Shown here in pieces: positions 1 through 64,000 of a stretch of DNA of 64,000 nt. The number at the start of each line of letters is the position of its first letter. Within the stretch, counting starts at the first letter, position 1. Both the position numbers and the translations under genes were made by a program. This DNA is from Burkholderia contaminans (GTDB lineage Bacteria; Pseudomonadota; Gammaproteobacteria; Burkholderiales; Burkholderiaceae), in contig NZ_CP090640.1 in NCBI RefSeq assembly GCF_029633825.1, positions 2,480,001-2,544,000 on the forward strand, read 5' to 3'. The notes under the pieces were generated by a model, which saw nothing but the letters and a program-made list of their open reading frames with translations, was not told the DNA's origin and searched no databases.

Positions 1-129
1 AAGCACGTGCTGCAGCGTCACGACGCGCACCTGTACGTGCAGAGCGAGGAAGGGCGTGGCAGCACGTTCACCGCGCGCTTCCCGGGCTCGCGCATCATCG
101 CGATCCGGCCGGCCGCTTACGAGGCATGA
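1..129 (+). CDS. phoR: C-terminal end of a sensor histidine kinase, probably PhoR (5' partial)
   Basis: The window opens inside a reading frame that codes for 42 residues and stops at TGA 127-129. The segment EEGRGSTFTARFPGSR is the G2 box and last strands of a GHKL ATPase domain, the C-terminal end of histidine kinases. The identity as PhoR, the phosphate-limitation kinase that phosphorylates PhoB, rests on context: it lies immediately before ppk and ppx, as phoR does in Burkholderia, and a terminator follows. Another kinase cannot be excluded from so short a piece. Confidence 0.7.
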   Translation, partial: KHVLQRHDAHLYVQSEEGRGSTFTARFPGSRIIAIRPAAYEA

Positions 130-181
130 TCGCGTAACGGCATCCGTCGCTCGTTCGGCAAGCGGCGGCATGCCGGGGTCG

Positions 182-217
182 AAAAAAAACGCAGCCAGCC
201 GGCTGCGTTTTTTATTT
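182..217. terminator. Bidirectional intrinsic terminator between phoR and ppk
   Basis: A perfect 9-bp stem (AACGCAGCC / GGCTGCGTT, loop AGCC) has eight A on its left and a T-run on its right. It can therefore end both the rightward phoR transcript and the leftward ppk transcript. The two genes converge here, which fits. Confidence 0.9.
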
Positions 218-255
218 GGAGCGACGCGGCGCGCGACTTGCGCCGCGCGGCCGGT

Positions 256-2319
256 TCAGGAGCAGAACTTCGCGAGCAACCCGAGTTGCGCGTTGCGGAT
301 CGTCTTGCCGGCGCGGCGCCGGCGGTAGTGGCCGTCGCTTTGCATCTGCCACGCCGACTGGTTGTCGCCGAGGCACACCGACAGGCCTTCTGCGATCACG
401 CGCCGCTTCAGCTTGCGATCGCGGATCGGGAACGCGACTTCGACGCGGCGGAACAGGTTGCGGTCCATCCAGTCTGCGCTCGACAGATAGACGTCCTCGG
501 TGCCGTTCGCGTGGAAATAGTAGATCCGGTGGTGCTCGAGGAAGCGGCCGACGATCGAGCGCACTGTGATGTTTTCCGACAGCCCCGGCACGCCGGGCTT
601 CAGCGCGCAGACACCGCGCACGATCAGGTCGACCTTGACGCCGGCCTGCGACGCTTCGTACAGCGCCGCGATCACCGTCGGCTCCAGCAGCGCGTTCATC
701 TTCGCGACGACGCGTGCGCGCTTGCCGGCGCGTGCATTGTCGATCTCTGCGCGGATCGAGTCGATGATGCGCGGATGCAGCGTGAACGGCGACTGCCACA
801 GCTCGTGCAGCGTGAGTTCGCCGCCGATGCCGGTCAGTTGCTGGAACACGTGATGAACGTCCTCGCAGATCTTCTGGTCGGCCGTCATCAGCCCGAAGTC
901 GGTGTAGAGGCGTGCCGTGCGCGGGTGGTAGTTGCCGGTGCCGAGGTGCACGTAGCGGCGCAGCGACGCCTTGCCGGCCTGCACGACGCGCCGCACGATC
1001 AGCATCATCTTCGCGTGGCACTTGTGGCCCACCACGCCGTACACGACATGCGCGCCGACCGCTTCGAGCTGCGACGCCCAGTTGATGTTGGTTTCCTCGT
1101 CGAAGCGCGCGAGCAGCTCGACGACGACGGTCACTTCCTTGCCGTTGCGCGCGGCTTCCATCAGCGCGTCCATCAGCGGCGAATCGGTGCCGGTGCGGTA
1201 GATCGTCTGCTTGATCGCGACGACGCTCGGATCCCTCGCGGCTTGCTGCAGCAGTTCGAGCACCGGCTGGAAGCTCTCGTACGGGTGGTGCAGCAGGATG
1301 TCGCCGTTGTCGATCGCGTCGAACATCGTCGGCGCGTTCGTGATCGCGGACGGGGTCGACGCGGTGAACGGCGCGAACTTCAGGTCGGGACGGTCGACGA
1401 GATCGGGAATCTGCATCAGCCGCACGAGGTTCACCGATCCGGACACGCGATAGCAGTCCTTCTCGCTCAGTTCGCTTTCCACGAGCAGGCGGCGCACGAT
1501 ATGCGGCGGCGTGTCGGCCGATACCTCGAGGCGCACTGCATTGCCGAGGTGGCGCGCGGGCAGCTCGCCCTGCAGCGCGACGCGCAGGTTCGTGATTTCG
1601 TCCTCGTCGACGAACAGCTCGCTGTTGCGCGTGATGCGGAACTGGTTGCAGCTCTTCACGCTCAGCTGCGGGAAGAGTTCGCCGACGAAGCGCTGCATGA
1701 ACGAGCTCAACAGCACGAAGCCGTGCTCGAAGCCCGACAGCGCGTGCGGCATGCGCACGACGCGCGGCAGTGCACGCGGCGCCTGCACGATGCCCATCAC
1801 GGCCTGGCGGCCGAATGCGTCGCGGCCTTCGAGCTCGACGACGAAGTTCAGGCTCTTGTTCAGCACGCGCGGGAACGGGTGGGCGGGATCGAGGCCGATC
1901 GGCGTGAGCACCGGCAGCAACTCGTCGAGGAAGTAATTCCGCGCCCATTCGAGCTGCTCGTCGTTCCACGTGTCGCTCGCATGGAAGTAGATGCCTTCCT
2001 GTTCGAGCGCGGGCAGCACGGTTTCGTGCAGCATCGTGTACTGTCGATGCACGAGCCGCTGCGCGCGTTCGACGACGAGGTCGTAAGCATGTTGTAACGA
2101 CATGCCGTCGGGCGTCAGTGCGCCGGGGTTGTCGCGGATCTGCTCCTGCAGGCCCGCCATCCGGACTTCGAAGAATTCGTCGAGGTTGCTGCTGGTGATG
2201 CAGATGAAGCGGAGACGCTCGAGCAACGGGACTTGAGGATCGGCTGCCTGGGCCAGCACGCGCTCGTTGAAACCGAGGATGCCGAGTTCACGATTGAGAA
2301 GCGGGTAACGGACGGACAT
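256..2319 (-). CDS. ppk: Polyphosphate kinase 1
   Basis: PPK1 polymerises the terminal phosphate of ATP into inorganic polyphosphate. The protein from the ATG at 2319 is 687 residues, the usual PPK1 length, and begins with the typical N-domain (RYPLLNRELGILGFN). The catalytic phospholipase-D-like half contains HKCHAKMM, whose His435 corresponds to the autophosphorylated His of E. coli PPK. A second conserved His lies in HLGTGNYHP (His458). A TTG at 2400 would add 27 unconserved residues, so the ATG was preferred although its ribosome-binding site is poor. It lies back-to-back with ppx, and a PhoB-like box lies about 60 bp upstream, which suggests induction under phosphate starvation. Confidence 0.96.
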   Translation of the reverse strand: MSVRYPLLNRELGILGFNERVLAQAADPQVPLLERLRFICITSSNLDEFFEVRMAGLQEQIRDNPGALTPDGMSLQHAYDLVVERAQRLVHRQYTMLHETVLPALEQEGIYFHASDTWNDEQLEWARNYFLDELLPVLTPIGLDPAHPFPRVLNKSLNFVVELEGRDAFGRQAVMGIVQAPRALPRVVRMPHALSGFEHGFVLLSSFMQRFVGELFPQLSVKSCNQFRITRNSELFVDEDEITNLRVALQGELPARHLGNAVRLEVSADTPPHIVRRLLVESELSEKDCYRVSGSVNLVRLMQIPDLVDRPDLKFAPFTASTPSAITNAPTMFDAIDNGDILLHHPYESFQPVLELLQQAARDPSVVAIKQTIYRTGTDSPLMDALMEAARNGKEVTVVVELLARFDEETNINWASQLEAVGAHVVYGVVGHKCHAKMMLIVRRVVQAGKASLRRYVHLGTGNYHPRTARLYTDFGLMTADQKICEDVHHVFQQLTGIGGELTLHELWQSPFTLHPRIIDSIRAEIDNARAGKRARVVAKMNALLEPTVIAALYEASQAGVKVDLIVRGVCALKPGVPGLSENITVRSIVGRFLEHHRIYYFHANGTEDVYLSSADWMDRNLFRRVEVAFPIRDRKLKRRVIAEGLSVCLGDNQSAWQMQSDGHYRRRRAGKTIRNAQLGLLAKFCS

Positions 2320-2380
2320 CGGCAGAGTAGGGGGTGATTCGGGCGATGATTCGAAAGGACGCTCGGAAACTCTCACGGTA

Positions 2381-2402
2381 CGATGACGTGCTGATGACAA
2401 TC
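2381..2402 (-). promoter_or_regulatory. Candidate PhoB box upstream of ppk
   Basis: Read on the minus strand, two GTCAT half-sites occur exactly 11 bp apart (TTGTCATCAGCACGTCATC). This is the direct-repeat geometry of Pho boxes and matches about 12 of 18 consensus positions by eye. It lies roughly 60 bp before the ppk ATG. Binding is inferred, not shown. Confidence 0.45.
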
Positions 2403-2597
2403 ATGTATTTATATCGGGAAATTCTACGCCGTAACCGTTTCGTCTCATAAATGTTTCGGCTATATGCAATCGAGCAGGTTGTATGCCCGTGAAGCGTGGC
2501 AATGGCAAGCGTTCCACGCTTAAAATGTCGCCTTTGATTGACCGCCTACGGTTGTCGCACCGGCCGCCGCGGGCGAACGCGCACGGAGCCCCTTCTG

Positions 2598-4112
2598 ATG
2601 GTTACAACCCCCCACTTGCTGGCTGCCGTGGATCTCGGCTCGAACAGCTTCCGGCTGATCGTCGGTCGTGTCGAGGAAACGCCGGCGGGCAGCCAGATCT
2701 ATCCCGTCGACGCGCTGCGCGAGCCCGTCCGGCTGGCCGCGGGCCTGTCGAGCGACAAGATGCTCGATCGCGCGTCACAGGAGCGTGGCTGGGAAGCGCT
2801 CAAGCGGTTCGGTGAGCGCCTGCGCGATTTCCATCCCGATCACGTGCGCGCGGTGGCGACCAACACGCTGCGCGTCGCGAAGAACGCGGGCGAATTTCTC
2901 GGCGAGGCCGAAGCGGCGCTCGGTTTCCCGATCGAAGTGATTGCGGGCCGCGAAGAAGCGCGGCTGATCTATGCGGGCGCCGCGCACTCGGTGCCGGCGA
3001 GCGCGGGCAAGCGGCTCGTCGTCGACATCGGCGGCGGCTCCACCGAATTCATCATCGGCTCGCACTACACGCCGATCGTGATGGAGAGCCTCTATATCGG
3101 CTGCGTGAGCCACAGCCGTACGTTCTTCCCGGCCGGCAACGTCGACGAATACACGATGCGGCAGGCCGAGCTCGCGGCCAAGCGCGAGATCCAGATCATT
3201 TCGAGCGAGTACAAGAAGGCCGGCTGGGACCAGGCGATCGGCTCGTCGGGCACCGCGCGTGCGCTCGCGGAACTCGTCGAGGCAAACGGCTTCAATGATC
3301 CGGGCATCACGCACGGTATTTCGCGCGGCGGCCTCGAGCGGTTGAAGCGCGCGCTGATCAAGTCGGAGAACGTCAACCGGCTGAAGCTGATCGCACTGAA
3401 GCCCGATCGCGTGCCGGTGCTCGCAGGCGGCCTCGCGATCATGCTCGCGGTGTTCGAGGAGCTCGGTGTCGACTACGTCGATACGACCGACGGCGCGCTG
3501 CGCCTCGGTGTGCTGTACGACCTGCTCGGCCGGACGCAGCACGAGGACATGCGTGCTGTGACCGTCGAGGGCTTCACGCGCCGCTACGGCGTCGATCGCG
3601 CGCAGGCCGAACGGATCGGCGCGCTGGCGGCGCGTTTCTACGACGAACTCGAGGAAGCCGACGAAGAGGCGCGCGAGGAAGGCCGGATGTTCCTCGGCTG
3701 GGCGGCCGCGTTGCACGAGATCGGTCTGTCGATTTCGCACAGCGCGTATCACAAGCATTCGGCCTATATCGCGAGCAACGCGGACATGCCGGGTTTTTCG
3801 CGCACCGACCAGGCGCGCCTCGCCGCGCTCGTGCTCGGTCACGCGGGCAAGCTCGGCAAGCTGTCGCAGGCGCGCGAGGTCGAGTGGCCGCTGCTGTTCT
3901 GCCTGCGGCTCGCGGCGCTGCTGTGCCGGCGCCGGACCGATGCGGGGCTGCCGGATATTTCCGTGTCGCAGATGAAGAAGGGTGGGTATGAAGTGCGCCT
4001 GCCGAGCGCGTGGGTCGAGCAGAACCCGCTGACCGACTACAGCCTCAGCCAGGAGGCAGCCGAGTGGGAGAAGGTCGGAATCCCGTATCGCGTGGTGTAT
4101 ACCGGCGCGTAA
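2598..4112 (+). CDS. ppx: Exopolyphosphatase (Ppx/GppA family)
   Basis: This enzyme removes terminal phosphates from polyphosphate, opposing PPK; family members can also hydrolyse pppGpp. The 504-residue protein starts with the actin-like ATPase phosphate-1 motif (AAVDLGSNSFRLIVG). It has the second glycine-rich motif VVDIGGGSTEFI and a C-terminal HD-like helical region, the full Ppx architecture. The ATG at 2598 is preferred over a TTG 60 bp earlier because conserved sequence starts a few residues after it. It is divergent from ppk, a common arrangement that allows shared control of polyphosphate turnover. Confidence 0.95.
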   Translation: MVTTPHLLAAVDLGSNSFRLIVGRVEETPAGSQIYPVDALREPVRLAAGLSSDKMLDRASQERGWEALKRFGERLRDFHPDHVRAVATNTLRVAKNAGEFLGEAEAALGFPIEVIAGREEARLIYAGAAHSVPASAGKRLVVDIGGGSTEFIIGSHYTPIVMESLYIGCVSHSRTFFPAGNVDEYTMRQAELAAKREIQIISSEYKKAGWDQAIGSSGTARALAELVEANGFNDPGITHGISRGGLERLKRALIKSENVNRLKLIALKPDRVPVLAGGLAIMLAVFEELGVDYVDTTDGALRLGVLYDLLGRTQHEDMRAVTVEGFTRRYGVDRAQAERIGALAARFYDELEEADEEAREEGRMFLGWAAALHEIGLSISHSAYHKHSAYIASNADMPGFSRTDQARLAALVLGHAGKLGKLSQAREVEWPLLFCLRLAALLCRRRTDAGLPDISVSQMKKGGYEVRLPSAWVEQNPLTDYSLSQEAAEWEKVGIPYRVVYTGA

Positions 4113-4199
4113 GAGGTCGATGGCGGGGCTCGGAGGGGCTGGGCAGAGGGGTCGGCTCGATACCCCTCAGGATGGCCGCATGATCGTCCTGACGGGCGC

Positions 4200-4634
4200 T
4201 CAGTCCGACGAGCAGACGATCGCGGTCAGGAACGGAAACGCCTGCTTGACGGTCGCGTCGCTGCCGGCCTTGCGCACGGCTTCCTCCACCGCGCTCTTCG
4301 TGCCCCGCACCACGACGCCATAGGCCCAGTCGCCGATCGGCGTGCCGTCGCCCGGGCGGAAGATCGGGTCGTTCGCCTGGTATCCGAGTACGACATAGAC
4401 GCCGAAGCCGTACGCCGTCAGCGCGTGGCTCGTGCGGAATGCATTGACCGAGTTCGATTCGACGTGCATCGGCTCCGACTGGATGTCGCCGGCGGCGAGC
4501 AGCGGCGCGACGAATTTGTGGCCGGTCGAGTGGCAGTCGAGTGCATCGTCGAGCGCCTTGGCCGACGCGGTGCCGGCAGTCGCGAACGCGAGCAGCGATG
4601 CGCAGAGGGCGGTCTTCAGAATGTTGTTTTTCAT
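4200..4634 (-). CDS. Small exported protein of unknown function
   Basis: The 144-residue product from the ATG at 4634 begins with a clear signal peptide (KNNILKTALCASLLAFATAG, cleavage near TASA-KA). The mature part is about 120 residues with two cysteines (one in DCHSTGHKF, one near the C-terminus in IVCSSD) that could form a disulfide. No catalytic motif was recognised. The gene ends about 90 bp from ppx and converges on it. An earlier in-frame start would put non-signal sequence ahead of the signal peptide and was rejected. Confidence 0.7.
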   Translation of the reverse strand: MKNNILKTALCASLLAFATAGTASAKALDDALDCHSTGHKFVAPLLAAGDIQSEPMHVESNSVNAFRTSHALTAYGFGVYVVLGYQANDPIFRPGDGTPIGDWAYGVVVRGTKSAVEEAVRKAGSDATVKQAFPFLTAIVCSSD

Positions 4635-4953
4635 GCGCGAGGGCGGGTTGTCCACGCGCATTATCGCGTGTTCCGGCAAGTGCCGTATGCGGGCCGCGGG
4701 TGACTCGTTGGCCCGTACGCCGTCGGTAATTCGACGGGCCGGCCAGGCGGGCGCTCGATCCTTCCCTGTCAGCCTTTCCTGCATTGAAAGCGAATGGCCA
4801 TGAGCCATTTGCCTTGCGCCGACTTTCGAAACAGGGCCGCCGAGGGGTGCGTGGATCGTTGTAGCGTCGATGCCGCAATTGATCCCTACAATGAATCGAG
4901 GTGTTGCGAACCGGGAAGGAATCCCGGTTGACGCTTGAAGGGCCCGGAAACGG
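4635..4953. other. Gene-free stretch
   Basis: About 320 bases between the exported-protein gene and the tRNA-Pro terminator have no convincing coding frame. The only visible structure is a short hairpin at 4909-4929 (AACCGGGA / TCCCGGTT) without a T-run. The promoter of the leftward exported-protein gene must lie at its left end. Confidence 0.5.
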
Positions 4954-4985
4954 AAAAGGGGCTACGGTATTAACCGTAACCCCTT
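4954..4985 (-). terminator. Intrinsic terminator of tRNA-Pro
   Basis: On the minus strand, just downstream of the tRNA CCA end, AAGGGG.TACGG pairs with CCGTA.CCCCTT around a TTAATA loop. It is followed by a run of T (the AAAA at 4954-4957 on the plus strand). Position and shape fit the end of a monocistronic tRNA transcript. Confidence 0.8.
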
Positions 4986-4992
4986 GATTCCT

Positions 4993-5069
4993 TGGTCGGA
5001 GCGATAGGATTCGAACCTACGACCCTCTGATCCCAAATCAGATGCGCTACCAGGCTGCGCTACGCTCCG
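4993..5069 (-). tRNA. tRNA-Pro (anticodon UGG)
   Basis: A full cloverleaf can be folded: acceptor CGGAGCG / CGCTCCG, D-arm with GCGCAGCCTGGTAGCGC, anticodon stem ATCTGA / TCAGAG with loop TTTGGGA (anticodon TGG), and T-arm GTAGG-TTCGAAT-CCTAT. The discriminator A and the CCA end are encoded. It is 77 nt long including CCA and has its own terminator. Confidence 0.96.
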
Positions 5070-5228
5070 ACGAGCCAAAGATTGTATCGTTGAAGGTCTG
5101 ATCCGGTCAATCCCTATATGCGGGTAAATGCCGCGGCGGCAAACGTCAGCAATTTGCGACAATTCGCCCGGTCATCGGCGGGCCCGGACGCAAGGGCGCG
5201 GGCCGCTCGCCGAAGCAAGGAGAACATC

Positions 5229-5690
5229 ATGATGAACCTGATCCTGTGGCGCCACGCCGAAGCCGAAGACTACGCAACGAGCGATCTCGCGCGCCAGTTG
5301 ACCGTGCGGGGCCGCAAGGACGCGCAGGCGATGGCCAAATGGCTGCGTGGGCGGCTCGAGACGAACGCCGTGATCCTCGCGAGCCCGGCGGCACGCACCG
5401 TGCAGACGGTCGAGGCGCTGACCGACCAGTACCGGACGGTCGACGTGCTCGCGCCGGGCGGCAGCGTCGACGACGTGCTGGCGGCGACCGGCTGGCCGGA
5501 AGGCATTGCACCGACGGTCGTGGTCGTCGGGCACCAGCCGACGCTTGGCAGCGTTGCCGCGCAATTGATCGCCGGCGGCGACGACAGCTGGAGCGTCAAG
5601 AAGGGCGGAATCGTGTGGCTCGCGAGCCGCACGCGTGACGGCAGCCGGCAGGCCGTACTGCGCGCGGTATTGACGCCCGACCTGCTGTGA
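5229..5690 (+). CDS. sixA: SixA-like phosphohistidine phosphatase (histidine phosphatase superfamily)
   Basis: The 153-residue protein has the N-terminal RHG-type motif (LILWRHAEAED) carrying the nucleophilic His, the phosphate-binding RT in SPAARTVQT, and the second catalytic His in VVVVGHQPTLG. Length and motif order match SixA, which dephosphorylates histidine phosphotransfer or PTS proteins. A good ribosome-binding site (AAGGAG, 5216-5221) precedes ATG 5229; a second ATG follows at once. The substrate cannot be told from sequence. Confidence 0.85.
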   Translation: MMNLILWRHAEAEDYATSDLARQLTVRGRKDAQAMAKWLRGRLETNAVILASPAARTVQTVEALTDQYRTVDVLAPGGSVDDVLAATGWPEGIAPTVVVVGHQPTLGSVAAQLIAGGDDSWSVKKGGIVWLASRTRDGSRQAVLRAVLTPDLL

Positions 5691-5860
5691 GGCCCGTCTG
5701 AAGGGCTTTGAAGGGATTCGTCGTACGGTTTCGCAAGCTTTCTGCTAAAGTCAATTCGGCGACACGTCATTGAAAGGACACGGTCGTGCCACATAACGGT
5801 CACGGCCGATTACTACATTGGCGGGCATGTCGTCCTATTCCTTACGACCAGGAAAGCCTA

Positions 5861-6667
5861 ATGCGAGAACTGCCGACGCCTACGCTCCCTTTTGCCTCGC
5901 TGCCCCTCGACACGTCGCGGCGCCACCTGCCGCGCGCCAGTGAAACCGTCACATCGGAGTATCGCCTGCGCGCCGCGTGGGCGCGTACCGAAGACGAATT
6001 GCGCGAAGCCCAGCGCCTGCGATACAGCGTGTTCGCCGAAGAGATGGGCGCGCAGGTCAGCGGCCCCTCCGGTCTCGACGTCGATCCGTTCGACGCGTAC
6101 TGCGACCACCTGCTGGTTCGCGATCTCGACACCCTGAAGGTCGTCGGCACGTATCGCGTGCTGCCGCCGCACCAGGCGGCGCGTGTCGGCCGCCTGTATG
6201 CCGAAGGCGAATTCGATCTGTCGCGCCTCACGCACCTGCGCGGCAAGATGGTCGAGGTCGGCCGCTCGTGCGTGCACAGCGACTATCGCAGCGGCGCCGT
6301 CATCATGGCGCTGTGGGGCGGCCTTGGCGCGTACATGATGCAGAACGGCTACGAGACGATGCTCGGCTGCGCGAGCGTGTCGATGGCCGACGGCGGCCAT
6401 TACGCGGCGAACCTGTACCAGTCGCTGTCGGCCGGCTCGCTGACGGCGCCGGAATATCGCGCGTTCCCGCACACGGCTCTGCCGGTCGACGAACTGCAGA
6501 CGGGCACCGTCGTGGCGCCGCCGCCGCTGATCAAGGGTTACCTGCGCCTCGGCGCGAAGATCTGCGGTGCGCCGGCCTGGGATCCCGACTTCAACTGCGC
6601 GGATTTCCTGACGCTGTTCCGCCTGTCCGACATCAACGCGCGCTACGCCCGCCACTTCCTGGGCTGA
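5861..6667 (+). CDS. olsB: L-ornithine N-alpha-acyltransferase for ornithine lipids
   Basis: OlsB transfers a 3-hydroxyacyl chain from ACP to ornithine, making lyso-ornithine lipid, a phosphorus-free membrane lipid. The 268-residue protein is a GNAT-fold acyltransferase of the OlsB/hemolysin-like type: LREAQRLRYSVFAEEMG, the central LVRDLDTLKVVGTYRVLPP, and VEVGRSCVHSDYR. The start at 5861 follows an AGGAAAG ribosome-binding site. No olsA is adjacent; in Burkholderia olsA and olsB may be separate. Phosphate-replacement lipids fit the nearby Pho genes, but no Pho box was found here. Confidence 0.85.
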   Translation: MRELPTPTLPFASLPLDTSRRHLPRASETVTSEYRLRAAWARTEDELREAQRLRYSVFAEEMGAQVSGPSGLDVDPFDAYCDHLLVRDLDTLKVVGTYRVLPPHQAARVGRLYAEGEFDLSRLTHLRGKMVEVGRSCVHSDYRSGAVIMALWGGLGAYMMQNGYETMLGCASVSMADGGHYAANLYQSLSAGSLTAPEYRAFPHTALPVDELQTGTVVAPPPLIKGYLRLGAKICGAPAWDPDFNCADFLTLFRLSDINARYARHFLG

Positions 6668-6711
6668 GCCGTCTGAATCGCGTCGCGCCCGTCCGGGCGC
6701 GCGCAAGCGAG

Positions 6712-6743
6712 CGCCGTCGCGTGGCACGAGCCGCGCGACGGCG
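6712..6743. other. Strong hairpin downstream of olsB
   Basis: A 10-bp perfect stem (CGCCGTCGCG / CGCGACGGCG, 12-base loop) lies 45 bp after olsB. There is no T-run, so it may act as an mRNA 3'-end stabiliser or a Rho-assisted stop rather than a classic terminator. Confidence 0.5.
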
Positions 6744-6867
6744 TTCGTCATCTGATCAACGTGTGTGAATCGGACCCCGTTAATTTCGGCGATACGCGAT
6801 CACCGGCGTGCCGCGCGACGGCACGTTCGAGAACGGCCCGGGGAAGGGCCGGACGGCAGGGGCGCGC

Positions 6868-7038
6868 TTAGTGCTTGCGCCGCCAGTCGAGCAGGTGGTG
6901 TTCGGCCATCCAGTGGTGGATCATCCCTTCGCCTTCATGGTTGCGCTTGTATTCGCGCGACTCGAAGAACGACAGGGCGACGAGCACCATCAGACCGACG
7001 AACAGCCCGATCAGGCCGGCAATTTCTTCAGACGACAT
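6868..7038 (-). CDS. Small single-pass membrane protein
   Basis: A 56-residue product with one hydrophobic helix (IAGLIGLFVGLMVLVALSFF, about residues 6-25) and a basic, His-rich cytoplasmic-type tail (HHWMAEHHLLDWRRKH). The ATG at 7038 has an excellent ribosome-binding site (AAGGAGG) at ideal spacing, which argues that it is real. No function was recognised; the charged tail suggests it docks on another protein or the membrane surface. Confidence 0.7.
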   Translation of the reverse strand: MSSEEIAGLIGLFVGLMVLVALSFFESREYKRNHEGEGMIHHWMAEHHLLDWRRKH

Positions 7039-7174
7039 GGCAGCCTCCTTTCCACGGCACAGCGCCATGCGTACATAGTAGGACATGCGTGGCGCGACTC
7101 CGAAGCAGGATTTCCGCTAGACTCGGCGCGGTCCCGGCGCGCGATGGGCGCGCCGATTTCCGGAGCCATACCCG

Positions 7175-7351
7175 ATGACCCGTTTCATGCTGGCCGTGCT
7201 GGCCGCATCTTTTCTCGCCGGCTGTACCAGCGATCCGCATCAGGCCCGTCGCGGCCATCCGCCGGAAGATCCGGCCGACTATCACGGCGTGCCGACCGAC
7301 ATGACGCCGCCGTCGATGCTCGACGCGCCGCCGCCGAAACCCGCGCAATAA
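7175..7351 (+). CDS. Small lipoprotein (58 residues)
   Basis: An ATG at 7175 opens a 58-residue product with a short lipoprotein signal (TRFMLAVLAASFLAGC, lipobox LAGC, acylated Cys at about residue 17). A Pro/His/Asp-rich tail ending in PPPKPAQ follows. Such short proline-rich lipoproteins often sit at the outer membrane. No domain was recognised. It is divergent from the small membrane protein gene and converges on the MATE gene 20 bp away. Confidence 0.65.
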   Translation: MTRFMLAVLAASFLAGCTSDPHQARRGHPPEDPADYHGVPTDMTPPSMLDAPPPKPAQ

Positions 7352-7370
7352 CGGCTGGGTCGGCCTGCCG

Positions 7371-8735
7371 TCAGGCGCGGGCCGCGGGCGCGTCGGCGCC
7401 GATGTGCCGCAACAGCGCCGGCAGGTAGCGCGCCAGCGTCGCGCCGCGTGCGGCCATGAACAGCAGCAGCGCGAACCAGAGGCCGTGATTGCCGAACGTG
7501 CCGACCGCGGCGAGCGTGGCCACGACGAAGATCGAGAACGACGCGACCATTGCGCGCATCAGCGATTGCGTCTGCGTGGCGCCGATGAAGACGCCGTCGA
7601 GCAGGAAGCCCCAGACCGACACGATCGGCGAAAGCGCGGCCCACGGCAGGTAGCGCAACGCCATTTCACGGATCTCGGCCTGGTCGGTCAGGCGCGCGAC
7701 GATCCAGCCGCCGGCGGCCCAGTAAACGAGTGCGAACAGCAGCGCGCCGAGCGCCGACCAGAACAGCGTGACCCGCACGGCCTGCCGGAACGCGCTGCGG
7801 TCGCGCGCGCCAGCGGCCGCGCCGACGAGCGCTTCGGCCGCATGCGCGAAGCCGTCGAGGCCGTACGCCATGAACGTCTGGAAATTCAGCAGCAGCGCGT
7901 TTGCCGCGAGCGTCGCATCGCCCTGTTTTGCACCGAGGTGCGCGAACCAGCCGAATGCGCCGAGCAGGCACAGCGTACGCAGGAAGATGTCGCGATTGAG
8001 GACGATCAGCCGCTTGAGCGCGACGCGGTCGGCGAGTGCATGTACCGCGATCGGCGCAAGGCCGCGCGGCCGCAGCCGCCACAGCATCCATGCGCCGAGC
8101 GCGAAACCGCATGTGTCCGCGGTGGCCGTCGCGGCGCCGATGCCGGCGATGCCCCAGCCGAAGCCATACACGTAGAGCAGCACGGCGCCGATGTTCACCG
8201 CATTGATGAATACCTGCGCGACGAGCGCGAGCCGCACGCGCTGCATGCCGAGCAGGTAGCCGAGCACGACGTAGTTCGCGAGCGCGAACGGTGCGCTCCA
8301 GATTCGCGCATGGCTGTAGGCAAGCGCCGTGGTGCGGACGGCGTCGCTGCCGCCCAGCGCGGACAGCGCAAAGGACAGCAGCGGCACCTGCAGCACCAGC
8401 ACCGCTGCGCCGAGTGCGAACGCGACGATCAACGCGCGCAGCAGGTTCAGGCGGATCCCGGCGGCGTCGCCCGCGCCGTGCGCCTGCGCGACGAGGCCGG
8501 TCGTCCCCATCCGCAGGAAACCGAATCCCCAGAACACGAAATTGAAGAACAGCCCGCCGAGCGCGACGCCGCCCAGGTACTGCGTGCCGTCGAGGTGGCC
8601 CGCGACGGCCGTGTCGACGGCACCGAGGATCGGCTGGGTCAGGTTTGCGAGGACGATCGGGAACGCGAGCGCGAGGACACGCCGGTGCGTGACGGCAGCC
8701 GTGCCGGCCCCGTGCGGTAACGCGGTTTCGGACAT
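7371..8735 (-). CDS. MATE-family multidrug/metabolite exporter (DinF/NorM type)
   Basis: The 454-residue integral membrane protein has the twelve-helix pattern of MATE transporters, which exchange Na+ or H+ for cationic compounds. The first helix region (LALAFPIVLANLTQPILGAVDTAVAGHL) is the classic MATE start, and GFGFLRMGTTGLVAQAHGAGD is the conserved loop of the DinF branch. ATG 8735 is 10 bp downstream of the DUF2288 gene stop, so the two are probably co-transcribed. The substrate is unknown. Confidence 0.88.
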   Translation of the reverse strand: MSETALPHGAGTAAVTHRRVLALAFPIVLANLTQPILGAVDTAVAGHLDGTQYLGGVALGGLFFNFVFWGFGFLRMGTTGLVAQAHGAGDAAGIRLNLLRALIVAFALGAAVLVLQVPLLSFALSALGGSDAVRTTALAYSHARIWSAPFALANYVVLGYLLGMQRVRLALVAQVFINAVNIGAVLLYVYGFGWGIAGIGAATATADTCGFALGAWMLWRLRPRGLAPIAVHALADRVALKRLIVLNRDIFLRTLCLLGAFGWFAHLGAKQGDATLAANALLLNFQTFMAYGLDGFAHAAEALVGAAAGARDRSAFRQAVRVTLFWSALGALLFALVYWAAGGWIVARLTDQAEIREMALRYLPWAALSPIVSVWGFLLDGVFIGATQTQSLMRAMVASFSIFVVATLAAVGTFGNHGLWFALLLFMAARGATLARYLPALLRHIGADAPAARA

Positions 8736-8745
8736 GGCGGACGCG

Positions 8746-9069
8746 TCAGGCGCGTTCCTGCACGCAGACCCAGGGCGAGACGACGACCGCCCACAGCTCC
8801 GGGTTGCGCGTCGCGTAATCGGCAGCGGTTTCGGCCGGCATGCGTGCGACGAGGCCCGCCGACAGCCAGCGCGTGACCTGCTCGGCATCGTCGTCGGCAA
8901 CGGCTTCCGCGACGCTGACGAGATCGAGGTCGCGCGCCACGGACAGCAACTTGCCCTGCGCGAAGAAGCGTTCGAGATCGCACCAGTCGATCTTGGCGGT
9001 TTCGCCGAGGAGTTTGGCGTAGAGCGGGCTGTGTGACGCGCCCGCGTCGGAGTGGTGATCAGAGGACAT
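8746..9069 (-). CDS. DUF2288 family protein
   Basis: A 107-residue soluble protein with the DUF2288 signature: LLGETAKIDWCDLERFFAQGKL followed by a conserved LDLVSVAEAVADDD. The family is widespread in proteobacteria and has no known function. It lies just upstream of the MATE gene in the same direction, which may only reflect shared transcription. Confidence 0.75.
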   Translation of the reverse strand: MSSDHHSDAGASHSPLYAKLLGETAKIDWCDLERFFAQGKLLSVARDLDLVSVAEAVADDDAEQVTRWLSAGLVARMPAETAADYATRNPELWAVVVSPWVCVQERA

Positions 9070-9144
9070 CGTTTTCTAGGAAAGACTGCGTAGTGGCGCC
9101 ACTATAAACCATCCGGCAAGGCCGGCGGCACGGGGGCCACCGGC

Positions 9145-10764
9145 CTACGCGTCGCGCAGCGCGCGGCGCACGATCTTGCCGGTCGCGGTCATCGGCAGGC
9201 TGTCGACGAACGCGATCGCGCGCGGATACTCGTGCGCGGCGACGCGCGTGCGCACATGTGCCTGCAGCGCCTGCACGAGCGCATCGTCGCCGGTGTGGCC
9301 GGGATTCAGCACGACGAACGCCTTGACGATCTCGGTGCGCGTCGCGTCGGGCACGCCGACGACGGCGGCCATCCGCACCGCCGGATGCGTGAGCAGGCAG
9401 TCCTCGATCGGGCCCGGGCCGATCCGGTAGCCGGCGCTCGTGATCACGTCGTCGTCGCGGCCGACGAAGCGCACGAAGCCGTCGGCGTCGATCGTGCCCG
9501 TGTCGCCGGTCAGCAGGTAGTCGCCGGCGAACTTGTCGCGCGTCGCGTCGGCGTTGCGCCAGTATTCGAGGAACATCACCGGGTCGGGGCGGCGCACTGC
9601 GATACGCCCTTCGACGCCGGGCGGCAGCGGCGTGCCGTCCGCGTCGACGATCGCGACCGCATGGCCGGGCACGGCCCTGCCGATGGCGCCGGGCTGCGCA
9701 TCGAACAGCGCCGCGCACGACGACAGCACCATGTTGCACTCGGTTTGCCCGTAGAACTCGTTGATCGTCACGCCGAGCGCATCGCGCCCCCAGGCCGTCA
9801 GCTCGGTGCCGAGCGATTCCCCGCCGCTCGCGACGGACTTCAGCGACAGCGCGTAGCGTTCGCGCGGTGCCGGGACGGTGCGCATCAGCTTCAGCGCGGT
9901 GGGCGGCAGGAACGCATGGGTCACGCCGTGCCGTGCCATCAGCGCGAACGCCGCGTCGCCGTCGAATTTCTCGAAGCGGCGGGCGAGTACGGGCACGCCG
10001 TGATGCCATGACGGCAGCAGCACGTCGAGCAGGCCGCCGATCCATGCCCAGTCGGCGGGTGTCCAGAACAGGCGCGCGTCGCGCGGGAAGCACTGCTGCG
10101 ACATCTCGACGCCCGGCAGGTGGCCCAGCAGCACGCGATGCGCGTGCAACGCGCCTTTCGGTTTGCCCGTCGTGCCGGACGTATAGATGATGACCGCCGG
10201 ATCGTCGGCGGCCGTATCGGCCGGCACGAAGTCGGGTGTTTCGGCGGCGAGCGCCGCGTCGTAGCGCAGCACGCCCGGCTGATCGGGCGCATCGTCGCCG
10301 ATGCAGTAGACGGTATGCAGTGCCGGCAACCGGGCGCGCAGCGGTGCGATTTTCGCGTAGCCAGCTGCGTCGGTGACGAGCGCAGCCGCCTCGCTGTTCG
10401 CGAGCCGGTATTCGAGCGCATCGACGCCGAACAACGTGAAGAGCGGCACCGCGATCGCGCCGAGTTTGTACGCGGCGAGATGCGCGACGGCCGTTTCGGG
10501 GCCCTGCGCGAGAAAGATGCCGATGCGGTCGCCGCGCCGAAGGCCGGCGCGCACGAAGCTGTTCGCGAGCCGGTTAGAAGCATTCCTCAGGTCGTCGAAC
10601 GTGATCCGGAAAACGTCGCCTTGCGCCGTTTCGTGGATCAGCGCGAGGCGTCCGCTGCCGTCGGCCCATTTGTCGCAGACGTCCACGCCGATGTTGTAGC
10701 GCGCCGGGACGTCCCACGCGAAGCGGGAGAGCAGGTCGTCGTAACGGTCGGCGGCGGGTAGCAT
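9145..10764 (-). CDS. AMP-forming acyl-CoA synthetase/ligase
   Basis: This ANL-superfamily enzyme activates a carboxylic acid as acyl-AMP and then acyl-CoA. The 539-residue protein has the P-loop motif YTSGTTGKPKGAL, the NEFYGQTECN motif, the RFVGRDDDVITSAGYRIGP hinge region and a C-terminal PMTATGKIVRRALRD containing the catalytic Lys. The overall pattern (DICDKWADG-like N-terminus, EYWRN) resembles medium-chain/acetyl-CoA synthetase-like (AcsM) enzymes. A clear AGGAG precedes ATG 10764. The acyl substrate is not predictable. Confidence 0.9.
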   Translation of the reverse strand: MLPAADRYDDLLSRFAWDVPARYNIGVDVCDKWADGSGRLALIHETAQGDVFRITFDDLRNASNRLANSFVRAGLRRGDRIGIFLAQGPETAVAHLAAYKLGAIAVPLFTLFGVDALEYRLANSEAAALVTDAAGYAKIAPLRARLPALHTVYCIGDDAPDQPGVLRYDAALAAETPDFVPADTAADDPAVIIYTSGTTGKPKGALHAHRVLLGHLPGVEMSQQCFPRDARLFWTPADWAWIGGLLDVLLPSWHHGVPVLARRFEKFDGDAAFALMARHGVTHAFLPPTALKLMRTVPAPRERYALSLKSVASGGESLGTELTAWGRDALGVTINEFYGQTECNMVLSSCAALFDAQPGAIGRAVPGHAVAIVDADGTPLPPGVEGRIAVRRPDPVMFLEYWRNADATRDKFAGDYLLTGDTGTIDADGFVRFVGRDDDVITSAGYRIGPGPIEDCLLTHPAVRMAAVVGVPDATRTEIVKAFVVLNPGHTGDDALVQALQAHVRTRVAAHEYPRAIAFVDSLPMTATGKIVRRALRDA

Positions 10765-10830
10765 CGAGATGTCTCCTGGGGCGAACGTGGCGTCGCGCGA
10801 ACGGCTTACATCAGGATTTCACGCAGACGA

Positions 10831-10907
10831 ATCCACAATGATGTCCGAGGGTAGGGAATCTTCGTACTCGTCCAATAGCCACGGCTCGGTGCACGATTCC
10901 ACAATGA
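10831..10907. repeat. Two near-identical 12-base direct repeats upstream of the acyl-CoA ligase
   Basis: The motif TCCACAATGA occurs at 10832-10841 and again at 10898-10907, 66 bp apart, in the region between the leftward ligase and the rightward 39-codon gene. The spacing is compatible with regulator sites, but chance is possible. Confidence 0.3.
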
Positions 10908-10940
10908 CGCATAAGATCACGAAAAAATCAGTGTGTGACC

Positions 10941-11060
10941 ATGGATTTGCTTCTGATAGCTGCGGGGTTCAGCCTGATCGGAATCGGCGTACTGGTGGCG
11001 TTTGCCCGTCACGTCGATCCGTTGTCCGGCCGGTTCACCGGACGTCTGCGCAAGCGCTGA
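10941..11060 (+). CDS. Tiny membrane protein (39 residues)
   Basis: The frame begins MDLLLIAAGFSLIGIGVLVA, one strong transmembrane helix, followed by a short basic tail ending RLRKR. It resembles small accessory membrane subunits in size, but no partner operon is present, so the KdpF idea was not adopted. The ribosome-binding site is poor, which lowers confidence. It converges on the LysM/M23 gene across a long inverted repeat. Confidence 0.45.
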   Translation: MDLLLIAAGFSLIGIGVLVAFARHVDPLSGRFTGRLRKR

Positions 11061-11085
11061 CATCACCTTTCCCGGTTTTCACCGC

Positions 11086-11121
11086 GACGACACGCGATGC
11101 GTGCCGGCATCGCGTGTCGTC
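11086..11121. repeat. Perfect 15-bp inverted repeat between convergent genes
   Basis: GACGACACGCGATGC and its exact complement are separated by GTGCCG. The stem is long and perfect but lacks a T-run on either side. Its place between the convergent 39-codon gene and the LysM/M23 gene suggests a bidirectional transcription stop or mRNA end stabiliser. Confidence 0.6.
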
Positions 11122-11131
11122 TGTCGGGTGC

Positions 11132-11833
11132 TCAGCGCGCCGGCAGGTAGCGTGACGGGTCGATCGATCGGCCGCCGTAGCGCAACTCGAAATGCAGCGC
11201 GACCCGATCGCTGTCGCTGTTGCCCATCTCGGCGATCGATTGCCCTTGCGTGACCGACTGGCCTTCCTTCACCAGCAGCGCGCGGTTGTGCGCGTAGGCG
11301 GTCAGGTAGTCGGCGTTGTGCTTGAGGATGATCAGGTTGCCGTAGCCGCGCAGCCCGTTACCCGCATAGACCACCACACCCGGCGCCGCCGCGACCACCG
11401 GCGTGCCCGGCGAGTTCGCGATGTCGATGCCCTTCGATTTCGAGCCGTCGAACGTGCGGACCACATTGCCGGCTGCCGGCCAGATCAGCGCGATGCTCGA
11501 GGCCGGCTTGACGGCCGACTCGACCGGTGCGGAAGGCGCGGGGCGGGCCCGGCCGGCACTGCCGGTGCCGGTGGTCGACGGCGTCGATGCGGTGGTCGTG
11601 CCGGGCGGCGGCGCGACGCGCAGCACCTGGCCGACTTCGATCGCATCGGGGTTCGTCATCTGGTTCCAGCGCACGATGTTCGATACCGACGTGCGGTTGT
11701 CGCGCGCGATCTTGTAGAGCGTATCGCCACGCTCGACGCGATAGAACCCGGGGCCGACAGGCGCGGAGCCGCACGCGACGAGCAGGGCGGCGCAGGCGGC
11801 TGCGAAGAGTCGCTTCGTTGTTGTTCCGAACAT
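11132..11833 (-). CDS. LysM/M23 lipoprotein of the NlpD/EnvC type (murein hydrolase or activator)
   Basis: The 233-residue protein has a lipoprotein signal (LFAAACAALLVAC), a LysM peptidoglycan-binding domain (YRVERGDTLYKIARDNRTSVSNIVRWN) and a C-terminal M23 domain (GNLIILKHNADYLTAYAHN). The M23 part lacks the first metal-binding H-x3-D: the expected position reads FDGSKSKGIDIAN, with Ser/Lys in place of the His. It is therefore probably a degenerate, NlpD-like amidase activator at the septum rather than an active peptidase. ATG 11833 follows GAGG; a TTG four codons earlier is less likely. Confidence 0.85.
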   Translation of the reverse strand: MFGTTTKRLFAAACAALLVACGSAPVGPGFYRVERGDTLYKIARDNRTSVSNIVRWNQMTNPDAIEVGQVLRVAPPPGTTTASTPSTTGTGSAGRARPAPSAPVESAVKPASSIALIWPAAGNVVRTFDGSKSKGIDIANSPGTPVVAAAPGVVVYAGNGLRGYGNLIILKHNADYLTAYAHNRALLVKEGQSVTQGQSIAEMGNSDSDRVALHFELRYGGRSIDPSRYLPAR

Positions 11834-11985
11834 TGAACCTCGCAAAACCCTGCCGCTCGTGACGCGGCAGGCAACACAAAACGTCCGATTTTAACGGGTT
11901 CGACCCGCGTACCGCAGTTTGGGCCGTTATCGACGCTGCGGCGCGCTGCCTGACGGCGCCTCGGCCTGCGTATCGAGCCTGCGTA

Positions 11986-12897
11986 TCAGCCGGCGAGCGG
12001 GAGGACGCGAATCCGCAGCGTGGCCGTTTCGGTCGCACCGGGCGCCAGCATGCGCAGCCCGAGGCCGTTGTGGATCGCATCCGGCAGACCGAGCCACGGC
12101 TCGACGCAATAGAAGTCCGAATCCGGCTTCTCGGTCCAGGTCGTCACCGCGTACCACGGGATCGAACCCGGCACGTCGAGCGCGATCTCGATCGTGCGGC
12201 GGCGGCCCGGCATCACGATGCGCACCGGCGTGGCCGGTACGCCGTCGAGGCAGTGGAAGCGGTCGACGATATCCGGGTTGTCGAGGCGATATCGGGCTTC
12301 GCCCGGTTCCGGCGTGCTGATCGAGCCGTCGGCCTGCTGCGCGCAACGATGCGTGGGCGGCAGCTCAAGCGTGGTTTCGGCGCGTTCGCCGTGCGGCAGC
12401 GCGAAATAGAAGTGGTGGCCGGCGTAGTAGGGCAGCGGCGTGTCGCCGCGATTGGTCGTCGTCAGCGCGACTTCGAGCGTGTGCGAGTCGGCCAGCCGGT
12501 AGGTCGCCTCGAACCGGAAGTCGAACGGGTAACTTGCGCGCAGCGCGTCGGTCGCGTCGAGCGTCATCGACAGCGCGGCGCCATCGGCCGACGGCCGCGC
12601 GGCGAACGGCAGGTCGCGCGCGAAGCCGTGCATCGGCAGGTCGCGCACCACGCCGGTGGCGTCGCGCCAGCGGCCGAGTTCGCCATCGACGCGATGACGG
12701 CCGAGGAACGGGAACAGCAGCGGGTTGCCGCCGCGCACGCGCGCGAGATTGCTCCAGTCGGCCGTGTCCGGCCAGAAGATTACCGGTTCACCGTCGACAT
12801 CCCATGACAGCAGGCGGCCGCCGAATTGCGGAGCGACCCGTACGAGCGACGGGCCGGCATGAAGTTCGTGAATGTCGTGTTGCTGGAAGGTCGGCAT
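11986..12897 (-). CDS. Aldose 1-epimerase family protein
   Basis: The 303-residue galactose-mutarotase-like protein has the beta-supersandwich signatures: APQFGGRLLSWDVDGEPV near the start, PLLFPFLGRH, a catalytic-type His in MHGFARDLPF and YYAGHHFYFALP, and a C-terminal FYCVEPWLGLPDA with the conserved Glu. Such enzymes interconvert sugar anomers or act as hexose-6-phosphate mutarotases. No sugar operon is adjacent, so the substrate is open. Confidence 0.85.
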   Translation of the reverse strand: MPTFQQHDIHELHAGPSLVRVAPQFGGRLLSWDVDGEPVIFWPDTADWSNLARVRGGNPLLFPFLGRHRVDGELGRWRDATGVVRDLPMHGFARDLPFAARPSADGAALSMTLDATDALRASYPFDFRFEATYRLADSHTLEVALTTTNRGDTPLPYYAGHHFYFALPHGERAETTLELPPTHRCAQQADGSISTPEPGEARYRLDNPDIVDRFHCLDGVPATPVRIVMPGRRRTIEIALDVPGSIPWYAVTTWTEKPDSDFYCVEPWLGLPDAIHNGLGLRMLAPGATETATLRIRVLPLAG

Positions 12898-13067
12898 GGC
12901 GAATCGGGTTGGGCGGGTGGACGGGAACGGCGCGCTCCATTATCGGGCCATGGAGGCTCGGGGAAAACCCTTCTCGGGAAATCGCGAGTTTTTAAGACTG
13001 TCGACGGTCGGGATAATGGCTCTAAACCGGTGATGTTGCCGGGTCATGACACTTCGTGGAGGGGGCC

Positions 13068-13154
13068 ATGGATCTGGCAATGGCAATGGGTATCGCACTG
13101 TTCGGCATGTTCACCGGCAGCACGGTATTATTTTTCTATCAGCTCGGCCGCTGA
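13068..13154 (+). CDS. Tiny membrane protein (28 residues)
   Basis: ATG 13068 is preceded by a strong GGAGGGGG ribosome-binding site and opens a 28-codon frame, mostly one transmembrane helix (MGIALFGMFTGSTVLFFYQL) ending in GR. A classic terminator starts 23 bp after the stop, so this looks like a self-contained small gene. Its function is unknown. Confidence 0.55.
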   Translation: MDLAMAMGIALFGMFTGSTVLFFYQLGR

Positions 13155-13176
13155 CGGCAATTCCTGCCGAAATCGA

Positions 13177-13207
13177 AAGGCCCGCCATGCAAATGGCGGG
13201 CCTTTTG
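13177..13207 (+). terminator. Intrinsic terminator after the 28-codon gene
   Basis: A perfect 12-bp stem (AAGGCCCGCCAT / ATGGCGGGCCTT) with a GCAA tetraloop is followed by TTTT. It is among the clearest terminators in the window. Confidence 0.9.
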
Positions 13208-13374
13208 CTTTCTGACTGCTTACAAGATGCAAGCGTTTGTGTGCATTGCCGCAATATCCAGCCAAATGCCTTGGCGCAGTAATCCGGGCTCGGCATAATC
13301 GGGGCGCGTTTTTCGGACGCGCATCGCGTCGTCCGCTTCTCTTTCCGCTCAAACTTCACTAAAAGGACCGACGC

Positions 13375-14205
13375 GTGAGTCTCTGGTTTCTGGTATTCCT
13401 GAGCGTCCTGCAGGGCGTCACCGAACTCTTCCCCGTCAGCAGCCTCGGCCATACGCTGCTCGTGCCGGCGCTGTTCGGCATGCACATCGACAAGCACGCA
13501 CCGCAACTGCTGCCGTTTCTCGTCGCGCTGCACCTCGGCACCGCGCTGGCGCTGCTGTGGTATTTCCGCGCGCGCTGGATCGCGCTGATCAGCGGTTTCT
13601 TCGCGCAACTCGGCGGCCGCAAGAACGACGACGGGCACCTGATGTGGGCGCTCATCATCGGCACGATCCCGACCGGCATCGTGGGCCTGCTCCTCGAGAA
13701 GCGCATCGAACGCGTGTTCCACGACCTGCGGATCGTCGCGGTCGCGCTGATCGTGAACGGCGTGCTGCTGTGGCTCGGCGATCGCATCCAGCGCAGCCGC
13801 GCGCATCAGGCACCGGAGAAGATGACGTTCAAGCAGGCGTTCTTCGTGGGTCTCGCGCAGATCGGCGCGCTGATTCCGGGCTTCTCGCGCAGCGGGCTGA
13901 CGATGATCGCCGGCAATGCTGCAGGGCTGACGGCGGAGAAGGCTGCGGAATTCTCGTTCCTGCTCGGTACGCCGATCATTTTCGCGGCGGGTGTGCTCGA
14001 ACTGCCGAAGCTGTTCCATGCGCGCGACCAGCTCGCCGATGCGCTGCTCGGCGGCGTGCTGACGGCGATCGCCGCGTACCTGAGCGTGCGGTTCCTGATG
14101 CGCTACTTCGAAGGGCGTGGCCGGCTGGCTTCGTTCGGCGTGTATTGCGTGATCGCCGGTGTGTTCTGTCTCGGCTGGTTCATGCTGCATCCGCAGCCGG
14201 TTTGA
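13375..14205 (+). CDS. uppP: Undecaprenyl-diphosphatase (UppP/BacA)
   Basis: UppP converts undecaprenyl diphosphate to the monophosphate, recycling the lipid carrier of peptidoglycan and O-antigen synthesis; extra copies confer bacitracin resistance. The 276-residue membrane protein has both family motifs: [14 protein letters not shown] near residue 14, with the catalytic Glu, and PGFSRSGLT from about residue 168. The start is GTG 13375 behind an AAAGGA ribosome-binding site. Confidence 0.95.
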
Positions 14206-14256
14206 GGTTGGGATGGCTCACTTCGCGTGATCTGACGCGATGATCGGGTATAATTT

Positions 14257-14286
14257 CGGGCTCGGCTTCATGCCGGGCCCGTTTTG
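14257..14286 (+). terminator. Terminator after uppP
   Basis: GGGC.CGGC pairs with GCCG.GCCC around a TTCAT loop and is followed by GTTTTG. It lies about 50 bp after the uppP stop and separates it from tRNA-Arg. Confidence 0.7.
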
Positions 14287-14373
14287 TTTCGGGGCTTCGA
14301 GGTGCGTGGTTTTGTCGTTGCTCGATGCCCGGTGTCAAATGCGGCCCGCGCCAGCCGTGTCTTTTCTCCCCGA

Positions 14374-14450
14374 CCGCCCTTAGCTCAGTTGGATAGAGCA
14401 ACGGCCTTCTAAGCCGTAGGTCACACGTTCGAATCGTGTAGGGCGGGCCA
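14374..14450 (+). tRNA. tRNA-Arg (anticodon UCU)
   Basis: The cloverleaf is complete: acceptor CCGCCCT / AGGGCGG, D-arm GCTC...GAGC, anticodon stem ACGGC / GCCGT with loop CTTCTAA (anticodon TCT), T-arm ACACG-TTCGAAT-CGTGT, discriminator G and encoded CCA. It is a typical integration target, and the region immediately after it looks foreign. Confidence 0.96.
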
Positions 14451-14627
14451 GTCGAATCAAGCACTTACATTCGCTTTCTCGCTGCGTCAGCCATCAATCT
14501 GTCGTCCATGTAACCATGGCGTAACCAGGATTTGGTCAATCGGTGAAAATTCGCAACGCTGCCCGTTTGACGAGCCAGTTTCTCACCGGCGCCAAAGTAG
14601 AAGTCCACCGAGGATGAAGGCGCTTCA

Positions 14628-14852
14628 CTAGAGTTGCCAGGAATGCGCCGTCACTTGGTCTTTGGCGTGTGTGACCATTGCGGCGTCTGCCACCGGCGTT
14701 GACTCTTCGAGTTCTTCCTTTACTGAGTCCGTGACCATCTCGACAGCGGCAAACGAGTTGTACTCGCACATGCAGCTTTTCCAAAATGGCAGCGTCGAAT
14801 CGATGATGCGCACGCAGTGGGATGTTGGCGGCCTAGCTTGGGTTAGTGGCAT
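14628..14852 (-). CDS. Small orphan protein, doubtful
   Basis: A 74-codon frame coding an acidic, helical-looking product (for example MVTDSVKEELEESTPVADAA). Codon use fits the surrounding less GC-rich DNA. A competing frame on the plus strand (14662-15012, TTG start) is also open and looks equally natural, so only one of the two is likely real. No family was recognised. Confidence 0.25.
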   Translation of the reverse strand: MPLTQARPPTSHCVRIIDSTLPFWKSCMCEYNSFAAVEMVTDSVKEELEESTPVADAAMVTHAKDQVTAHSWQL

Positions 14853-14950
14853 GGAGAAGGCGCTTGTGGATGAGCATCATAGCGCTCTGAAGACCGCATT
14901 CCTTAAACTTGGCATCGATGACCCGGCAGTGCTTATGCGTTCATTCACCG

Positions 14951-15136
14951 TTATAGGGAGCGTATCTCTCGAGGGAGCGGGGGTGCCAGCGTGTCATCAC
15001 ACTCCCGAATGAATGCGTGCAGCTTTCGGTAACTCTGCTCAGCGCTCGTTGGTCGCTTTTCTGCTTCGGCTTCAAGCCAAATAGCCACTCGCTCGGTGTC
15101 GAGATCCGTTATCTTCAGCGGCACCAGCGTCGCCAC
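14951..15136 (-). pseudogene. Fragment of a phage-type tyrosine integrase
   Basis: The 61-residue piece reads ITDLDTERVAIWLEAEAEKR then SYRKLHAFIREC. This matches the pattern of the core-binding (SAM-like) domain of Burkholderia phage integrases, where a DLT.ERI..WL..EA..RPT...A.Y.LLRAF segment is typical. The catalytic domain is missing, so the gene is dead. Its direction, reading toward tRNA-Arg, is usual for an island integrase. Assigned by eye from family knowledge. Confidence 0.5.
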
Positions 15137-15277
15137 CAGCGAGTACGCTGATGAACGCGATCAATGCTGCATTGCCGTCCGCCATCATTTCTCCCGGACT
15201 TGAATTGGAAGTTGCAGTGTGTTTCGCAATTGAGTCAGAATGTGAACAGATAATTCGAAACCACATTACGGGGAATC

Positions 15278-15928
15278 ATGAAAGCGTTGATTTTGGTATG
15301 TTCGGCTGCGATTGTTCTGACCGCCTGCAGTGAATCGGACCAATCGCCTACGGTATCGCCAGTATCCAGCCCTAATGCGCCAGCGGTTTCGGCTGTTAGC
15401 GTGCAGCCGCAGTCAGCAGACGTTTGGGTCGACTTTGAACCAGAAACGTTCCGAAAGCAGTATGACGAGCTGGCAATGGCCGGCGGGGATGACACGATCC
15501 GGAGAATGAGCAAGACAAAGGATGGAATCGAAGTAACGCTTAATGATGAACGTTTTCAACGAGGGATAGCGGAACTGAAGAAGCTTGATTTGGCGAATGG
15601 GCATTTTGAGAGCCAGATTGGAATTCACCTTTACGTCAATAGTGCTAACAAGATTACAAGAATTGGCGTGGTAGGAGACCGGTCCGATCCCGTTAATCTT
15701 ATGCACTTTGTCGGTGCCGTGGGCATGGTCAATAACATCCTGAATCCGGGCTCGGATAAAAAAGCGAATATGGACTTTCTCGCGTCTCTAGGCCTTTTGA
15801 GGGGCGATGCCGACGCATCCATAGGGCAGCCGGTTTCAGCATTCAACCACGGCGGAGCATTCGCATGTATTTCTATGCCTTCCGAACAAACGACCAGTGT
15901 TGCCTGCGTTGTAACGCCGCGCTCATAG
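15278..15928 (+). CDS. Lipoprotein of unknown function in the putative island
   Basis: The 216-residue product has a lipoprotein signal (KALILVCSAAIVLTAC), then a Ser/Pro/Val-rich linker of about 30 residues and a globular part of about 160 residues (for example FRKQYDELAMAGGDDTIRRM). Codon use is poorer in G/C than in flanking genes, which suggests acquisition. The ribosome-binding site (GGGGAATC) is weak. No known domain was recognised. Confidence 0.65.
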   Translation: MKALILVCSAAIVLTACSESDQSPTVSPVSSPNAPAVSAVSVQPQSADVWVDFEPETFRKQYDELAMAGGDDTIRRMSKTKDGIEVTLNDERFQRGIAELKKLDLANGHFESQIGIHLYVNSANKITRIGVVGDRSDPVNLMHFVGAVGMVNNILNPGSDKKANMDFLASLGLLRGDADASIGQPVSAFNHGGAFACISMPSEQTTSVACVVTPRS

Positions 15929-16015
15929 TTGGTCGCGCACTCCGGGCCGGAATTCGATAGAGATTTCTGCACGGGACTGCAGAGCTGACGTGCGCTGGAC
16001 AACTCAGCGATAGCG

Positions 16016-16264
16016 GTGGGCGAAGTGGCCGAGGCAAAGGTGCGTCAGCTCGGCAAGGACAAGGGCGGAAACATCGGATTGGATACGGGCAGGGCGATGG
16101 CCAGTCACGATGTTGCCAATCCGATCGCAGGGGGAGACACCGTGTATCTCATCGTGCCCGACGGTGCCGGCTCGTATCGCTACACCGATAGGGTTCGAGG
16201 GAAGCCAGGACAGCGCCGAGCCGCCATTTCTGGCAGTCCCGCCATGATCGCGTTGCCTGAGTGA
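16016..16264 (+). CDS. Small hypothetical frame, doubtful
   Basis: An 82-codon frame from GTG 16016 with fairly natural composition (for example GGDTVYLIVPDGAGSYRYTD). There is no ribosome-binding site and no recognised family. It may be a leftover of a larger gene. The rest of the 15929-16497 interval shows no other coding signal. Confidence 0.22.
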   Translation: MGEVAEAKVRQLGKDKGGNIGLDTGRAMASHDVANPIAGGDTVYLIVPDGAGSYRYTDRVRGKPGQRRAAISGSPAMIALPE

Positions 16265-16497
16265 CGGTTTGCATGGGGCAGAATCCGGGCTGGTGCGGCC
16301 CGCTATCAATCCGGATCGCATGCCCGATAGCCATCCTTGGCCAGCTGCACCGACAACAATGCATTGACCGCCGGTCCTGCCGGCGGAGCAGTCCACAAGA
16401 CGGCATCGGGCCGGCGCAGCAGTGCGCACCCGCCGCCGTTCGAATCCCCACCCGGCACCCGTGGTGCGATGCGGGCGCCTCGACCAGGAGGTGAACG

Positions 16498-16959
16498 ATG
16501 ATCACGCTGACCGTCAACGGTAGCGAGCAGCACTTCGACGGCAATCCCGACATGCCGTTGCTCTGGTATCTGCGCGACGTCCTCGGCCATACCGGCACCA
16601 AGTTCGGCTGCGGCATGGCGCTGTGCGGCGCATGCACCGTGCACGTCGACGGCGTTGCGATCCGGTCGTGCATCACCCCGGTCGCGGCCGCTTCCGGCAA
16701 GCGCGTGACGACGATCGAGGGACTGTCGACGAACCTCGATCATCCGCTGCAGCAGGCCTGGCAGGAACTGAACGTCGCGCAGTGCGGCTACTGCCAGTCC
16801 GGGCAGATCATGCAGGCCGCATCGCTGCTGAAGACGAATCCCCATCCGACCGACGCCGACATCGACGATGCGATGTCGGGCAACATCTGCCGCTGCGGCA
16901 CCTACACGCGCATTCGTGCGGCGATCCGCCTGGCTGTACGCCGCGGAGGTGCCGCATGA
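16498..16959 (+). CDS. iorA: Molybdenum hydroxylase [2Fe-2S] small subunit (IorA-like)
   Basis: The small subunit passes electrons from the molybdenum site through two [2Fe-2S] clusters. The 153-residue protein shows the plant-type ferredoxin motif (C-x4-C-x2-C-x11-C, from [14 protein letters not shown]) and the second, helical cluster motif (CGYCQSGQ ... [11 protein letters not shown]). AGGAGGTG precedes ATG 16498. The stop overlaps the start of the large subunit (ATGA), so the two are translationally coupled. Homologues include isoquinoline 1-oxidoreductase and periplasmic aldehyde oxidases. Confidence 0.88.
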
Positions 16960-19280
16960 GCGCGCCCGAACTCTCCGTCCATAACGAAAGCCGTCGCGCG
17001 CTGCTGCTCGGCTTCGCCTCCGGCGGGCTGCTGCTCGCGTTCGGCGTGCCGTCGCTGGTTCACGCGGCCGTGCCGGTGCAGCCGCCCGTCAGCGCGAATC
17101 CTCAATTCGGCGGCGCCGGGATGCCGCACGGGTTGCGCGACGATCCGCACCTGTTCGTCGCGATCGCGCCGGACGGCACGGTCACCGTGACCTGCATCCG
17201 GTCCGAGATGGGGCAGGGGGTGCGCACGAGCGTCGCGCTCGTGGTGGCGGACGAACTGGGCGCCGACTGGGCGCGCGTGAAGGTCGCGCAGGCCGTGGGC
17301 GACGAGCCGCGCTACGGCAACCAGAACACCGACGGATCGCGCAGCCTGCGCCAGAGCTTCGCCGCGCTGCGCCGCGCGGGTGCGGCCGCGCGCACGATGC
17401 TCGAACAGGCGGCTGCCGCGGCGTGGGGCGTCGATGCGCGTCAGGTCAAGGCGACGGTGCACGAGGTCGTCGACACGAAGAGCGGGCGCAAGCTCGGCTT
17501 CGGCGAACTGGCCGCGAAGGCAGCCGCGTTGCCGACGCCGGATCCGGCCACGGTGGCGCTGAAGGCGCCGGCGGAATTCCGCTATATCGGCAAGGGCGAA
17601 ACGGCGCTGATCGACGGGCGCGACATCGTCGGCGGCAGTGCGCACTACGGGATCGACACGCGGCTCGACGGGATGCTGTATGCGGTCGTCGCGCGACCGC
17701 CTGCCTACGGTGACACGGTCGCATCGTTCGATGCATCGGCGGCGGAGAAGCTGCCGGGTGTCGTCAAGGTCGTGCAGCTTGCGCCGACACCGCTGCCGTC
17801 CGGTTTCCAGCCGCTCGGCGGCGTGGCCGTCGTCGCGCGCGATACGTGGACGGCGATCCAGGCACGCGCGCAACTGAAGGTCGACTGGAAGCGCGGGCCC
17901 AACGCGAACTACGATTCCGCCGCGTATCGCGAGACGCTCGAAGCGGCTGTCGCGCAACCGGGCGACGTGATCCGCAACGACGGCGATGCAGCGGCAGCGC
18001 TGGCCGGTGCCGCGAAGCGTGTGCGCGCGACGTACTACATCCCGCATCTCGCGCACGCGACGATGGAGCCGCCCGCGGCCGTTGCACGCGTGGCCGACGG
18101 CCGCTGCGAAGTGTGGACCTGCACGCAGGCGCCGCAGACCACGCGCGACGAGGTCGCGAAGGCGCTCGGGTTGCCGACGGAACGCGTGACGGTCAACGTG
18201 ACGCTGCTCGGCGGCGGTTTTGGCAGGAAGTCGAAGCCCGACTACGTGGTGGAGGCGGCGCTGCTGTCGAAGGCAGCGGGCGCGCCCGTCAAGCTGACGT
18301 TCACGCGCGAGGATGACATCGCGCATGACTATTTCCACGCAGTGTCGCTCGAGGCGTTCGACGGCGGGATCGATGCATCGGGGAAGGTGGTCGCGTGGCA
18401 GCATCGCACGGTCGCGCCGTCGATCCAGTCGACGTTCAGGGCCGGTATCGTGCATGAGCAGCCGGGCGAGCTCGCGCAGGGCATCGCGGACCTGCCGTTC
18501 GCGATTCCGAACGTGCGGATCGAGAATCCGGCCGCGCAAGCGCACACGCGGATCGGCTGGTTCCGCTCGGTCTACAACATCCCGCATGCGTTCGGCATCC
18601 AGAGCTTCGTGTCGGAGCTGGCACACGCGGCCGGTCGCGACCCGAAGGATTTCCTGCTCGAACTGATCGGGCCCGCGCGGCGTTTCGAGCCGCACATCAC
18701 GGTGAAGAACGCGAATTACGGCGAGGATCCGGCGCTGTATCCGATCGATACCGGCCGGCTGCGGCGTGTGGTCGAGACGGTCGCGCGCGGAGCAGGCTGG
18801 GGGCGCAAGCTGCCGAAGGGCCACGGGCTCGGAATTGCCGCGCATCGCAGCTTCGTGTCGTACACGGCGGCGGTGTGCGAGGTGCAGGTCGATGCCGACG
18901 GCAAGATCACGGTGCCGCGTGTCGACATCGCGATCGACTGCGGGCCGCAGGTCAATCCGGAGCGTGTACGCTCGCAGCTCGAGGGCGCGGTGGTGATGGG
19001 GCTCGGCATCGCGCTGCACGGCGAGATCACGTTCAAGGACGGCCATCCGGAGCAGAGCAACTTCAACGGCTTCCAGGTGCTGCGGATGAACGAGGCGCCG
19101 CGCGAAATCCGCGTGCATCTCGTCGCGCCGGACGATTTTGCGACGCCGCTCGGCGGTGTGGGCGAGCCGGGCCTGCCGCCCGTTGCGCCGGCGCTGACCA
19201 ATGCGATCTTCGCGGCGACCGGCACGCGCATCCGCAGCCTGCCGGTTGCCGATCAGCTCGCGAAGCCCCGGGCAGGGTGA
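16956..19280 (+). CDS. iorB: Molybdopterin-binding large subunit, Tat-exported (IorB-like)
   Basis: A 774-residue subunit that should bind molybdopterin cytosine dinucleotide and hydroxylate an N-heterocycle or oxidise an aldehyde. The N-terminus has a Tat signal ([20 protein letters not shown]). [12 protein letters not shown] is a molybdopterin-binding motif, and [15 protein letters not shown] near the C-terminus contains the catalytic Glu of the xanthine-oxidase family. Length and arrangement fit the IorB branch. The cytochrome subunit often found with exported enzymes is absent here, so the electron acceptor is unknown. Confidence 0.87.
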
Positions 19281-19348
19281 CACAATCTCCGGGCCGGGCC
19301 GCTTCGTGCGGCCCGATACGCAACCATCCTTGAACAAGGAGTGTGGAC

Positions 19349-20116
19349 GTGGCCTCATCCGATGTCAGTGTGAAGCAGGCGGTTTCCCCCACCGAATGGG
19401 ACGCGCGAGTCAATCTGGCGGCGGCTTACCGCCTCACCGCGCTGTTCGGCTGGGACGATCTCGTGTTCACCCATATTTCCGCGCGCGTGCCCGGCCCGGA
19501 GCATCACTTCCTGATCAACCCGTACGGCATGATGTTCGACGAGATCACGGCGTCGTCGCTGGTGAAGGTCGATCTCGACGGACGCAAGGTGTCCGAATCA
19601 CCTTACGAGATCAACCCTGCCGGCTTCACCATCCACAGCGCGGTGCACGCGGCTCGCGACGACGCACTGTGCGTGATGCATACGCATTCGATCAATGGCG
19701 TCGCCGTGTCGGCGCAGGAAGGCGGCTTGCTGCCGCTGTCGCAGCAGTCGCTCGGCGTGCTGGCGTCGCTCGGCTATCACGACTACGAGGGCATTGCGCT
19801 CAACGAGGCCGAGAGGGCGCGCCTCGTGCACGACCTCGGCGCCCACACGAACCTGATGCTGCGCAATCACGGCCTGTTGACCGTCGGTGCGACGCCGGCA
19901 GACGCGTTCGTCGCGATGTATTTCTTCGAAGCGGCCTGCATGATCCAGGTCCGTGCGCAGGCAGGCGGCTCGGCGCTGCTGCCGATCGCGCAACCGATTC
20001 TCGACGGCATCAAGCAGCAGATCGCCGCGGTGACGCGCGGGATGGGCGCCGGGGCGCTCGTCTGGCCCGGCTTGCTGCGCCGGCTCGATCGGCGCAATCC
20101 CGGTTACGCGGACTAG
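19349..20116 (+). CDS. Class II aldolase/adducin domain protein
   Basis: The protein of about 255 residues has the zinc-binding class II aldolase layout: WDDLVFTHISARVPG, MHTHSINGVAVSAQ (two metal-ligand His) and MLRNHGLLTVGATPADAF (third His). Relatives include fuculose-phosphate aldolase, ribulose-phosphate epimerases and many uncharacterised carbohydrate enzymes. GTG 19349 is 7 bp after an AAGGAG site and was preferred over GTG 19343, which lies too close. A hairpin (CGGGCCGC / GCGGCCCG, 19295-19315) separates it from iorB. Confidence 0.82.
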   Translation: MASSDVSVKQAVSPTEWDARVNLAAAYRLTALFGWDDLVFTHISARVPGPEHHFLINPYGMMFDEITASSLVKVDLDGRKVSESPYEINPAGFTIHSAVHAARDDALCVMHTHSINGVAVSAQEGGLLPLSQQSLGVLASLGYHDYEGIALNEAERARLVHDLGAHTNLMLRNHGLLTVGATPADAFVAMYFFEAACMIQVRAQAGGSALLPIAQPILDGIKQQIAAVTRGMGAGALVWPGLLRRLDRRNPGYAD

Positions 20117-20223
20117 CGGATCCGTCGTTGTCGTTTTAGAACGATCGTGCTAAATTCCTGCCAGCACTTTCAGTCAGGCAACCCTTCATTCGGCTGACGA
20201 AGCCGGCCCCGGGAGGCAGCACG

Positions 20224-22053
20224 ATGAGTTTGTTGATGTCGCGACGCGATCTCGCGTTCCTGCTGTATGACTGGCTCGACGCGGAAGCGCTCGTCGCGCT
20301 GCCGCGTTACGCCGAGCACGGTCGCGAGACGTTCGATGCGGTGCTCGACACCAGCGAGCGGATTGCCGAAGACCTGTTCGCGCCGCATGCGGCGCGTGGC
20401 GATCGCGAGGAACCGCAGTTCGACGGCGAGCGCGTGACGCTGATCCCGGACGTCGCACCGGCCGTGCGCGCCTTTGCGGACGCCGGGCTGATCGCCGCGG
20501 GCCATGACGAAGCGCTCGGCGGCATGCGCTTGCCGAAGCTGGTCGAAGCCGCATCGTTCCTGTTCTTCCAGGCCGCGAACATCGCAACGTCCGCCTATCC
20601 GTTCCTGACCGCCGCCAACGCGAACCTGCTCGTCGCGCACGGCAGCGCCGCGCAGATCGACGCGTTCGCGCGCCCGGAGCTCGAAGGGCGCTACTTCGGC
20701 ACCATGTGCCTGTCCGAGCCGCAAGCCGGGTCGTCGCTGTCCGACATCGCGACGCGTGCGGATTTCGAAGGCGACTCGCCGCTCGGCCCGCGCTACCGGC
20801 TGACCGGCAACAAGATGTGGATCTCGGGCGGTGAACACGAGCTCACGGAGAACATCGTCCACCTCGTGCTCGCGAAGATTCCGGACGAACATGGCCGGCT
20901 GCTGCCCGGCACGCGCGGCATCTCGCTGTTCGTCGTGCCCAAGTACCTGCCGGGCGCCGACGGCGCGGCCCTGGGCGAGCACAACGATGTGGTGCTGGCC
21001 GGGCTGAACCACAAGATGGGCTACCGCGGCACCACCAACTGCCTGCTGAACTTCGGCGAAGGCACGCGCTACCGCCCGGAAGGGCGCGCAGGCGCGATCG
21101 GCTATCTGGTCGGCCAGCCGAACCATGGCCTCGCATACATGTTCCACATGATGAACGAAGCGCGCATCGGGGTCGGCGCGGGCGCGGTGGCGCTCGGCTA
21201 CACGGGTTATCTGCACGCGCTCGACTATGCGCGCAACCGGCCGCAAGGGCGCCCGCTCGGGCCGGCGGGCAAGGATGCCGCCGCGCCGCAGGCGTCGATC
21301 GTCGAACATCCGGACGTGCGGCGCATGTTGCTCGCGCAGAAGGCCTATGTCGAAGGCGGTCTCGCGCTGATCCTGTATTGCTCGAAGCTGGTCGATGAAG
21401 CACGCGCGCACGACGATGCGGACGTACGCGCCCAAGCGACGCGCCTGCTCGACATCCTGACGCCGATCGCGAAAAGCTGGCCGTCGCAGTGGTGTCTCGC
21501 TGCGAACGACCTCGCGATCCAGGTGCACGGCGGCTATGGCTACACGCGCGATTACGCGGTGGAGCGGCTCTATCGCGACAATCGTCTCAACCCGATCCAC
21601 GAAGGCACGCATGGAATCCAGGCGCTCGACCTGCTGGGCCGCAAGGTCGCACAGGACGATGGCGCGTTGCTGCACGCACTCGATGCGCGGATCGGCGCGA
21701 CGGTCGAACGTGCGCGAACGCTCGATGCCGGCCTGCGCGAACAGGCCGACGCGCTGGCAAAGCGCTGGGCGCGGCTCGTCGAGGTCACGCGGCAACTCGG
21801 CGCAATCGGCGATCCGCAGGCGCGGCTCGCGAACGCGAGCGTCTATCTGGAAGCGTTCGGCCATCTCGTCGTTGCGTGGCTGTGGCTCGACGTGACGCTT
21901 GCCGCGCACGGGCACGCCGACGATTTCGACGACGGCAAGCGTGCGGCGGCCCGCTATTTCTTCAACTGGGAATTGCCGAAAGTGGATGCGCAACTCGATC
22001 TGCTCGCGAGCGTCGACACGACGACGCTCGACATGCGCGACGCGTGGTTCTGA
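20224..22053 (+). CDS. Acyl-CoA dehydrogenase
   Basis: This FAD enzyme forms the trans-2 double bond of acyl-CoA. The 609-residue form is longer than the usual 380 residues and belongs to the extended FadE branch with an extra C-terminal helical domain. Visible signatures are MCLSEPQAGSSLSDI, GNKMWISGGEHEL, IQVHGGYGYTRDY and the catalytic Glu in NPIHEGTHGIQAL (about residue 460). GGGAGG precedes ATG 20224. The downstream quinone oxidoreductase may share its transcript. Confidence 0.92.
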   Translation: MSLLMSRRDLAFLLYDWLDAEALVALPRYAEHGRETFDAVLDTSERIAEDLFAPHAARGDREEPQFDGERVTLIPDVAPAVRAFADAGLIAAGHDEALGGMRLPKLVEAASFLFFQAANIATSAYPFLTAANANLLVAHGSAAQIDAFARPELEGRYFGTMCLSEPQAGSSLSDIATRADFEGDSPLGPRYRLTGNKMWISGGEHELTENIVHLVLAKIPDEHGRLLPGTRGISLFVVPKYLPGADGAALGEHNDVVLAGLNHKMGYRGTTNCLLNFGEGTRYRPEGRAGAIGYLVGQPNHGLAYMFHMMNEARIGVGAGAVALGYTGYLHALDYARNRPQGRPLGPAGKDAAAPQASIVEHPDVRRMLLAQKAYVEGGLALILYCSKLVDEARAHDDADVRAQATRLLDILTPIAKSWPSQWCLAANDLAIQVHGGYGYTRDYAVERLYRDNRLNPIHEGTHGIQALDLLGRKVAQDDGALLHALDARIGATVERARTLDAGLREQADALAKRWARLVEVTRQLGAIGDPQARLANASVYLEAFGHLVVAWLWLDVTLAAHGHADDFDDGKRAAARYFFNWELPKVDAQLDLLASVDTTTLDMRDAWF

Positions 22054-22201
22054 TCGTCGCTTCACCGATATTCCGGAATGCAGACGATGTCGCGGATGCC
22101 GGATCCGTCGGCTGTTGTGTATTCGCCGTGAACCGGCCGTGCGGGCGTGCCCCGCGGGATGACTCGATGCGCGGCGACGCCGCACAAGGAGAGAGACGAA
22201 C

Positions 22202-23182
22202 ATGAAAGCCCTGTTGTGTACCGCATTCGGCCCGATCGACAGCTTGCGCATCGAGGACGTGGCGATCCCCGAACCGGGCGCGGGCCAGGTCCGGGTTCAG
22301 GTGAAGGCCGCATCGCTCAATTTCCCCGACGCGCTGATCGTCCAGGGCTTGTACCAGGTGAAACCGTCGTTGCCGTTTTCGCCGGGCGCGGAATTTGCCG
22401 GCGTGATCGACGCGGTGGGCGAGGGCGTGACCGCGTGGCGGCCGGGTGATTCGGTGGTTGCGTTCACCGGGCACGGCGGGTTCGCGCAGCAGTGCGTGGC
22501 CGATGTGCACCAGATTGCCGCGCTGCCGCCGGGCATGACGTTCGAGCAGGGCGCGGCGCTCGTGCTTGCGTACGGCACGTCGCTGCACGCGTTGCAGCAG
22601 CGCGCGCGGCTGCAAGAAGGCGAGACGTTGCTCGTACTGGGCGCGGCGGGCGGCGTTGGCCTCGCCGCGATCGAGATCGCGAAGGCGCTCGGCGCGCGCG
22701 TGATCGCGGCGGCGTCGAGTGCGGACAAGCTGGCGCTGTGCCGCGATGCGGGCGCCGACGAGACGATCGACTATGCGACCGAAGACCTGCGCCGCCGCGT
22801 GGACGAGTTGACCGGCGGGCGCGGTGCGGACGTCGTCTACGATCCGGTCGGGGGCGCCTACAGCGAAGCGGCGTTGCGCGCGACCGCGTGGCGCGGCCGG
22901 TTCCTCGTGGTCGGCTTCGCGGCCGGCGAGATCCCGAAGCTCGCGCTGAACCTGGCGCTGCTCAAGGAGCGCGACATTCTGGGCGTGTTCTGGGGCGACG
23001 CGGTGCGCCGCGATCCGAAGCAGCATGTCGCGAACATGCGCGTGCTTGCCGAATGGTTCGCGGCCGGCAAGATACGACCCGCAATCACCGAGCGTGTGTC
23101 GCTGGCCGACGCGGCCGATGCGATCGCGAGGATGGCCAACCGGCAGGTGAAGGGCAAGGTGGTGATCCTGCCGGACGCGTGA
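22202..23182 (+). CDS. NADPH:quinone oxidoreductase, medium-chain dehydrogenase family
   Basis: The 326-residue protein has the GroES-like N-terminal half (AASLNFPDALIVQGLYQVKP) and a Rossmann half with LGAAGGVGLAAIEIAKALGA for NADPH. There are no zinc-ligand cysteines of the alcohol dehydrogenase type, which fits the quinone oxidoreductase/Qor branch. AAGGAGAG precedes ATG 22202. It follows the acyl-CoA dehydrogenase in the same direction. Confidence 0.88.
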   Translation: MKALLCTAFGPIDSLRIEDVAIPEPGAGQVRVQVKAASLNFPDALIVQGLYQVKPSLPFSPGAEFAGVIDAVGEGVTAWRPGDSVVAFTGHGGFAQQCVADVHQIAALPPGMTFEQGAALVLAYGTSLHALQQRARLQEGETLLVLGAAGGVGLAAIEIAKALGARVIAAASSADKLALCRDAGADETIDYATEDLRRRVDELTGGRGADVVYDPVGGAYSEAALRATAWRGRFLVVGFAAGEIPKLALNLALLKERDILGVFWGDAVRRDPKQHVANMRVLAEWFAAGKIRPAITERVSLADAADAIARMANRQVKGKVVILPDA

Positions 23183-23253
23183 CCGGTTTCCCCGCGCGTG
23201 GCGTGTCGCGTTTGGGCACGCGCCGCGCGGTTGCGGTTCAGCGCTCGTGCGGG

Positions 23254-23904
23254 TTAGGCGATTTGCTGCAGAAGGGCCGCAACGCGCTGCCCGAGCGCCC
23301 GATGCTGATCGGCCGCGAAGTGAACGCCGTCCACCGGGCTCACCTCGATGATCGCGCCGGCATCGAGAAAGTGCGCACCGGCATCGCTTGCCACCTGTTC
23401 GTACCGCTTCGCGAGCTGCCGCGACTTCGCTGCGCCGCCCGCGAAGATCTCGCCGAGGAAGCCGACTTCGACGATCGGCGCAGGCGCCATCAGCACGAGC
23501 TTCGGTGACGTACCGGACGGACCGGCGCCGCACGCAGCGATCTCGGCAAGCAGCACGCCGGCCGACGTCGCGATGTCGGCGGGAGTGACCGAGAAGCGTG
23601 TCTTCAGATCGTTGGTCCCGAGCATCAGCACGACGACATTGATGGGCAAGTGACTTTCGAGGCACGCGCGCAGATACGACAAGCCGTTCTTGTGCCGGCC
23701 TTCGATCGGATCGTCATGCACGGTCGTGCGCGCGGGCAACCCTTCTTCGATGACCCGCCAGCTCGCGCCGAGCGTATGCGCCAGTACGCCGGTCCAGCGT
23801 TCTTCGCGTGTGAACCGTTCCAGTACGCCGGCGCGCGTCATCGGGCGTGTGCCGTGCGTGTTCGAATCGCCGTAGCAGAGCACGGTTTTCTGCGTCATCG
23901 TCAT
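23254..23904 (-). CDS. SGNH/GDSL-family hydrolase
   Basis: The 216-residue esterase-fold protein has block I GDSNTHGTRP (nucleophile Ser), block III MLGTNDLKTRF and block V VDGVHFAADQH (catalytic Asp/His). It resembles the arylesterase/acetylxylan esterase-like branch. GGAGGAC precedes the start; ATG 23904 lies very close to it, and ATG 23898 has better spacing, so the true start may be two codons in. It is followed in the same direction from the PadR gene by 24 bp. Confidence 0.85.
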   Translation of the reverse strand: MTMTQKTVLCYGDSNTHGTRPMTRAGVLERFTREERWTGVLAHTLGASWRVIEEGLPARTTVHDDPIEGRHKNGLSYLRACLESHLPINVVVLMLGTNDLKTRFSVTPADIATSAGVLLAEIAACGAGPSGTSPKLVLMAPAPIVEVGFLGEIFAGGAAKSRQLAKRYEQVASDAGAHFLDAGAIIEVSPVDGVHFAADQHRALGQRVAALLQQIA

Positions 23905-23928
23905 GTCCTCCGTCAGTCATTCAGTCGT

Positions 23929-24465
23929 TCAGTCTTTCGGCAAGCGCAGCACGTCGAGCGCATGCTGTGAGAACTCGACCCAGAACCGCTCGTTCGCGAT
24001 GCCGGCCTGCAGGACCAGATGCTGCAGGCGCTTCGTGCGCGAATCCCCGTCTTCCGAAAAATCGCGTGCCTCGATCTGCAGATACAGGTCGAGCTTCTCC
24101 TGGTGCAACGCGATGCGCCGCCTGATTTCGTCCTCGAGGCCGGCCGGGCCGAGCACCGCTTCCGCACGCAGGCGCACCATCAACGCCTCGCGCAGCGGCG
24201 TCGGGTCTTCCTGTTCGGCGATCCAGCGCCGCAACTCCTTCTTGCCGGCCGGCAGGATCCGGTACGCGCGCTTGCGGCCGCGCCCCGATTCGGCCGGCAG
24301 CGATTCGACCCAGCCCGTTTCCTCGAGACGCCCCAGCTCGCGGTAGATCTGCTGGTGCGTCGCCTGCCAGAAATAGCCGATCGAGCGATCGAAGCGGTCG
24401 GCGAGTTCGGAGCCTGAACCCGGGCGTTCGGCGAGAGCGGTGAGGAGTGCGTGGGGCAGGGACAT
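23929..24465 (-). CDS. PadR-family transcriptional repressor
   Basis: A 178-residue regulator with an N-terminal winged helix (ALLTALAERPGSGSELADRF ... QQIYRELGRLEETGWV) and a C-terminal helical dimerisation domain (LREALMVRLRAEAVL), the PadR-s1-like layout. PadR proteins repress divergent detoxification or catabolic genes until an effector binds. The divergent dienoyl-CoA reductase gene and two identical palindromes between them fit this. ATG 24465 starts right at the conserved N-terminus. Confidence 0.88.
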   Translation of the reverse strand: MSLPHALLTALAERPGSGSELADRFDRSIGYFWQATHQQIYRELGRLEETGWVESLPAESGRGRKRAYRILPAGKKELRRWIAEQEDPTPLREALMVRLRAEAVLGPAGLEDEIRRRIALHQEKLDLYLQIEARDFSEDGDSRTKRLQHLVLQAGIANERFWVEFSQHALDVLRLPKD

Positions 24466-24540
24466 GTCGGATCGGAGGAGGCCGCGGAATGAACCGCATC
24501 TTGCCATATCGGGGCCGCAGTACAAGATGAGGGACGCGTT

Positions 24541-26640
<2,100 letters not shown>

Positions 26641-26683
26641 AACTGATTCGTTTCTTTTCCGCCCGACGATACTGGAGCCTTCG

Positions 26684-27124
26684 ATGACGAACGCACCGCT
26701 GCATCTTCAACCCGCTGTCGCGCAATCGCTCGACAAGTGGCATGCAATGATCGAGCGCAAGGATTTTGGCGCGCTGGAGTCGATCGTCCATCCGGACGCC
26801 GTGTTCCGTTCGCCGATGGCGTTCAAGCCCTATGGGCCGGCGCCCGCGCTATTGCTGGCGCTGCGCACGGTAGTCACGATTCTCCAGGATTTCACCTACT
26901 ACCGGCAGTTCGTCACCGACGACGGCAAGAGCGTGGTGCTGGAGTTCAGCGCGACCATCGGCGACAAGGCGCTGAAGGGGATCGACATGATCCGCTTCGA
27001 CGACGAAGGGCGGATCGTCGAATTCGAGGTCATGATCCGGCCGTTCAATGCGCTGCAGGCGCTCGGCGCCGAAATGGGCGCGCGGCTCGCGCAGCAGTTG
27101 CCGGCGTTCAAGCTCGGCGGCTGA
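26684..27124 (+). CDS. SnoaL-like (NTF2-fold) protein
   Basis: The 146-residue product fits the NTF2-like cone fold: a start helix (AVAQSLDKWHAMIERKDFGA), the typical IVHPDAVFRSPM strand, and the closing RFDDEGRIVEFEVMIRP segment. Such proteins are small isomerases, hydrolases or ligand carriers. It lies just after the reductase gene and is probably in the same PadR-controlled transcript, so it may act on the same compound. Confidence 0.8.
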   Translation: MTNAPLHLQPAVAQSLDKWHAMIERKDFGALESIVHPDAVFRSPMAFKPYGPAPALLLALRTVVTILQDFTYYRQFVTDDGKSVVLEFSATIGDKALKGIDMIRFDDEGRIVEFEVMIRPFNALQALGAEMGARLAQQLPAFKLGG

Positions 27125-27232
27125 GCGGGGCGATTGCGGGGCGGCGGGCGCCGCGCGCTTGGCGCCCGAGTTGTGCCAGCACGCGTTCGGATTCAGTTGC
27201 GCCCGCAACATTCCACCTCACGACGTGGCGGA

Positions 27233-28114
27233 TCACACGGCGCGCTCCGCGGGGTTGAGCACGAAGTCGTATTCGAGGGTGTAGAACGGCGTGTCCATGC
27301 GCGAGCCGTCCGGCGCGATGCCGGGCGCGTGCCGCACCCAGTCGGCGACGAGCGTCGACCGTACGCCGAACACCGCATCGGAGTCGAGATAGCGGTCGCC
27401 GTCGCGGAACACGTGCGTGATCAGCGTTTCGTAGCCGCGCGCCTCGATCATGAAGTGCAGGTGCGCGGGGCGCCAAGGATGACGGCCGAGCGCGTCGAGC
27501 ATCGCGCCGACGGGGCCGTCGTGCGGAATCGGATACGGCTCGGCGAGGATCGAGCGGAATGCGTAACGGCCGTCGGCATCAGTGCGCAGCCGGCCGCGCG
27601 CGCGGTGCGTGACCGAGCCGTCGTCGGCCGGAAGCTGCACGTCGTAGTGCCCGTCCTCGTCGGCTTGCCAGACTTCCAGCGACGCGTGCGCGATCGGCCG
27701 GCCGTCGATGCCGCGCACATGGCCCGACACGAAGCAGGGCTCGCCGCAGGCGCCGTTCGCGATGTCGTCGAACATCCCGAAGTCGCGGCTGCCTTCGACG
27801 TAGAACGGACCGAATACGGTCGCCTCCGTGCAGCCGGCCGGCTTCGCGTGATTCTGCGCGGTGACGAGGGTCGACAGCCCGAGCACGTCGGACAGCAGGA
27901 TGAACTCCTGGCGCTTGTCGTCGGTGATGTGACCCACCGCCGTCAGGAAGCCGATCGCGGTTTGCCATTCGGCCTCGGTGAGCTTCGTCTCCCGTGCAAA
28001 GGAATGCAGATGCTGGACGAGGCTGGTCATCACCGTGTGCAACCGCTCGTCGCGACAGCCGCCCAGCGACGCGATCACGGCCTGTGTGATGGTGTCTTCG
28101 TCGAGATTGCGCAT
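27233..28114 (-). CDS. Intradiol ring-cleavage dioxygenase (hydroxyquinol or catechol 1,2-dioxygenase)
   Basis: A non-haem Fe(III) enzyme that opens ortho-diphenol rings between the hydroxyls. The 293-residue protein has the dimerisation helix region at the N-terminus and the four iron ligands: Tyr157 (EDGHYDVQ), Tyr194 (EPYPIPHDG), His218 and His220 (RPAHLHFMI). Length and the GPFYVEGSRD segment are closest to hydroxyquinol 1,2-dioxygenases. No maleylacetate reductase or other pathway gene is adjacent. AGGAGAC precedes ATG 28114. The divergent LysR gene is its likely regulator. Confidence 0.9.
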   Translation of the reverse strand: MRNLDEDTITQAVIASLGGCRDERLHTVMTSLVQHLHSFARETKLTEAEWQTAIGFLTAVGHITDDKRQEFILLSDVLGLSTLVTAQNHAKPAGCTEATVFGPFYVEGSRDFGMFDDIANGACGEPCFVSGHVRGIDGRPIAHASLEVWQADEDGHYDVQLPADDGSVTHRARGRLRTDADGRYAFRSILAEPYPIPHDGPVGAMLDALGRHPWRPAHLHFMIEARGYETLITHVFRDGDRYLDSDAVFGVRSTLVADWVRHAPGIAPDGSRMDTPFYTLEYDFVLNPAERAV

Positions 28115-28232
28115 AGGGGGTGTCTCCTGATGTCGTTGGATAGCGCGTTGACGTAACATTAATTCCTCCCTGGATCGTAAAAAAGAGGGTTTGCGGGAGT
28201 TTTGTTCTCCGCCAGGTGGAAGAATCGAGCGC

Positions 28233-29156
28233 ATGGACAAGTGGACGCAGATCGAATTTTTCGTGCAGGTGGCCGAGCTGGGCAGCCTGTCGAAGGCCGC
28301 CGAGCGGCTCGGGATGTCGAGTGCGGCGGCGAGCCGCTGCCTGAACGCGCTGGAGGAGCGGCTGGGGGCGCGGCTCGTCGAGCGCACCACGCGGCGCTTG
28401 TGGCTGACCGACGCCGGGCATGAATACCACCGGCGTTGCGTGGCAATCCTGATGGAACTGTCGGAGGCCGATGCGGCGGTCAACGAAGCGAGCGTCAATC
28501 CGGCCGGCACGCTGCGTGTGACCGCGTCGGTATCGTTCGCGTCGATGTATATCGCGCCCGCGTTGCCGGAGTTTCACCGGCGCTACCCGAACCTGAACGT
28601 GCAGATCGTCGCGGCGAACCGCTATCCGGATTTCATCGAGGCCGGCATCGACGTGGCGATCCGCACGCGCGAGCATGAGGCGGATTCGGGCATCACCGTG
28701 CGCAAGCTTGCCGAGACGCGGCGCGTGCTGGCCGCGTCGCCCGGGTACCTGGCGAAGCACGGCGCGCCGGTGACGCCCGATGCACTATGCGACCACCGGA
28801 TGCTGGTCTATAACCTCGCGAACGATCCGTACGTGCTGCATTTCCGCCACGGCGCGAAGAAGCAGTCGGTCACGATCAAGAGCGTGCTCGATGCGAACGA
28901 AGGGCAGGTAATCCGCGCGGCGGCGCTTGCCGGGCTCGGCATCCTGATCCAGCCGCTCTACATCGTTCACGACGACATCGTTGCGGGGAAGCTGGTGCCG
29001 GTGCTCACCGACTGGCAACTGCCGGCGCTCACCGTCAATATCGCGTACCAGAGCCGTCGTCACCAGCCGGCGAAGATCCGCGTGTTCACCGAGTTCCTGA
29101 TCGAGCGTTTCGAACGCCTCGGGCTCGCGCGCAAATGGAAGGAAGTCGGCCGTTGA
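28233..29156 (+). CDS. LysR-family regulator divergent from the dioxygenase
   Basis: The 307-residue protein has the LysR winged helix at the N-terminus (QIEFFVQVAELGSLSKAAER, then SAAASRCLNALEERLG) and a periplasmic-binding-like effector domain. It belongs to the CrgA/PecT-like group by its N-terminal pattern. The 118-bp gap to the dioxygenase gene should hold the shared promoters; no clear T-N11-A site was picked out. Confidence 0.9.
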   Translation: MDKWTQIEFFVQVAELGSLSKAAERLGMSSAAASRCLNALEERLGARLVERTTRRLWLTDAGHEYHRRCVAILMELSEADAAVNEASVNPAGTLRVTASVSFASMYIAPALPEFHRRYPNLNVQIVAANRYPDFIEAGIDVAIRTREHEADSGITVRKLAETRRVLAASPGYLAKHGAPVTPDALCDHRMLVYNLANDPYVLHFRHGAKKQSVTIKSVLDANEGQVIRAAALAGLGILIQPLYIVHDDIVAGKLVPVLTDWQLPALTVNIAYQSRRHQPAKIRVFTEFLIERFERLGLARKWKEVGR

Positions 29157-29617
29157 TTGGAGGCCGGCGCCAAGGCCGGGGCGGACTGCTTTCGCGGGCA
29201 AGCGGTCGCGATCGGCCGCAGCTGCGCGATATGTGGGCGCCGGCGTCGGTCGCGGTCGTGAAATACCAGCACGCGTTCGCGGTGCACAACCGGCCGCAGG
29301 GCGACAAGCCGTGGAGGCAGTTCTGTTTCCCCTTGCAGGCGCGACGTGCGGCCACGGCCGCGCACCCGGCCGGGACAACCTGACAAAATCCTGACGAATC
29401 AAGATGATATATTGTATCATCTGACGTTTGCGCCACCGGCGGCGCCTGGCGGCCGGGCACGGCCGCGTGCGACGCCTCCATCCGAAGATCGATACGACGT
29501 GACAAAGACCAGACACACCCCGGCGCGCGGGGAGCGGCCCCCGCCGCATCGCGCCGGAACACCGACGCCTGGCGCGTTCGCGCGGCACGCGGCTGTACGA
29601 CCCTGCTGGGCTGCGCG
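29157..29617. other. Gene-poor stretch upstream of the TonB receptor
   Basis: This 460-bp interval holds the Zur-like palindrome (29403-29421), a GTG at 29499 that may be the original receptor start in another frame, and no other supported gene. A short frame around 29231-29383 is open but has no ribosome-binding site or recognisable homology. No cobalamin riboswitch motif was seen. Confidence 0.5.
29403..29421. promoter_or_regulatory. Zur/Fur-type palindromic operator
   Basis: GATGATA-TATTG-TATCATC is a perfect 7-bp inverted repeat in an AT-rich island of otherwise very GC-rich DNA. It agrees with the proteobacterial Zur pattern (ATGTTATANTATAACAT) at about 13 of 17 places and less well with a Fur box. 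It lies before a metal-chelate uptake operon, where such a site is expected. Confidence 0.5.
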
Positions 29618-31708
29618 ATGGCGACCTCCGGCGCGTTGGCTGCCGAAGCGGGCGCACCCGCACCGGACGAGCGGCATGCGCTGCCGGCGATCAACGTCAG
29701 CACGCGATCCGCACCGGCCGACCCGCTGACGCAACCGCTCGAAACGGGCTCGCGGCTCGGGCTCGCGAGCCTCGACATGCCCGCGAGCGTCGAGACGGTC
29801 ACGGCCGACACGATCGACGCGCGCGGCGATCGCACGGTGCTCGATGCGGTGACGCGCACCGCGGGGTTCTCGAGTGCGATGGCGCCCGGCACGGGTGGCA
29901 CCGCGTCGAGCGTGCGCGGTTTCCGCGGGCAGGAATCGGTGATGACGCTGCTCGACGGCGTGCGGCTGATGCCGGCTGCCGACACGATCACGTTCCCGTT
30001 CGATACGTGGTCGGTCGAGCGCATCGAGGTGCTGCGCGGTCCGGCGTCGGTGCTGTACGGTGAAGGGGCGATCGGTGGCGTCGTGAACGTGGTGCCGAAG
30101 CGGCCGCAGCGCACGAGAGAAACGACACTGCAGGTTGGTGTCGGCCCCGACGGCGCGAAGCGCGCCGCGTTCGATACGACGGGCGCGCTTGGCCCGCGGC
30201 TGTCGTATCGCTTCCATGCGAGCGACGCACGCGCGAACGGTCTCGCCGAGCGGGCCGATACGCACACGACGGCCGTCGGCGGCGCGCTGAAGTTCGACGT
30301 GAGCCCGAAGCTCACGCTGACGCTCGACTTCGACTATGGCCGCCAGATGCCGGCGACCTACTACGGCGTGCCGGCGCCGAACGGCGTGCTCGATCCGTCG
30401 CTGCGCAAGGTCAACTACAACGTCGGCGATGCGTCGATTTCCTATTACGACCAGTGGACGCGCCTGTCGGCCAGCTACCGGCCGGCGGCCGGCGTGACGA
30501 TCGACAATCAGCTCTACTACCTGACGTCGAATCGCCAGTGGCGCAATGCCGAATCGTATGCGCTCGATGCCGCGACGGGCCTCGTCACCCGAAGCGACTA
30601 TCTCGACATCGGCCACCATCAGCGGCAGATCGGCGATCGGCTGAGCGCGCGCTTCGACGGTACGCTGTTCGGCCGCGCGAACCGCTTCGTCGTCGGCACG
30701 GAATTCAGCCAGATCACGTTCAGCGGGACCAACAATTCGCCGTACGGCGGCGAATCGACGGTGCCCGCGCACGGCTTCGATCCCGGCGTGTTCACAAGCC
30801 CCGACCCGACGGTGCCGCAGTTCAGCACGCGGGCGCGGCAGGCCGCTGTGTTCGCCGAGAACCGGCTCGAAGTGCTGCCGCGGCTCGCGTGGGTGAGCGG
30901 CCTGCGCTACGACCATATCGCGTTCAGCCGCGAGCAGGCGGCAACCGGCGCCGGCTTCGACAAGCGCTTCGCGAACGTCGGCTGGCGCACGGGCTTCGTG
31001 TTCGAGGTCGCGCCGACGCTCAGCGCGTATGCGCAGTACACGACGGGCGCGGAGGGCCTCGGCTCGCTCGTGACGCTGTCCGCGTCGCAGGCGAACTACC
31101 GGCTCGCGACCGGCGAACAGTGGGAAGCCGGCGTCAAGCAGACGCTGCTCGACGGCCATGCATACTGGACGTTCGCCGTGTACGACATCACGAAGCGCAA
31201 CCTGCTGAGCACCGACCCGTTCAATCCCGCGCTGCGCCAGCAGGTCGGCCGGCAATCGTCGCGCGGCATCGAGCTGACGGGCGGCGCGCGGCTGCCGCAC
31301 GGCTGGACAGTCGATGCGAACGTCGCGCTGCTGCGCGCGCGCTATGACGCGTTCAACCAGAAGGTCGGCAGCGCGACGGTGTCGCGCGCCGGCAATGCGC
31401 CGGCCAACGTGCCGCAGCAGACGGCGAACCTGTGGCTCGGCTGGGCGTTTGCCGAGCGCTGGCAGGCGAACGCGGGCGTGCGCTACGTCGGCGGGACCTA
31501 TGGCGACGACGCGAACCGCGTGCAGGTGCCGTCGTACACGGTGTTCGACGCATCGCTGCGCTGGCAGCCCACGTCGCGCACCGAGCTGGCGCTGACCTTG
31601 CGCAACCTCGCAAACCGAGCGTATGCGGTGACGACGTCGAACGGCGGCGAGCAATGGCTGCTCGGCCCGTCGCGCTCGGCGGAGCTCGTCGCGACGATGC
31701 GCTTCTGA
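29618..31708 (+). CDS. TonB-dependent outer-membrane receptor for a metal chelate
   Basis: The 696-residue frame has a plug domain (SLDMPASVETVTADTI, then RGFRGQESVMTLLDGVRLM and IEVLRGPASVLYGEGAIGG) and a 22-strand barrel ending in a C-terminal Phe. The ATG at 29618 leaves only a stub of signal peptide: in-frame codons upstream (RAARGCTTLLGCAMATSGAL) look like a full signal sequence but have no in-frame start. The GTG at 29499 is one frame off. A one-base indel near 29520-29580 is likely. First gene of a receptor/ATPase/binding protein/permease operon. Confidence 0.82.
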   Translation: MATSGALAAEAGAPAPDERHALPAINVSTRSAPADPLTQPLETGSRLGLASLDMPASVETVTADTIDARGDRTVLDAVTRTAGFSSAMAPGTGGTASSVRGFRGQESVMTLLDGVRLMPAADTITFPFDTWSVERIEVLRGPASVLYGEGAIGGVVNVVPKRPQRTRETTLQVGVGPDGAKRAAFDTTGALGPRLSYRFHASDARANGLAERADTHTTAVGGALKFDVSPKLTLTLDFDYGRQMPATYYGVPAPNGVLDPSLRKVNYNVGDASISYYDQWTRLSASYRPAAGVTIDNQLYYLTSNRQWRNAESYALDAATGLVTRSDYLDIGHHQRQIGDRLSARFDGTLFGRANRFVVGTEFSQITFSGTNNSPYGGESTVPAHGFDPGVFTSPDPTVPQFSTRARQAAVFAENRLEVLPRLAWVSGLRYDHIAFSREQAATGAGFDKRFANVGWRTGFVFEVAPTLSAYAQYTTGAEGLGSLVTLSASQANYRLATGEQWEAGVKQTLLDGHAYWTFAVYDITKRNLLSTDPFNPALRQQVGRQSSRGIELTGGARLPHGWTVDANVALLRARYDAFNQKVGSATVSRAGNAPANVPQQTANLWLGWAFAERWQANAGVRYVGGTYGDDANRVQVPSYTVFDASLRWQPTSRTELALTLRNLANRAYAVTTSNGGEQWLLGPSRSAELVATMRF

Positions 31709-32505
31709 TGCGGCGCGGCGAGCCTCCCGTGAAGCACATGCTCGACATCGAACGCGTGAGCTGGTCTCCCGGCGGGGCGATCACCGTGCTCGATTCGGTG
31801 ACGCTGAGCGTGGCCGAAGGCGAGTTCGTCGGGCTGGTCGGCCCGAACGGCAGCGGCAAGACGAGCCTGCTGCGCTGCGTGTTCCGTTACGCGCGGCCCG
31901 ATGCCGGCCGCGTCGCGCTCGATGCGCAGGACGTGTGGCGCATGCGGCCGCGCGCGGTCGCGCAGCGCATCGCGGTGCTGCAGCAGGAGACGCCGGACGA
32001 TTTCGGGCTGACGGTCGACGAACTGGTCGGCATGGGGCGCACGCCGCACCAGCGGCCGTTCGATGCGGAGACGGCGGACGATCGCCGGATCGTCGAATCC
32101 GCGCTGCACGACGTCGGCCTCGTCGAGCGCCGTGCGCAACGCTTCGCGTCGCTGTCGGGCGGCGAGAAGCAGCGCGCGCTGCTGGCCCGCGCACTCGCTC
32201 AGCAGCCCGAACTGCTGCTGCTCGACGAACCGACCAACCATCTCGACCTGCGCCATCAGCTCGAACTGCTCGCGCGCGTGCGGCGCCTCGGCATCGCGAC
32301 GCTCGCCACGATTCACGATCTCAATCTCGCGGCCGCGTATTGCGACCGGCTCCACGTGCTCGCGCACGGCAGGGTCGTTGCCTCGGGCACGCCGGCCGAC
32401 GTGCTGACCGAAGCGCTGCTGCGCGACGTGTTCGGTGTCGTCGCGCTCGTCGATCGCCATCCCGTCACGGGCCGCCCGCGCATCACGCCGCTTCATCCGG
32501 AATGA
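31708..32505 (+). CDS. ABC transporter ATP-binding protein (FecE/BtuD/HmuV type)
   Basis: The 265-residue ATPase energises uptake of a siderophore, haem, cobalamin or metal chelate. It has Walker A (VGPNGSGKTSLLR), the Q-loop, signature SLSGGEKQRALLARAL, Walker B (LLLLDEPTNHLDL) and the switch His. ATG 31708 overlaps the receptor stop (TGATG); GTG 31729 and ATG 31738 are alternatives closer to the conserved start. It is tightly packed between receptor and binding protein, so co-transcribed. Confidence 0.9.
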   Translation: MRRGEPPVKHMLDIERVSWSPGGAITVLDSVTLSVAEGEFVGLVGPNGSGKTSLLRCVFRYARPDAGRVALDAQDVWRMRPRAVAQRIAVLQQETPDDFGLTVDELVGMGRTPHQRPFDAETADDRRIVESALHDVGLVERRAQRFASLSGGEKQRALLARALAQQPELLLLDEPTNHLDLRHQLELLARVRRLGIATLATIHDLNLAAAYCDRLHVLAHGRVVASGTPADVLTEALLRDVFGVVALVDRHPVTGRPRITPLHPE

Positions 32506-33530
32506 CCGTCATGCCGATTCCTGTCTTGTTCTCCGCTGTGTCTTCTGCTTTATCGCCCGTCTTATCGCCCGTTTTCCGCCGGCTGGTTGCCGCGACGGTG
32601 CTCGGCTGCGCGGCCGCCCAGGCGGGAGCCTATCCCGTCACCGTGCGCAGCTGCGATCGCGACGTGACGTTCGAGCGCGCGCCGACGCGTGCCGTGAGCA
32701 ACGACGTGAACCTGACCGAAATGATGCTCGTGCTCGGCCTGAAGAACCGGCTCGTCGGCTACACCGGGATCGGCGGCTGGAAGACGGGCACTGCGCGCGT
32801 GCGCGATGCGCTGCGCGGCGTGCCCGAGCTGGCGAGCCAGTATCCGTCGCTCGAGGTGCTGGCGGCCGCGCGCGCGGACTTCTATCTCGCGGGCTGGAAC
32901 TACGGTATGCATGTCGGCGGCCCGGTGACGCCCGCGACGCTCGCGCCGTTCGGCATCCGGTCGTACGAGCTGACCGAATCGTGCTCGCACGTGATGAAGC
33001 AGGCGGCCGCGTCGTTCGACGACGTGTTCCGCGACCTGAACAATCTCGGCCGGATCTTCGGCGTCGACGCGCGCGCCGCGCAGGTCGTCGCGGCGATGCG
33101 CACGCGTCTCGCGGCGGTGTCACGTGCGATCGGGCATCCGGAGCCGCTGCGCGTGTTCGTCTACGACAGCGGCACCGACAAACCGATGACGGCCGGCGGG
33201 CTCGCGATGCCGACCGCGCTGCTGGCGGCGGCCGGGGCGCGCAACGTGATGGCCGACCTGCCGCGCAGCTGGACGCAGGTGAGCTGGGAAAGCGTGGTCG
33301 CGCGCGATCCGCAGGTGATCGTGATCGTCGACTATTCGGCCGTGACGGCCGCGCAGAAGCAGCAGTTCCTGCTGAGCCAGCCGTCGCTCGCGCGCGTGGC
33401 CGCGATTCGCGACCGGCGCTTCATCGTGATTCCGTACGATGCGGCGACGCCGGGCCCCGAGAACGTCGCGGCCGTCGAGACGCTCGCCCGCGCGCTGTAT
33501 CCGGCCGCGTTCGCCGGGCCGGCGCGATGA
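32502..33530 (+). CDS. Periplasmic metal-chelate binding protein (FepB/BtuF/TroA-like fold)
   Basis: The 342-residue protein has a long signal region (FRRLVAATVLGCAAAQAGA) and the two-lobed type III binding fold. Features include YPVTVRSCDRDVTFERAPTR, the VSNDVNLTEMMLVLGLKNRL strand-helix, and SLEVLAAARADFYLAGWNYG. Its start overlaps the ATPase stop (ATGA) and its stop overlaps the permease start (ATGA). Ligand not predictable; the upstream palindrome points to zinc or another metal. Confidence 0.85.
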   Translation: MTVMPIPVLFSAVSSALSPVLSPVFRRLVAATVLGCAAAQAGAYPVTVRSCDRDVTFERAPTRAVSNDVNLTEMMLVLGLKNRLVGYTGIGGWKTGTARVRDALRGVPELASQYPSLEVLAAARADFYLAGWNYGMHVGGPVTPATLAPFGIRSYELTESCSHVMKQAAASFDDVFRDLNNLGRIFGVDARAAQVVAAMRTRLAAVSRAIGHPEPLRVFVYDSGTDKPMTAGGLAMPTALLAAAGARNVMADLPRSWTQVSWESVVARDPQVIVIVDYSAVTAAQKQQFLLSQPSLARVAAIRDRRFIVIPYDAATPGPENVAAVETLARALYPAAFAGPAR

Positions 33531-34566
33531 GCGTGCACGTGCGTGCATCGCGGCCCGCCATGCGCGTGGTGCTGCCGGCGCTGGCGCTGCTGTTGATCGT
33601 GTCGATCGTCGCGTCGGCCGCGTTCGGGCCGGCGCCGATCGCGATGCCGGCTGCGGTGCGGATCGTCGCCGTGCACATCGTGTCGGCGTTCGGCGACGCC
33701 GGCGCATTTGCGGCGGGGGCGGGCGACGACAGCATCGTCTGGTTGATCCGGATGCCGCGCGCGCTGCTGGCCGCGATCGTCGGCGCGACGCTGGCGGCGG
33801 TCGGCGTTGCGCTGCAGGCAGCGACCGCGAACCGCCCGCCGATCCGCACCTGCTCGGCGTGAGCGCGGGCGCGATGCTCGGCGCTGTCGCGGTCACGGTG
33901 ATGGCCGGCGCGGCATTCGGCCCGTTCACGCTGTCGGCTGCCGCGTTTGCGGGCGCACTCGCGGCGACCGCGTGCGTCATCGCGCTCGCTTACCGGCGCG
34001 GCCGGCTCGAGTCGGACCGGTTGTTGCTCGCGGGCGTCTCGGTGTCGTTCATGATGGCCGCGTTCGGCAACCTGCTGCTGTATCTGGGCGACCAGCGCGC
34101 CGCGTCGTCGGTGCTGTTCTGGATGCTCGGCGGCGTCGGGCTCGCGCGCTGGGATCTGCTGCCGGTGCCGGCCATCTGCGCGGCGTTCGCCGGCGGCGCG
34201 TTGTACGCGCGCCGGCGCGAACTGAATGCGCTGATGTCGGGCGATGTTGCCGCGGCCGCGCTCGGCGTGCCGAGCGCGCGGATGCGGCGCGAGGTGTTCG
34301 TCGTCGCGTCGTTCGCGACGGGCGCGATGGTGGCGGTGAGCGGGGCGATCGGCTTCGTCGGGCTCGTGACGCCGCATCTGTGCCGCCGCGTCGTCGGTGC
34401 CGAGCATGGCCGGCTGCTGCCGGTGGCCGCGTTGACCGGTGCGATCCTGCTCGTCTGGGCCGATGTGGCCGCCCGCACGCTCGCGGCGCCGGAGGATCTG
34501 CCGATCGGCATCGTGACCGCGATGTTCGGCAGCCTGTTCTTCGTTGCACTGCTGCGCCGCCGCTGA
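33527..34566 (+). pseudogene. FecCD-family permease, interrupted by a frameshift
   Basis: The first part (33527-33862) codes an intact N-terminal half ending ALLAAIVGATLAAVGVALQA and then runs to a stop after NRPPIRTCSA. In the next frame the protein continues as ADPHLLGVSAGAML and then the rest of a FecCD permease through GAIGFVGLVTPHLCRR to 34566. The family expects AN-PLADPHLLGVSAGA at the junction, so a single C appears lost near 33832-33838. As given, the transporter lacks a permease; either real decay or an assembly error. Confidence 0.82.
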
Positions 34567-34616
34567 GCGGCGCGCAGGTCAGGCGAGGGCGGCCGGGGCG
34601 CCTCCCGCCGCGCGCC

Positions 34617-35993
34617 TCATTGCCGCGGGATGGCCATGCCGGTGCTGCCGCCGAACGCGCCGGCGTGCGTGAGGGCATCCGGCAAGTCGAACAGGTTGTC
34701 CGGCAGCGACAGCGCGGGCAGCGTGATCACGAAGCGTGCGCCGCCGAGCGGTGAATCCTCGAGCCGCACGTCGCCGCCATGCACCTGCGCGACGCGCCGC
34801 ACGATCGCGAGCCCGAGCCCGAAGCCGCCGGTCTGCCGATCGCGGCTGGAGTCGAGCCGCTGAAACGGCTCGAACACGCGGGCGCGTTCGGCGGCCGGAA
34901 TGCCGGGGCCATCGTCGTCGACGCTCAGCACGAGCGCGCCCGACGCGTTGCGCTCGGCGGCGAGCAGCACCGTGCGCGATGCGTAGCGCGCGCCGTTGCG
35001 GATCAGGTTCAGCAATGCGCGGGCGACCAGCTTCGGGTCGCATACGTGGGTCGCGGGCGCGCCGAGCGCCGACACGTCGAGCGTGACGCCGCGATCGGCG
35101 ACGTCGTTCGCGACGTTGCCGGCGACGCTGTCGAGCAGCGCATCGACGACGACTTCCATCGGCGCGAGCTGGCTCGCGCCCTGTTCGAGCCGGCCGATCG
35201 TGAGCAGCTCGGTGACGAGCTCGTCGAGTTCGCGCACGTCGCGCCGCAGCGCATCGCGGCGTTCGCGCATCCGTCCCGTTTCGTCAGCTTCCGCGAGCAG
35301 CGCGAGCCCGAATTCGAGCCGTGCGAGCGGCGTCTTCAGCTCGTGCGAGATGCCGTGCATCATTTCGCGCTGCTGCTTGATCGATGCCTCGATGCGCTCG
35401 GCCATGTCGTTGAACTGTTGCGACAGTTCGTAGATGTTCGACTTGCCGGACAGCTTCACGCGCGTCGACAGCGTACCGGCGCCGAATGCGCGTGCGGCTT
35501 CCTGCAGCCTGCGCAGGTCGCGCCAGTGATAGTGAACCCACAGCACCACCGCGAACAGCGCGCTGAGCGCGAGCAGCATGTATGCATAGATCTTGATGTC
35601 GAGGCTGAATATTTCGATCGGCCGCGCATGCAGCACCGAACCATCCGCGAGCGGCATGTAGTAATCCTTGCGGTCGTAGCTGATCGCGATCCGGCCGGCG
35701 TCGAGATCGCGCAGCGGCTCGCCGCTCAATTGCGCGCGGGCGGTGGCCATCGGCATGAAGTCGAATCGTTCGTTGCCGTGTTTCGCGAGCTCGCGCAGCG
35801 CGAACTTGCGCTGCTCGCCCGGGTGGCGTTCGAGGTAATCGTTGAGCACGAACGCGTAGGTCGTCAACGATTCCCGCTCCGCCTGCGCGCTGCGATCGTA
35901 AAAAATCCGGTCGAACGACAGCTGGACGAAGATGATCGACGAAGCGACGAACAGGATCACGACGAGGTAAAGCCGAATCAACGGGCGGAGCAT
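34617..35993 (-). CDS. Sensor histidine kinase (RstB-like)
   Basis: The 458-residue kinase has an N-terminal helix (LYLVVILFVASSIIFVQLSF), a periplasmic loop of about 125 residues, a second helix (YMLLALSALFAVVLWVHY), a HAMP domain, the H-box MMHGISHELKTPLARLEF with phospho-His217, and an ATPase domain (VDDDGPGIP, GGFGLGLAIVRR). The layout resembles RstB/EnvZ kinases. ATG 35993 directly follows the regulator's TAA, so the two are translated together. The signal is unknown. Confidence 0.9.
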   Translation of the reverse strand: MLRPLIRLYLVVILFVASSIIFVQLSFDRIFYDRSAQAERESLTTYAFVLNDYLERHPGEQRKFALRELAKHGNERFDFMPMATARAQLSGEPLRDLDAGRIAISYDRKDYYMPLADGSVLHARPIEIFSLDIKIYAYMLLALSALFAVVLWVHYHWRDLRRLQEAARAFGAGTLSTRVKLSGKSNIYELSQQFNDMAERIEASIKQQREMMHGISHELKTPLARLEFGLALLAEADETGRMRERRDALRRDVRELDELVTELLTIGRLEQGASQLAPMEVVVDALLDSVAGNVANDVADRGVTLDVSALGAPATHVCDPKLVARALLNLIRNGARYASRTVLLAAERNASGALVLSVDDDGPGIPAAERARVFEPFQRLDSSRDRQTGGFGLGLAIVRRVAQVHGGDVRLEDSPLGGARFVITLPALSLPDNLFDLPDALTHAGAFGGSTGMAIPRQ

Positions 35994-36719
35994 TTATTCG
36001 TCCCACGCGGAAGGGCTGAACAGGTAGCCGCGGCCCCAGATCGTCTTGATCTTGTGCGGCTCCGACGACGCATCCTCGAAGCGGCGGCGCAGCTTCGAGA
36101 TGCCGGAATCGACCGAGCGGTCGAGACCGTCGAACTCGATCCCGCGCAGCTGCTTCAGGATATCGTCGCGGCTCAGCACGGTGCCGGCCGCGCGGGCGAG
36201 GATCAGCAGCAGGTTGAATTCGGCTGTCTTCAGGTCGACCGGCTCGCCGCGCCACGTGACGGTGCGGTTCGGCGGCGAGATCGCCAGTTCGCCGAACACG
36301 AGCGCTTCGGGCGCGGCCACCGGCGCTTCCGCGGCGGCCCGCTGCGCACGGCGCAGCAGCGCGCGGGCGCGGGCGACCAGCACGCGCGGTTCGATCGGCT
36401 TCGTCACGTAGTCGTCGGCGCCTGTCTCCAGGCCCGCGACCTGGTCGTAGACGTCCAGGCGCGCGGTCAGGATCAGCACGGGGACGTTGGTGAACGCACG
36501 GATGCGCCGGCAGACTTCCATGCCGTCGAGGTTCGGCAGCATCAGGTCGAGTATCACGAGGGCCGGCTGGTGCTCGCGCACCGCGGCGACGGCGAGGTCG
36601 CCGCGTCGCACGACCGTCACCGCGAATTCATAGCCGTCGAGGTACTCGCGGACGAGCTGGGCCAGGCGGTCGTCGTCTTCGATCAGCAGTACACGGTATT
36701 TGAGTGGGTCTTCGTTCAT
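35994..36719 (-). CDS. OmpR-family response regulator (RstA-like)
   Basis: The 241-residue regulator has a receiver domain with the acidic pair in LLIEDDDRL, phospho-Asp58 (VILDLMLPN) and the signalling Lys in DDYVTKPIE, then a winged-helix DNA-binding domain ending RSVDSGISKLRRRFE ... KTIWGRGYLF. The pattern is nearest RstA. It should control the divergent mipA-like gene through the phased ACAAT repeats between them, and perhaps its own operon. Confidence 0.9.
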   Translation of the reverse strand: MNEDPLKYRVLLIEDDDRLAQLVREYLDGYEFAVTVVRRGDLAVAAVREHQPALVILDLMLPNLDGMEVCRRIRAFTNVPVLILTARLDVYDQVAGLETGADDYVTKPIEPRVLVARARALLRRAQRAAAEAPVAAPEALVFGELAISPPNRTVTWRGEPVDLKTAEFNLLLILARAAGTVLSRDDILKQLRGIEFDGLDRSVDSGISKLRRRFEDASSEPHKIKTIWGRGYLFSPSAWDE

Positions 36720-36820
36720 GGTCTCCTCGGGGCGCACGCGCGAACTCACGCCCTGGCAAGCCGGTGCGTGGCGCGGCACGCGAATTCTATCCGGTGCACC
36801 GAAGGCCGGGGGAGCGGGGC

Positions 36821-36856
36821 GACAATCTCGAACAATCGAACACAATTGGGCACAGA
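36821..36856. promoter_or_regulatory. Four 10-bp phased direct repeats, candidate response-regulator array
   Basis: ACAAT occurs at 36822, 36832 and 36842, and a variant ACAGA at 36852, each exactly 10 bp apart: gACAATctcg aACAATcgaa cACAATtggg cACAGAttcc. OmpR-family dimers bind direct repeats of 10-11 bp, so two dimers would fit. The array is about 100 bp from the regulator start and about 80 bp before the mipA start. Confidence 0.65.
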
Positions 36857-36932
36857 TTCCCCGAATATTCAGGACAGTTGCGGCGCAGGGCGGCACCTAG
36901 ACTGCGGGCTCCGTCACTCTTATCTCAATATT

Positions 36933-37712
36933 GTGCGCCCAATACTCCGCCGCTACCGCTATTGCATGCCGCTCGCCGGCCTGACCCTCGCCGCCGCCGC
37001 CCACGCGGAAAACCAGTATTCGCTGTCGCTCGGTGGCGGTTTCGCGCCGCGCTACCCGGGCAGCAACCAGTATCGCGGCGTCGCCGCACCGGGTTTCGCT
37101 GCGAAGTTCGGCAATGGCTTCTTCATCGACAGTACCCAGGGCGCGGGCTACCGGCTGGACCTGCCGCACGGCGCGTTCGTGTCGGCGGCCGTGAGCTACG
37201 ACGCGGGTCGAGCCGACGAGAACCGCTTCGACATGCCGGGCTCCGACTACCTGAAGGGCATGGGCCGGGTTCCGGGCTCGGTGCTGGTGGGCGTGCGCGC
37301 GGGCGTGACGCTGTTCAACGCGGCGGAACTGAGCGTCACGATCGACTCACCCGTGACGCACACGTCGCGCGGCGTGTCGGGGCACATGGATCTCGCGGTG
37401 CCGGTGTTCAAGACCGCGCAGCACGAGATCATCGTGACGGGCACCGTGCATGCGGGCTCGGGGCGCTACACGCAGACGTTCTACGGCGTGACCGATGCGC
37501 AGTCGATGACGAGCCGGTTCCGGCCGTATTCGACGAGCGGCGGGATCGACAGCGCGTCGATGGCGGTCGCGTGGAACTGGACGCTGTCGCAGCACTGGTC
37601 GGTGCTCGCGACCGGTGGCGTGACGCGGCTGCTCGGTCGCTACGGCGACAGCCCGATCGTCCAGTCGCGCAGCAACTACTACGCCATCGCGGGCGCGACC
37701 TACAAGTTCTGA
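36933..37712 (+). CDS. MipA/OmpV-family outer-membrane protein
   Basis: The 259-residue protein has a signal peptide (RYRYCMPLAGLTLAAAAHA) and a beta-barrel mature part with MipA/OmpV features: SLGGGFAPRYPGSNQYRG at the start and a C-terminal strand ending ATYKF. MipA in E. coli links murein hydrolase MltA to the synthase; OmpV relatives are regulated porins. The start is GTG 36933, giving a full signal peptide; no good ribosome-binding site is visible. The next ATG (36966) would remove the charged signal N-region. Confidence 0.82.
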   Translation: MRPILRRYRYCMPLAGLTLAAAAHAENQYSLSLGGGFAPRYPGSNQYRGVAAPGFAAKFGNGFFIDSTQGAGYRLDLPHGAFVSAAVSYDAGRADENRFDMPGSDYLKGMGRVPGSVLVGVRAGVTLFNAAELSVTIDSPVTHTSRGVSGHMDLAVPVFKTAQHEIIVTGTVHAGSGRYTQTFYGVTDAQSMTSRFRPYSTSGGIDSASMAVAWNWTLSQHWSVLATGGVTRLLGRYGDSPIVQSRSNYYAIAGATYKF

Positions 37713-37931
37713 GCGAGTCGTCGCGGCACGCATCGTGTGGCGCAGCCGGCCTGCAGGTGCCTTCGCGCCGCGCGGCGTGCGGTAACATGCAGGCGGCTTC
37801 GGCGGCAGGCCGAACCCGCGGCCGGGGGCACGCAGAATCGCGTGGCCCGGGTGCGCGGACCGAACATGCATGCAACGCCCGGTCGGCGGGAACCCCGCAC
37901 AGGTTCCACGGGGCGCAACAGGGAGAATCCG

Positions 37932-38261
37932 ATGAAGAAGACGATCGCGATGATGATGGCACTGGTTGCGGGCGCAACGTTTGCGGGGTGCACGGACATG
38001 AAAACGAAGAACGCGACCGCGGGCGGCATGGTGATGAATGGCGAGCCGGCACGCACGTCGCAGGCCTGCAAGGCAGACGCGGGGCCGGATGACGCGCTGG
38101 TCGGCAAGACCGAGGCCGATGCGGCGGCGCAACTGGACGGCTGCCTGTGGCGCGTGCTCGAGCGCGACGGCAAGTCATTGCCGGGCACCATGGATTACCG
38201 GCAGGAACGTCGCAATCTCGGCATTCGCGACGGCAAGGTGATCTGGGTGCGGCGCGGGTGA
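37932..38261 (+). CDS. Lipoprotein with peptidase-inhibitor I78-like domain
   Basis: The 109-residue product has a lipoprotein signal (ALVAGATFAGC) and a C-terminal segment (LVGKTEADAAAQLDGCLWRV ... GTMDYRQERRNLGIRDGKV) that follows the I78 inhibitor pattern, including the conserved T-x-DYR-x2-R-N. I78 proteins block serine proteases such as subtilisin; an envelope inhibitor role is inferred. GGGAG precedes ATG 37932. The 219 bp upstream show no regulator site. Confidence 0.68.
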   Translation: MKKTIAMMMALVAGATFAGCTDMKTKNATAGGMVMNGEPARTSQACKADAGPDDALVGKTEADAAAQLDGCLWRVLERDGKSLPGTMDYRQERRNLGIRDGKVIWVRRG

Positions 38262-38314
38262 GCGGTGTGGCCGGTGGCGGCGTGCGTGCGGGTACGCGCG
38301 TGAATGTCGTCGGC

Positions 38315-38845
38315 ATGTGTGCGGCGCCCGGCATTGACGAGTCTGCACGGAGCTCGACGCCGTCCAGGGCAGGTGCCCGCGCGCTGACACGGGCGGCGCT
38401 GGTCGTGCTCGGCGTGCTGGCCGGATGCGGACGACATGACGACGCAGCGTCGTCGGCGCGTCGCACCGTTTGCATCACCGGCTATAACGAGTACACCCGC
38501 AAGCTTCACGAGTTCTGGCTCGACAACGAACACCGGTCCGGATGCTTCGGCAATCCTTCTGCACGGGAGGCAGGCGAGGCCTTCGGCGGTGGGGGCGGGT
38601 TCGCCTGCGGCTGCCAGGTGACGCCGGGGCAAGCGGCGAAGCTCGCGTGGGTGTTCGCGCAACCGCTGGACGAGATCGAGCGCGGCGTCGCGGCGGAGCA
38701 CAAGACGATCGACGTGACGATTCCGCAGCCGGAATCGTCGACGTCGCGCTATCTGCGCGTGTATTTCAGGATGAACGGCACGGCCGAGCTGCAATGGGTG
38801 GACGACATGAACGCGCCCAAGCTGCCGCCGACCGTGGCGCAATGA
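38315..38845 (+). CDS. DUF3304-like lipoprotein
   Basis: The 176-residue product (ATG 38315) has a lipobox (VVLGVLAGC) and a mature domain with ITGYNEYTRKLHEFWLDN, a glycine run GGGGGFACGCQV and RYLRVYFRMNGTAELQWVDD, the spacing seen in DUF3304 proteins, often paired with type VI secretion or prophage genes in Burkholderia. A GTG at 38258 overlaps the preceding gene's TGA (coupled start possible), but would put about 60 residues before the lipobox. Function unknown. Confidence 0.58.
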   Translation: MCAAPGIDESARSSTPSRAGARALTRAALVVLGVLAGCGRHDDAASSARRTVCITGYNEYTRKLHEFWLDNEHRSGCFGNPSAREAGEAFGGGGGFACGCQVTPGQAAKLAWVFAQPLDEIERGVAAEHKTIDVTIPQPESSTSRYLRVYFRMNGTAELQWVDDMNAPKLPPTVAQ

Positions 38846-38876
38846 TCGCCACGCGACGCGTGCGATCGGCGGTGCG

Positions 38877-40103
38877 CTACTTCGAGATGTACCACAGCGC
38901 ATCCGCGCTCGCGCGCGAAGGCTGAGCGGCTGCAGCCGGCACCTGGGCCGGCGCGGGCGGCGGCGTGTTCGACGTGATCGCGGTCGGCAGCGTGGCCGGA
39001 ATGTTCGCGGTCGACGGCGAGGCCGCCGTGGTTCCCGACGTCGACGGCGTATTCACGTACCACAGCGCATCGGCCGACGCCGTGCGTTTTGCCGCTGTCG
39101 CGGTCGTTGCCGTCGGATTGGCGGCTGCATTCGTCGCCGTGTTCGCCGGCTTTTTCGATCCGGCGGCCGGAGCCGCGCCCCCCGTCCCGGCCTGCGCCGT
39201 CATGCCGGCGCCATTGCCCGCGCTACGCTGCGCGCGCGCCTCGAACGGCCCGAGCTGGAAGATTAACGTTTGCGCGGGGCGCGTCAGGACGGCATACGGA
39301 AACTGCAGCTCCCACGACATCAGCACGCGCCCGGACGACGTCTCGGTGAAGATCGCCGGCACGTGCTTCATGTCGCTGAACTGCACGTAGATCCGTGCGC
39401 CGTCGTCGAAGACCTGGGTCGGCTTTGCCTGGTCCGCGCCGGTGACCGTCCATCCGAAGTTGTACGAGCCGGCCGGGCCGGCGGGGCCGCCCTGCGGCGG
39501 AGGCGGCGGCGGGGCCGACGAAATCGTGCGCGGACGCGTGACCTGCTGCGGGGCGGACACGCTCAGGCTGGCGAACGGGTTGTACGCCTCGGCCTGTTGC
39601 GGCGGCGTAAAGGACGGTGGAAGGATGGGCATGGGAGTATCCGGCGAATCCGGCATGGTCCGGATTGCATCATAGACCTTGCGCGCATACGCGAGGCGCT
39701 TGTCGGGCGATGCGGAGTTGTACGCGCCGATCGCGTTCCAGTTGGCGCCGAGCTGGCGAATGTTCTGCGACAGGATCCACGCGCCGACATACGCGTTCGT
39801 GCAGGCATCGAACAGGCTTTCCCGCGTGATGCCTTCGCGCGCGAGCGTCGGCAGCCAGGTGCTGTTGATCTGCATCAGGCCGATGTCGACCGTGCCGTTC
39901 GTGTTGGTGTTGACGGCGCGCGGATTCATGCCCGATTCGACCTGCGCGATGCCGCGCATCAGGCTTACGCTCACGTGCTGGAATGCGGCCGCGTCGTCGA
40001 GGCAATCGGCCCGCGCAACACCGTGCAGCGCGTACGACATCGCAATCGTCGCGGCGATTTTCAGCGTAGCTCGGCTGATCGAACGGGTTGTATGACGCGG
40101 CAT
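38877..40103 (-). CDS. Lytic transglycosylase fused to a VirB9/TrbG-like region
   Basis: The 408-residue protein has a signal peptide (ending GVARA), then a goose-lysozyme/VirB1-type transglycosylase domain: RGIAQVESGMNPRAVN with catalytic Glu56, GLMQINSTWLP and IGAYNSASPDKRLAYARKVY. A Pro-rich linker (about 155-215) leads to a beta segment (VTGADQAKPTQVFDDGARIY ... MSWELQFPYAVL, residues 220-285) resembling VirB9/TrbG, T4SS channel parts. The low-complexity tail ends in two copies of SADALWY (343-349, 399-405). No type IV secretion genes are nearby; secretion and channel roles are inferences. Confidence 0.7.
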   Translation of the reverse strand: MPRHTTRSISRATLKIAATIAMSYALHGVARADCLDDAAAFQHVSVSLMRGIAQVESGMNPRAVNTNTNGTVDIGLMQINSTWLPTLAREGITRESLFDACTNAYVGAWILSQNIRQLGANWNAIGAYNSASPDKRLAYARKVYDAIRTMPDSPDTPMPILPPSFTPPQQAEAYNPFASLSVSAPQQVTRPRTISSAPPPPPPQGGPAGPAGSYNFGWTVTGADQAKPTQVFDDGARIYVQFSDMKHVPAIFTETSSGRVLMSWELQFPYAVLTRPAQTLIFQLGPFEARAQRSAGNGAGMTAQAGTGGAAPAAGSKKPANTATNAAANPTATTATAAKRTASADALWYVNTPSTSGTTAASPSTANIPATLPTAITSNTPPPAPAQVPAAAAQPSRASADALWYISK

Positions 40104-40506
40104 GGCAGGATGGGGCGGAATCCGTCCGCCCGATGCAAGGAAATTACGCAGACGCGAAGTGTGCCATAGCGGGCAGGCAAATGGCGCGCGTCAAACTTTC
40201 CTTTGCATTTCCCCATGCGTTCGCTACGCATTTTTATCGCGTCCGATCACGGGGTTCGGCGACGCATTATCGGTAAAAATGGCCGGATTTTCGCGCGAAT
40301 GCCGGGGTAGTGGCGGCGCCGGAATAATGACGCGCTGCGTCATTCGCATGGGGAAATCGGTGCTGAATCAAACCGGACGGAAATCGGGCGGCAGGCGGGT
40401 TGAAAAAGGTGAAGAAAAGGCCGTTCGAAAGCATCGGCAGCCGAAGCCGCCGTTTCGGTGAAAGCGGATTCCACCGGCCGCGCGGCGCGCAGCCGGCCGT
40501 GTTGTA
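40104..40506. other. Gene-free stretch between the transglycosylase and porin genes
   Basis: About 400 bases with no convincing gene. It must hold the promoter of the leftward transglycosylase gene at its left end. A GC hairpin (CGGCC / GGCCG near 40478-40501) just after the porin stop lacks a T-run and may mark the porin mRNA 3' end. Confidence 0.5.
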
Positions 40507-41667
40507 TCAGAAGCGGTGACGCAGGCCGAGGTTGACCATCGTCTGCGAGCTCGTGCCCGCATAGCCGTACGAACCGATCGACGCCTGCGCGGCCATCGAG
40601 CCGCCGTTGCCGTCGCCGGTCTGGCCGCTTGCGTGCTGGTACGCGGCGCTCACGTAAACGTCGGTGCGCTTCGACAGGTTGTAGTCCGCGCCGGCCGATA
40701 CCTGGTGATAAGTGGCCGACGTGTCGCCGCCCGAGCGCGTGTAGCTGTAGCCGACGCCGACCAGCAGCGCATTGGTCGCCTGGTAGTTCACGAAGCCTTG
40801 CCCCGTGTTGTAGTGCTCGTTCGAGCCGAACACCGAGCTGCCATCGCGGCGGTACTGCGCGTTGCTGTAGCCGAGGCCGACCGTGAACGGGCCGGCGACG
40901 TACTGGCCCGCGACGCGCGCGATGCCGATCGAATGCGCGCTCGCATAGCCGCTGTTGACCGGGCCGTCGAACGTGCCGTCCGACGAGCTGGTCCAGCCGC
41001 TGCGCTGCGTGTTCGACGCGGGGCTGTTGGTCGTGTGGAAGTAGCCGCCCGCGACGCTGAACGGGCCGTTGTTGTACGACACGGCGGCCGAATACGAATT
41101 CGCGGCGCCGGTGCTGCCGGCGATGCCGCCGAACGAGTACATCGCCGAGAACTGCAGGCCCGAATAGACGGCCGACGTGTACTTCACCGCGTTGTCGACG
41201 CGGAAGCTGTTGTCGTAGTTGTCGACGTCGCCCGCCGTCGCGAACACGCTGCCGAGATAGTTGTCGGCGGTGATGCCCTGCACGAGATCGACGAGCGGAT
41301 CGTACTGGCGGCCGAACGTGAGCGTGCCGTAGCGGTCGCTCGTCAGGCCGACGAACGCCTGCCGGCCGAACATGCGGCCGCCCTGGCCCATCCGGCCGTT
41401 GCTCGGGTCGAAGCCGTTCTCGAGCTGGAACAGCGCCTTCAGCCCGCCGCCGAGATCCTCGGTGCCTTTCACGCCCCAGCGGCTGCCGGCCAGGTTGCCC
41501 GCGCTGCTGTTGCCGAGCATCCACGCGTTGTCCTTGCCCTGTGCATGGTTCACGTAGGTGATCGACGTGTCGATCACGCCATACAGCGTGACGCTCGACT
41601 GCGCATGCGCGGCGGGTATCGCCGCGAATGACGCGACGGAAATCAGCGAGAGGGTCGTGCGTTTCAT
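40507..41667 (-). CDS. Gram-negative trimeric porin (Burkholderia OmpC/OpcP type)
   Basis: The 386-residue porin has a signal peptide (TTLSLISVASFAAIPAAHAQ), then the family start SSVTLYGVIDTSITYVNH, GSRWGVKGTEDLGGGLKALF, RQAFVGLTSDRYGTLTFGRQ and a terminal strand ending RHRF with the C-terminal Phe needed for BAM insertion. It forms a general diffusion channel for small solutes. AAGGAG precedes ATG 41667. A long AT-richer upstream region suggests strong, regulated promoters. Confidence 0.93.
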   Translation of the reverse strand: MKRTTLSLISVASFAAIPAAHAQSSVTLYGVIDTSITYVNHAQGKDNAWMLGNSSAGNLAGSRWGVKGTEDLGGGLKALFQLENGFDPSNGRMGQGGRMFGRQAFVGLTSDRYGTLTFGRQYDPLVDLVQGITADNYLGSVFATAGDVDNYDNSFRVDNAVKYTSAVYSGLQFSAMYSFGGIAGSTGAANSYSAAVSYNNGPFSVAGGYFHTTNSPASNTQRSGWTSSSDGTFDGPVNSGYASAHSIGIARVAGQYVAGPFTVGLGYSNAQYRRDGSSVFGSNEHYNTGQGFVNYQATNALLVGVGYSYTRSGGDTSATYHQVSAGADYNLSKRTDVYVSAAYQHASGQTGDGNGGSMAAQASIGSYGYAGTSSQTMVNLGLRHRF

Positions 41668-42173
41668 GTCATCTCCTTGCGCATTGGCTTGTGTTCGTGA
41701 TCCGGAATGGCAGGAGACTACCGAGCCCGATTAAAACGGCAAAAATGAAATTCTCTTTTGTGGCCTGACGCAGACAGGGATGTCCTCCGATTGCCGCGAT
41801 CGGGGGATTTGAATTGTTGAAAATTGCGTATCAATCGATTGGCATTTCGCGATTTCGCCATTTGCGGCTTGCATATCCCGCGATAATTTCGCGCAATCCA
41901 GGGCGGAATTGAGGCGGCCGGGAAATTGTTATCGATCCGTCAAATAACTATTTAATGGATCGAATTGGCCGGGGTGTAATGAATGTGTTAATTACGCGGC
42001 GCGCGCGTCCGGCGACGGCCTCGCGGCGGGTGACCGGTGCCTCATCGCTGGCGCTGCATGTAGGGAACGCCGTGCGGGTGCCACGCCGGCGCGACCGACA
42101 GCGCCACGCTGCCCGCCGGCGCACGCCAGCCACCATCGCGCACCGAAACGCCGGTCGCCGACCTGGTTTTGTA
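41668..42173. other. AT-richer intergenic region between porin and ECF sigma genes
   Basis: Over 500 bases separate the leftward porin from the rightward sigma factor gene. The part at 41730-41970 is clearly AT-richer than the coding DNA and probably carries the porin promoter and regulator sites. No tRNA or small RNA could be recognised; an sRNA here cannot be excluded. Confidence 0.45.
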
Positions 42174-42192
42174 TATAATAATCATTCTCATT
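42174..42192 (+). promoter_or_regulatory. Fur box upstream of the ECF sigma gene
   Basis: TATAATAATCATTCTCATT, read on the other strand as AATGAGAATGATTATTATA, is a close match to the classic Fur box. It lies 40 bp before the sigma factor ATG. Iron-dependent repression of the whole sigma/anti-sigma/receptor operon is therefore expected. Confidence 0.8.
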
Positions 42193-42231
42193 TACAAAAT
42201 CGTTGACGCCTGCGCACTCCGGAACCCGGCC

Positions 42232-42741
42232 ATGTCTGCTGACAAGCTGTCTCTCCATCGAGAAATCGACGCCCTTTATACCGGCCACCACGCGTGGCTG
42301 CGCGGCTGGTTGAGCCGGAAGCTCGGTTGCGCGCACCGCGCGGCCGATCTCGCGCATGACACGTTCATGCGCCTGCTTGCGCGTGACGAGCCGATCGGTG
42401 CCCACGAGCCGCGCGCGTTCCTGACGACGGTCGCGCAGCGCGTGCTGAGCAACCACTGGCGGCGCGAGCAGATCGAGCGCGCGTATCTCGATGCACTCGC
42501 GCTGCGCCCCGAAGCGCATGCGCCGTCGCCGGAGGAGCGGGCCGTCGTGCTCGAGACGCTGCTCGAAATCGACCGGTTGCTCGACGGCCTGCCGCTCGCC
42601 GCGAAGCGGGCGTTCCTGCTCGCGCAGCTCGACGGGCTCACGCAGGCCGAGATCGCGCGCGAACTCGGCGTGTCGCTGGCGACGGTGAAGCGCTATCTCG
42701 TGAAGGCCGGCACGCAGTGCTTCTTCGCGATGGCGGCCTGA
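42232..42741 (+). CDS. FecI-like ECF sigma factor
   Basis: A 169-residue iron-starvation sigma factor with region 2 (ALYTGHHAWLRGWLSRKLG, AADLAHDTFMRLLA) and region 4 (LAQLDGLTQAEIARELGVSL). FecI types direct transcription of the cognate TonB receptor when the anti-sigma factor is released. ATG 42232 lies beyond the Fur box; an ATG at 42169 would overlap it. The anti-sigma gene begins 3 bp after its stop. Confidence 0.92.
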   Translation: MSADKLSLHREIDALYTGHHAWLRGWLSRKLGCAHRAADLAHDTFMRLLARDEPIGAHEPRAFLTTVAQRVLSNHWRREQIERAYLDALALRPEAHAPSPEERAVVLETLLEIDRLLDGLPLAAKRAFLLAQLDGLTQAEIARELGVSLATVKRYLVKAGTQCFFAMAA

Positions 42742-42744
42742 CCG

Positions 42745-43731
42745 ATGGCTGCCCCGGGAGCGCCGGCGGTGCCGCCGCAGGTGGCGCGGCGCGCGGTGGA
42801 ATGGTGGGTCGACCGGCAGGCCGGCCGCACCGACGAAGCGTTCGACGCCGCGCTCGCGCGCTGGCGCGCCGAGGATCCGGCGCACGACGCGGCATGGCGC
42901 CATATCGAAGCGATGCAGCGCAGGTTCGGCGGGCTCGCGGCCGGGCTCGACCCGCAGGCCACGCAGGCGGCGCTGCTGCCGCCGCGTGCGGGCCGCCGCC
43001 GCGCGGCCGTGAAGACTTTGGCCGTGCTGCTGTGCGCGGGCGGTGCCGCATGGATGGCCGAACCCGCGCGGCGCGCCGCGATCTGGCCGGCGGACCTGCG
43101 CACGGCGGTCGGCGAGCGGCGCACGGTGACGCTCGCGGATCGCACGGTGGTCGTGCTCGATACCGACACGGCGCTCGACGTGCGCTTCGACGATGCGACG
43201 CGCGGCCTGCGCCTGTTGCGCGGCACGATCATGGTGACGAGCGGCCACGACGATCGCGTGCCCGCGCGGCCGCTGGTCGTCGCGACGGCACAGGGTGAAC
43301 TGCGGCCGCTCGGCACGCGCTTCGCGGTGCGGCAGCGCGACGGCGCGACCCGCGTCGAGGTGTTCGCCGGTGCCGTGCGCGTGCAGCCCGACGATGCGAC
43401 GGCCGACGCGCGCGTGATCGCGGCCGGAGAGGGCGCGGATTTCACGCGCGACGCGATCGACGCGCCGGCGCCGCTCGATGCGTATGCGTCCGCGTGGACG
43501 GGCGGCATGCTCGTCGCGTCGCGGATGCGGCTGGCCGACCTCGTCGCCGAGCTCGACCGCTATCGCCGCGGCAGCCTGCGCTGCGACGCGGCCGTGGCCG
43601 ACCTGCGCGTGTCGGGCACCTATCCGCTCGACGATCCCGCGCGCGTGCTCGACACGCTGAAGGCGACGTTGCCGATCGACGTTCACTACCTGACGCGCTA
43701 CTGGGCGACGGTCGTGCCGGCCCGTTCGTGA
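42745..43731 (+). CDS. FecR-like anti-sigma regulator
   Basis: The 328-residue protein has a cytoplasmic sigma-binding N-domain (RRAVEWWVDRQAGRTDEAFD, WRAEDPAHDAAWRHIE), one transmembrane helix (KTLAVLLCAGGAAWM, about residues 90-106), and a periplasmic FecR domain (VGERRTVTLADRTVVVLDTD, VRVEVFAGAVRVQPDD-like strands). It should relay occupancy of the receptor STN domain to the sigma factor. It is encoded between its two partners. Confidence 0.9.
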   Translation: MAAPGAPAVPPQVARRAVEWWVDRQAGRTDEAFDAALARWRAEDPAHDAAWRHIEAMQRRFGGLAAGLDPQATQAALLPPRAGRRRAAVKTLAVLLCAGGAAWMAEPARRAAIWPADLRTAVGERRTVTLADRTVVVLDTDTALDVRFDDATRGLRLLRGTIMVTSGHDDRVPARPLVVATAQGELRPLGTRFAVRQRDGATRVEVFAGAVRVQPDDATADARVIAAGEGADFTRDAIDAPAPLDAYASAWTGGMLVASRMRLADLVAELDRYRRGSLRCDAAVADLRVSGTYPLDDPARVLDTLKATLPIDVHYLTRYWATVVPARS

Positions 43732-43832
43732 GCGTATTTAAAAAAATTCTGCCGACCTGAGCTGTTTCTCGATGTTCACGTGACATGGGTAATGAAAGCA
43801 GCACTGGCCCATCGTCCACCGACCTCCCGATC

Positions 43833-46370
43833 ATGGTTTCCATCCGTCTCACGTATCGGCGCCGTCCGGCGCCCGCCCGACATCTGCCGCGCGCGTCGCG
43901 CCCGGCTGCATCCGCCGCACCTGCCGCGAAGGGGCGCCTCGCGCGCCGGCTGGCCGGCGCGGTCCTGATGTCGGCGCTGCTGCCGCTGCCCGCGCTGGCC
44001 GACACCGACACCGATGCGGCGCCGGCCGCGCAGCGCGCGGCGCGTCGTGCGTTCGACATTCCGGCCGGGCCGCTCGAAGCGGCGCTGAACCGGTTCGGTC
44101 GCGATGCAGGCATCCTGCTCGCGTTTCCCGCCGAATTGACGGCCGGCCTGACGAGCGGCGGCGTGCAGGGGCGCTTCGACGTCGACGGCGCGCTCGACCG
44201 CCTGCTCGCCGGCACGGGGCTCGTCGCGTTGCGCCAGCCGGCTGGCGGTTACACGCTGAAGCGCGCGGACGGTTCAGTCGCGCGGCCCACGGCGGCCGGC
44301 GTTGCGGCGGGCGCCGAGTTGCCCGCGATCGATGTGCGCACCAGCGCGCTGCGCGCCGAGAGCTATCGCGCGCCGAAGGAAGCGGGCGTGCTGCGTTCCG
44401 AGATCCCGTTGCTCGATACCGCGCAGGCCGTCAACATCGTGCCCGCGCAGGTACTGCGCGACCAGCGCCCGCGCAATCTCGACGACGCGCTCGGCAACGT
44501 CAGCGGCATCACGCAGGGCAACACGCTCGCGGGCACGCAGGACACGATCATGAAGCGCGGCTTCGGCGGCAACCGCGACGGCTCGATCATGCAGAACGGG
44601 ATGCCGCTCGTGCAGGGGCGCGCGTTCAACGCGGCGGTCGACAGCGTCGAGGTGCTGAAGGGGCCGACGTCGCTGCTGTACGGGCTGATGGACCCGGGCG
44701 GCGTGGTCAACGTCGTCACTAAACAGCCGCAGCTCAAGCGCTACAACGCGATCTCGCTCGGCGCGTCGACGTTCGGGCACGGCAAGAACGGCGGCAGCGC
44801 GACCTTCGATTCGACCGGGCCGGTCGGTGATTCGCGGCTCGCGTACCGGCTGATCGTCGATCAGTCGAACGAGCAGTACTGGCGCAACTTCGGCGAATAC
44901 CGGCAGACCTTCGTCGCGCCGTCGCTCGCGTGGTATGGCCGCGATACGCAGGTCGCGGTGTCGTACCAGTACCGCAAATTCCATACGCCGTTCGATCGCG
45001 GCACCGCGCTCGACCCGCGCACCAACGCGCCGCTCGACATTCCCGCGCGGCGGCGCATCGACGAGCCGTTCAACAACATGGACGGCGAATCGCACCTCGC
45101 GCAGCTGAGCGTCGATCACCAGTTCAACGCGGACTGGAGCGCACATTTCGGCTACAGCTACAACCGCGAGACCTACGACGCGAACCAGTTGCGCACGACC
45201 GGCGTCGATCCGGTGAAGGGCACGATGACGCGCAGCAACGACGCGACGCACGGCTCGCTCAGCACCGACAGCTACGGGATCGGCTACGTGAACGGCAAGC
45301 TGATGCTGGGCGGGATGCAGCACGACGTGCAGGTCGGCTTCGATACCGAATACCGCCGCATCTACCGCAAGGACATGCTGCGGCAGGCCGTGAAGACGCA
45401 GTTCAGCTATCTCGATCCCGTCTACGGGCTGCTGCCGCCGTCGAGCACGGTGTCGGCGAGCGACAGCGACCAGACCGACACGCTGCACGATGCGTCCGCG
45501 TTCGTGCAAGACACGATCCACCTGACCGACAAGTGGATCGTGTCGGGCGGGTTGCGCTACATCACGTACAACCAGGTCGCGGGGCGCGGCCGGCCGTTCG
45601 TCGCGAACACCGATCTCAGTGGCTCGAAGTGGCTGCCGCGCGCGGGTGTCGTCTACAAGTGGACCGACACGTTCTCGCTGTACGGCAGCTATTCGCAATC
45701 GCTGAAGCCTTCGTCGTCGATCGCGCCGATGACGGGCTACATCATCGACGGCGCGACGCCGCCCGAGGAAGCGACCGCATGGGAAGTGGGCGGCAAGCTC
45801 GACCTGCCGGGCGGGATGACGGGCACGCTCGCGCTCTTCAACATCGACAAGAAGAACGTGCTCGTGTCGCAGTACAACGACGCGACCAAGCTGACCGACT
45901 GGCGCACGTCGGGCAAGGCGCGCTCGCGCGGGATCGAGCTCGACGTGTCGGGCAAGATCGGCGAGCGCATGAACGTGATCGCGAGCTACGCGTACATCGA
46001 CGCGAAGACGACCGAGGACCCGCTGTACGCGGGCAACCAGCTGTGGAACGTCGCGCGTCACACCGCGTCGCTCGCGGCCGTCTACGACTTCGGCACGGTG
46101 GCAGGCGGCGACGACCTGCGCATCGGCGCGGACATGCGCTACGTCGGCGCGCGGCCCGGCGATTCGGCGAACAGCTTCACGCTGCCGTCGTATGTGCTCG
46201 CCGATGCGTTCGCCACGTACGACACGCGGATCGGCAAGCAGAAGCTGTCGTTCCAGCTCAACGTGAAGAACCTCTTCAATCGCACCTATTACCCGTCGAG
46301 CGCGAACCGTTACTTCGTCGCGATCGGCGATGCGCGACAGGTGTCGCTGCTCACCACGCTGCAATTCTGA
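43833..46370 (+). CDS. TonB-dependent siderophore receptor with STN signalling domain
   Basis: A receptor of about 845 residues: long pre-signal region and signal (RRLAGAVLMSALLPLPALAD), STN domain (FDIPAGPLEAALNRFGRDAG ... GGYTLKR), plug (LDTAQAVNIVPAQVLRDQRP, VLKGPTSLLYGLMDPGGVVN) and a barrel ending TTLQF. The STN domain lets it signal through the adjacent FecR/FecI pair (FpvA/FecA/FhuE-like). ATG 43833 gives a compact signal region; ATG 43785 is possible; neither has a good ribosome-binding site. The siderophore is unknown. Confidence 0.9.
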   Translation: MVSIRLTYRRRPAPARHLPRASRPAASAAPAAKGRLARRLAGAVLMSALLPLPALADTDTDAAPAAQRAARRAFDIPAGPLEAALNRFGRDAGILLAFPAELTAGLTSGGVQGRFDVDGALDRLLAGTGLVALRQPAGGYTLKRADGSVARPTAAGVAAGAELPAIDVRTSALRAESYRAPKEAGVLRSEIPLLDTAQAVNIVPAQVLRDQRPRNLDDALGNVSGITQGNTLAGTQDTIMKRGFGGNRDGSIMQNGMPLVQGRAFNAAVDSVEVLKGPTSLLYGLMDPGGVVNVVTKQPQLKRYNAISLGASTFGHGKNGGSATFDSTGPVGDSRLAYRLIVDQSNEQYWRNFGEYRQTFVAPSLAWYGRDTQVAVSYQYRKFHTPFDRGTALDPRTNAPLDIPARRRIDEPFNNMDGESHLAQLSVDHQFNADWSAHFGYSYNRETYDANQLRTTGVDPVKGTMTRSNDATHGSLSTDSYGIGYVNGKLMLGGMQHDVQVGFDTEYRRIYRKDMLRQAVKTQFSYLDPVYGLLPPSSTVSASDSDQTDTLHDASAFVQDTIHLTDKWIVSGGLRYITYNQVAGRGRPFVANTDLSGSKWLPRAGVVYKWTDTFSLYGSYSQSLKPSSSIAPMTGYIIDGATPPEEATAWEVGGKLDLPGGMTGTLALFNIDKKNVLVSQYNDATKLTDWRTSGKARSRGIELDVSGKIGERMNVIASYAYIDAKTTEDPLYAGNQLWNVARHTASLAAVYDFGTVAGGDDLRIGADMRYVGARPGDSANSFTLPSYVLADAFATYDTRIGKQKLSFQLNVKNLFNRTYYPSSANRYFVAIGDARQVSLLTTLQF

Positions 46371-46425
46371 CCATGCAATCGCCGCGCGGCCGTCACGGCG
46401 GCGCGCGGCTTCGGAGAAGATCCAG

Positions 46426-47205
46426 ATGAACCGGAACATGAAGACCGGCGCCGTGCGCGCCGTGGCCGCCGGTGCGCGGCGCCGCGCATTGCGCGCGATC
46501 GCGGGCTCGGTGCTCGCGATCGGCGCGGGCCTGGGCCTCGGCGCAGGGGTGGCCGCCCCCGCGTTGGCGGCCGATGCGCCGCAGGCCGTCACGCGCGTCG
46601 CGATGCTCGTGCAGTTGCGCGGCCCGAACCTGAAGGTCGACGAACGCATCGTCCAGCATCTCGGCGAACGCGGCTACGCGGTGCGCCTGATCGACGAATC
46701 GTCGACGCCCGATGCGGCGCGCGACGCCGATCTCGTCGTGATCTCGTCGACGGTGTCGTCGAAGAACGTGCGGCCCGGCTGGCGCGCGCTCGACAAGCCG
46801 CTCGTGACCTGGGAGAACGACCTGCTCGACGATCTCGCGATGACGGGCAAGCGTCACGACGTCGACTTCGGCGAAACGGGCAAGGAGCGCTACCTGTGGC
46901 TCGTCAATGCGCCGCACCCGATCTCGGCCGGGCTGCCGGCCGGCACGACGAACGTGTACGGCAAGCAGGCGCCGATGAGCTGGGGCAAGCCGGGGCTCGG
47001 CGCGATCACGATCGCGACCGTGTACGGCCAGCCCGACAAGGCCGCGATCTTCGCGTACGAGAAGGGCGCGACGATGGACTACGAAGCGCTCGCACCGGCG
47101 CGCCGCGTGATGTTCTTTCTCGACAACGACACGTTCGTGAACCTGTCGCCGGCCGGGGTCGCGCTGTTCGACGCGGCCGTCGACTGGGCGGCCGGGCGGC
47201 GCTGA
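46426..47205 (+). CDS. Exported ThuA/glutamine-amidotransferase-like fold protein
   Basis: The 259-residue product has a long signal region (AIAGSVLAIGAGLGLGAGVA ... ALAAD). The mature part is a Rossmann-like fold with a ThuA-like pattern: VAMLVQLRGPNLKVDERIVQ, RDADLVVISSTVSSKNVRPG, PLVTWENDLLDDLAMTG and APHPISAGLPAG. No catalytic Cys triad is seen. It follows the siderophore receptor by 55 bp with a fair ribosome-binding site (GGAGAAG), so it may be part of the iron operon, perhaps for periplasmic handling of the ligand. Confidence 0.68.
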   Translation: MNRNMKTGAVRAVAAGARRRALRAIAGSVLAIGAGLGLGAGVAAPALAADAPQAVTRVAMLVQLRGPNLKVDERIVQHLGERGYAVRLIDESSTPDAARDADLVVISSTVSSKNVRPGWRALDKPLVTWENDLLDDLAMTGKRHDVDFGETGKERYLWLVNAPHPISAGLPAGTTNVYGKQAPMSWGKPGLGAITIATVYGQPDKAAIFAYEKGATMDYEALAPARRVMFFLDNDTFVNLSPAGVALFDAAVDWAAGRR

Positions 47206-47220
47206 TCTTCACCGTCGGCG

Positions 47221-48096
47221 CTACGCCGACTGCCGCGCCGCCGCCTCGATCAGTTGCGCGAGCATTTGCGCCGGCTCCGACATCGTGCGCCGCGCGCGAT
47301 GCACGAGCCCGATGTCGCGGTGGAACGTGTGATGCCCGAGGTCGATCGCGCGCACGCCGGCCGGCCAGCGGCGATACACGGCGGTCTGCGGGACGATCGC
47401 GATGCCGACGCCGTTTTCGATCAGCTTGACGATCGCGTCGAGCTCGTCGAGTTCGCAGGTGTCGCGCACCGCGATATGCATCTTCCTCAGAAAGCGGTCG
47501 ACCTGGCGGCCGCCGAACGACGCGCGGTCGTAGCGCACGAACGGCTCGCGCGCGAGCAGCCCGGCCCAGTCCTTGCCCTTCACGCTGCGCGGCACGATCA
47601 GCCGGAACGGTTCCTGCACGAGGGTCGTCCAGTGCAGGTCGCTCTGCAGCGAGAACGGCGGCCGGATGATCGCGGCCATGTCGATCTCGCCCGCATCGAC
47701 CCGGTTGACCAGTTCGATCGACAGCCCCGGTATCACGCGCGTGCGGCACGCGGGATGCCGGCGATGGAAATCGGCGAGCGCGGCCGGCAGCAGCGCGCTC
47801 TGTACCGATGCGATCGCGCCGATCGTCACGCGCACGGCGGCCGGCGAGCCGGGCGACGTCGAGCTCAGGTTCTCGTACAGGCCGATCAGCGCCTGCGCCT
47901 GGTCGAGCACGTGATGCCCCATCTCGTTGAGCCGCGCCGACCGGCCTTGCCGGTCGAACAGCGCGAAGCCGAGCTCGGCTTCGAGGCGCTGCATCTGCGC
48001 GCTGACGGCCGCCTGCGTGAGCCCGATACGATTGCCGGCCGCGGCGAACGTGCCTTCCCGGGCGACGGCGACGAGGGTTTTCAGTTCGCGGATCAT
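47221..48096 (-). CDS. LysR-family regulator
   Basis: A 291-residue LTTR with HTH (IRELKTLVAVAREGTFAAAG, LTQAAVSAQMQRLEAELG) and an effector domain. It is divergent from the VOC-protein gene across 112 bp that include an AT-rich run (48120-48145), a likely promoter/operator zone. It converges on the ThuA-like gene with only 15 bp between stops. Confidence 0.9.
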   Translation of the reverse strand: MIRELKTLVAVAREGTFAAAGNRIGLTQAAVSAQMQRLEAELGFALFDRQGRSARLNEMGHHVLDQAQALIGLYENLSSTSPGSPAAVRVTIGAIASVQSALLPAALADFHRRHPACRTRVIPGLSIELVNRVDAGEIDMAAIIRPPFSLQSDLHWTTLVQEPFRLIVPRSVKGKDWAGLLAREPFVRYDRASFGGRQVDRFLRKMHIAVRDTCELDELDAIVKLIENGVGIAIVPQTAVYRRWPAGVRAIDLGHHTFHRDIGLVHRARRTMSEPAQMLAQLIEAAARQSA

Positions 48097-48208
48097 TCAT
48101 CGATTTCGTTTGTGAATGACGCAACTATATATTGATTTAATTTCTGCTCGACCTTGACTACCATGGTGCCGTCCTCGCGCCACGCGAGCGTTCCATCACG
48201 AGGCCATC

Positions 48209-48634
48209 ATGAGTCTTTCCCCGTTTCACCTGGCGATTCCCGTCTACGACCTGCCGGCCGCGCGCGATTTCTACGGCCGTGTGTTCGGGCTGGCAGAAGG
48301 GCGCTCGAGCGCGCAGTGGGTCGACTTCGACTTCTACGGGCATCAGCTCGTGATTCACGAACATCCTAAGACCGCGTCGCAGGAAGGCGCGCATACGAAC
48401 GCGGTGGACGGTCACGACGTGCCGGTGCCGCATTTCGGGGTCGTGCTCGACTGGCCGAGCTGGGAAGCGCTGGCCGAACGGCTGAAGTCGTTCGGCGTGA
48501 CCTTCGTGATCGAGCCGTATGTGCGGTTCCAGGGGCAGGTCGGCGAACAGGCGACGATGTTCCTGTTCGACCCGTGCGGCAATGCGCTCGAGTTCAAGGC
48601 GTTTCGCGATATCGGCCAGTTGTTCGCGAAGTGA
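48209..48634 (+). CDS. VOC-family protein (glyoxalase/bleomycin-resistance/dioxygenase fold)
   Basis: A 141-residue protein with paired beta-alpha-beta-beta-beta units: [20 protein letters not shown] (metal His6) and the C-terminal [15 protein letters not shown] (metal Glu). VOC enzymes bind a divalent metal and act on glyoxal adducts, antibiotics or aromatics; this one has no closer assignment. It is probably controlled by the divergent LysR gene. Confidence 0.85.
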
Positions 48635-48766
48635 CCGGCGGCGCCGTCTGCGCCGATCGACATTGGGTGCGAGAATGCGGCCTTCGGCCCGGTTGCGCGG
48701 CTACGCGCCGGCCGGCACCGCGCCGCACGACATCCGTTCGTGCGAGCCGTTCTCCAAGGAACCCGT

Positions 48767-49351
48767 ATGGACAGTCACATCGCTCCGGTGGAGCTGAAGA
48801 AGGCCTACCGTCTCCTCAACCACGGCCCGACCGTGCTCGTGTCGGCCCGCCATGACGGCGTCGACAACGTGATGGCCGCCGCCTGGGCGTGCGCGCTGGA
48901 CTTCCTGCCGCCGAAGCTGACGGTCGTGCTCGACAAGACCGCGAAGACGCGCGAGCTCGTCGAGCGCAGCGGCACGTTCGTGATCCAGGTGCCGACGGCC
49001 GCGCAGTTGCAGCTCACGCATGCGGTCGGCAGCCGCAGTCTCGCGGAGCGCCCCGACAAGCTGCGCGAAGCGGGTGTCACGCTGTTCGACGTCGAAGGCC
49101 ACGACCTGCCGTTCGTCGCCGGCTGTTCGGGCTGGCTGGCGTGCAGGCTGATTCCGGAGCCGCACAACCAGCAGGCGTATGACCTGTTCATCGGCGAGGT
49201 GGTCGCGGCGTGGTCCGACACGCGTGTGTTCCGCGACGGACACTGGTATTTCGAATCGGCCGATCCGGCGCTGCGCAGCCTGCACTACATCGCGGGCGGC
49301 AATTTCTATGCGATCGGCGAATCGCTGCACGTCGATCCGGACACGAAGTAA
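48767..49351 (+). CDS. Flavin-reductase-like (FMN-binding split barrel) protein
   Basis: The 194-residue protein has the flavin-reductase-like pattern: LLNHGPTVLVSARHDGVDNV, AWACALDFLPPKLTVVLDKT, TRELVERSGTFVIQVPTAAQ and the closing HYIAGGNFYAIGE. Members reduce FMN for two-component oxygenases or act as flavoproteins. AAGGAA precedes ATG 48767. No oxygenase partner is adjacent. Confidence 0.85.
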   Translation: MDSHIAPVELKKAYRLLNHGPTVLVSARHDGVDNVMAAAWACALDFLPPKLTVVLDKTAKTRELVERSGTFVIQVPTAAQLQLTHAVGSRSLAERPDKLREAGVTLFDVEGHDLPFVAGCSGWLACRLIPEPHNQQAYDLFIGEVVAAWSDTRVFRDGHWYFESADPALRSLHYIAGGNFYAIGESLHVDPDTK

Positions 49352-49393
49352 GCGTCGGGCGGCCGCCCGGTTCCGCCGATCCGGGCGCGCAGT

Positions 49394-50290
49394 TCACGCG
49401 CGCTTGTTCAGTTCCGTCAGCATCGCTTCGGCGAATGCCTGCGCGACGCGCGGCAGCGTACGGCCGCGTTTCGTGATGAGTGCGATCGGCCGCACGAACG
49501 CCGGGTCGTCGATCGGCTTCGCGACCAGTTCGGGCTCGGCGCGCACCTCGCGCGCGGTTGCCGGCAGGATCGTCACGCCGAGCCCGCCGCGCACCATCGC
49601 GACGGCCGTCATCATGTAGGTCGGCTCGCATGCGATGTCGGGCGTGCAGCCGGCCGCGTCCAGCGCGGCATCGACGACGCTTCGCACGCTCGTGCCCCGT
49701 GCGGTGAGCACGAGCGGCACGGCTGCGACGTCCGCAGTGGTCAAGCGGCGCTTGCGCGCGAGCGGATGATCCTTCGGGCACACGGCGACGAGCCGGTCGG
49801 CGCCCGCATACAGCACCTCCAGCGACGCATCGAAGGTGTCGCCACCGGTCAAGCCGAGATCGGCTTCCTCGTTGCGCACGAGCGCGGTGACGAGGCTCGC
49901 GACGCCGTCGCGGATCTCGAAGCCCGCGCGCGGCACCTCGCGCCGAAACGACTGGATCAGCTCGGGCAGCACGCTGGACGCGAAGGTCGGCAGGCACGCG
50001 AGCCGCACCGTGCCGCTCGCGCCGTCGCCGAGCGCACGCGCATCGCGCAGCACGCGCTCCATGTCGTCGAGCGAGCGCTGGAGCAGCGGCAGCAGCTCGC
50101 GCCCGGTCTGCGTGAGCGCGACGCTGCGGCTGTTGCGGTCAAAGAGGCGCGCGCCGACGATCTCCTCGAGCCGGCGAATCTGCACGGTCAGCGCCGGCTG
50201 CGACAGGTGCAGGCGTGCGGCCGCGCGCGTGAAGTTGCCGGCCTGCGCGACGGTGACGAACGCGCGAATGTCGCGGAGATTCAGATCCAT
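49394..50290 (-). CDS. LysR-family regulator of the CitMHS/AtuA module
   Basis: A 298-residue LTTR (DIRAFVTVAQAGNFTRAAAR, LSQPALTVQIRRLEEIVG) with effector domain. It is divergent from the CitMHS transporter gene across 97 bp, the usual arrangement for a LysR regulator and its target; the effector is probably the transported acid or a derivative. Confidence 0.9.
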   Translation of the reverse strand: MDLNLRDIRAFVTVAQAGNFTRAAARLHLSQPALTVQIRRLEEIVGARLFDRNSRSVALTQTGRELLPLLQRSLDDMERVLRDARALGDGASGTVRLACLPTFASSVLPELIQSFRREVPRAGFEIRDGVASLVTALVRNEEADLGLTGGDTFDASLEVLYAGADRLVAVCPKDHPLARKRRLTTADVAAVPLVLTARGTSVRSVVDAALDAAGCTPDIACEPTYMMTAVAMVRGGLGVTILPATAREVRAEPELVAKPIDDPAFVRPIALITKRGRTLPRVAQAFAEAMLTELNKRA

Positions 50291-50387
50291 AACGGTTCGT
50301 GATTGCTGCGATCAAATCATTTCAATTGTGCTATCGCTGCGCCGACCTTACGCTCGTCTCCAACAAAAGACAAGGTAGGAGACACGG

Positions 50388-51686
50388 ATGCTGCCGTTAC
50401 TCGGGCTTGGCACGATCGTCGTGCTGCTGGCCGCGATTCTGTCGAAGCGGATGTCGCCGCTCGTCGCGCTGATCATCGTGCCGATCGCCGCGTCGCTGAT
50501 CGGCGGTTTCGGGCTGCACACCAGCAAGTTCGTCATCGACGGGCTGAAGGGGCTCGCACCCGTCGTCGGGATGTTCGTGTTCGCGATCCTCTATTTCGGG
50601 ACGATCACCGACGCCGGCACGCTCGACCCGATCATCGACCGCATCCTGCGCGCGGTCGGCACGCGGCCGACGCGCATCGTGATGGGCACGACGCTGCTCG
50701 CGCTGCTGATCCACCTCGACGGTTCGGGCGCCGTCTGCTTCCTCGTGACGATTCCGGCCGTGTTGCCGCTGTACGACCGGCTGAAGATGGACCGGCGCGT
50801 GCTGGCCGCCGCGGTGTCGATGGCCGCGGGCATCAACTTCCTGCCGTGGACGGGGCCGATGATCCGCGCGTCGGCGTCGCTGCACCTGCCGGTGTCCGCG
50901 CTGTTCAATCCGCTGATTCCGGTGCAGGCGATCGGGCTCGTGTTCGTGTTCGGCGTCGCGTACTGGCTCGGGCGGCGCGAGGAGAAGCGGCTCGGCCTGT
51001 CGCGCGACGATGCGTCGATCCCGCTGCCCAAGCGCGAGCTGACGCCCGACGAGCAGGCGCTGCGCCGGCCGCACCTGTTCTGGTTCAACCTCGTGCTGAC
51101 GCTCGTCGTGCTCGGCACGATGGTCGTGATGGGCGAGAAGATCCCGCCCGCGATCATGTTCATGGTCGGGCTGTGCATCGCGCTGATGGTGAACTACCCG
51201 GACGTCGACATGCAGAGGAAGCGCATCGACGCGCACGCGCGCGCCGCGCTGATGATGGCCGGCATCCTGCTCGCGGCCGGCGTATTCACCGGGATCATGC
51301 AGGGCAGCGGGATGCTGAAGGCGATGGCGCAGGCGGCGGTCGGCTTCGTGCCGCCGTCGATGGCAGGCCACATTCCGGTGGCGCTCGGCGTCGCGTCGAT
51401 GCCGCTCAGCATGCTGTTCGATCCCGATTCGTTCTACTTCGGCGTGCTGCCCGTGATCGCGGAAGTGGCCGGCCAGCTCGGCGTGCCGGCCGTGCAGGTC
51501 GGGCAGGCCGCGTTGCTCGGGCAGATGACCACGGGGTTCCCGGTCAGCCCACTGACACCCGCGACGTTCCTCGTCGTCGGCCTGTGCGGCATCGAGCTGG
51601 CCGAGCACCAGAAGTTCACGTTCCCGCTGCTGTTCGGCGCCTCGATCGTGATGACGATCGCGTGCGTCGTGCTGGGCGTCTTTTGA
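50388..51686 (+). CDS. CitMHS-family organic-acid transporter
   Basis: A 432-residue polytopic permease related to the citrate-metal/H+ symporter CitM: LLGLGTIVVLLAAILSKRMS, GTITDAGTLDPIIDRILRAVG, LDGSGAVCFLVTIPAVLPLY and FDPDSFYFGVLPVIAEVAG are family segments. Substrates in this family include citrate and other metal-complexed tricarboxylates. GTAGGAGAC precedes ATG 50388. The AtuA-like gene starts 40 bp later. Confidence 0.9.
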   Translation: MLPLLGLGTIVVLLAAILSKRMSPLVALIIVPIAASLIGGFGLHTSKFVIDGLKGLAPVVGMFVFAILYFGTITDAGTLDPIIDRILRAVGTRPTRIVMGTTLLALLIHLDGSGAVCFLVTIPAVLPLYDRLKMDRRVLAAAVSMAAGINFLPWTGPMIRASASLHLPVSALFNPLIPVQAIGLVFVFGVAYWLGRREEKRLGLSRDDASIPLPKRELTPDEQALRRPHLFWFNLVLTLVVLGTMVVMGEKIPPAIMFMVGLCIALMVNYPDVDMQRKRIDAHARAALMMAGILLAAGVFTGIMQGSGMLKAMAQAAVGFVPPSMAGHIPVALGVASMPLSMLFDPDSFYFGVLPVIAEVAGQLGVPAVQVGQAALLGQMTTGFPVSPLTPATFLVVGLCGIELAEHQKFTFPLLFGASIVMTIACVVLGVF

Positions 51687-51726
51687 TCTTTCCCGGCGGT
51701 GACATCCGCCGGACGACGGTACGGAC

Positions 51727-53085
51727 ATGACAGCAAAGCAACCTGAACGGCGCGTGCGCATCGGCGCGGGCGCCGGCTACTCGGGCGACCGGATCGAGCC
51801 CGCGGTCGAACTGGCCGAACACGGGCAGCTCGACTATCTCGTCTTCGAATGCCTGGCCGAGCGCACGATCGCGATCGCGCAGCAGGCGCGGCGCAAGGAT
51901 CCCGCGCTCGGCTACGACCCGCTGCTCGATGCGCGGATGCACGCGGTGCTGCCGGTCGCGGCACCCAAGGGCGTGCGCATCGTGTCGAACATGGGCGCGG
52001 CGAATCCGCGTGCGGCTGCGCGGCGCACCGCACGGATCGCGCAATCGCTCGGCTTCGCGAAGCTGAAGGTCGCGGCGGTCGAAGGCGACGACGTGCTCGA
52101 CGTGGTGCTGCGCGGCGCATTCCGCTTCGAGGAATCGGGCGACGACGTCGCCGCGTATCGCGACCGCATCGTGTCCGCGAACGCGTACCTCGGCGCCGCG
52201 CCGATCGTCGATGCGCTCGCGGCCGGCGCGGACGTCGTGCTGACCGGGCGCGTCGCCGATCCGTCGCTGTTCGCCGCGCCGCTGATCCACGCGTTCGGCT
52301 GGCGGATGGACGACTGGGACACGCTTGGCGCCGCGACGGTCGTCGGCCACCTGCTCGAGTGCGCGGGGCAGGTGACGGGCGGCTATTTCGCCGATCCCGG
52401 CTACAAGGACGTGCCGAACCTCGCGCGGCTCGGGTTTCCGATCGGCGAAGTCGCGGCCGACGGCTCGGTCGTGATCACCAAGGTGCCGCACGCGGGCGGC
52501 CGCGTGAGCGCGGCGACCTGCAAGGAACAGCTGCTCTACGAGATTCACGACCCGGCGCGGTATCTGCAGCCCGATGTCGTCGCGGATTTCACGCAGGTCA
52601 ACGTGGCCGAGGAGGCGATCGATCGCGTGCGCGTGACGGGCGGGCGCGGCACCGCGCGGCCCGACACGCTGAAGGTATCGGTGGCTTACGTCGACGGCTG
52701 GATCGGCGAAGGGCAGATTTCGTACGGCGGCCCGGGCGCGCTCGAACGTGCGCGTCTTGCGCGCGAGATCGTTCGCGAGCGGCTGGCAATGACCGGCGTC
52801 GCCGCGACCGAGTTGCGCTTCGACCTGATCGGTGTCGATTCGCTGTATGGCGATGCGACGCCGGCCGCGCGCGGGGAGCCGGCCGAGGTGCGCGTGCGGG
52901 TGGCCGGCCGTGCGGCGAGCGCCGCCGAAGCGGCGCGTATCGGCAACGAAGTCGAGACGCTCTATACGAACGGGCCGGCCGGCGGCGGCGGCGCGTTCAA
53001 GTCGACGCGCGAGGTCATCGCAGTGCAGTCGGTGCTGCTGCCGCGCGCGGCCGTGACGCCGTCGTTTTCATTCGTGGAGGCCTGA
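51727..53085 (+). CDS. AtuA-like acyclic terpene utilisation family protein (DUF1446)
   Basis: The 452-residue protein has the family opening RIGAGAGYSGDRIEPAVELA and the central TGRVADPSLFAAPLIHAFGW. In Pseudomonas atuA lies in the citronellol/geraniol cluster, but its reaction is unknown, and many paralogues occur with organic-acid transporters as here. The start codon of the next small gene abuts its stop (TGATG). A role in catabolism of the acid imported by CitMHS is inferred. Confidence 0.85.
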   Translation: MTAKQPERRVRIGAGAGYSGDRIEPAVELAEHGQLDYLVFECLAERTIAIAQQARRKDPALGYDPLLDARMHAVLPVAAPKGVRIVSNMGAANPRAAARRTARIAQSLGFAKLKVAAVEGDDVLDVVLRGAFRFEESGDDVAAYRDRIVSANAYLGAAPIVDALAAGADVVLTGRVADPSLFAAPLIHAFGWRMDDWDTLGAATVVGHLLECAGQVTGGYFADPGYKDVPNLARLGFPIGEVAADGSVVITKVPHAGGRVSAATCKEQLLYEIHDPARYLQPDVVADFTQVNVAEEAIDRVRVTGGRGTARPDTLKVSVAYVDGWIGEGQISYGGPGALERARLAREIVRERLAMTGVAATELRFDLIGVDSLYGDATPAARGEPAEVRVRVAGRAASAAEAARIGNEVETLYTNGPAGGGGAFKSTREVIAVQSVLLPRAAVTPSFSFVEA

Positions 53086-53396
53086 TGCAACTGCGTGAAC
53101 TCGCGCATGCGCGCACCGGCGACAAGGGCAATACGCTGAACGTGTCGGTCATCTGCCACGATCCGCGTCATTACGAGCATTTGCGCACGCATCTCGATGC
53201 CGACGCGGTGAAGGCGTGGCTCGCGGGCATCGTGCACGGCGACGTCGTGCGTTACGAATTGCCGGCGCTCGGCGCATTCAATTTCGTGTTGCGCGATGCG
53301 CTCGGCGGCGGTGTCACGCGCTCGCTCGCGCTCGACGCGCACGGCAAATCCGTCAGTTCGGCGCTGCTGGCGATTGAGGTGCCCGACCCGGCGTGA
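53085..53396 (+). CDS. AtuA-associated small domain protein
   Basis: A 103-residue product (QLRELAHARTGDKGNTLNVS, RYELPALGAFNFVLRDALGG) corresponding to the small ferredoxin-fold-like domain that follows DUF1446 in longer AtuA proteins; here it is a separate gene. The TGATG overlap implies coupled translation and probably a two-subunit enzyme. Confidence 0.78.
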   Translation: MQLRELAHARTGDKGNTLNVSVICHDPRHYEHLRTHLDADAVKAWLAGIVHGDVVRYELPALGAFNFVLRDALGGGVTRSLALDAHGKSVSSALLAIEVPDPA

Positions 53397-53426
53397 CGGA
53401 GGTCGCCGCCGCAGGCGGGCACGCGC

Positions 53427-54248
53427 TTACGGAATCAGCAGTTCGCGCAGGCCGTTGGCGTGCTCGATGCGTTCGCCGGCGACGTGCAGGCGCTGATCCC
53501 GGCGATAGTCGTAGACCGCGCGCGACGCGGCGAGCTGGTCGAAATCGAGCTCGACCGCATGACGCGATTCGGCATTGCCGGCCTCGAAGATTAGGTTGCC
53601 GAACGGATCGGCCGCGAGGCTGCCGCCCGCGAACACGACGTCGTGCGAGCTGCCGCCGACGCGGTTGGCGACCACCGCGAACACCTGGTTCTCCATTGCC
53701 CGCGCCGTGGCCGACGTGCGGTGGACTGGGCGGTAAGGCTCCATGTTGCCGTCGGTGATGAGGATCAGCTCCGCGCCGAGCGCGGCGAGCGCGCGGCCGG
53801 TTTCGGGAAATTCGTTGTCGTAGCAGATCAGCAGGCCGATCCGCACGCCGCGCCATTCGATCGTCGCGAAACGGTCGCCGGGCAGCACGACGCCGCGCTC
53901 GCTCACCCACAGATGCGTCTTGCGATAGCGCAGCGCGATGCCGTCCGGCGTGACGAATACGGTCGTGTTGTAGAAGCGGCCGCCGTCGTTCTCGATCAGC
54001 CCGACCACGACTGCCACATCGCGTGCGCGCGCGGCTGCAATGACCGCGCCGACGCTCGGGCCGTCGAGCGGCTCGGCGCATTCCGCAAGATTCGACGGAT
54101 CGAGGAAGCCGGTGAGCTGCGCTTCCGGAAACATCACGATGTCGGTGCCCGGTGCGCAGGTTGCGATCGCGTCGAGCGTGCGTTGCAGGTTGTAGTGCGT
54201 GTCGCCGTCGCGACCGGCGAGCTGGACGATGTCGAGCTTCAGTTTCAT
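53427..54248 (-). CDS. Nitrilase-superfamily carbon-nitrogen hydrolase
   Basis: A 273-residue amidase-type enzyme with the Glu-Lys-Cys triad: Glu42 (VMFPEAQLTGF), Lys110 (LRYRKTHLW) and Cys142 (GLLICYDNEFPE). It hydrolyses C-N bonds of amides or nitriles; the branch resembles (R)-amidase/NAD-synthetase-type amidohydrolases. It lies downstream of a LuxR-type gene in the same direction. Confidence 0.9.
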   Translation of the reverse strand: MKLKLDIVQLAGRDGDTHYNLQRTLDAIATCAPGTDIVMFPEAQLTGFLDPSNLAECAEPLDGPSVGAVIAAARARDVAVVVGLIENDGGRFYNTTVFVTPDGIALRYRKTHLWVSERGVVLPGDRFATIEWRGVRIGLLICYDNEFPETGRALAALGAELILITDGNMEPYRPVHRTSATARAMENQVFAVVANRVGGSSHDVVFAGGSLAADPFGNLIFEAGNAESRHAVELDFDQLAASRAVYDYRRDQRLHVAGERIEHANGLRELLIP

Positions 54249-54424
54249 GGCGATGTCGGTAGCAGGGGCCCGTCGCCGGTGGCGCCGGAAGGGTGGTAAG
54301 GAGGCCCCAGTATGCGCCGAAGCGGCGGATTTCCCATCCCGCCGGCGCGTTAACCCTTCAGGGGTATTGATCTGTGGCGCCGCCGGTGCCGGCGGGCATC
54401 GACATGCGCGTCGCGAAATGCGCG

Positions 54425-55222
54425 TCAGGTGCCGGTCTGCGCGTTCAGGAACAGCGAGAACAGCTCCGATTGCGAGTTGATGGCGAGCTTCCCGTAGATG
54501 TTGCGGCGATGGACCTTGACCGTTTCGGCCGATATCGCCAGCTTGATTGCGACTTCCTTGTTCGAGCGGCCGCTCAGGATCAGCCGGATCACGTCGAGTT
54601 CGCGCGCGGTGAGCGGCGTGCCGAGCCGCGCCATGGCGCGCTCGAAGCCGTCCTGCGCACGGGTGCCGGCTCGCGGCGGTACCGCGGCTTCGATGGACGC
54701 CGGCTCGAACGCGAGCCGCTGCCGCATCAGCCCGGCCACCCACGGCCGGATCAGGTCGAGCAGCGCCACCTGCTCGGGGCTGAAGCGCCGCTTGCTGCCG
54801 AGCGACAGGCACAGCGTGCGTGCATCGTCGAGCACGACGTTGAACTGCACCTCGTCCTCGACGACGTTGTGCGTGAAATAGAGCGTGTAGTACTCGGTAT
54901 CGCGGAAGCATTCGGGCGCGACGTCGGACAGCCGGAACAGGCCGCTCTTCGGCGCGTCGCGGTTCGCGATGTAGAACGGGTCGAGCTGGTACAGCCCCTG
55001 CACGTAGTCGCGGAACAGCGGGTCGGGGCCGCCGCCTTCGTACGGGCATTCGGCGAACACGTGCGGGCGGCCGTCGCCGAACGTGAGCGCGACCCAGCTG
55101 TCGACCGCGACGTATTCCTCGATCAGCCGGATCAGCGCCAGCCAGAAGCCCGGCTGGTCGAGCGACTCGATGAGCCGCCCGACCGAGCGGTGCCATGCGA
55201 CATCCTGCAACGTGAGGTTCAT
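54425..55222 (-). CDS. LuxR-family transcriptional regulator
   Basis: A 265-residue protein with a C-terminal LuxR HTH (LTARELDVIRLILSGRSNKE, AISAETVKVHRRNIYGKLAI). The N-terminal 190 residues have no autoinducer-domain signature (WHRSVGRLIESLDQPGFWLA, VFAECPYEGGG). It is not a receiver domain, so the input signal is unknown. It is the likely regulator of the nitrilase gene 176 bp downstream, or of the divergent TPR/PcfJ/DUF1266 operon. Confidence 0.88.
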   Translation of the reverse strand: MNLTLQDVAWHRSVGRLIESLDQPGFWLALIRLIEEYVAVDSWVALTFGDGRPHVFAECPYEGGGPDPLFRDYVQGLYQLDPFYIANRDAPKSGLFRLSDVAPECFRDTEYYTLYFTHNVVEDEVQFNVVLDDARTLCLSLGSKRRFSPEQVALLDLIRPWVAGLMRQRLAFEPASIEAAVPPRAGTRAQDGFERAMARLGTPLTARELDVIRLILSGRSNKEVAIKLAISAETVKVHRRNIYGKLAINSQSELFSLFLNAQTGT

Positions 55223-55437
55223 GCGTGTTCCGGGGCGGGCGGGACCGGTCGGGGCGCATCGTGCCGTCGCGCCGTACGCATCGACCGGATCCGGGAATGA
55301 AGTACGAGATCGTAACGCCGGACGACGCGGATGGCGAGGCCGCGCACCGCCCCCGTCTCCTGATAAGCTATCGCGATTCCGAGAGGGAGCAGACGTCGAC
55401 TCCCAGTGCCCATACCAATTCCAAGATCGATAACGAT

Positions 55438-57790
55438 ATGACCACGATGCCTTTGACGGGCCAGCCGCTCGACACGTTGATGAATCGGCTCGAAGCCGAC
55501 CTCGAAGAAAGCGACTCGAGCCGCGAGAGCGACCTTGCGGCAAGACTGCGGGCCCAGCCGTTGCGTGCCGATTCGCTCGACGCGATCGCACGCCTGCACA
55601 CACTCTGGATGCACGCCGGCGATCCGGCTGCGGCGCGCGCCGTGCTCGACGACGACGGCGCGGCCGTGCATGACGCGGCGCCACCCGACGCGCGGCCCGA
55701 TATCCGCATGCAGCTCGCGCTGTACCGGCTGCAGGTCGCCCGGCACCTGGGCGAGAACGACGCCGTCACGCACGCGATCGGCGAGATGCACGACGTCGTG
55801 CGCACGTCTCCGACGCTCGATGCCGATCGCTTCGTCCGCGCCCGCATTCTCGATACGCTCGAATACGATCACGCGGAGCACGCGCTCGACGCGATCGAAC
55901 TGCGGCATGCATTGAATGGCGCGCTTGCCGACCGGGCCGCGTTTCGCGCGTGGGACGAGGCGAACCGGCAATGCCTGCGTGCGTGGGCGCTGCGGCGGCT
56001 CGGCCGGGACGACGACGCGCGGGCGGCGGCCGAGGCCGCGGTGGCGGCCGTCGCGTCGGCAGAGCGCGGACCGGGACATCGATGCCGATGACTGGCTGCG
56101 GATCGGCCACGCGATGATCGAGATTGCGCCGCTGCAGTTCGACACGATTCGCCAGGCCGTCGAGTCGCGCATCGCCGACTGGGCACTGCCGCCGCGCCGC
56201 GAGGCCGAGGTGAGGCTCGCGCGGCTTGCTGCGCGAGCGGCATACGCGCAAGGCGATCTCGACGGTGCGCTCGCGCGTTGCGAGATGGCGCGTTACAGCC
56301 TCGAGTCGGACGGCGGGGACGATTTCATCGAATACGAGCTGCCGTGGCTGCTCGAGGCCGGCCGCTTCGACGACGCGGGGCGCCGTGCGTTCTTCCACGT
56401 GTACCAGCTCGAAAGCAGCATGCTCGACCGGGTGGGGCGGATCGTCCATGCACGCCTCGCCGAGCCGACCGACACGTCGGTCTGGTGGCCGCTGTGCGCA
56501 ATGCGCGCGGCGGGTTTCGCGCCGACGCTCGAGCGGCTCGTCGAACTCGGCGCGGAACGGCCCGACGCGCTGGCCGCACGTTCGCCGACGCACGGCGAGA
56601 TCTTTGCCTCGTTCGGCTCGCTCGACGGCGATGCGTTGCGTTACGCGGTGGCCGACGCCGCGCGCGAGGTCGCGCTGCGTCGCGCGCCCGGCCATCCGTG
56701 GATCGCGCGGCTCGCGGCGGTCTACGACGGCGAAACCGGCCGCATCGACGCGACGACCCAGGCCGCGCGCCTGCTCGCCGCCGCGCAGGAAGGCGAGATG
56801 CACGACAACCGCACTGCGATCATGCTGACCCTGGCGCGCATTGGCGCGCTGGGCGTCGCCGCCGCGCTCAAACTGCCGCTGCCGCCGTCGCTGCGCAGCG
56901 GCTTGTGGAGCTACGTATTCTCGGTCCAGGTCGAGGACCTGGCCGAGGAGGCGATCGATGCGCTGCCGGCCGCGGAACAGGCGCCGGTGCGTGCCGACCT
57001 TCAGCGCCTGCGGATCGCCGCCTACGAGCAGGGCCGCGCGTGCATGGAGCGCTACTTCGAGACCGGCAAAGGGCACCCGTACGACGCGTGTGCGCACCTG
57101 TATTCGATGCTCTGCAACAACCTCGCGATTCTCTACCGCGACGAGGATCGCTACGACGAGGCGCTGGTCCTGCATCGCAACGGGATTGCGGCGAGCTCGT
57201 TTGCCGAGCATTACTCCGGTGTCCGCTATGTGCTCGCCTGCCAGGGCAAGGACGACGAGATGGTCGAGGCCGCCGAGCAGCTCTGGCATTACGCAGCCGA
57301 ATACGGTTTCAGCCGGCATGACCCGAACTGGTACGTGCGCGACGTCGTGCGCGCGCTGTATCGCCTCGATCGTTGCAACGAACTGCCGATCTGGCTTGAA
57401 CGCCTCGTCGGCTGGCAACGGGAACACGACCAGGTCGACGGCAGCCTGCCCGACGAGGCGCTGATTGCCCGCTTGGTGTTCGCATCCCACATGGCGGCGT
57501 CGCATCCGGACCAGGCGTTGGCGCTGTACGACGCCGCGCGCGGGCAGGCCGATGCGTCGCGCGATCTGGACGTGCTGCTCCGGGCCGCCGACGCGGCATA
57601 CGAACTGGGCCGCCGGTCCGATGTGAAGTATTTCTACGAGCGCGTGCTCGCCGGAAACCGGCACGCCGCCGAACCGCTCGACCTGATGGAAGACGTGATC
57701 GAGCGACGGATACGGGAGGCCGATGCGCCGGCCTCGCCGGATTCAGCGACCGCCGCGCCGAACAAGCGCTGGTGGAAGTTCTGGCAATGA
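55438..57790 (+). pseudogene. Large TPR-like protein, split by a frameshift
   Basis: The first frame (ATG 55438 to the TGA at 56089) codes about 215 residues of helical sequence (LDAIARLHTLWMHAGDPAAA, YRLQVARHLGENDAVTHAIG). A second frame continues from about 56066 (DRDIDADDWLRIGHAMIEIA) to 57790. The later part has TPR-type helices (LCNNLAILYRDEDRYDEALV, ALYDAARGQADASRDLDVLL) and ends in NKRWWKFWQ. One extra base near 56060-56070 would restore a product of about 780 residues. The downstream genes are intact, so a sequence error is possible. An earlier ATG at 55297 is an alternative start. Confidence 0.68.
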
Positions 57791-59007
57791 CGGCCGCCGA
57801 TCGGCGGGCCGGCTACGCGCCACGCAACGCGCTGAACGCCGATGCGCTGAAAGCGGCGATTGCCGCGCGCAGCACCGCGCGGGGCGACGCCGACGCGGTG
57901 CGCGCGTGGCTGCTCAACCATTTCTACCGGCATGTCGTCGCGAACTTCGAGCCCGCGCGCACGATCGGCTCGCTCGACGATGCGCGGCAGGCGCTCGGCC
58001 AGGCCGCACCGCCGGCGTGGGTCGTACGGCGCTTCGGGCCCGGCGCGAAGACGATCGGCGAAGCCGACGCCGGCCGGCAGGCACCCGTCGTCTGGGTCGA
58101 CCCGTCCGATCCGCGTCTCCTCGCACTCGAAACCACGCTCGTCGAGTTTCTCGAGTCGCGCAAGGGAACCGGGCTCGAAGGCAAGCTCGACCGTGTCAAC
58201 TGCCCCCAGGCGCTCGCGATGTGGGAACGCGAGCATGCGGAGATGGCGTCCCGGATCGCGCGCGGCTGGCGCGAGAGCCAGCCCGATGCGCTGCGCACGT
58301 GGTGCGAAACCGCGAACGGGCGCTTTGTCGAATTCCTGCCCGACAGCCCGCTGCTGCGCGCCGAAATGGCGTTCGAGAGCTACGTGATGCGCCATTGCCT
58401 CGGCCAGTTCGCGGACCGGCAAGCGCTGGCGGGCGGCTACGGCGGGCGCTATGCGGAAGCGATCGAAGCGCGCCGGCTGCGGTTGCTGAGCTTCCGGGAT
58501 GCGGGCGGCCAGCCGCACATCACGATCAGCGTCGAGGTGCGGGCGGACGGTGGCCTCGACGTCGATCAGGTCAAGGGCAAGCAGAACCGGCCGCCGGTCG
58601 AGCGCTACGTCGACGACGTGCTGGCCTGCCTCAATGCGCTGGGGACGACGGATCGCACGCCGCCCGACTGCATCGCGCTCGGTGTCGTCCATACGCCGTC
58701 GGGGTGGTGCCGGATCGAGGACGTGACGGATGCCGCGTCGCAAGCGCGCCTCGTCGCGCGCCATCCGCAATTGTTCGGGCGGCTCGCCGAGCCGACGCCG
58801 ACCGTCGAGTGGCTGGTCGCCGCGCGGCAGCCTGAACTGCTGCAGGCGCGGCCGCCGCGTGCCGGTTCGGTGCGTTACGCGGTGCGCGCGACGCTGGGGC
58901 CGGCGGTGCCGTCCGCATTCAAGGACGCCGTGCCGGCAGCCTTCGCAACCGAGGACGTGCACTGGCCCGGTTACGTCGCGCCGCGTGGCGTCGGTGTCGC
59001 GCAATGA
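57787..59007 (+). CDS. PcfJ-like domain protein
   Basis: The 406-residue protein starts at ATG 57787, overlapping the TPR gene's TGA (ATGA). The central MRHCLGQFADRQ (from residue 201), then LRLLSFRDAGGQPHITISVE (from about 233) and DVDQVKGKQNRPP (from about 257) follow the PcfJ pattern, named after a conjugative-plasmid protein of Enterococcus. PcfJ-like proteins occur on plasmids and phages but have no known reaction. The arrangement of His/Cys, Arg-Asp and Lys-Gly-Lys-x-N residues suggests an enzyme. Chromosomal and operonic here. Confidence 0.75.
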   Translation: MTAADRRAGYAPRNALNADALKAAIAARSTARGDADAVRAWLLNHFYRHVVANFEPARTIGSLDDARQALGQAAPPAWVVRRFGPGAKTIGEADAGRQAPVVWVDPSDPRLLALETTLVEFLESRKGTGLEGKLDRVNCPQALAMWEREHAEMASRIARGWRESQPDALRTWCETANGRFVEFLPDSPLLRAEMAFESYVMRHCLGQFADRQALAGGYGGRYAEAIEARRLRLLSFRDAGGQPHITISVEVRADGGLDVDQVKGKQNRPPVERYVDDVLACLNALGTTDRTPPDCIALGVVHTPSGWCRIEDVTDAASQARLVARHPQLFGRLAEPTPTVEWLVAARQPELLQARPPRAGSVRYAVRATLGPAVPSAFKDAVPAAFATEDVHWPGYVAPRGVGVAQ

Positions 59008-59020
59008 CGGGGCGAAGACC

Positions 59021-59692
59021 ATGACATTCAAGGTGATCATTGCCCTGTTCGTGCTGTGGCGTATCGTGCGCTACTTTCGCCAGCGCGGTGGGCGCTATTC
59101 GGCGTTGCCGGCCCGCAAGCACTGGGCGCTGCTGCTCGCGCATCCGTACGTGGACGCGACGGGATTCTCGGGTTTCGACGACGCGGACACGAGCCACCTG
59201 AACGATACGTCGCGCAAGTTCCTGCGTGCCCAGATGCTGCACCAGATGGAGTTGCGCACCGACGCGACGGACGACGATGCGCGCGCACATCTGGCGCGTG
59301 TGCTCGAGACGCAGTGGTTTCGCGCCGACCTGCATGCGCTGCAGCCGACCGACGACCCGCGCGCGGCGCTTGCGTTCGCCTGTGCGCGGATGGCGTTCCT
59401 CGCGCGCGTGGCGATGCTGATGGGCTGGGCCGAACGGGACACAGCCTGGCGCGTGTTGTTGCTCAACGCGCAGCGCGCCCAGGACTGTTTCGACAGTTGG
59501 GCGGATTTCGGCCACGCCTACGTCGCGGGCCGCAAGCAGTGGGTGGCCGGATTTCGCGCCGATCCGTTTGGCAAGGCGTTCGACGATGCGACGCTGCAAC
59601 GCTGGCTCGCACCGGGTGACGGTGCGTGGGGGCAGGCGCCGTGGCCGGGGCTGGCGGCGTTCGATCCCGAGCCGGTCGCGCAACCGCGTTGA
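59021..59692 (+). CDS. DUF1266 family protein with N-terminal membrane anchor
   Basis: The 223-residue product opens with one hydrophobic helix (TFKVIIALFVLWRIVRYF) and then the DUF1266 domain with GWAERDTAWRVLLLNAQRAQ and SWADFGHAYVAGRKQW. E. coli homologues YbeR and YbeU lie near DnaJ-like/HscC and Sel1/TPR proteins, recalling the TPR partner here. It starts 13 bp after the PcfJ gene stop. Function unknown. Confidence 0.75.
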   Translation: MTFKVIIALFVLWRIVRYFRQRGGRYSALPARKHWALLLAHPYVDATGFSGFDDADTSHLNDTSRKFLRAQMLHQMELRTDATDDDARAHLARVLETQWFRADLHALQPTDDPRAALAFACARMAFLARVAMLMGWAERDTAWRVLLLNAQRAQDCFDSWADFGHAYVAGRKQWVAGFRADPFGKAFDDATLQRWLAPGDGAWGQAPWPGLAAFDPEPVAQPR

Positions 59693-59751
59693 TGCGTGGA
59701 TACCGCTGGTCGTTTGCCCGGGCATCGCTTTTTATCGCTATCGACACAGAC

Positions 59752-60558
59752 ATGATTTCATCCGTTCATCCCCTGGTGCGACGCCTGGTGCTGTCCGTCG
59801 CGTGCACGGTGCCTGCGTTCGTGTTGCCGGCTGCGGCGCACGCGATCCAACCGGCTGTCGCCGACCCTGTGCTGCGCGCGTTCATCCACGACACTTACGG
59901 CAACTGGCGCGCGGACCGCAAGGGCTGGCAGGCGGATGGGGACGACGTTGTCTACGCGCCTTGCGGTTCGCTGCGTGTGGCAACGGCCGACGGCCCGCGC
60001 ACCCTGCTCGCGATGTGCGGCGAGACCGAGGCGGCGGTGCAGAACGGGATGCCTGGCATGGATTCGGATGCGACGACTGGCACGATCGACCTGTACGTGC
60101 TGAAACCGGCGGCGGACGGCAAGACGCTCGAGCCGGTCATGAAGAAAACGGAGATCGCGTCGGGCGGGCGCGGCGAGCCGGGCACCGTGCGCATCGAGCG
60201 GCTCGGGCCGCACCTTTTCGGTTTCGTCATCGGCGAAAGCGACACGCGGCAAGGCTATTCTCAACGCTTCCGCGCGATCTGGCTGCCGGTCGGCAATGCG
60301 CTGGTGCTGGCGGCGGCGCGCATCGACGAGGCGCTCGACAACGCCGAGTCGACCGAATGTGCGAACGCGCGGGCCCGCTGCGAGGAACGTCGCTTCGAGA
60401 TCGCGCCCGACACGACCGGCGCCGGCGACGTCTATCCGTTGACGGTCACGGAAACGGGCACGCGCGGCGACAGGGCGATCCGCGCGCGCCATACGGTGAA
60501 GTTCGACGCGGCGCGTGGCCGCTACGTCGTGCCGAAGGCATTGCGCGAAGGGTACTGA
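59752..60558 (+). CDS. Exported protein of the TPR/PcfJ/DUF1266 operon
   Basis: The 268-residue product from ATG 59752 has a signal peptide (RRLVLSVACTVPAFVLPAAA, cut near AHA-IQ) and a mature domain with several Cys (for example ECANARARCEERR, AMCGETEAAVQNG). No family was recognised. An ATG at 59692, overlapping the DUF1266 stop, is an alternative coupled start but would put 20 residues before the signal. It is the last gene of the run. Confidence 0.7.
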   Translation: MISSVHPLVRRLVLSVACTVPAFVLPAAAHAIQPAVADPVLRAFIHDTYGNWRADRKGWQADGDDVVYAPCGSLRVATADGPRTLLAMCGETEAAVQNGMPGMDSDATTGTIDLYVLKPAADGKTLEPVMKKTEIASGGRGEPGTVRIERLGPHLFGFVIGESDTRQGYSQRFRAIWLPVGNALVLAAARIDEALDNAESTECANARARCEERRFEIAPDTTGAGDVYPLTVTETGTRGDRAIRARHTVKFDAARGRYVVPKALREGY

Positions 60559-60600
60559 TCCTTCGCGCGCAGGAACGGGCGGCGTTGCGCCGCCCGCGCA

Positions 60601-61530
60601 TCACACGTACAGATATCGCACGAGGTGGAAGAACACCGGCGCGGCGAAGCAGATCGAGTCGACGCGATCGAGCATCCCGCCGTGGCCCGCGATCATCGAG
60701 CCCCAGTCCTTGGTGCCGAGCGAGCGCTTGACGGCCGACAGCACGAGGCCGCCGACGAAGCCCGCGATCACGATCGCGAGCGAGATGCCGAACGCCGACC
60801 CGAAGCTGAACGGCGTCACGCGATACAGCGATGCGCCGCACAGCGTGGCGAGCAGACCGCCGCCGACGAAACCCTCGATCGTCTTCGACGGCGACAGCTG
60901 CGGCGCGATCTTGCGCTTGCCGAACAGCTTGCCGACCACGTACTGCAGCACGTCGCTGATCTGCACGACGAACAGGAAGAAGAACAGCAGCAGCGCGTTC
61001 TGCCCCGCGTAGTGCGGAATGTCGAGGATCAGCACGGCCGGCGCATGGCTCAACCCGTACACGCATACCATCAGCGCCCAGTTGATCTTCGCGTTGCGGC
61101 TCAGGAATTCGCGCGTGTCCTGCGTGAGCGCCGACACGAGCGACATCGCGAAGAACAGGTGTACGGGCACGAAGATCGAATACATCCCGTACCAGTTGAT
61201 CCCGAGCAGCAGGTATTGCACGGGAATCGCGATGAAGAACGCGATGAAGAGCGTCGTATGGTCGCTCGGCGTGGTGGGGGTGAGCGTGATGAATTCGCGC
61301 AGCGTCAGGTAGGACAGCACCGCGAAAACGAGATACGTGATGTTGTTGCCGAGGCCGATCGCGATGGCCATGATCGCGATCATCGCCCACCATGCGCGGA
61401 TGCGCTGGTTCAGGTTGACGATGGTCGCGCTCGTGCCGCCGCTGCGTGCGCCGAGGATCGCGCCGATCACGGTCGCGACGACGAGCACGCCCGTGACGCC
61501 CGCGACCAGTTCCCAGAAAATGGTTCGCAT
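60601..61530 (-). CDS. ynbB: CDP-diacylglycerol synthase-like protein (YnbB-like)
   Basis: This CTP:phosphatidate cytidylyltransferase family protein makes CDP-diacylglycerol or a similar CDP-lipid. The 309-residue membrane protein has about eight helices and the family motif KRSLGTKDWGSMIAGHGGML followed by DRVD. It resembles the paralogue YnbB of the E. coli ynbABCD cluster rather than the essential CdsA, because of its neighbours. It is transcribed away from ynbA-like and ynbC-like genes and after plsC. Confidence 0.85.
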   Translation of the reverse strand: MRTIFWELVAGVTGVLVVATVIGAILGARSGGTSATIVNLNQRIRAWWAMIAIMAIAIGLGNNITYLVFAVLSYLTLREFITLTPTTPSDHTTLFIAFFIAIPVQYLLLGINWYGMYSIFVPVHLFFAMSLVSALTQDTREFLSRNAKINWALMVCVYGLSHAPAVLILDIPHYAGQNALLLFFFLFVVQISDVLQYVVGKLFGKRKIAPQLSPSKTIEGFVGGGLLATLCGASLYRVTPFSFGSAFGISLAIVIAGFVGGLVLSAVKRSLGTKDWGSMIAGHGGMLDRVDSICFAAPVFFHLVRYLYV

Positions 61531-61567
61531 GGTTGATATCCGGAAAGGGAAGAAGAGGGCGCCGCGT

Positions 61568-62200
61568 TCAGCCGGCCGGCCGCTGCGGCGGCGCGAGCGC
61601 GACGACCGCGTCGCGCATGCGGGCGAGGAACGTCGGCTTGTCCTCGTCGGCGCCGCGCTGTTCGTTCGCGCCGAAGTGCACCTTGCAGATCAGCGGCACC
61701 GGCCAGATCGCGCCCTTCGGCATGATCCGCTGCAGGTTCTCGAGATAGACGGGCGCGAGCGCCACATCCGGGAACTCGGTCGCGAGGTGGAACAGCCCGC
61801 TCTTGAACGGCTGCGGCAGGATCTCGGCGCCGCGCGTGCCTTCCGGGAAGATGATGATCGAATGGCCCTGCTTGAGCGCATCGCGCACGGGGTCGAGCGG
61901 GTCGCCGCCGGATTCGCGGTGGCGATCGATCAGCACGACGTTCAGCAGCTTCTGCGCGATGTGGCGCTTCATGTCGCTGCTGTCCCAGTAGTCGCGCGCG
62001 GCGACCGGCCGCACGACCGTGCGCACGTTGCGCGGCAGCGCGGCGAGGATCGCGAGCGTGTCGATGTGGCTCGTGTGGTTCGAGAAGTAGATCTTCTGCG
62101 TCGGGGACGGCGGCGCCTGATGCCAGACCGGATACGCGCCGGCGACGAGCCGCACGATGGACAGCAGGAAATCGCGCTGCCAGACGTTGAGGATGTTCAT
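61568..62200 (-). CDS. 1-acyl-glycerol-3-phosphate acyltransferase (PlsC-like)
   Basis: The 210-residue acyltransferase has NHTSHID (residues 41-47, catalytic His/Asp) and FPEGTRG (118-124, substrate binding). It should add the second acyl chain to a lysophosphatidate-like acceptor, supplying the CDP-lipid synthase encoded 37 bp downstream. The pair is probably co-transcribed. Confidence 0.9.
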   Translation of the reverse strand: MNILNVWQRDFLLSIVRLVAGAYPVWHQAPPSPTQKIYFSNHTSHIDTLAILAALPRNVRTVVRPVAARDYWDSSDMKRHIAQKLLNVVLIDRHRESGGDPLDPVRDALKQGHSIIIFPEGTRGAEILPQPFKSGLFHLATEFPDVALAPVYLENLQRIMPKGAIWPVPLICKVHFGANEQRGADEDKPTFLARMRDAVVALAPPQRPAG

Positions 62201-62656
62201 CGGCGCTGCGCCTCCTGCCTGCCTGCATGGCCCGCTGCTCGTGAGCGGCGGGCGGGACCCCGGAATGCCGGCGCGGCAGGATGCGCGCCGGACGGCCCTT
62301 GTTTAAATTTTTTCAAATTCGTGGCTGCCTGTCGCAGGTCCGCGATAATCGGACGATTCGCCGTCACCCGCTGTTGCGTCGCGGCGAATGCGCCGGTCGG
62401 CTGCGTGATAATCGGCTGTTGCACGAGTGCCCGTTTGCAGTTCGAATAGATCTCGCCGCGCTCGGGCCAGCGGATTATCGCGAGTTTCCGTCAAAAACGC
62501 CAGATTGGCGCCGCGCGTGCGGGCCGGGCGCGTGCTTGACGCATCGGGGCCGCTCGGCGACGATTAGGGCCGTCCATGGAAGGCCGTCCAAGGCCGTTTC
62601 GCCGCCCGGGGCATGGCGGCGGAAAATGTATCCGACTGTGCCGCACAAATAAAACG
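62201..62656. other. Divergent intergenic region of the lipid cluster
   Basis: About 455 bases separate the plsC-like gene (leftward) from the ynbA-like gene (rightward). A short AT-rich run (62300-62325) may hold promoters for the leftward pair; the rest is not coding by eye and shows no further gene. Confidence 0.5.
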
Positions 62657-63262
62657 ATGAGCCTCTACGCACTCAAACCCAAATTCCAGAACCGTCTGCG
62701 CCCGTTCGCGAACTCGCTCGCCGAGCGCGGCGTGACGGCCAACCAGGTCACGCTGTTCGCGGCCGGCGGCTCGATCGTCGTCGGCGCGCTCGCCGGCCTC
62801 GGCGTGTTTGCCCGCGCGCTGTTCCTGCTGATCCCGCTGTGGCTGTTCGCGCGGATGGCGCTCAACGCGATCGACGGGATGCTCGCGCGCGAGCACGGGC
62901 AGAAGAGCACGCTTGGCGCCTACCTGAACGAACTCGGCGACGTCGTGTCCGATGTCGCGCTGGTGCTGCCGTTTCTCGCGGTTCCGGCGTTCGCTCCGGC
63001 GGATGTCTGGCTGTTCGCGCTGACGGCGGTGATCGTCGAATGCGCGGGGCTGATCGGCCCGCTGGTCGGCGTGAGCCGCCGCTACGACGGCCCGTTCGGC
63101 AAGAGCGACCGTGCGCTCGCGCTCGGCGCGTTTGCGCTGTGGATCGGGCTCGGTTTCCCGGTCGGCGGCGTTGCCGCATGGTTGTGGCGGCTGCTGATCG
63201 TGCTGTCGATCGTGACCGTCGTGCGGCGCGTGCAGGCCGGCATCGCGGAAAAGGGCGGTTGA
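62657..63262 (+). CDS. ynbA: CDP-alcohol phosphatidyltransferase-like protein (YnbA-like)
   Basis: The 201-residue membrane protein starts SLYALKPKFQNRLRPFANSL, close to E. coli YnbA. The catalytic motif D-x2-DG-x2-AR...G-x3-D-x3-D appears as NAIDGMLAR...NELGDVVSD: the first Asp is Asn70 and the Gly is Asn91, whereas Asp73, Arg78, Asp95 and Asp99 are kept. It should transfer a phosphatidyl group from a CDP-lipid to an alcohol, but the altered motif may change metal or substrate use. ATG 62657 is the start of the conserved region. Confidence 0.85.
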   Translation: MSLYALKPKFQNRLRPFANSLAERGVTANQVTLFAAGGSIVVGALAGLGVFARALFLLIPLWLFARMALNAIDGMLAREHGQKSTLGAYLNELGDVVSDVALVLPFLAVPAFAPADVWLFALTAVIVECAGLIGPLVGVSRRYDGPFGKSDRALALGAFALWIGLGFPVGGVAAWLWRLLIVLSIVTVVRRVQAGIAEKGG

Positions 63263-63343
63263 AAAAGTCGTCAGGGCAGTTGCGGTACCGGGCGCCGGAG
63301 GGCGGCGCACCAAGATTCGAATAACGAAACGAGAGAGAAACGC

Positions 63344-64000
63344 ATGAGCGCACGCACGGCCCGCGAGGCCGACTTCATCACGCACGACGGCGAAACGCTG
63401 TTCTATCGTCACTGGCCCGCCACCGGCCCGCGCTGCCGCGGCGCCATCGTGTTGCTGCACCGCGGACACGAACACTCGGCGCGCGTCGCGCACCTGGTCG
63501 ACGAACTCGACCTGCCCGATTTCGCATTTTTCGCGTGGGATGCGCGCGGCCACGGCCGCTCGCCCGGCGCACGCGGCTACAGCCCGAGCGCGGCCGCGTC
63601 GGTGCGCGACCTGCAGACCTTCGTCGAACATATCCGCGACACGCACGGCATCGCGATCGAGGACATGGCGGTGGTCGGACAGAGCGTCGGCGCGGTGCTC
63701 GCAGCCACCTGGGCGCACGATTATGCGCCGCCGATCCGCGCGCTCGTCGTCGCGTCGCCGGCGTTCCACATCAAGCTCTACGTGCCGTTCGCGCGGCCGG
63801 GCCTGCGGCTGATGCACAAGCTGCGCGGGCTGTTCTACGTGAACAGCTACGTGAAGCCGAAATTCCTCACGCACGATCCCGAGCGGATCGCGAGCTATGC
63901 GTCCGATCCGCTGATCACGCGGCCGATCGCGGTCAACATGTTGCTGGACCTGCAAGACACCGCGCAGCGGATCGTCGCCGACGCGGCCGCGATCACCGTG
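63344..64000 (+). CDS. ynbC: Alpha/beta hydrolase, probable N-part of a YnbC-like hydrolase-methyltransferase (3' partial)
   Basis: The window ends inside this gene after 219 codons. The visible part is an alpha/beta hydrolase: RHWPATGPRCRGAIVLLHRG (oxyanion region), FFAWDARGHGRSPG and the nucleophile elbow VVGQSVGAVLA with Ser114. In Burkholderia and in E. coli YnbC this domain is followed by a class I SAM methyltransferase; that half lies outside the window. GAGAGAG precedes ATG 63344. The gene follows ynbA-like by 81 bp. Confidence 0.82.
   Translation, partial: MSARTAREADFITHDGETLFYRHWPATGPRCRGAIVLLHRGHEHSARVAHLVDELDLPDFAFFAWDARGHGRSPGARGYSPSAAASVRDLQTFVEHIRDTHGIAIEDMAVVGQSVGAVLAATWAHDYAPPIRALVVASPAFHIKLYVPFARPGLRLMHKLRGLFYVNSYVKPKFLTHDPERIASYASDPLITRPIAVNMLLDLQDTAQRIVADAAAITV

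What the first reader, a model, noticed from the sequence alone, without database searches (positions are those of the whole stretch)
55438..60558. Unrecognised four-gene operon: TPR-like protein, PcfJ-like protein, DUF1266 protein, exported protein
Seen in sequence: the genes are tightly packed in one direction (ATGA overlap between the first two, 13 bp to the third, coupled or 60-bp start for the fourth), together coding a large TPR-type scaffold, a PcfJ-like putative enzyme, a membrane-anchored DUF1266 protein and a Cys-rich exported protein. Established: PcfJ and DUF1266 have no known biochemical role; E. coli DUF1266 proteins YbeR/YbeU sit among Sel1/TPR and DnaJ-like genes. Inference: this may be an envelope-stress, defence or interbacterial system spanning cytoplasm, membrane and periplasm. 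It is the best candidate in this window for an undescribed system.
Basis: partly seen in the sequence, partly recalled or inferred. Interest (0 to 1): 0.75.

Follow-up and report, generated by a model that had tools for sequence, protein, structure and literature searches.

The report
Three-gene PcfJ–DUF1266–TPR membrane module
The stretch holds an undescribed but widely shared three-gene bacterial module (a probable enzyme, a small membrane protein and a large helical scaffold) that some E. coli also carry; its job is unknown, but it looks like a membrane-tethered modifying enzyme, and the scaffold gene is broken in this genome.

Summary
(1) In this window the first gene (TPR scaffold) is not one open frame: the frame breaks near 56.06 kb; relatives have it intact. 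(2) The fourth, exported gene is a resident Burkholderia gene: found in 44 of 65 genus genomes against 10 of 65 for the TPR gene, and still beside its neighbours where the trio is absent from the site.

The other three genes form a real, undescribed module. In a sample of the window's family 24 of 299 genomes carry the PcfJ-like gene; 22 have DUF1266 within 400 bp, one on another contig, one fused. The third partner is the TPR protein in one clade and an unrelated DUF4034/Sel1 protein in the other; the latter version is in 297 of 5,426 complete E. coli genomes and in Salmonella (beside baeR in the four regions opened). PcfJ and DUF1266 are repeatedly fused. DUF1266 has a membrane anchor; the TPR protein ends in a near-invariant tryptophan-rich tail.

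A confident AlphaFold2 model gives the PcfJ domain a GNAT (acyl-CoA acyltransferase)-like core, but the match is not statistically significant. Best reading: a membrane-tethered, scaffolded acyltransferase-like complex. Function is inferred, not shown.

The parts
55438..56091 (+). N-terminal piece of the TPR scaffold gene (217 codons, frame 1), ending at a premature stop after the frame break near 56.06 kb
   Evidence: 99% identical over 208 residues to the N-terminal part of an intact relative, P0123
56066..57790 (+). Remaining piece of the TPR scaffold gene (574 codons, frame 2); open frame 55916-57790
   Evidence: the intact Ralstonia orthologue is a TPR superhelix in a predicted model
57761..57787 (+). 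C-terminal tail NKRWWKFWQ of the TPR protein; a W[KRQE]xW tail is present in 66 of 68 aligned family members, after a low-confidence linker in the model
57787..59007 (+). PcfJ-like protein, 406 aa (411 aa from the GTG at 57772); putative GNAT-like acyltransferase domain at about residues 166-327
58393..58398 (+). Invariant His203-Cys204 pair (64 of 64 aligned PcfJ-like sequences), just after the first helix of the alpha/beta core
58567..58587 (+). Q261-V-K-G-K-Q-N267 motif at the end of strand 4, where GNAT enzymes carry the acyl-CoA-binding Q/R-x-x-G-x-G/A loop (motif recalled; its last small residue is not kept)
59021..59692 (+). DUF1266 protein, 223 aa, N-terminal membrane anchor (about residues 2-16) followed by basic residues
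59752..60558 (+). Exported Burkholderia protein (268 aa, signal-peptide-like N terminus): resident neighbour, NOT part of the module

Best explanation
A horizontally spread, accessory three-gene operon. Shown: a PcfJ-like protein is encoded next to, or fused to, a DUF1266 protein with an N-terminal membrane anchor, together with one large helical-repeat protein (a TPR superhelix in one clade, a DUF4034/Sel1 protein in the other). Inferred (about 0.75): the three form one complex on the cytoplasmic face of the inner membrane, held by the DUF1266 anchor and possibly by the tryptophan-rich tail of the TPR protein. Inferred (about 0.5): the PcfJ domain is a GNAT-fold enzyme that moves an acyl group from acyl-CoA to a protein or small molecule that the repeat protein presents, much as TPR subunits serve catalytic subunits in N-terminal acetyltransferase complexes (comparison recalled). 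What is modified is unknown. In this genome the scaffold gene is broken, so the module is probably impaired here.
Confidence: 0.45

Rival explanations
1. The PcfJ domain is an enzyme of another kind: the GNAT resemblance is a common alpha/beta arrangement and the chemistry runs on the invariant His-Cys pair (a thiol hydrolase, peptidase or transferase), again scaffolded at the membrane.
For: His203-Cys204 in 64 of 64 sequences; no significant Foldseek match; strict motif A not met; no profile signal.
Against: 38 of the 50 best VIA rows are titled acetyltransferase or GNAT; the Q-x-x-G site sits where GNAT enzymes bind CoA.
Confidence: 0.22
2. The module is a specialised protein-quality-control adaptor for membrane proteins, akin to the E. 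coli HscC cassette in which DUF1266 proteins (YbeR, YbeU; their family as stated by the first reader, not checked) lie with J-domain and Sel1 proteins; PcfJ need not be catalytic.
For: A paper table lists hscC, a J-domain gene and a DUF1266 gene in a row in Dickeya (PMC6329079, passage); YbeQ, YbeR, DjlB, YbeU and DjlC are in one cassette in Salmonella LT2 and E. coli MG1655 (PMC6935094, passages); HscC is proposed to chaperone membrane proteins (PMC8215388, passages). In the opened E. coli and Salmonella regions the module lies beside baeR.
Against: No Hsp70 or J-domain family is among the 25 families shown, of 108, for 83 neighbours (list cut); the many invariant polar PcfJ residues look like an active site.
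Confidence: 0.15
3. An anti-phage or interbacterial system: accessory, patchy and horizontally moved, with a sensor scaffold and an effector enzyme at the membrane.
For: Patchy spread (2 of 229 class genomes and 4 of 398 phylum genomes, own genome included in both) across beta- and gammaproteobacteria and one Desulfovibrionaceae MAG.
Against: PADLOC: no convincing match for the 10 module proteins given (best E 0.0091); of 83 neighbours (117 listed) four PADLOC models matched at 1e-10, one protein each, three being RtcR variants; no phage record; the 8 plasmid-collection records are all typed non-mobilizable; the same interval in the 2 E. coli regions opened of 297.
Confidence: 0.12
4. The first reader's four-gene system, with the exported protein as the periplasmic arm.
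For: Spacing of 59 nt; unrelated fourth genes with signal-like N termini (judged by eye) follow the module in E. coli and in one of two Salmonella records opened.
Against: The exported gene is in 44 of 65 genus genomes against 10 of 65 for the TPR gene; in L146, L147 and L148 the LuxR-type gene and the exported gene have no module match between them; in B. seminalis the exported gene lies upstream of the trio; the E. coli and Salmonella fourth genes are not detectably homologous to it.
Confidence: 0.03

Closest known systems
PcfJ family (Pfam PF14284), named for a gene of the enterococcal plasmid pCF10 (naming recalled)
   Same: HC-x-G ... Q-x-x-G-x-x-N core aligned with one above-cut-off PcfJ protein (L119); 22 of 27 family members give weak PF14284 matches
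   Different: Window protein below the Pfam cut-off; here chromosomal, with a long helical N-terminal part and fixed DUF1266 and repeat-protein partners. My motif search found the HC-x-G core in only one of four above-cut-off PcfJ loci fetched
E. coli DUF1266 / HscC cassette (YbeR, YbeU, YbeQ, DjlB, DjlC)
   Same: DUF1266 protein encoded beside Sel1/TPR-type repeat proteins
   Different: No PcfJ gene is named in that cassette in the passages read; no Hsp70 or J-domain gene seen directly beside this module in the E. coli and Salmonella regions opened
GNAT acyltransferases (HAT1, RimL and others in the PDB)
   Same: Predicted topology, and position of the Q-x-x-G loop
   Different: No significant Foldseek or profile match; motif A lacks its last small residue; additional invariant His-Cys
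NatA-type N-terminal acetyltransferase complexes, GNAT catalytic subunit plus TPR auxiliary (recalled)
   Same: Catalytic-subunit-plus-TPR-scaffold architecture, if PcfJ is a GNAT
   Different: Bacterial, membrane-anchored, with DUF1266; scaffold replaceable by DUF4034/Sel1; no direct comparison of the scaffolds was made

Membership tests
DUF1266 (PF06889) | Score over the curated cut-off | tested here: met
   51.4 against 27 bits, profile positions 68-152 of 175
PcfJ (PF14284) | Score over the curated cut-off | tested here: not met
   17.2 against 25 bits; hence called PcfJ-like. 5 of 120 listed homologues carry a precomputed PF14284 assignment
PcfJ (PF14284) | HC-x-G and Q-x-x-G-x-x-N core (my reading, not a curated definition) | tested here: inconclusive
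   H, C, G, Q, G, N identical in 64 of 64 relatives; aligns with one above-cut-off PcfJ (L119), hhalign probability 46.8%, E 0.0002, but a pattern search saw HC-x-G in only 1 of 4 above-cut-off loci
TPR proteins | Pfam TPR model over cut-off | tested here: not met
   Window pieces 14.9 and 16.1 bits against 27 and 27.5; 28 of the 82 listed homologues carry precomputed TPR-type domains (names of the accessions recalled in part)
TPR proteins | Superhelix of helix pairs | tested here: met
GNAT acyltransferases | Fold b1-a1-a2-b2-b3-b4-a3-b5-a4 (recalled) | tested here: inconclusive
GNAT acyltransferases | Motif A, Q/R-x-x-G-x-G/A, after strand 4 (recalled) | tested here: not met
   Q-V-K-G-K-Q: first four positions and place agree, last small residue does not
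GNAT acyltransferases | Detectable sequence-profile relationship | tested here: inconclusive
   hhalign with 29 GNAT domains: probability 0.1%; distant GNAT families often do not see each other (recalled)
GNAT acyltransferases | Acyl-CoA binding and acyl transfer | not testable with these tools
   Needs protein
Known anti-phage systems (PADLOC-DB 2.0.0) | Match to a system's component models | tested here: not met
   10 module and neighbour proteins given: no match better than E 0.0091
HscC/J-domain cassette | HscC and J-domain genes in the same cluster | tested here: inconclusive
   Not among the 25 families shown, of 108, for 83 neighbours (list cut)

The most novel reading that the evidence does not exclude
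PcfJ-like proteins are an unrecognised branch of the GNAT acyltransferase fold. Here they work in a bacterial, membrane-tethered protein-acylation machine with a DUF1266 anchor and interchangeable helical scaffolds (TPR or DUF4034/Sel1), carried by about 5% of complete E. coli genomes and by scattered proteobacteria: a bacterial analogue of TPR-assisted N-terminal acetyltransferase complexes.
Probability: 0.33. Interest if true: 0.85.

Novelty: new variant of a known kind. Interest (0 to 1): 0.6.

Why it matters
It joins three families without a known biochemical role (PcfJ-like, DUF1266, DUF4034) into one testable unit, gives PcfJ a first structural hypothesis, and shows that the unit is native to E. 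coli strains, including ATCC 25922, so it can be studied by plain gene deletion. No PADLOC model matched it well, and the paper searches (open-licence PMC papers only) showed no description of it in the listings and passages I saw.

Tried and rejected
Four-gene operon: rejected. Defence island: little sign of one in the neighbours scanned. Programmed frameshift in the TPR gene: unlikely, since orthologues read in one frame. TPR and DUF4034 proteins as remote homologues: hhalign probability 0.8%. GNAT by profile: no signal. Solved relatives by sequence: none up to E 10. Sigma-70-like promoters: none found, uninformative. Phages: none. Papers: two early searches were flooded by an unrelated C. 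elegans plasmid name and an unrelated dopant abbreviation; DUF1266 occurs in 3 papers, DUF4034 in none; two papers name PcfJ with pCF10 (listing only); the Salmonella tag STM2133 occurs in a motility screen (ring ratios 1.08 and 1.55 as listed; PMC4219756, passage), but that this tag is the DUF1266 gene is recalled, not checked. No NatA auxiliary chain was among the 50 TPR rows listed, which excludes nothing.
Full report
1. The observation. The window is in a 9.4-Mb genome that is Burkholderia by its nearest named relative, B. metallica (98% in the PcfJ-like protein). The first gene is not intact: frame 1 from 55438 stops at 56091 and the continuation to 57790 is in frame 2; the family profile also sees two pieces. 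Relatives have one frame of about 780-830 aa. The pieces still look conserved (dN/dS 0.10 and 0.18 against B. metallica; PcfJ 0.10, DUF1266 0.14, exported protein 0.25; against B. aenigmatica and B. seminalis 0.08-0.27 for the trio's parts and 0.36-0.38 for the exported protein), so the break is probably recent, or a sequencing error; I cannot tell which.

2. The fourth gene. It occurs in 44 of 65 genus genomes, some as fragments, against 10 of 65 for the TPR family. In three stretches without the trio (L146, L147, L148) it lies between the same LuxR-type regulator and CdsA-type gene as in the window; in three more (L145, L149, L150) the exported gene and CdsA are together but the regulator was not found in the stretch. 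In B. seminalis it lies upstream of the trio. So the trio was inserted next to a resident gene, or lost from most relatives.

3. The trio is a real unit. Of 23 named loci, 20 are of the TPR kind: TPR found in 19 (L039 begins inside PcfJ) and DUF1266 in 19 (L035 ends after PcfJ); 3 are of the DUF4034 kind with both partners. Of the 12 relatives, 3 are of TPR and 9 of DUF4034 type, all 12 with DUF1266. In 299 genomes of the family PcfJ is in 24 and DUF1266 in 24, with 23 shared; in 22 the two matches lie 202-377 bp apart, one pair is split over contigs (G416), and the 24th PcfJ genome (G422) has PcfJ in two pieces, fused to DUF1266 and followed by DUF4034. The hypergeometric value is 4e-32 but ignores kinship. 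Two DUF1266 genes of that sample stand alone (G559, and a second copy in G554).

4. Partner exchange and fusion. A PcfJ tree of 31 rows splits into a TPR side (22) and a DUF4034 side (9) with one change (the program warns of long branches, L050 above all). TPR and DUF4034 proteins show no profile similarity. PcfJ and DUF1266 are one polypeptide in L042, L043, L044 and L050 and in 8 of 120 listed homologues (two seem to be L042 and L043 again). As L050 is on the DUF4034 side and the others on the TPR side, there were at least two fusions.

5. Where it occurs. Sparse: 2 of 229 class genomes and 4 of 398 phylum genomes, own genome included, one of the four a weak 32-residue match. Named carriers include Ralstonia, Cupriavidus, Trinickia, Pseudomonas, Zoogloeaceae, Acidovorax, Tahibacter, Variovorax, Chitinilyticum, Lysobacter and a Desulfovibrionaceae MAG. 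In E. coli 297 of 5,426 complete genomes carry PcfJ-DUF1266-DUF4034 on the chromosome; in the two opened it lies between yegQ and yegP-baeR, followed by a hypothetical protein with a signal-like N terminus. That protein is in 301 genomes (overlap with the 297 not checked). In the two of four Salmonella records opened, the operon follows baeR, in the other orientation, and in one of them yegQ comes next. These records are in a plasmid collection but carry chromosomal-type genes.

6. Anatomy. DUF1266 has a hydrophobic N terminus in 19 of 21 aligned rows; 10 of 11 fusions have a hydrophobic segment between the domains, with two helices there in the modelled one. The TPR protein ends in a W[KRQE]xW tail in 66 of 68 rows (one variant, one fragment), after a low-confidence linker. 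With the starts chosen by my gene caller, PcfJ overlaps the TPR stop by 16-22 nt in 9 of 9 loci examined.

8. Context and literature. 83 of 117 listed neighbours, at 12 of 14 loci, were scanned: four PADLOC models matched at 1e-10, one protein each (three RtcR variants, presumably one protein, and mad3); the 25 Pfam families shown of 108 are mostly metabolic or regulatory. From passages only: DUF1266 is listed with hscC and a J-domain gene in Dickeya (PMC6329079), among genes raised in hns-family mutants of E. coli 042 (PMC7582179), and as E. coli YnjI (PMC10044804); PcfJ appears in a list of horizontally moved genes (PMC10782964). HscC is thought to serve membrane proteins (PMC8215388).

9. 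Verdict. An undescribed three-gene module, ordinary in its setting but consistent in composition, probably a membrane-tethered scaffolded enzyme. The GNAT reading is the most testable hypothesis. Whether the copy in this window works is doubtful.

Noticed in passing
L116:13787-14392 and L117:13793-14398: The E. coli module is followed by a small protein with a signal-like N terminus, found in 301 of 5,426 genomes (module in 297); possibly a true fourth component in E. coli.
   Followed up: partly
L111:16022-16741: In Salmonella Abortusequi the module is followed by a different exported-looking protein annotated as TPR; absent in the other Salmonella record opened.
   Followed up: partly
L151 (G500) and G941:C789:26537-27118: A truncated TPR gene in G500 (no PcfJ match there) and a TPR fragment in G941 (perhaps a contig end), suggesting decay of the module elsewhere too.
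   Followed up: partly
L101:5593-7457 (G422): A PcfJ-DUF1266 fusion whose PcfJ part lies in two overlapping frames, followed by DUF4034: a second broken copy.
   Followed up: partly
L077 (G559) and L078 (G554): Two stand-alone DUF1266 genes matching nearly the whole Pfam model, not beside PcfJ.
   Followed up: partly
L029:2739-4568 and L031:2803-4629: A gene inserted between the CN-hydrolase and LuxR genes in two relatives (the L029 one is a methyl-accepting chemotaxis protein): this interval gains genes.
   Followed up: no
A7 neighbours: One neighbour of the module in a distant genome matches an RtcR-like CARF regulator model at 2e-47.
   Followed up: no
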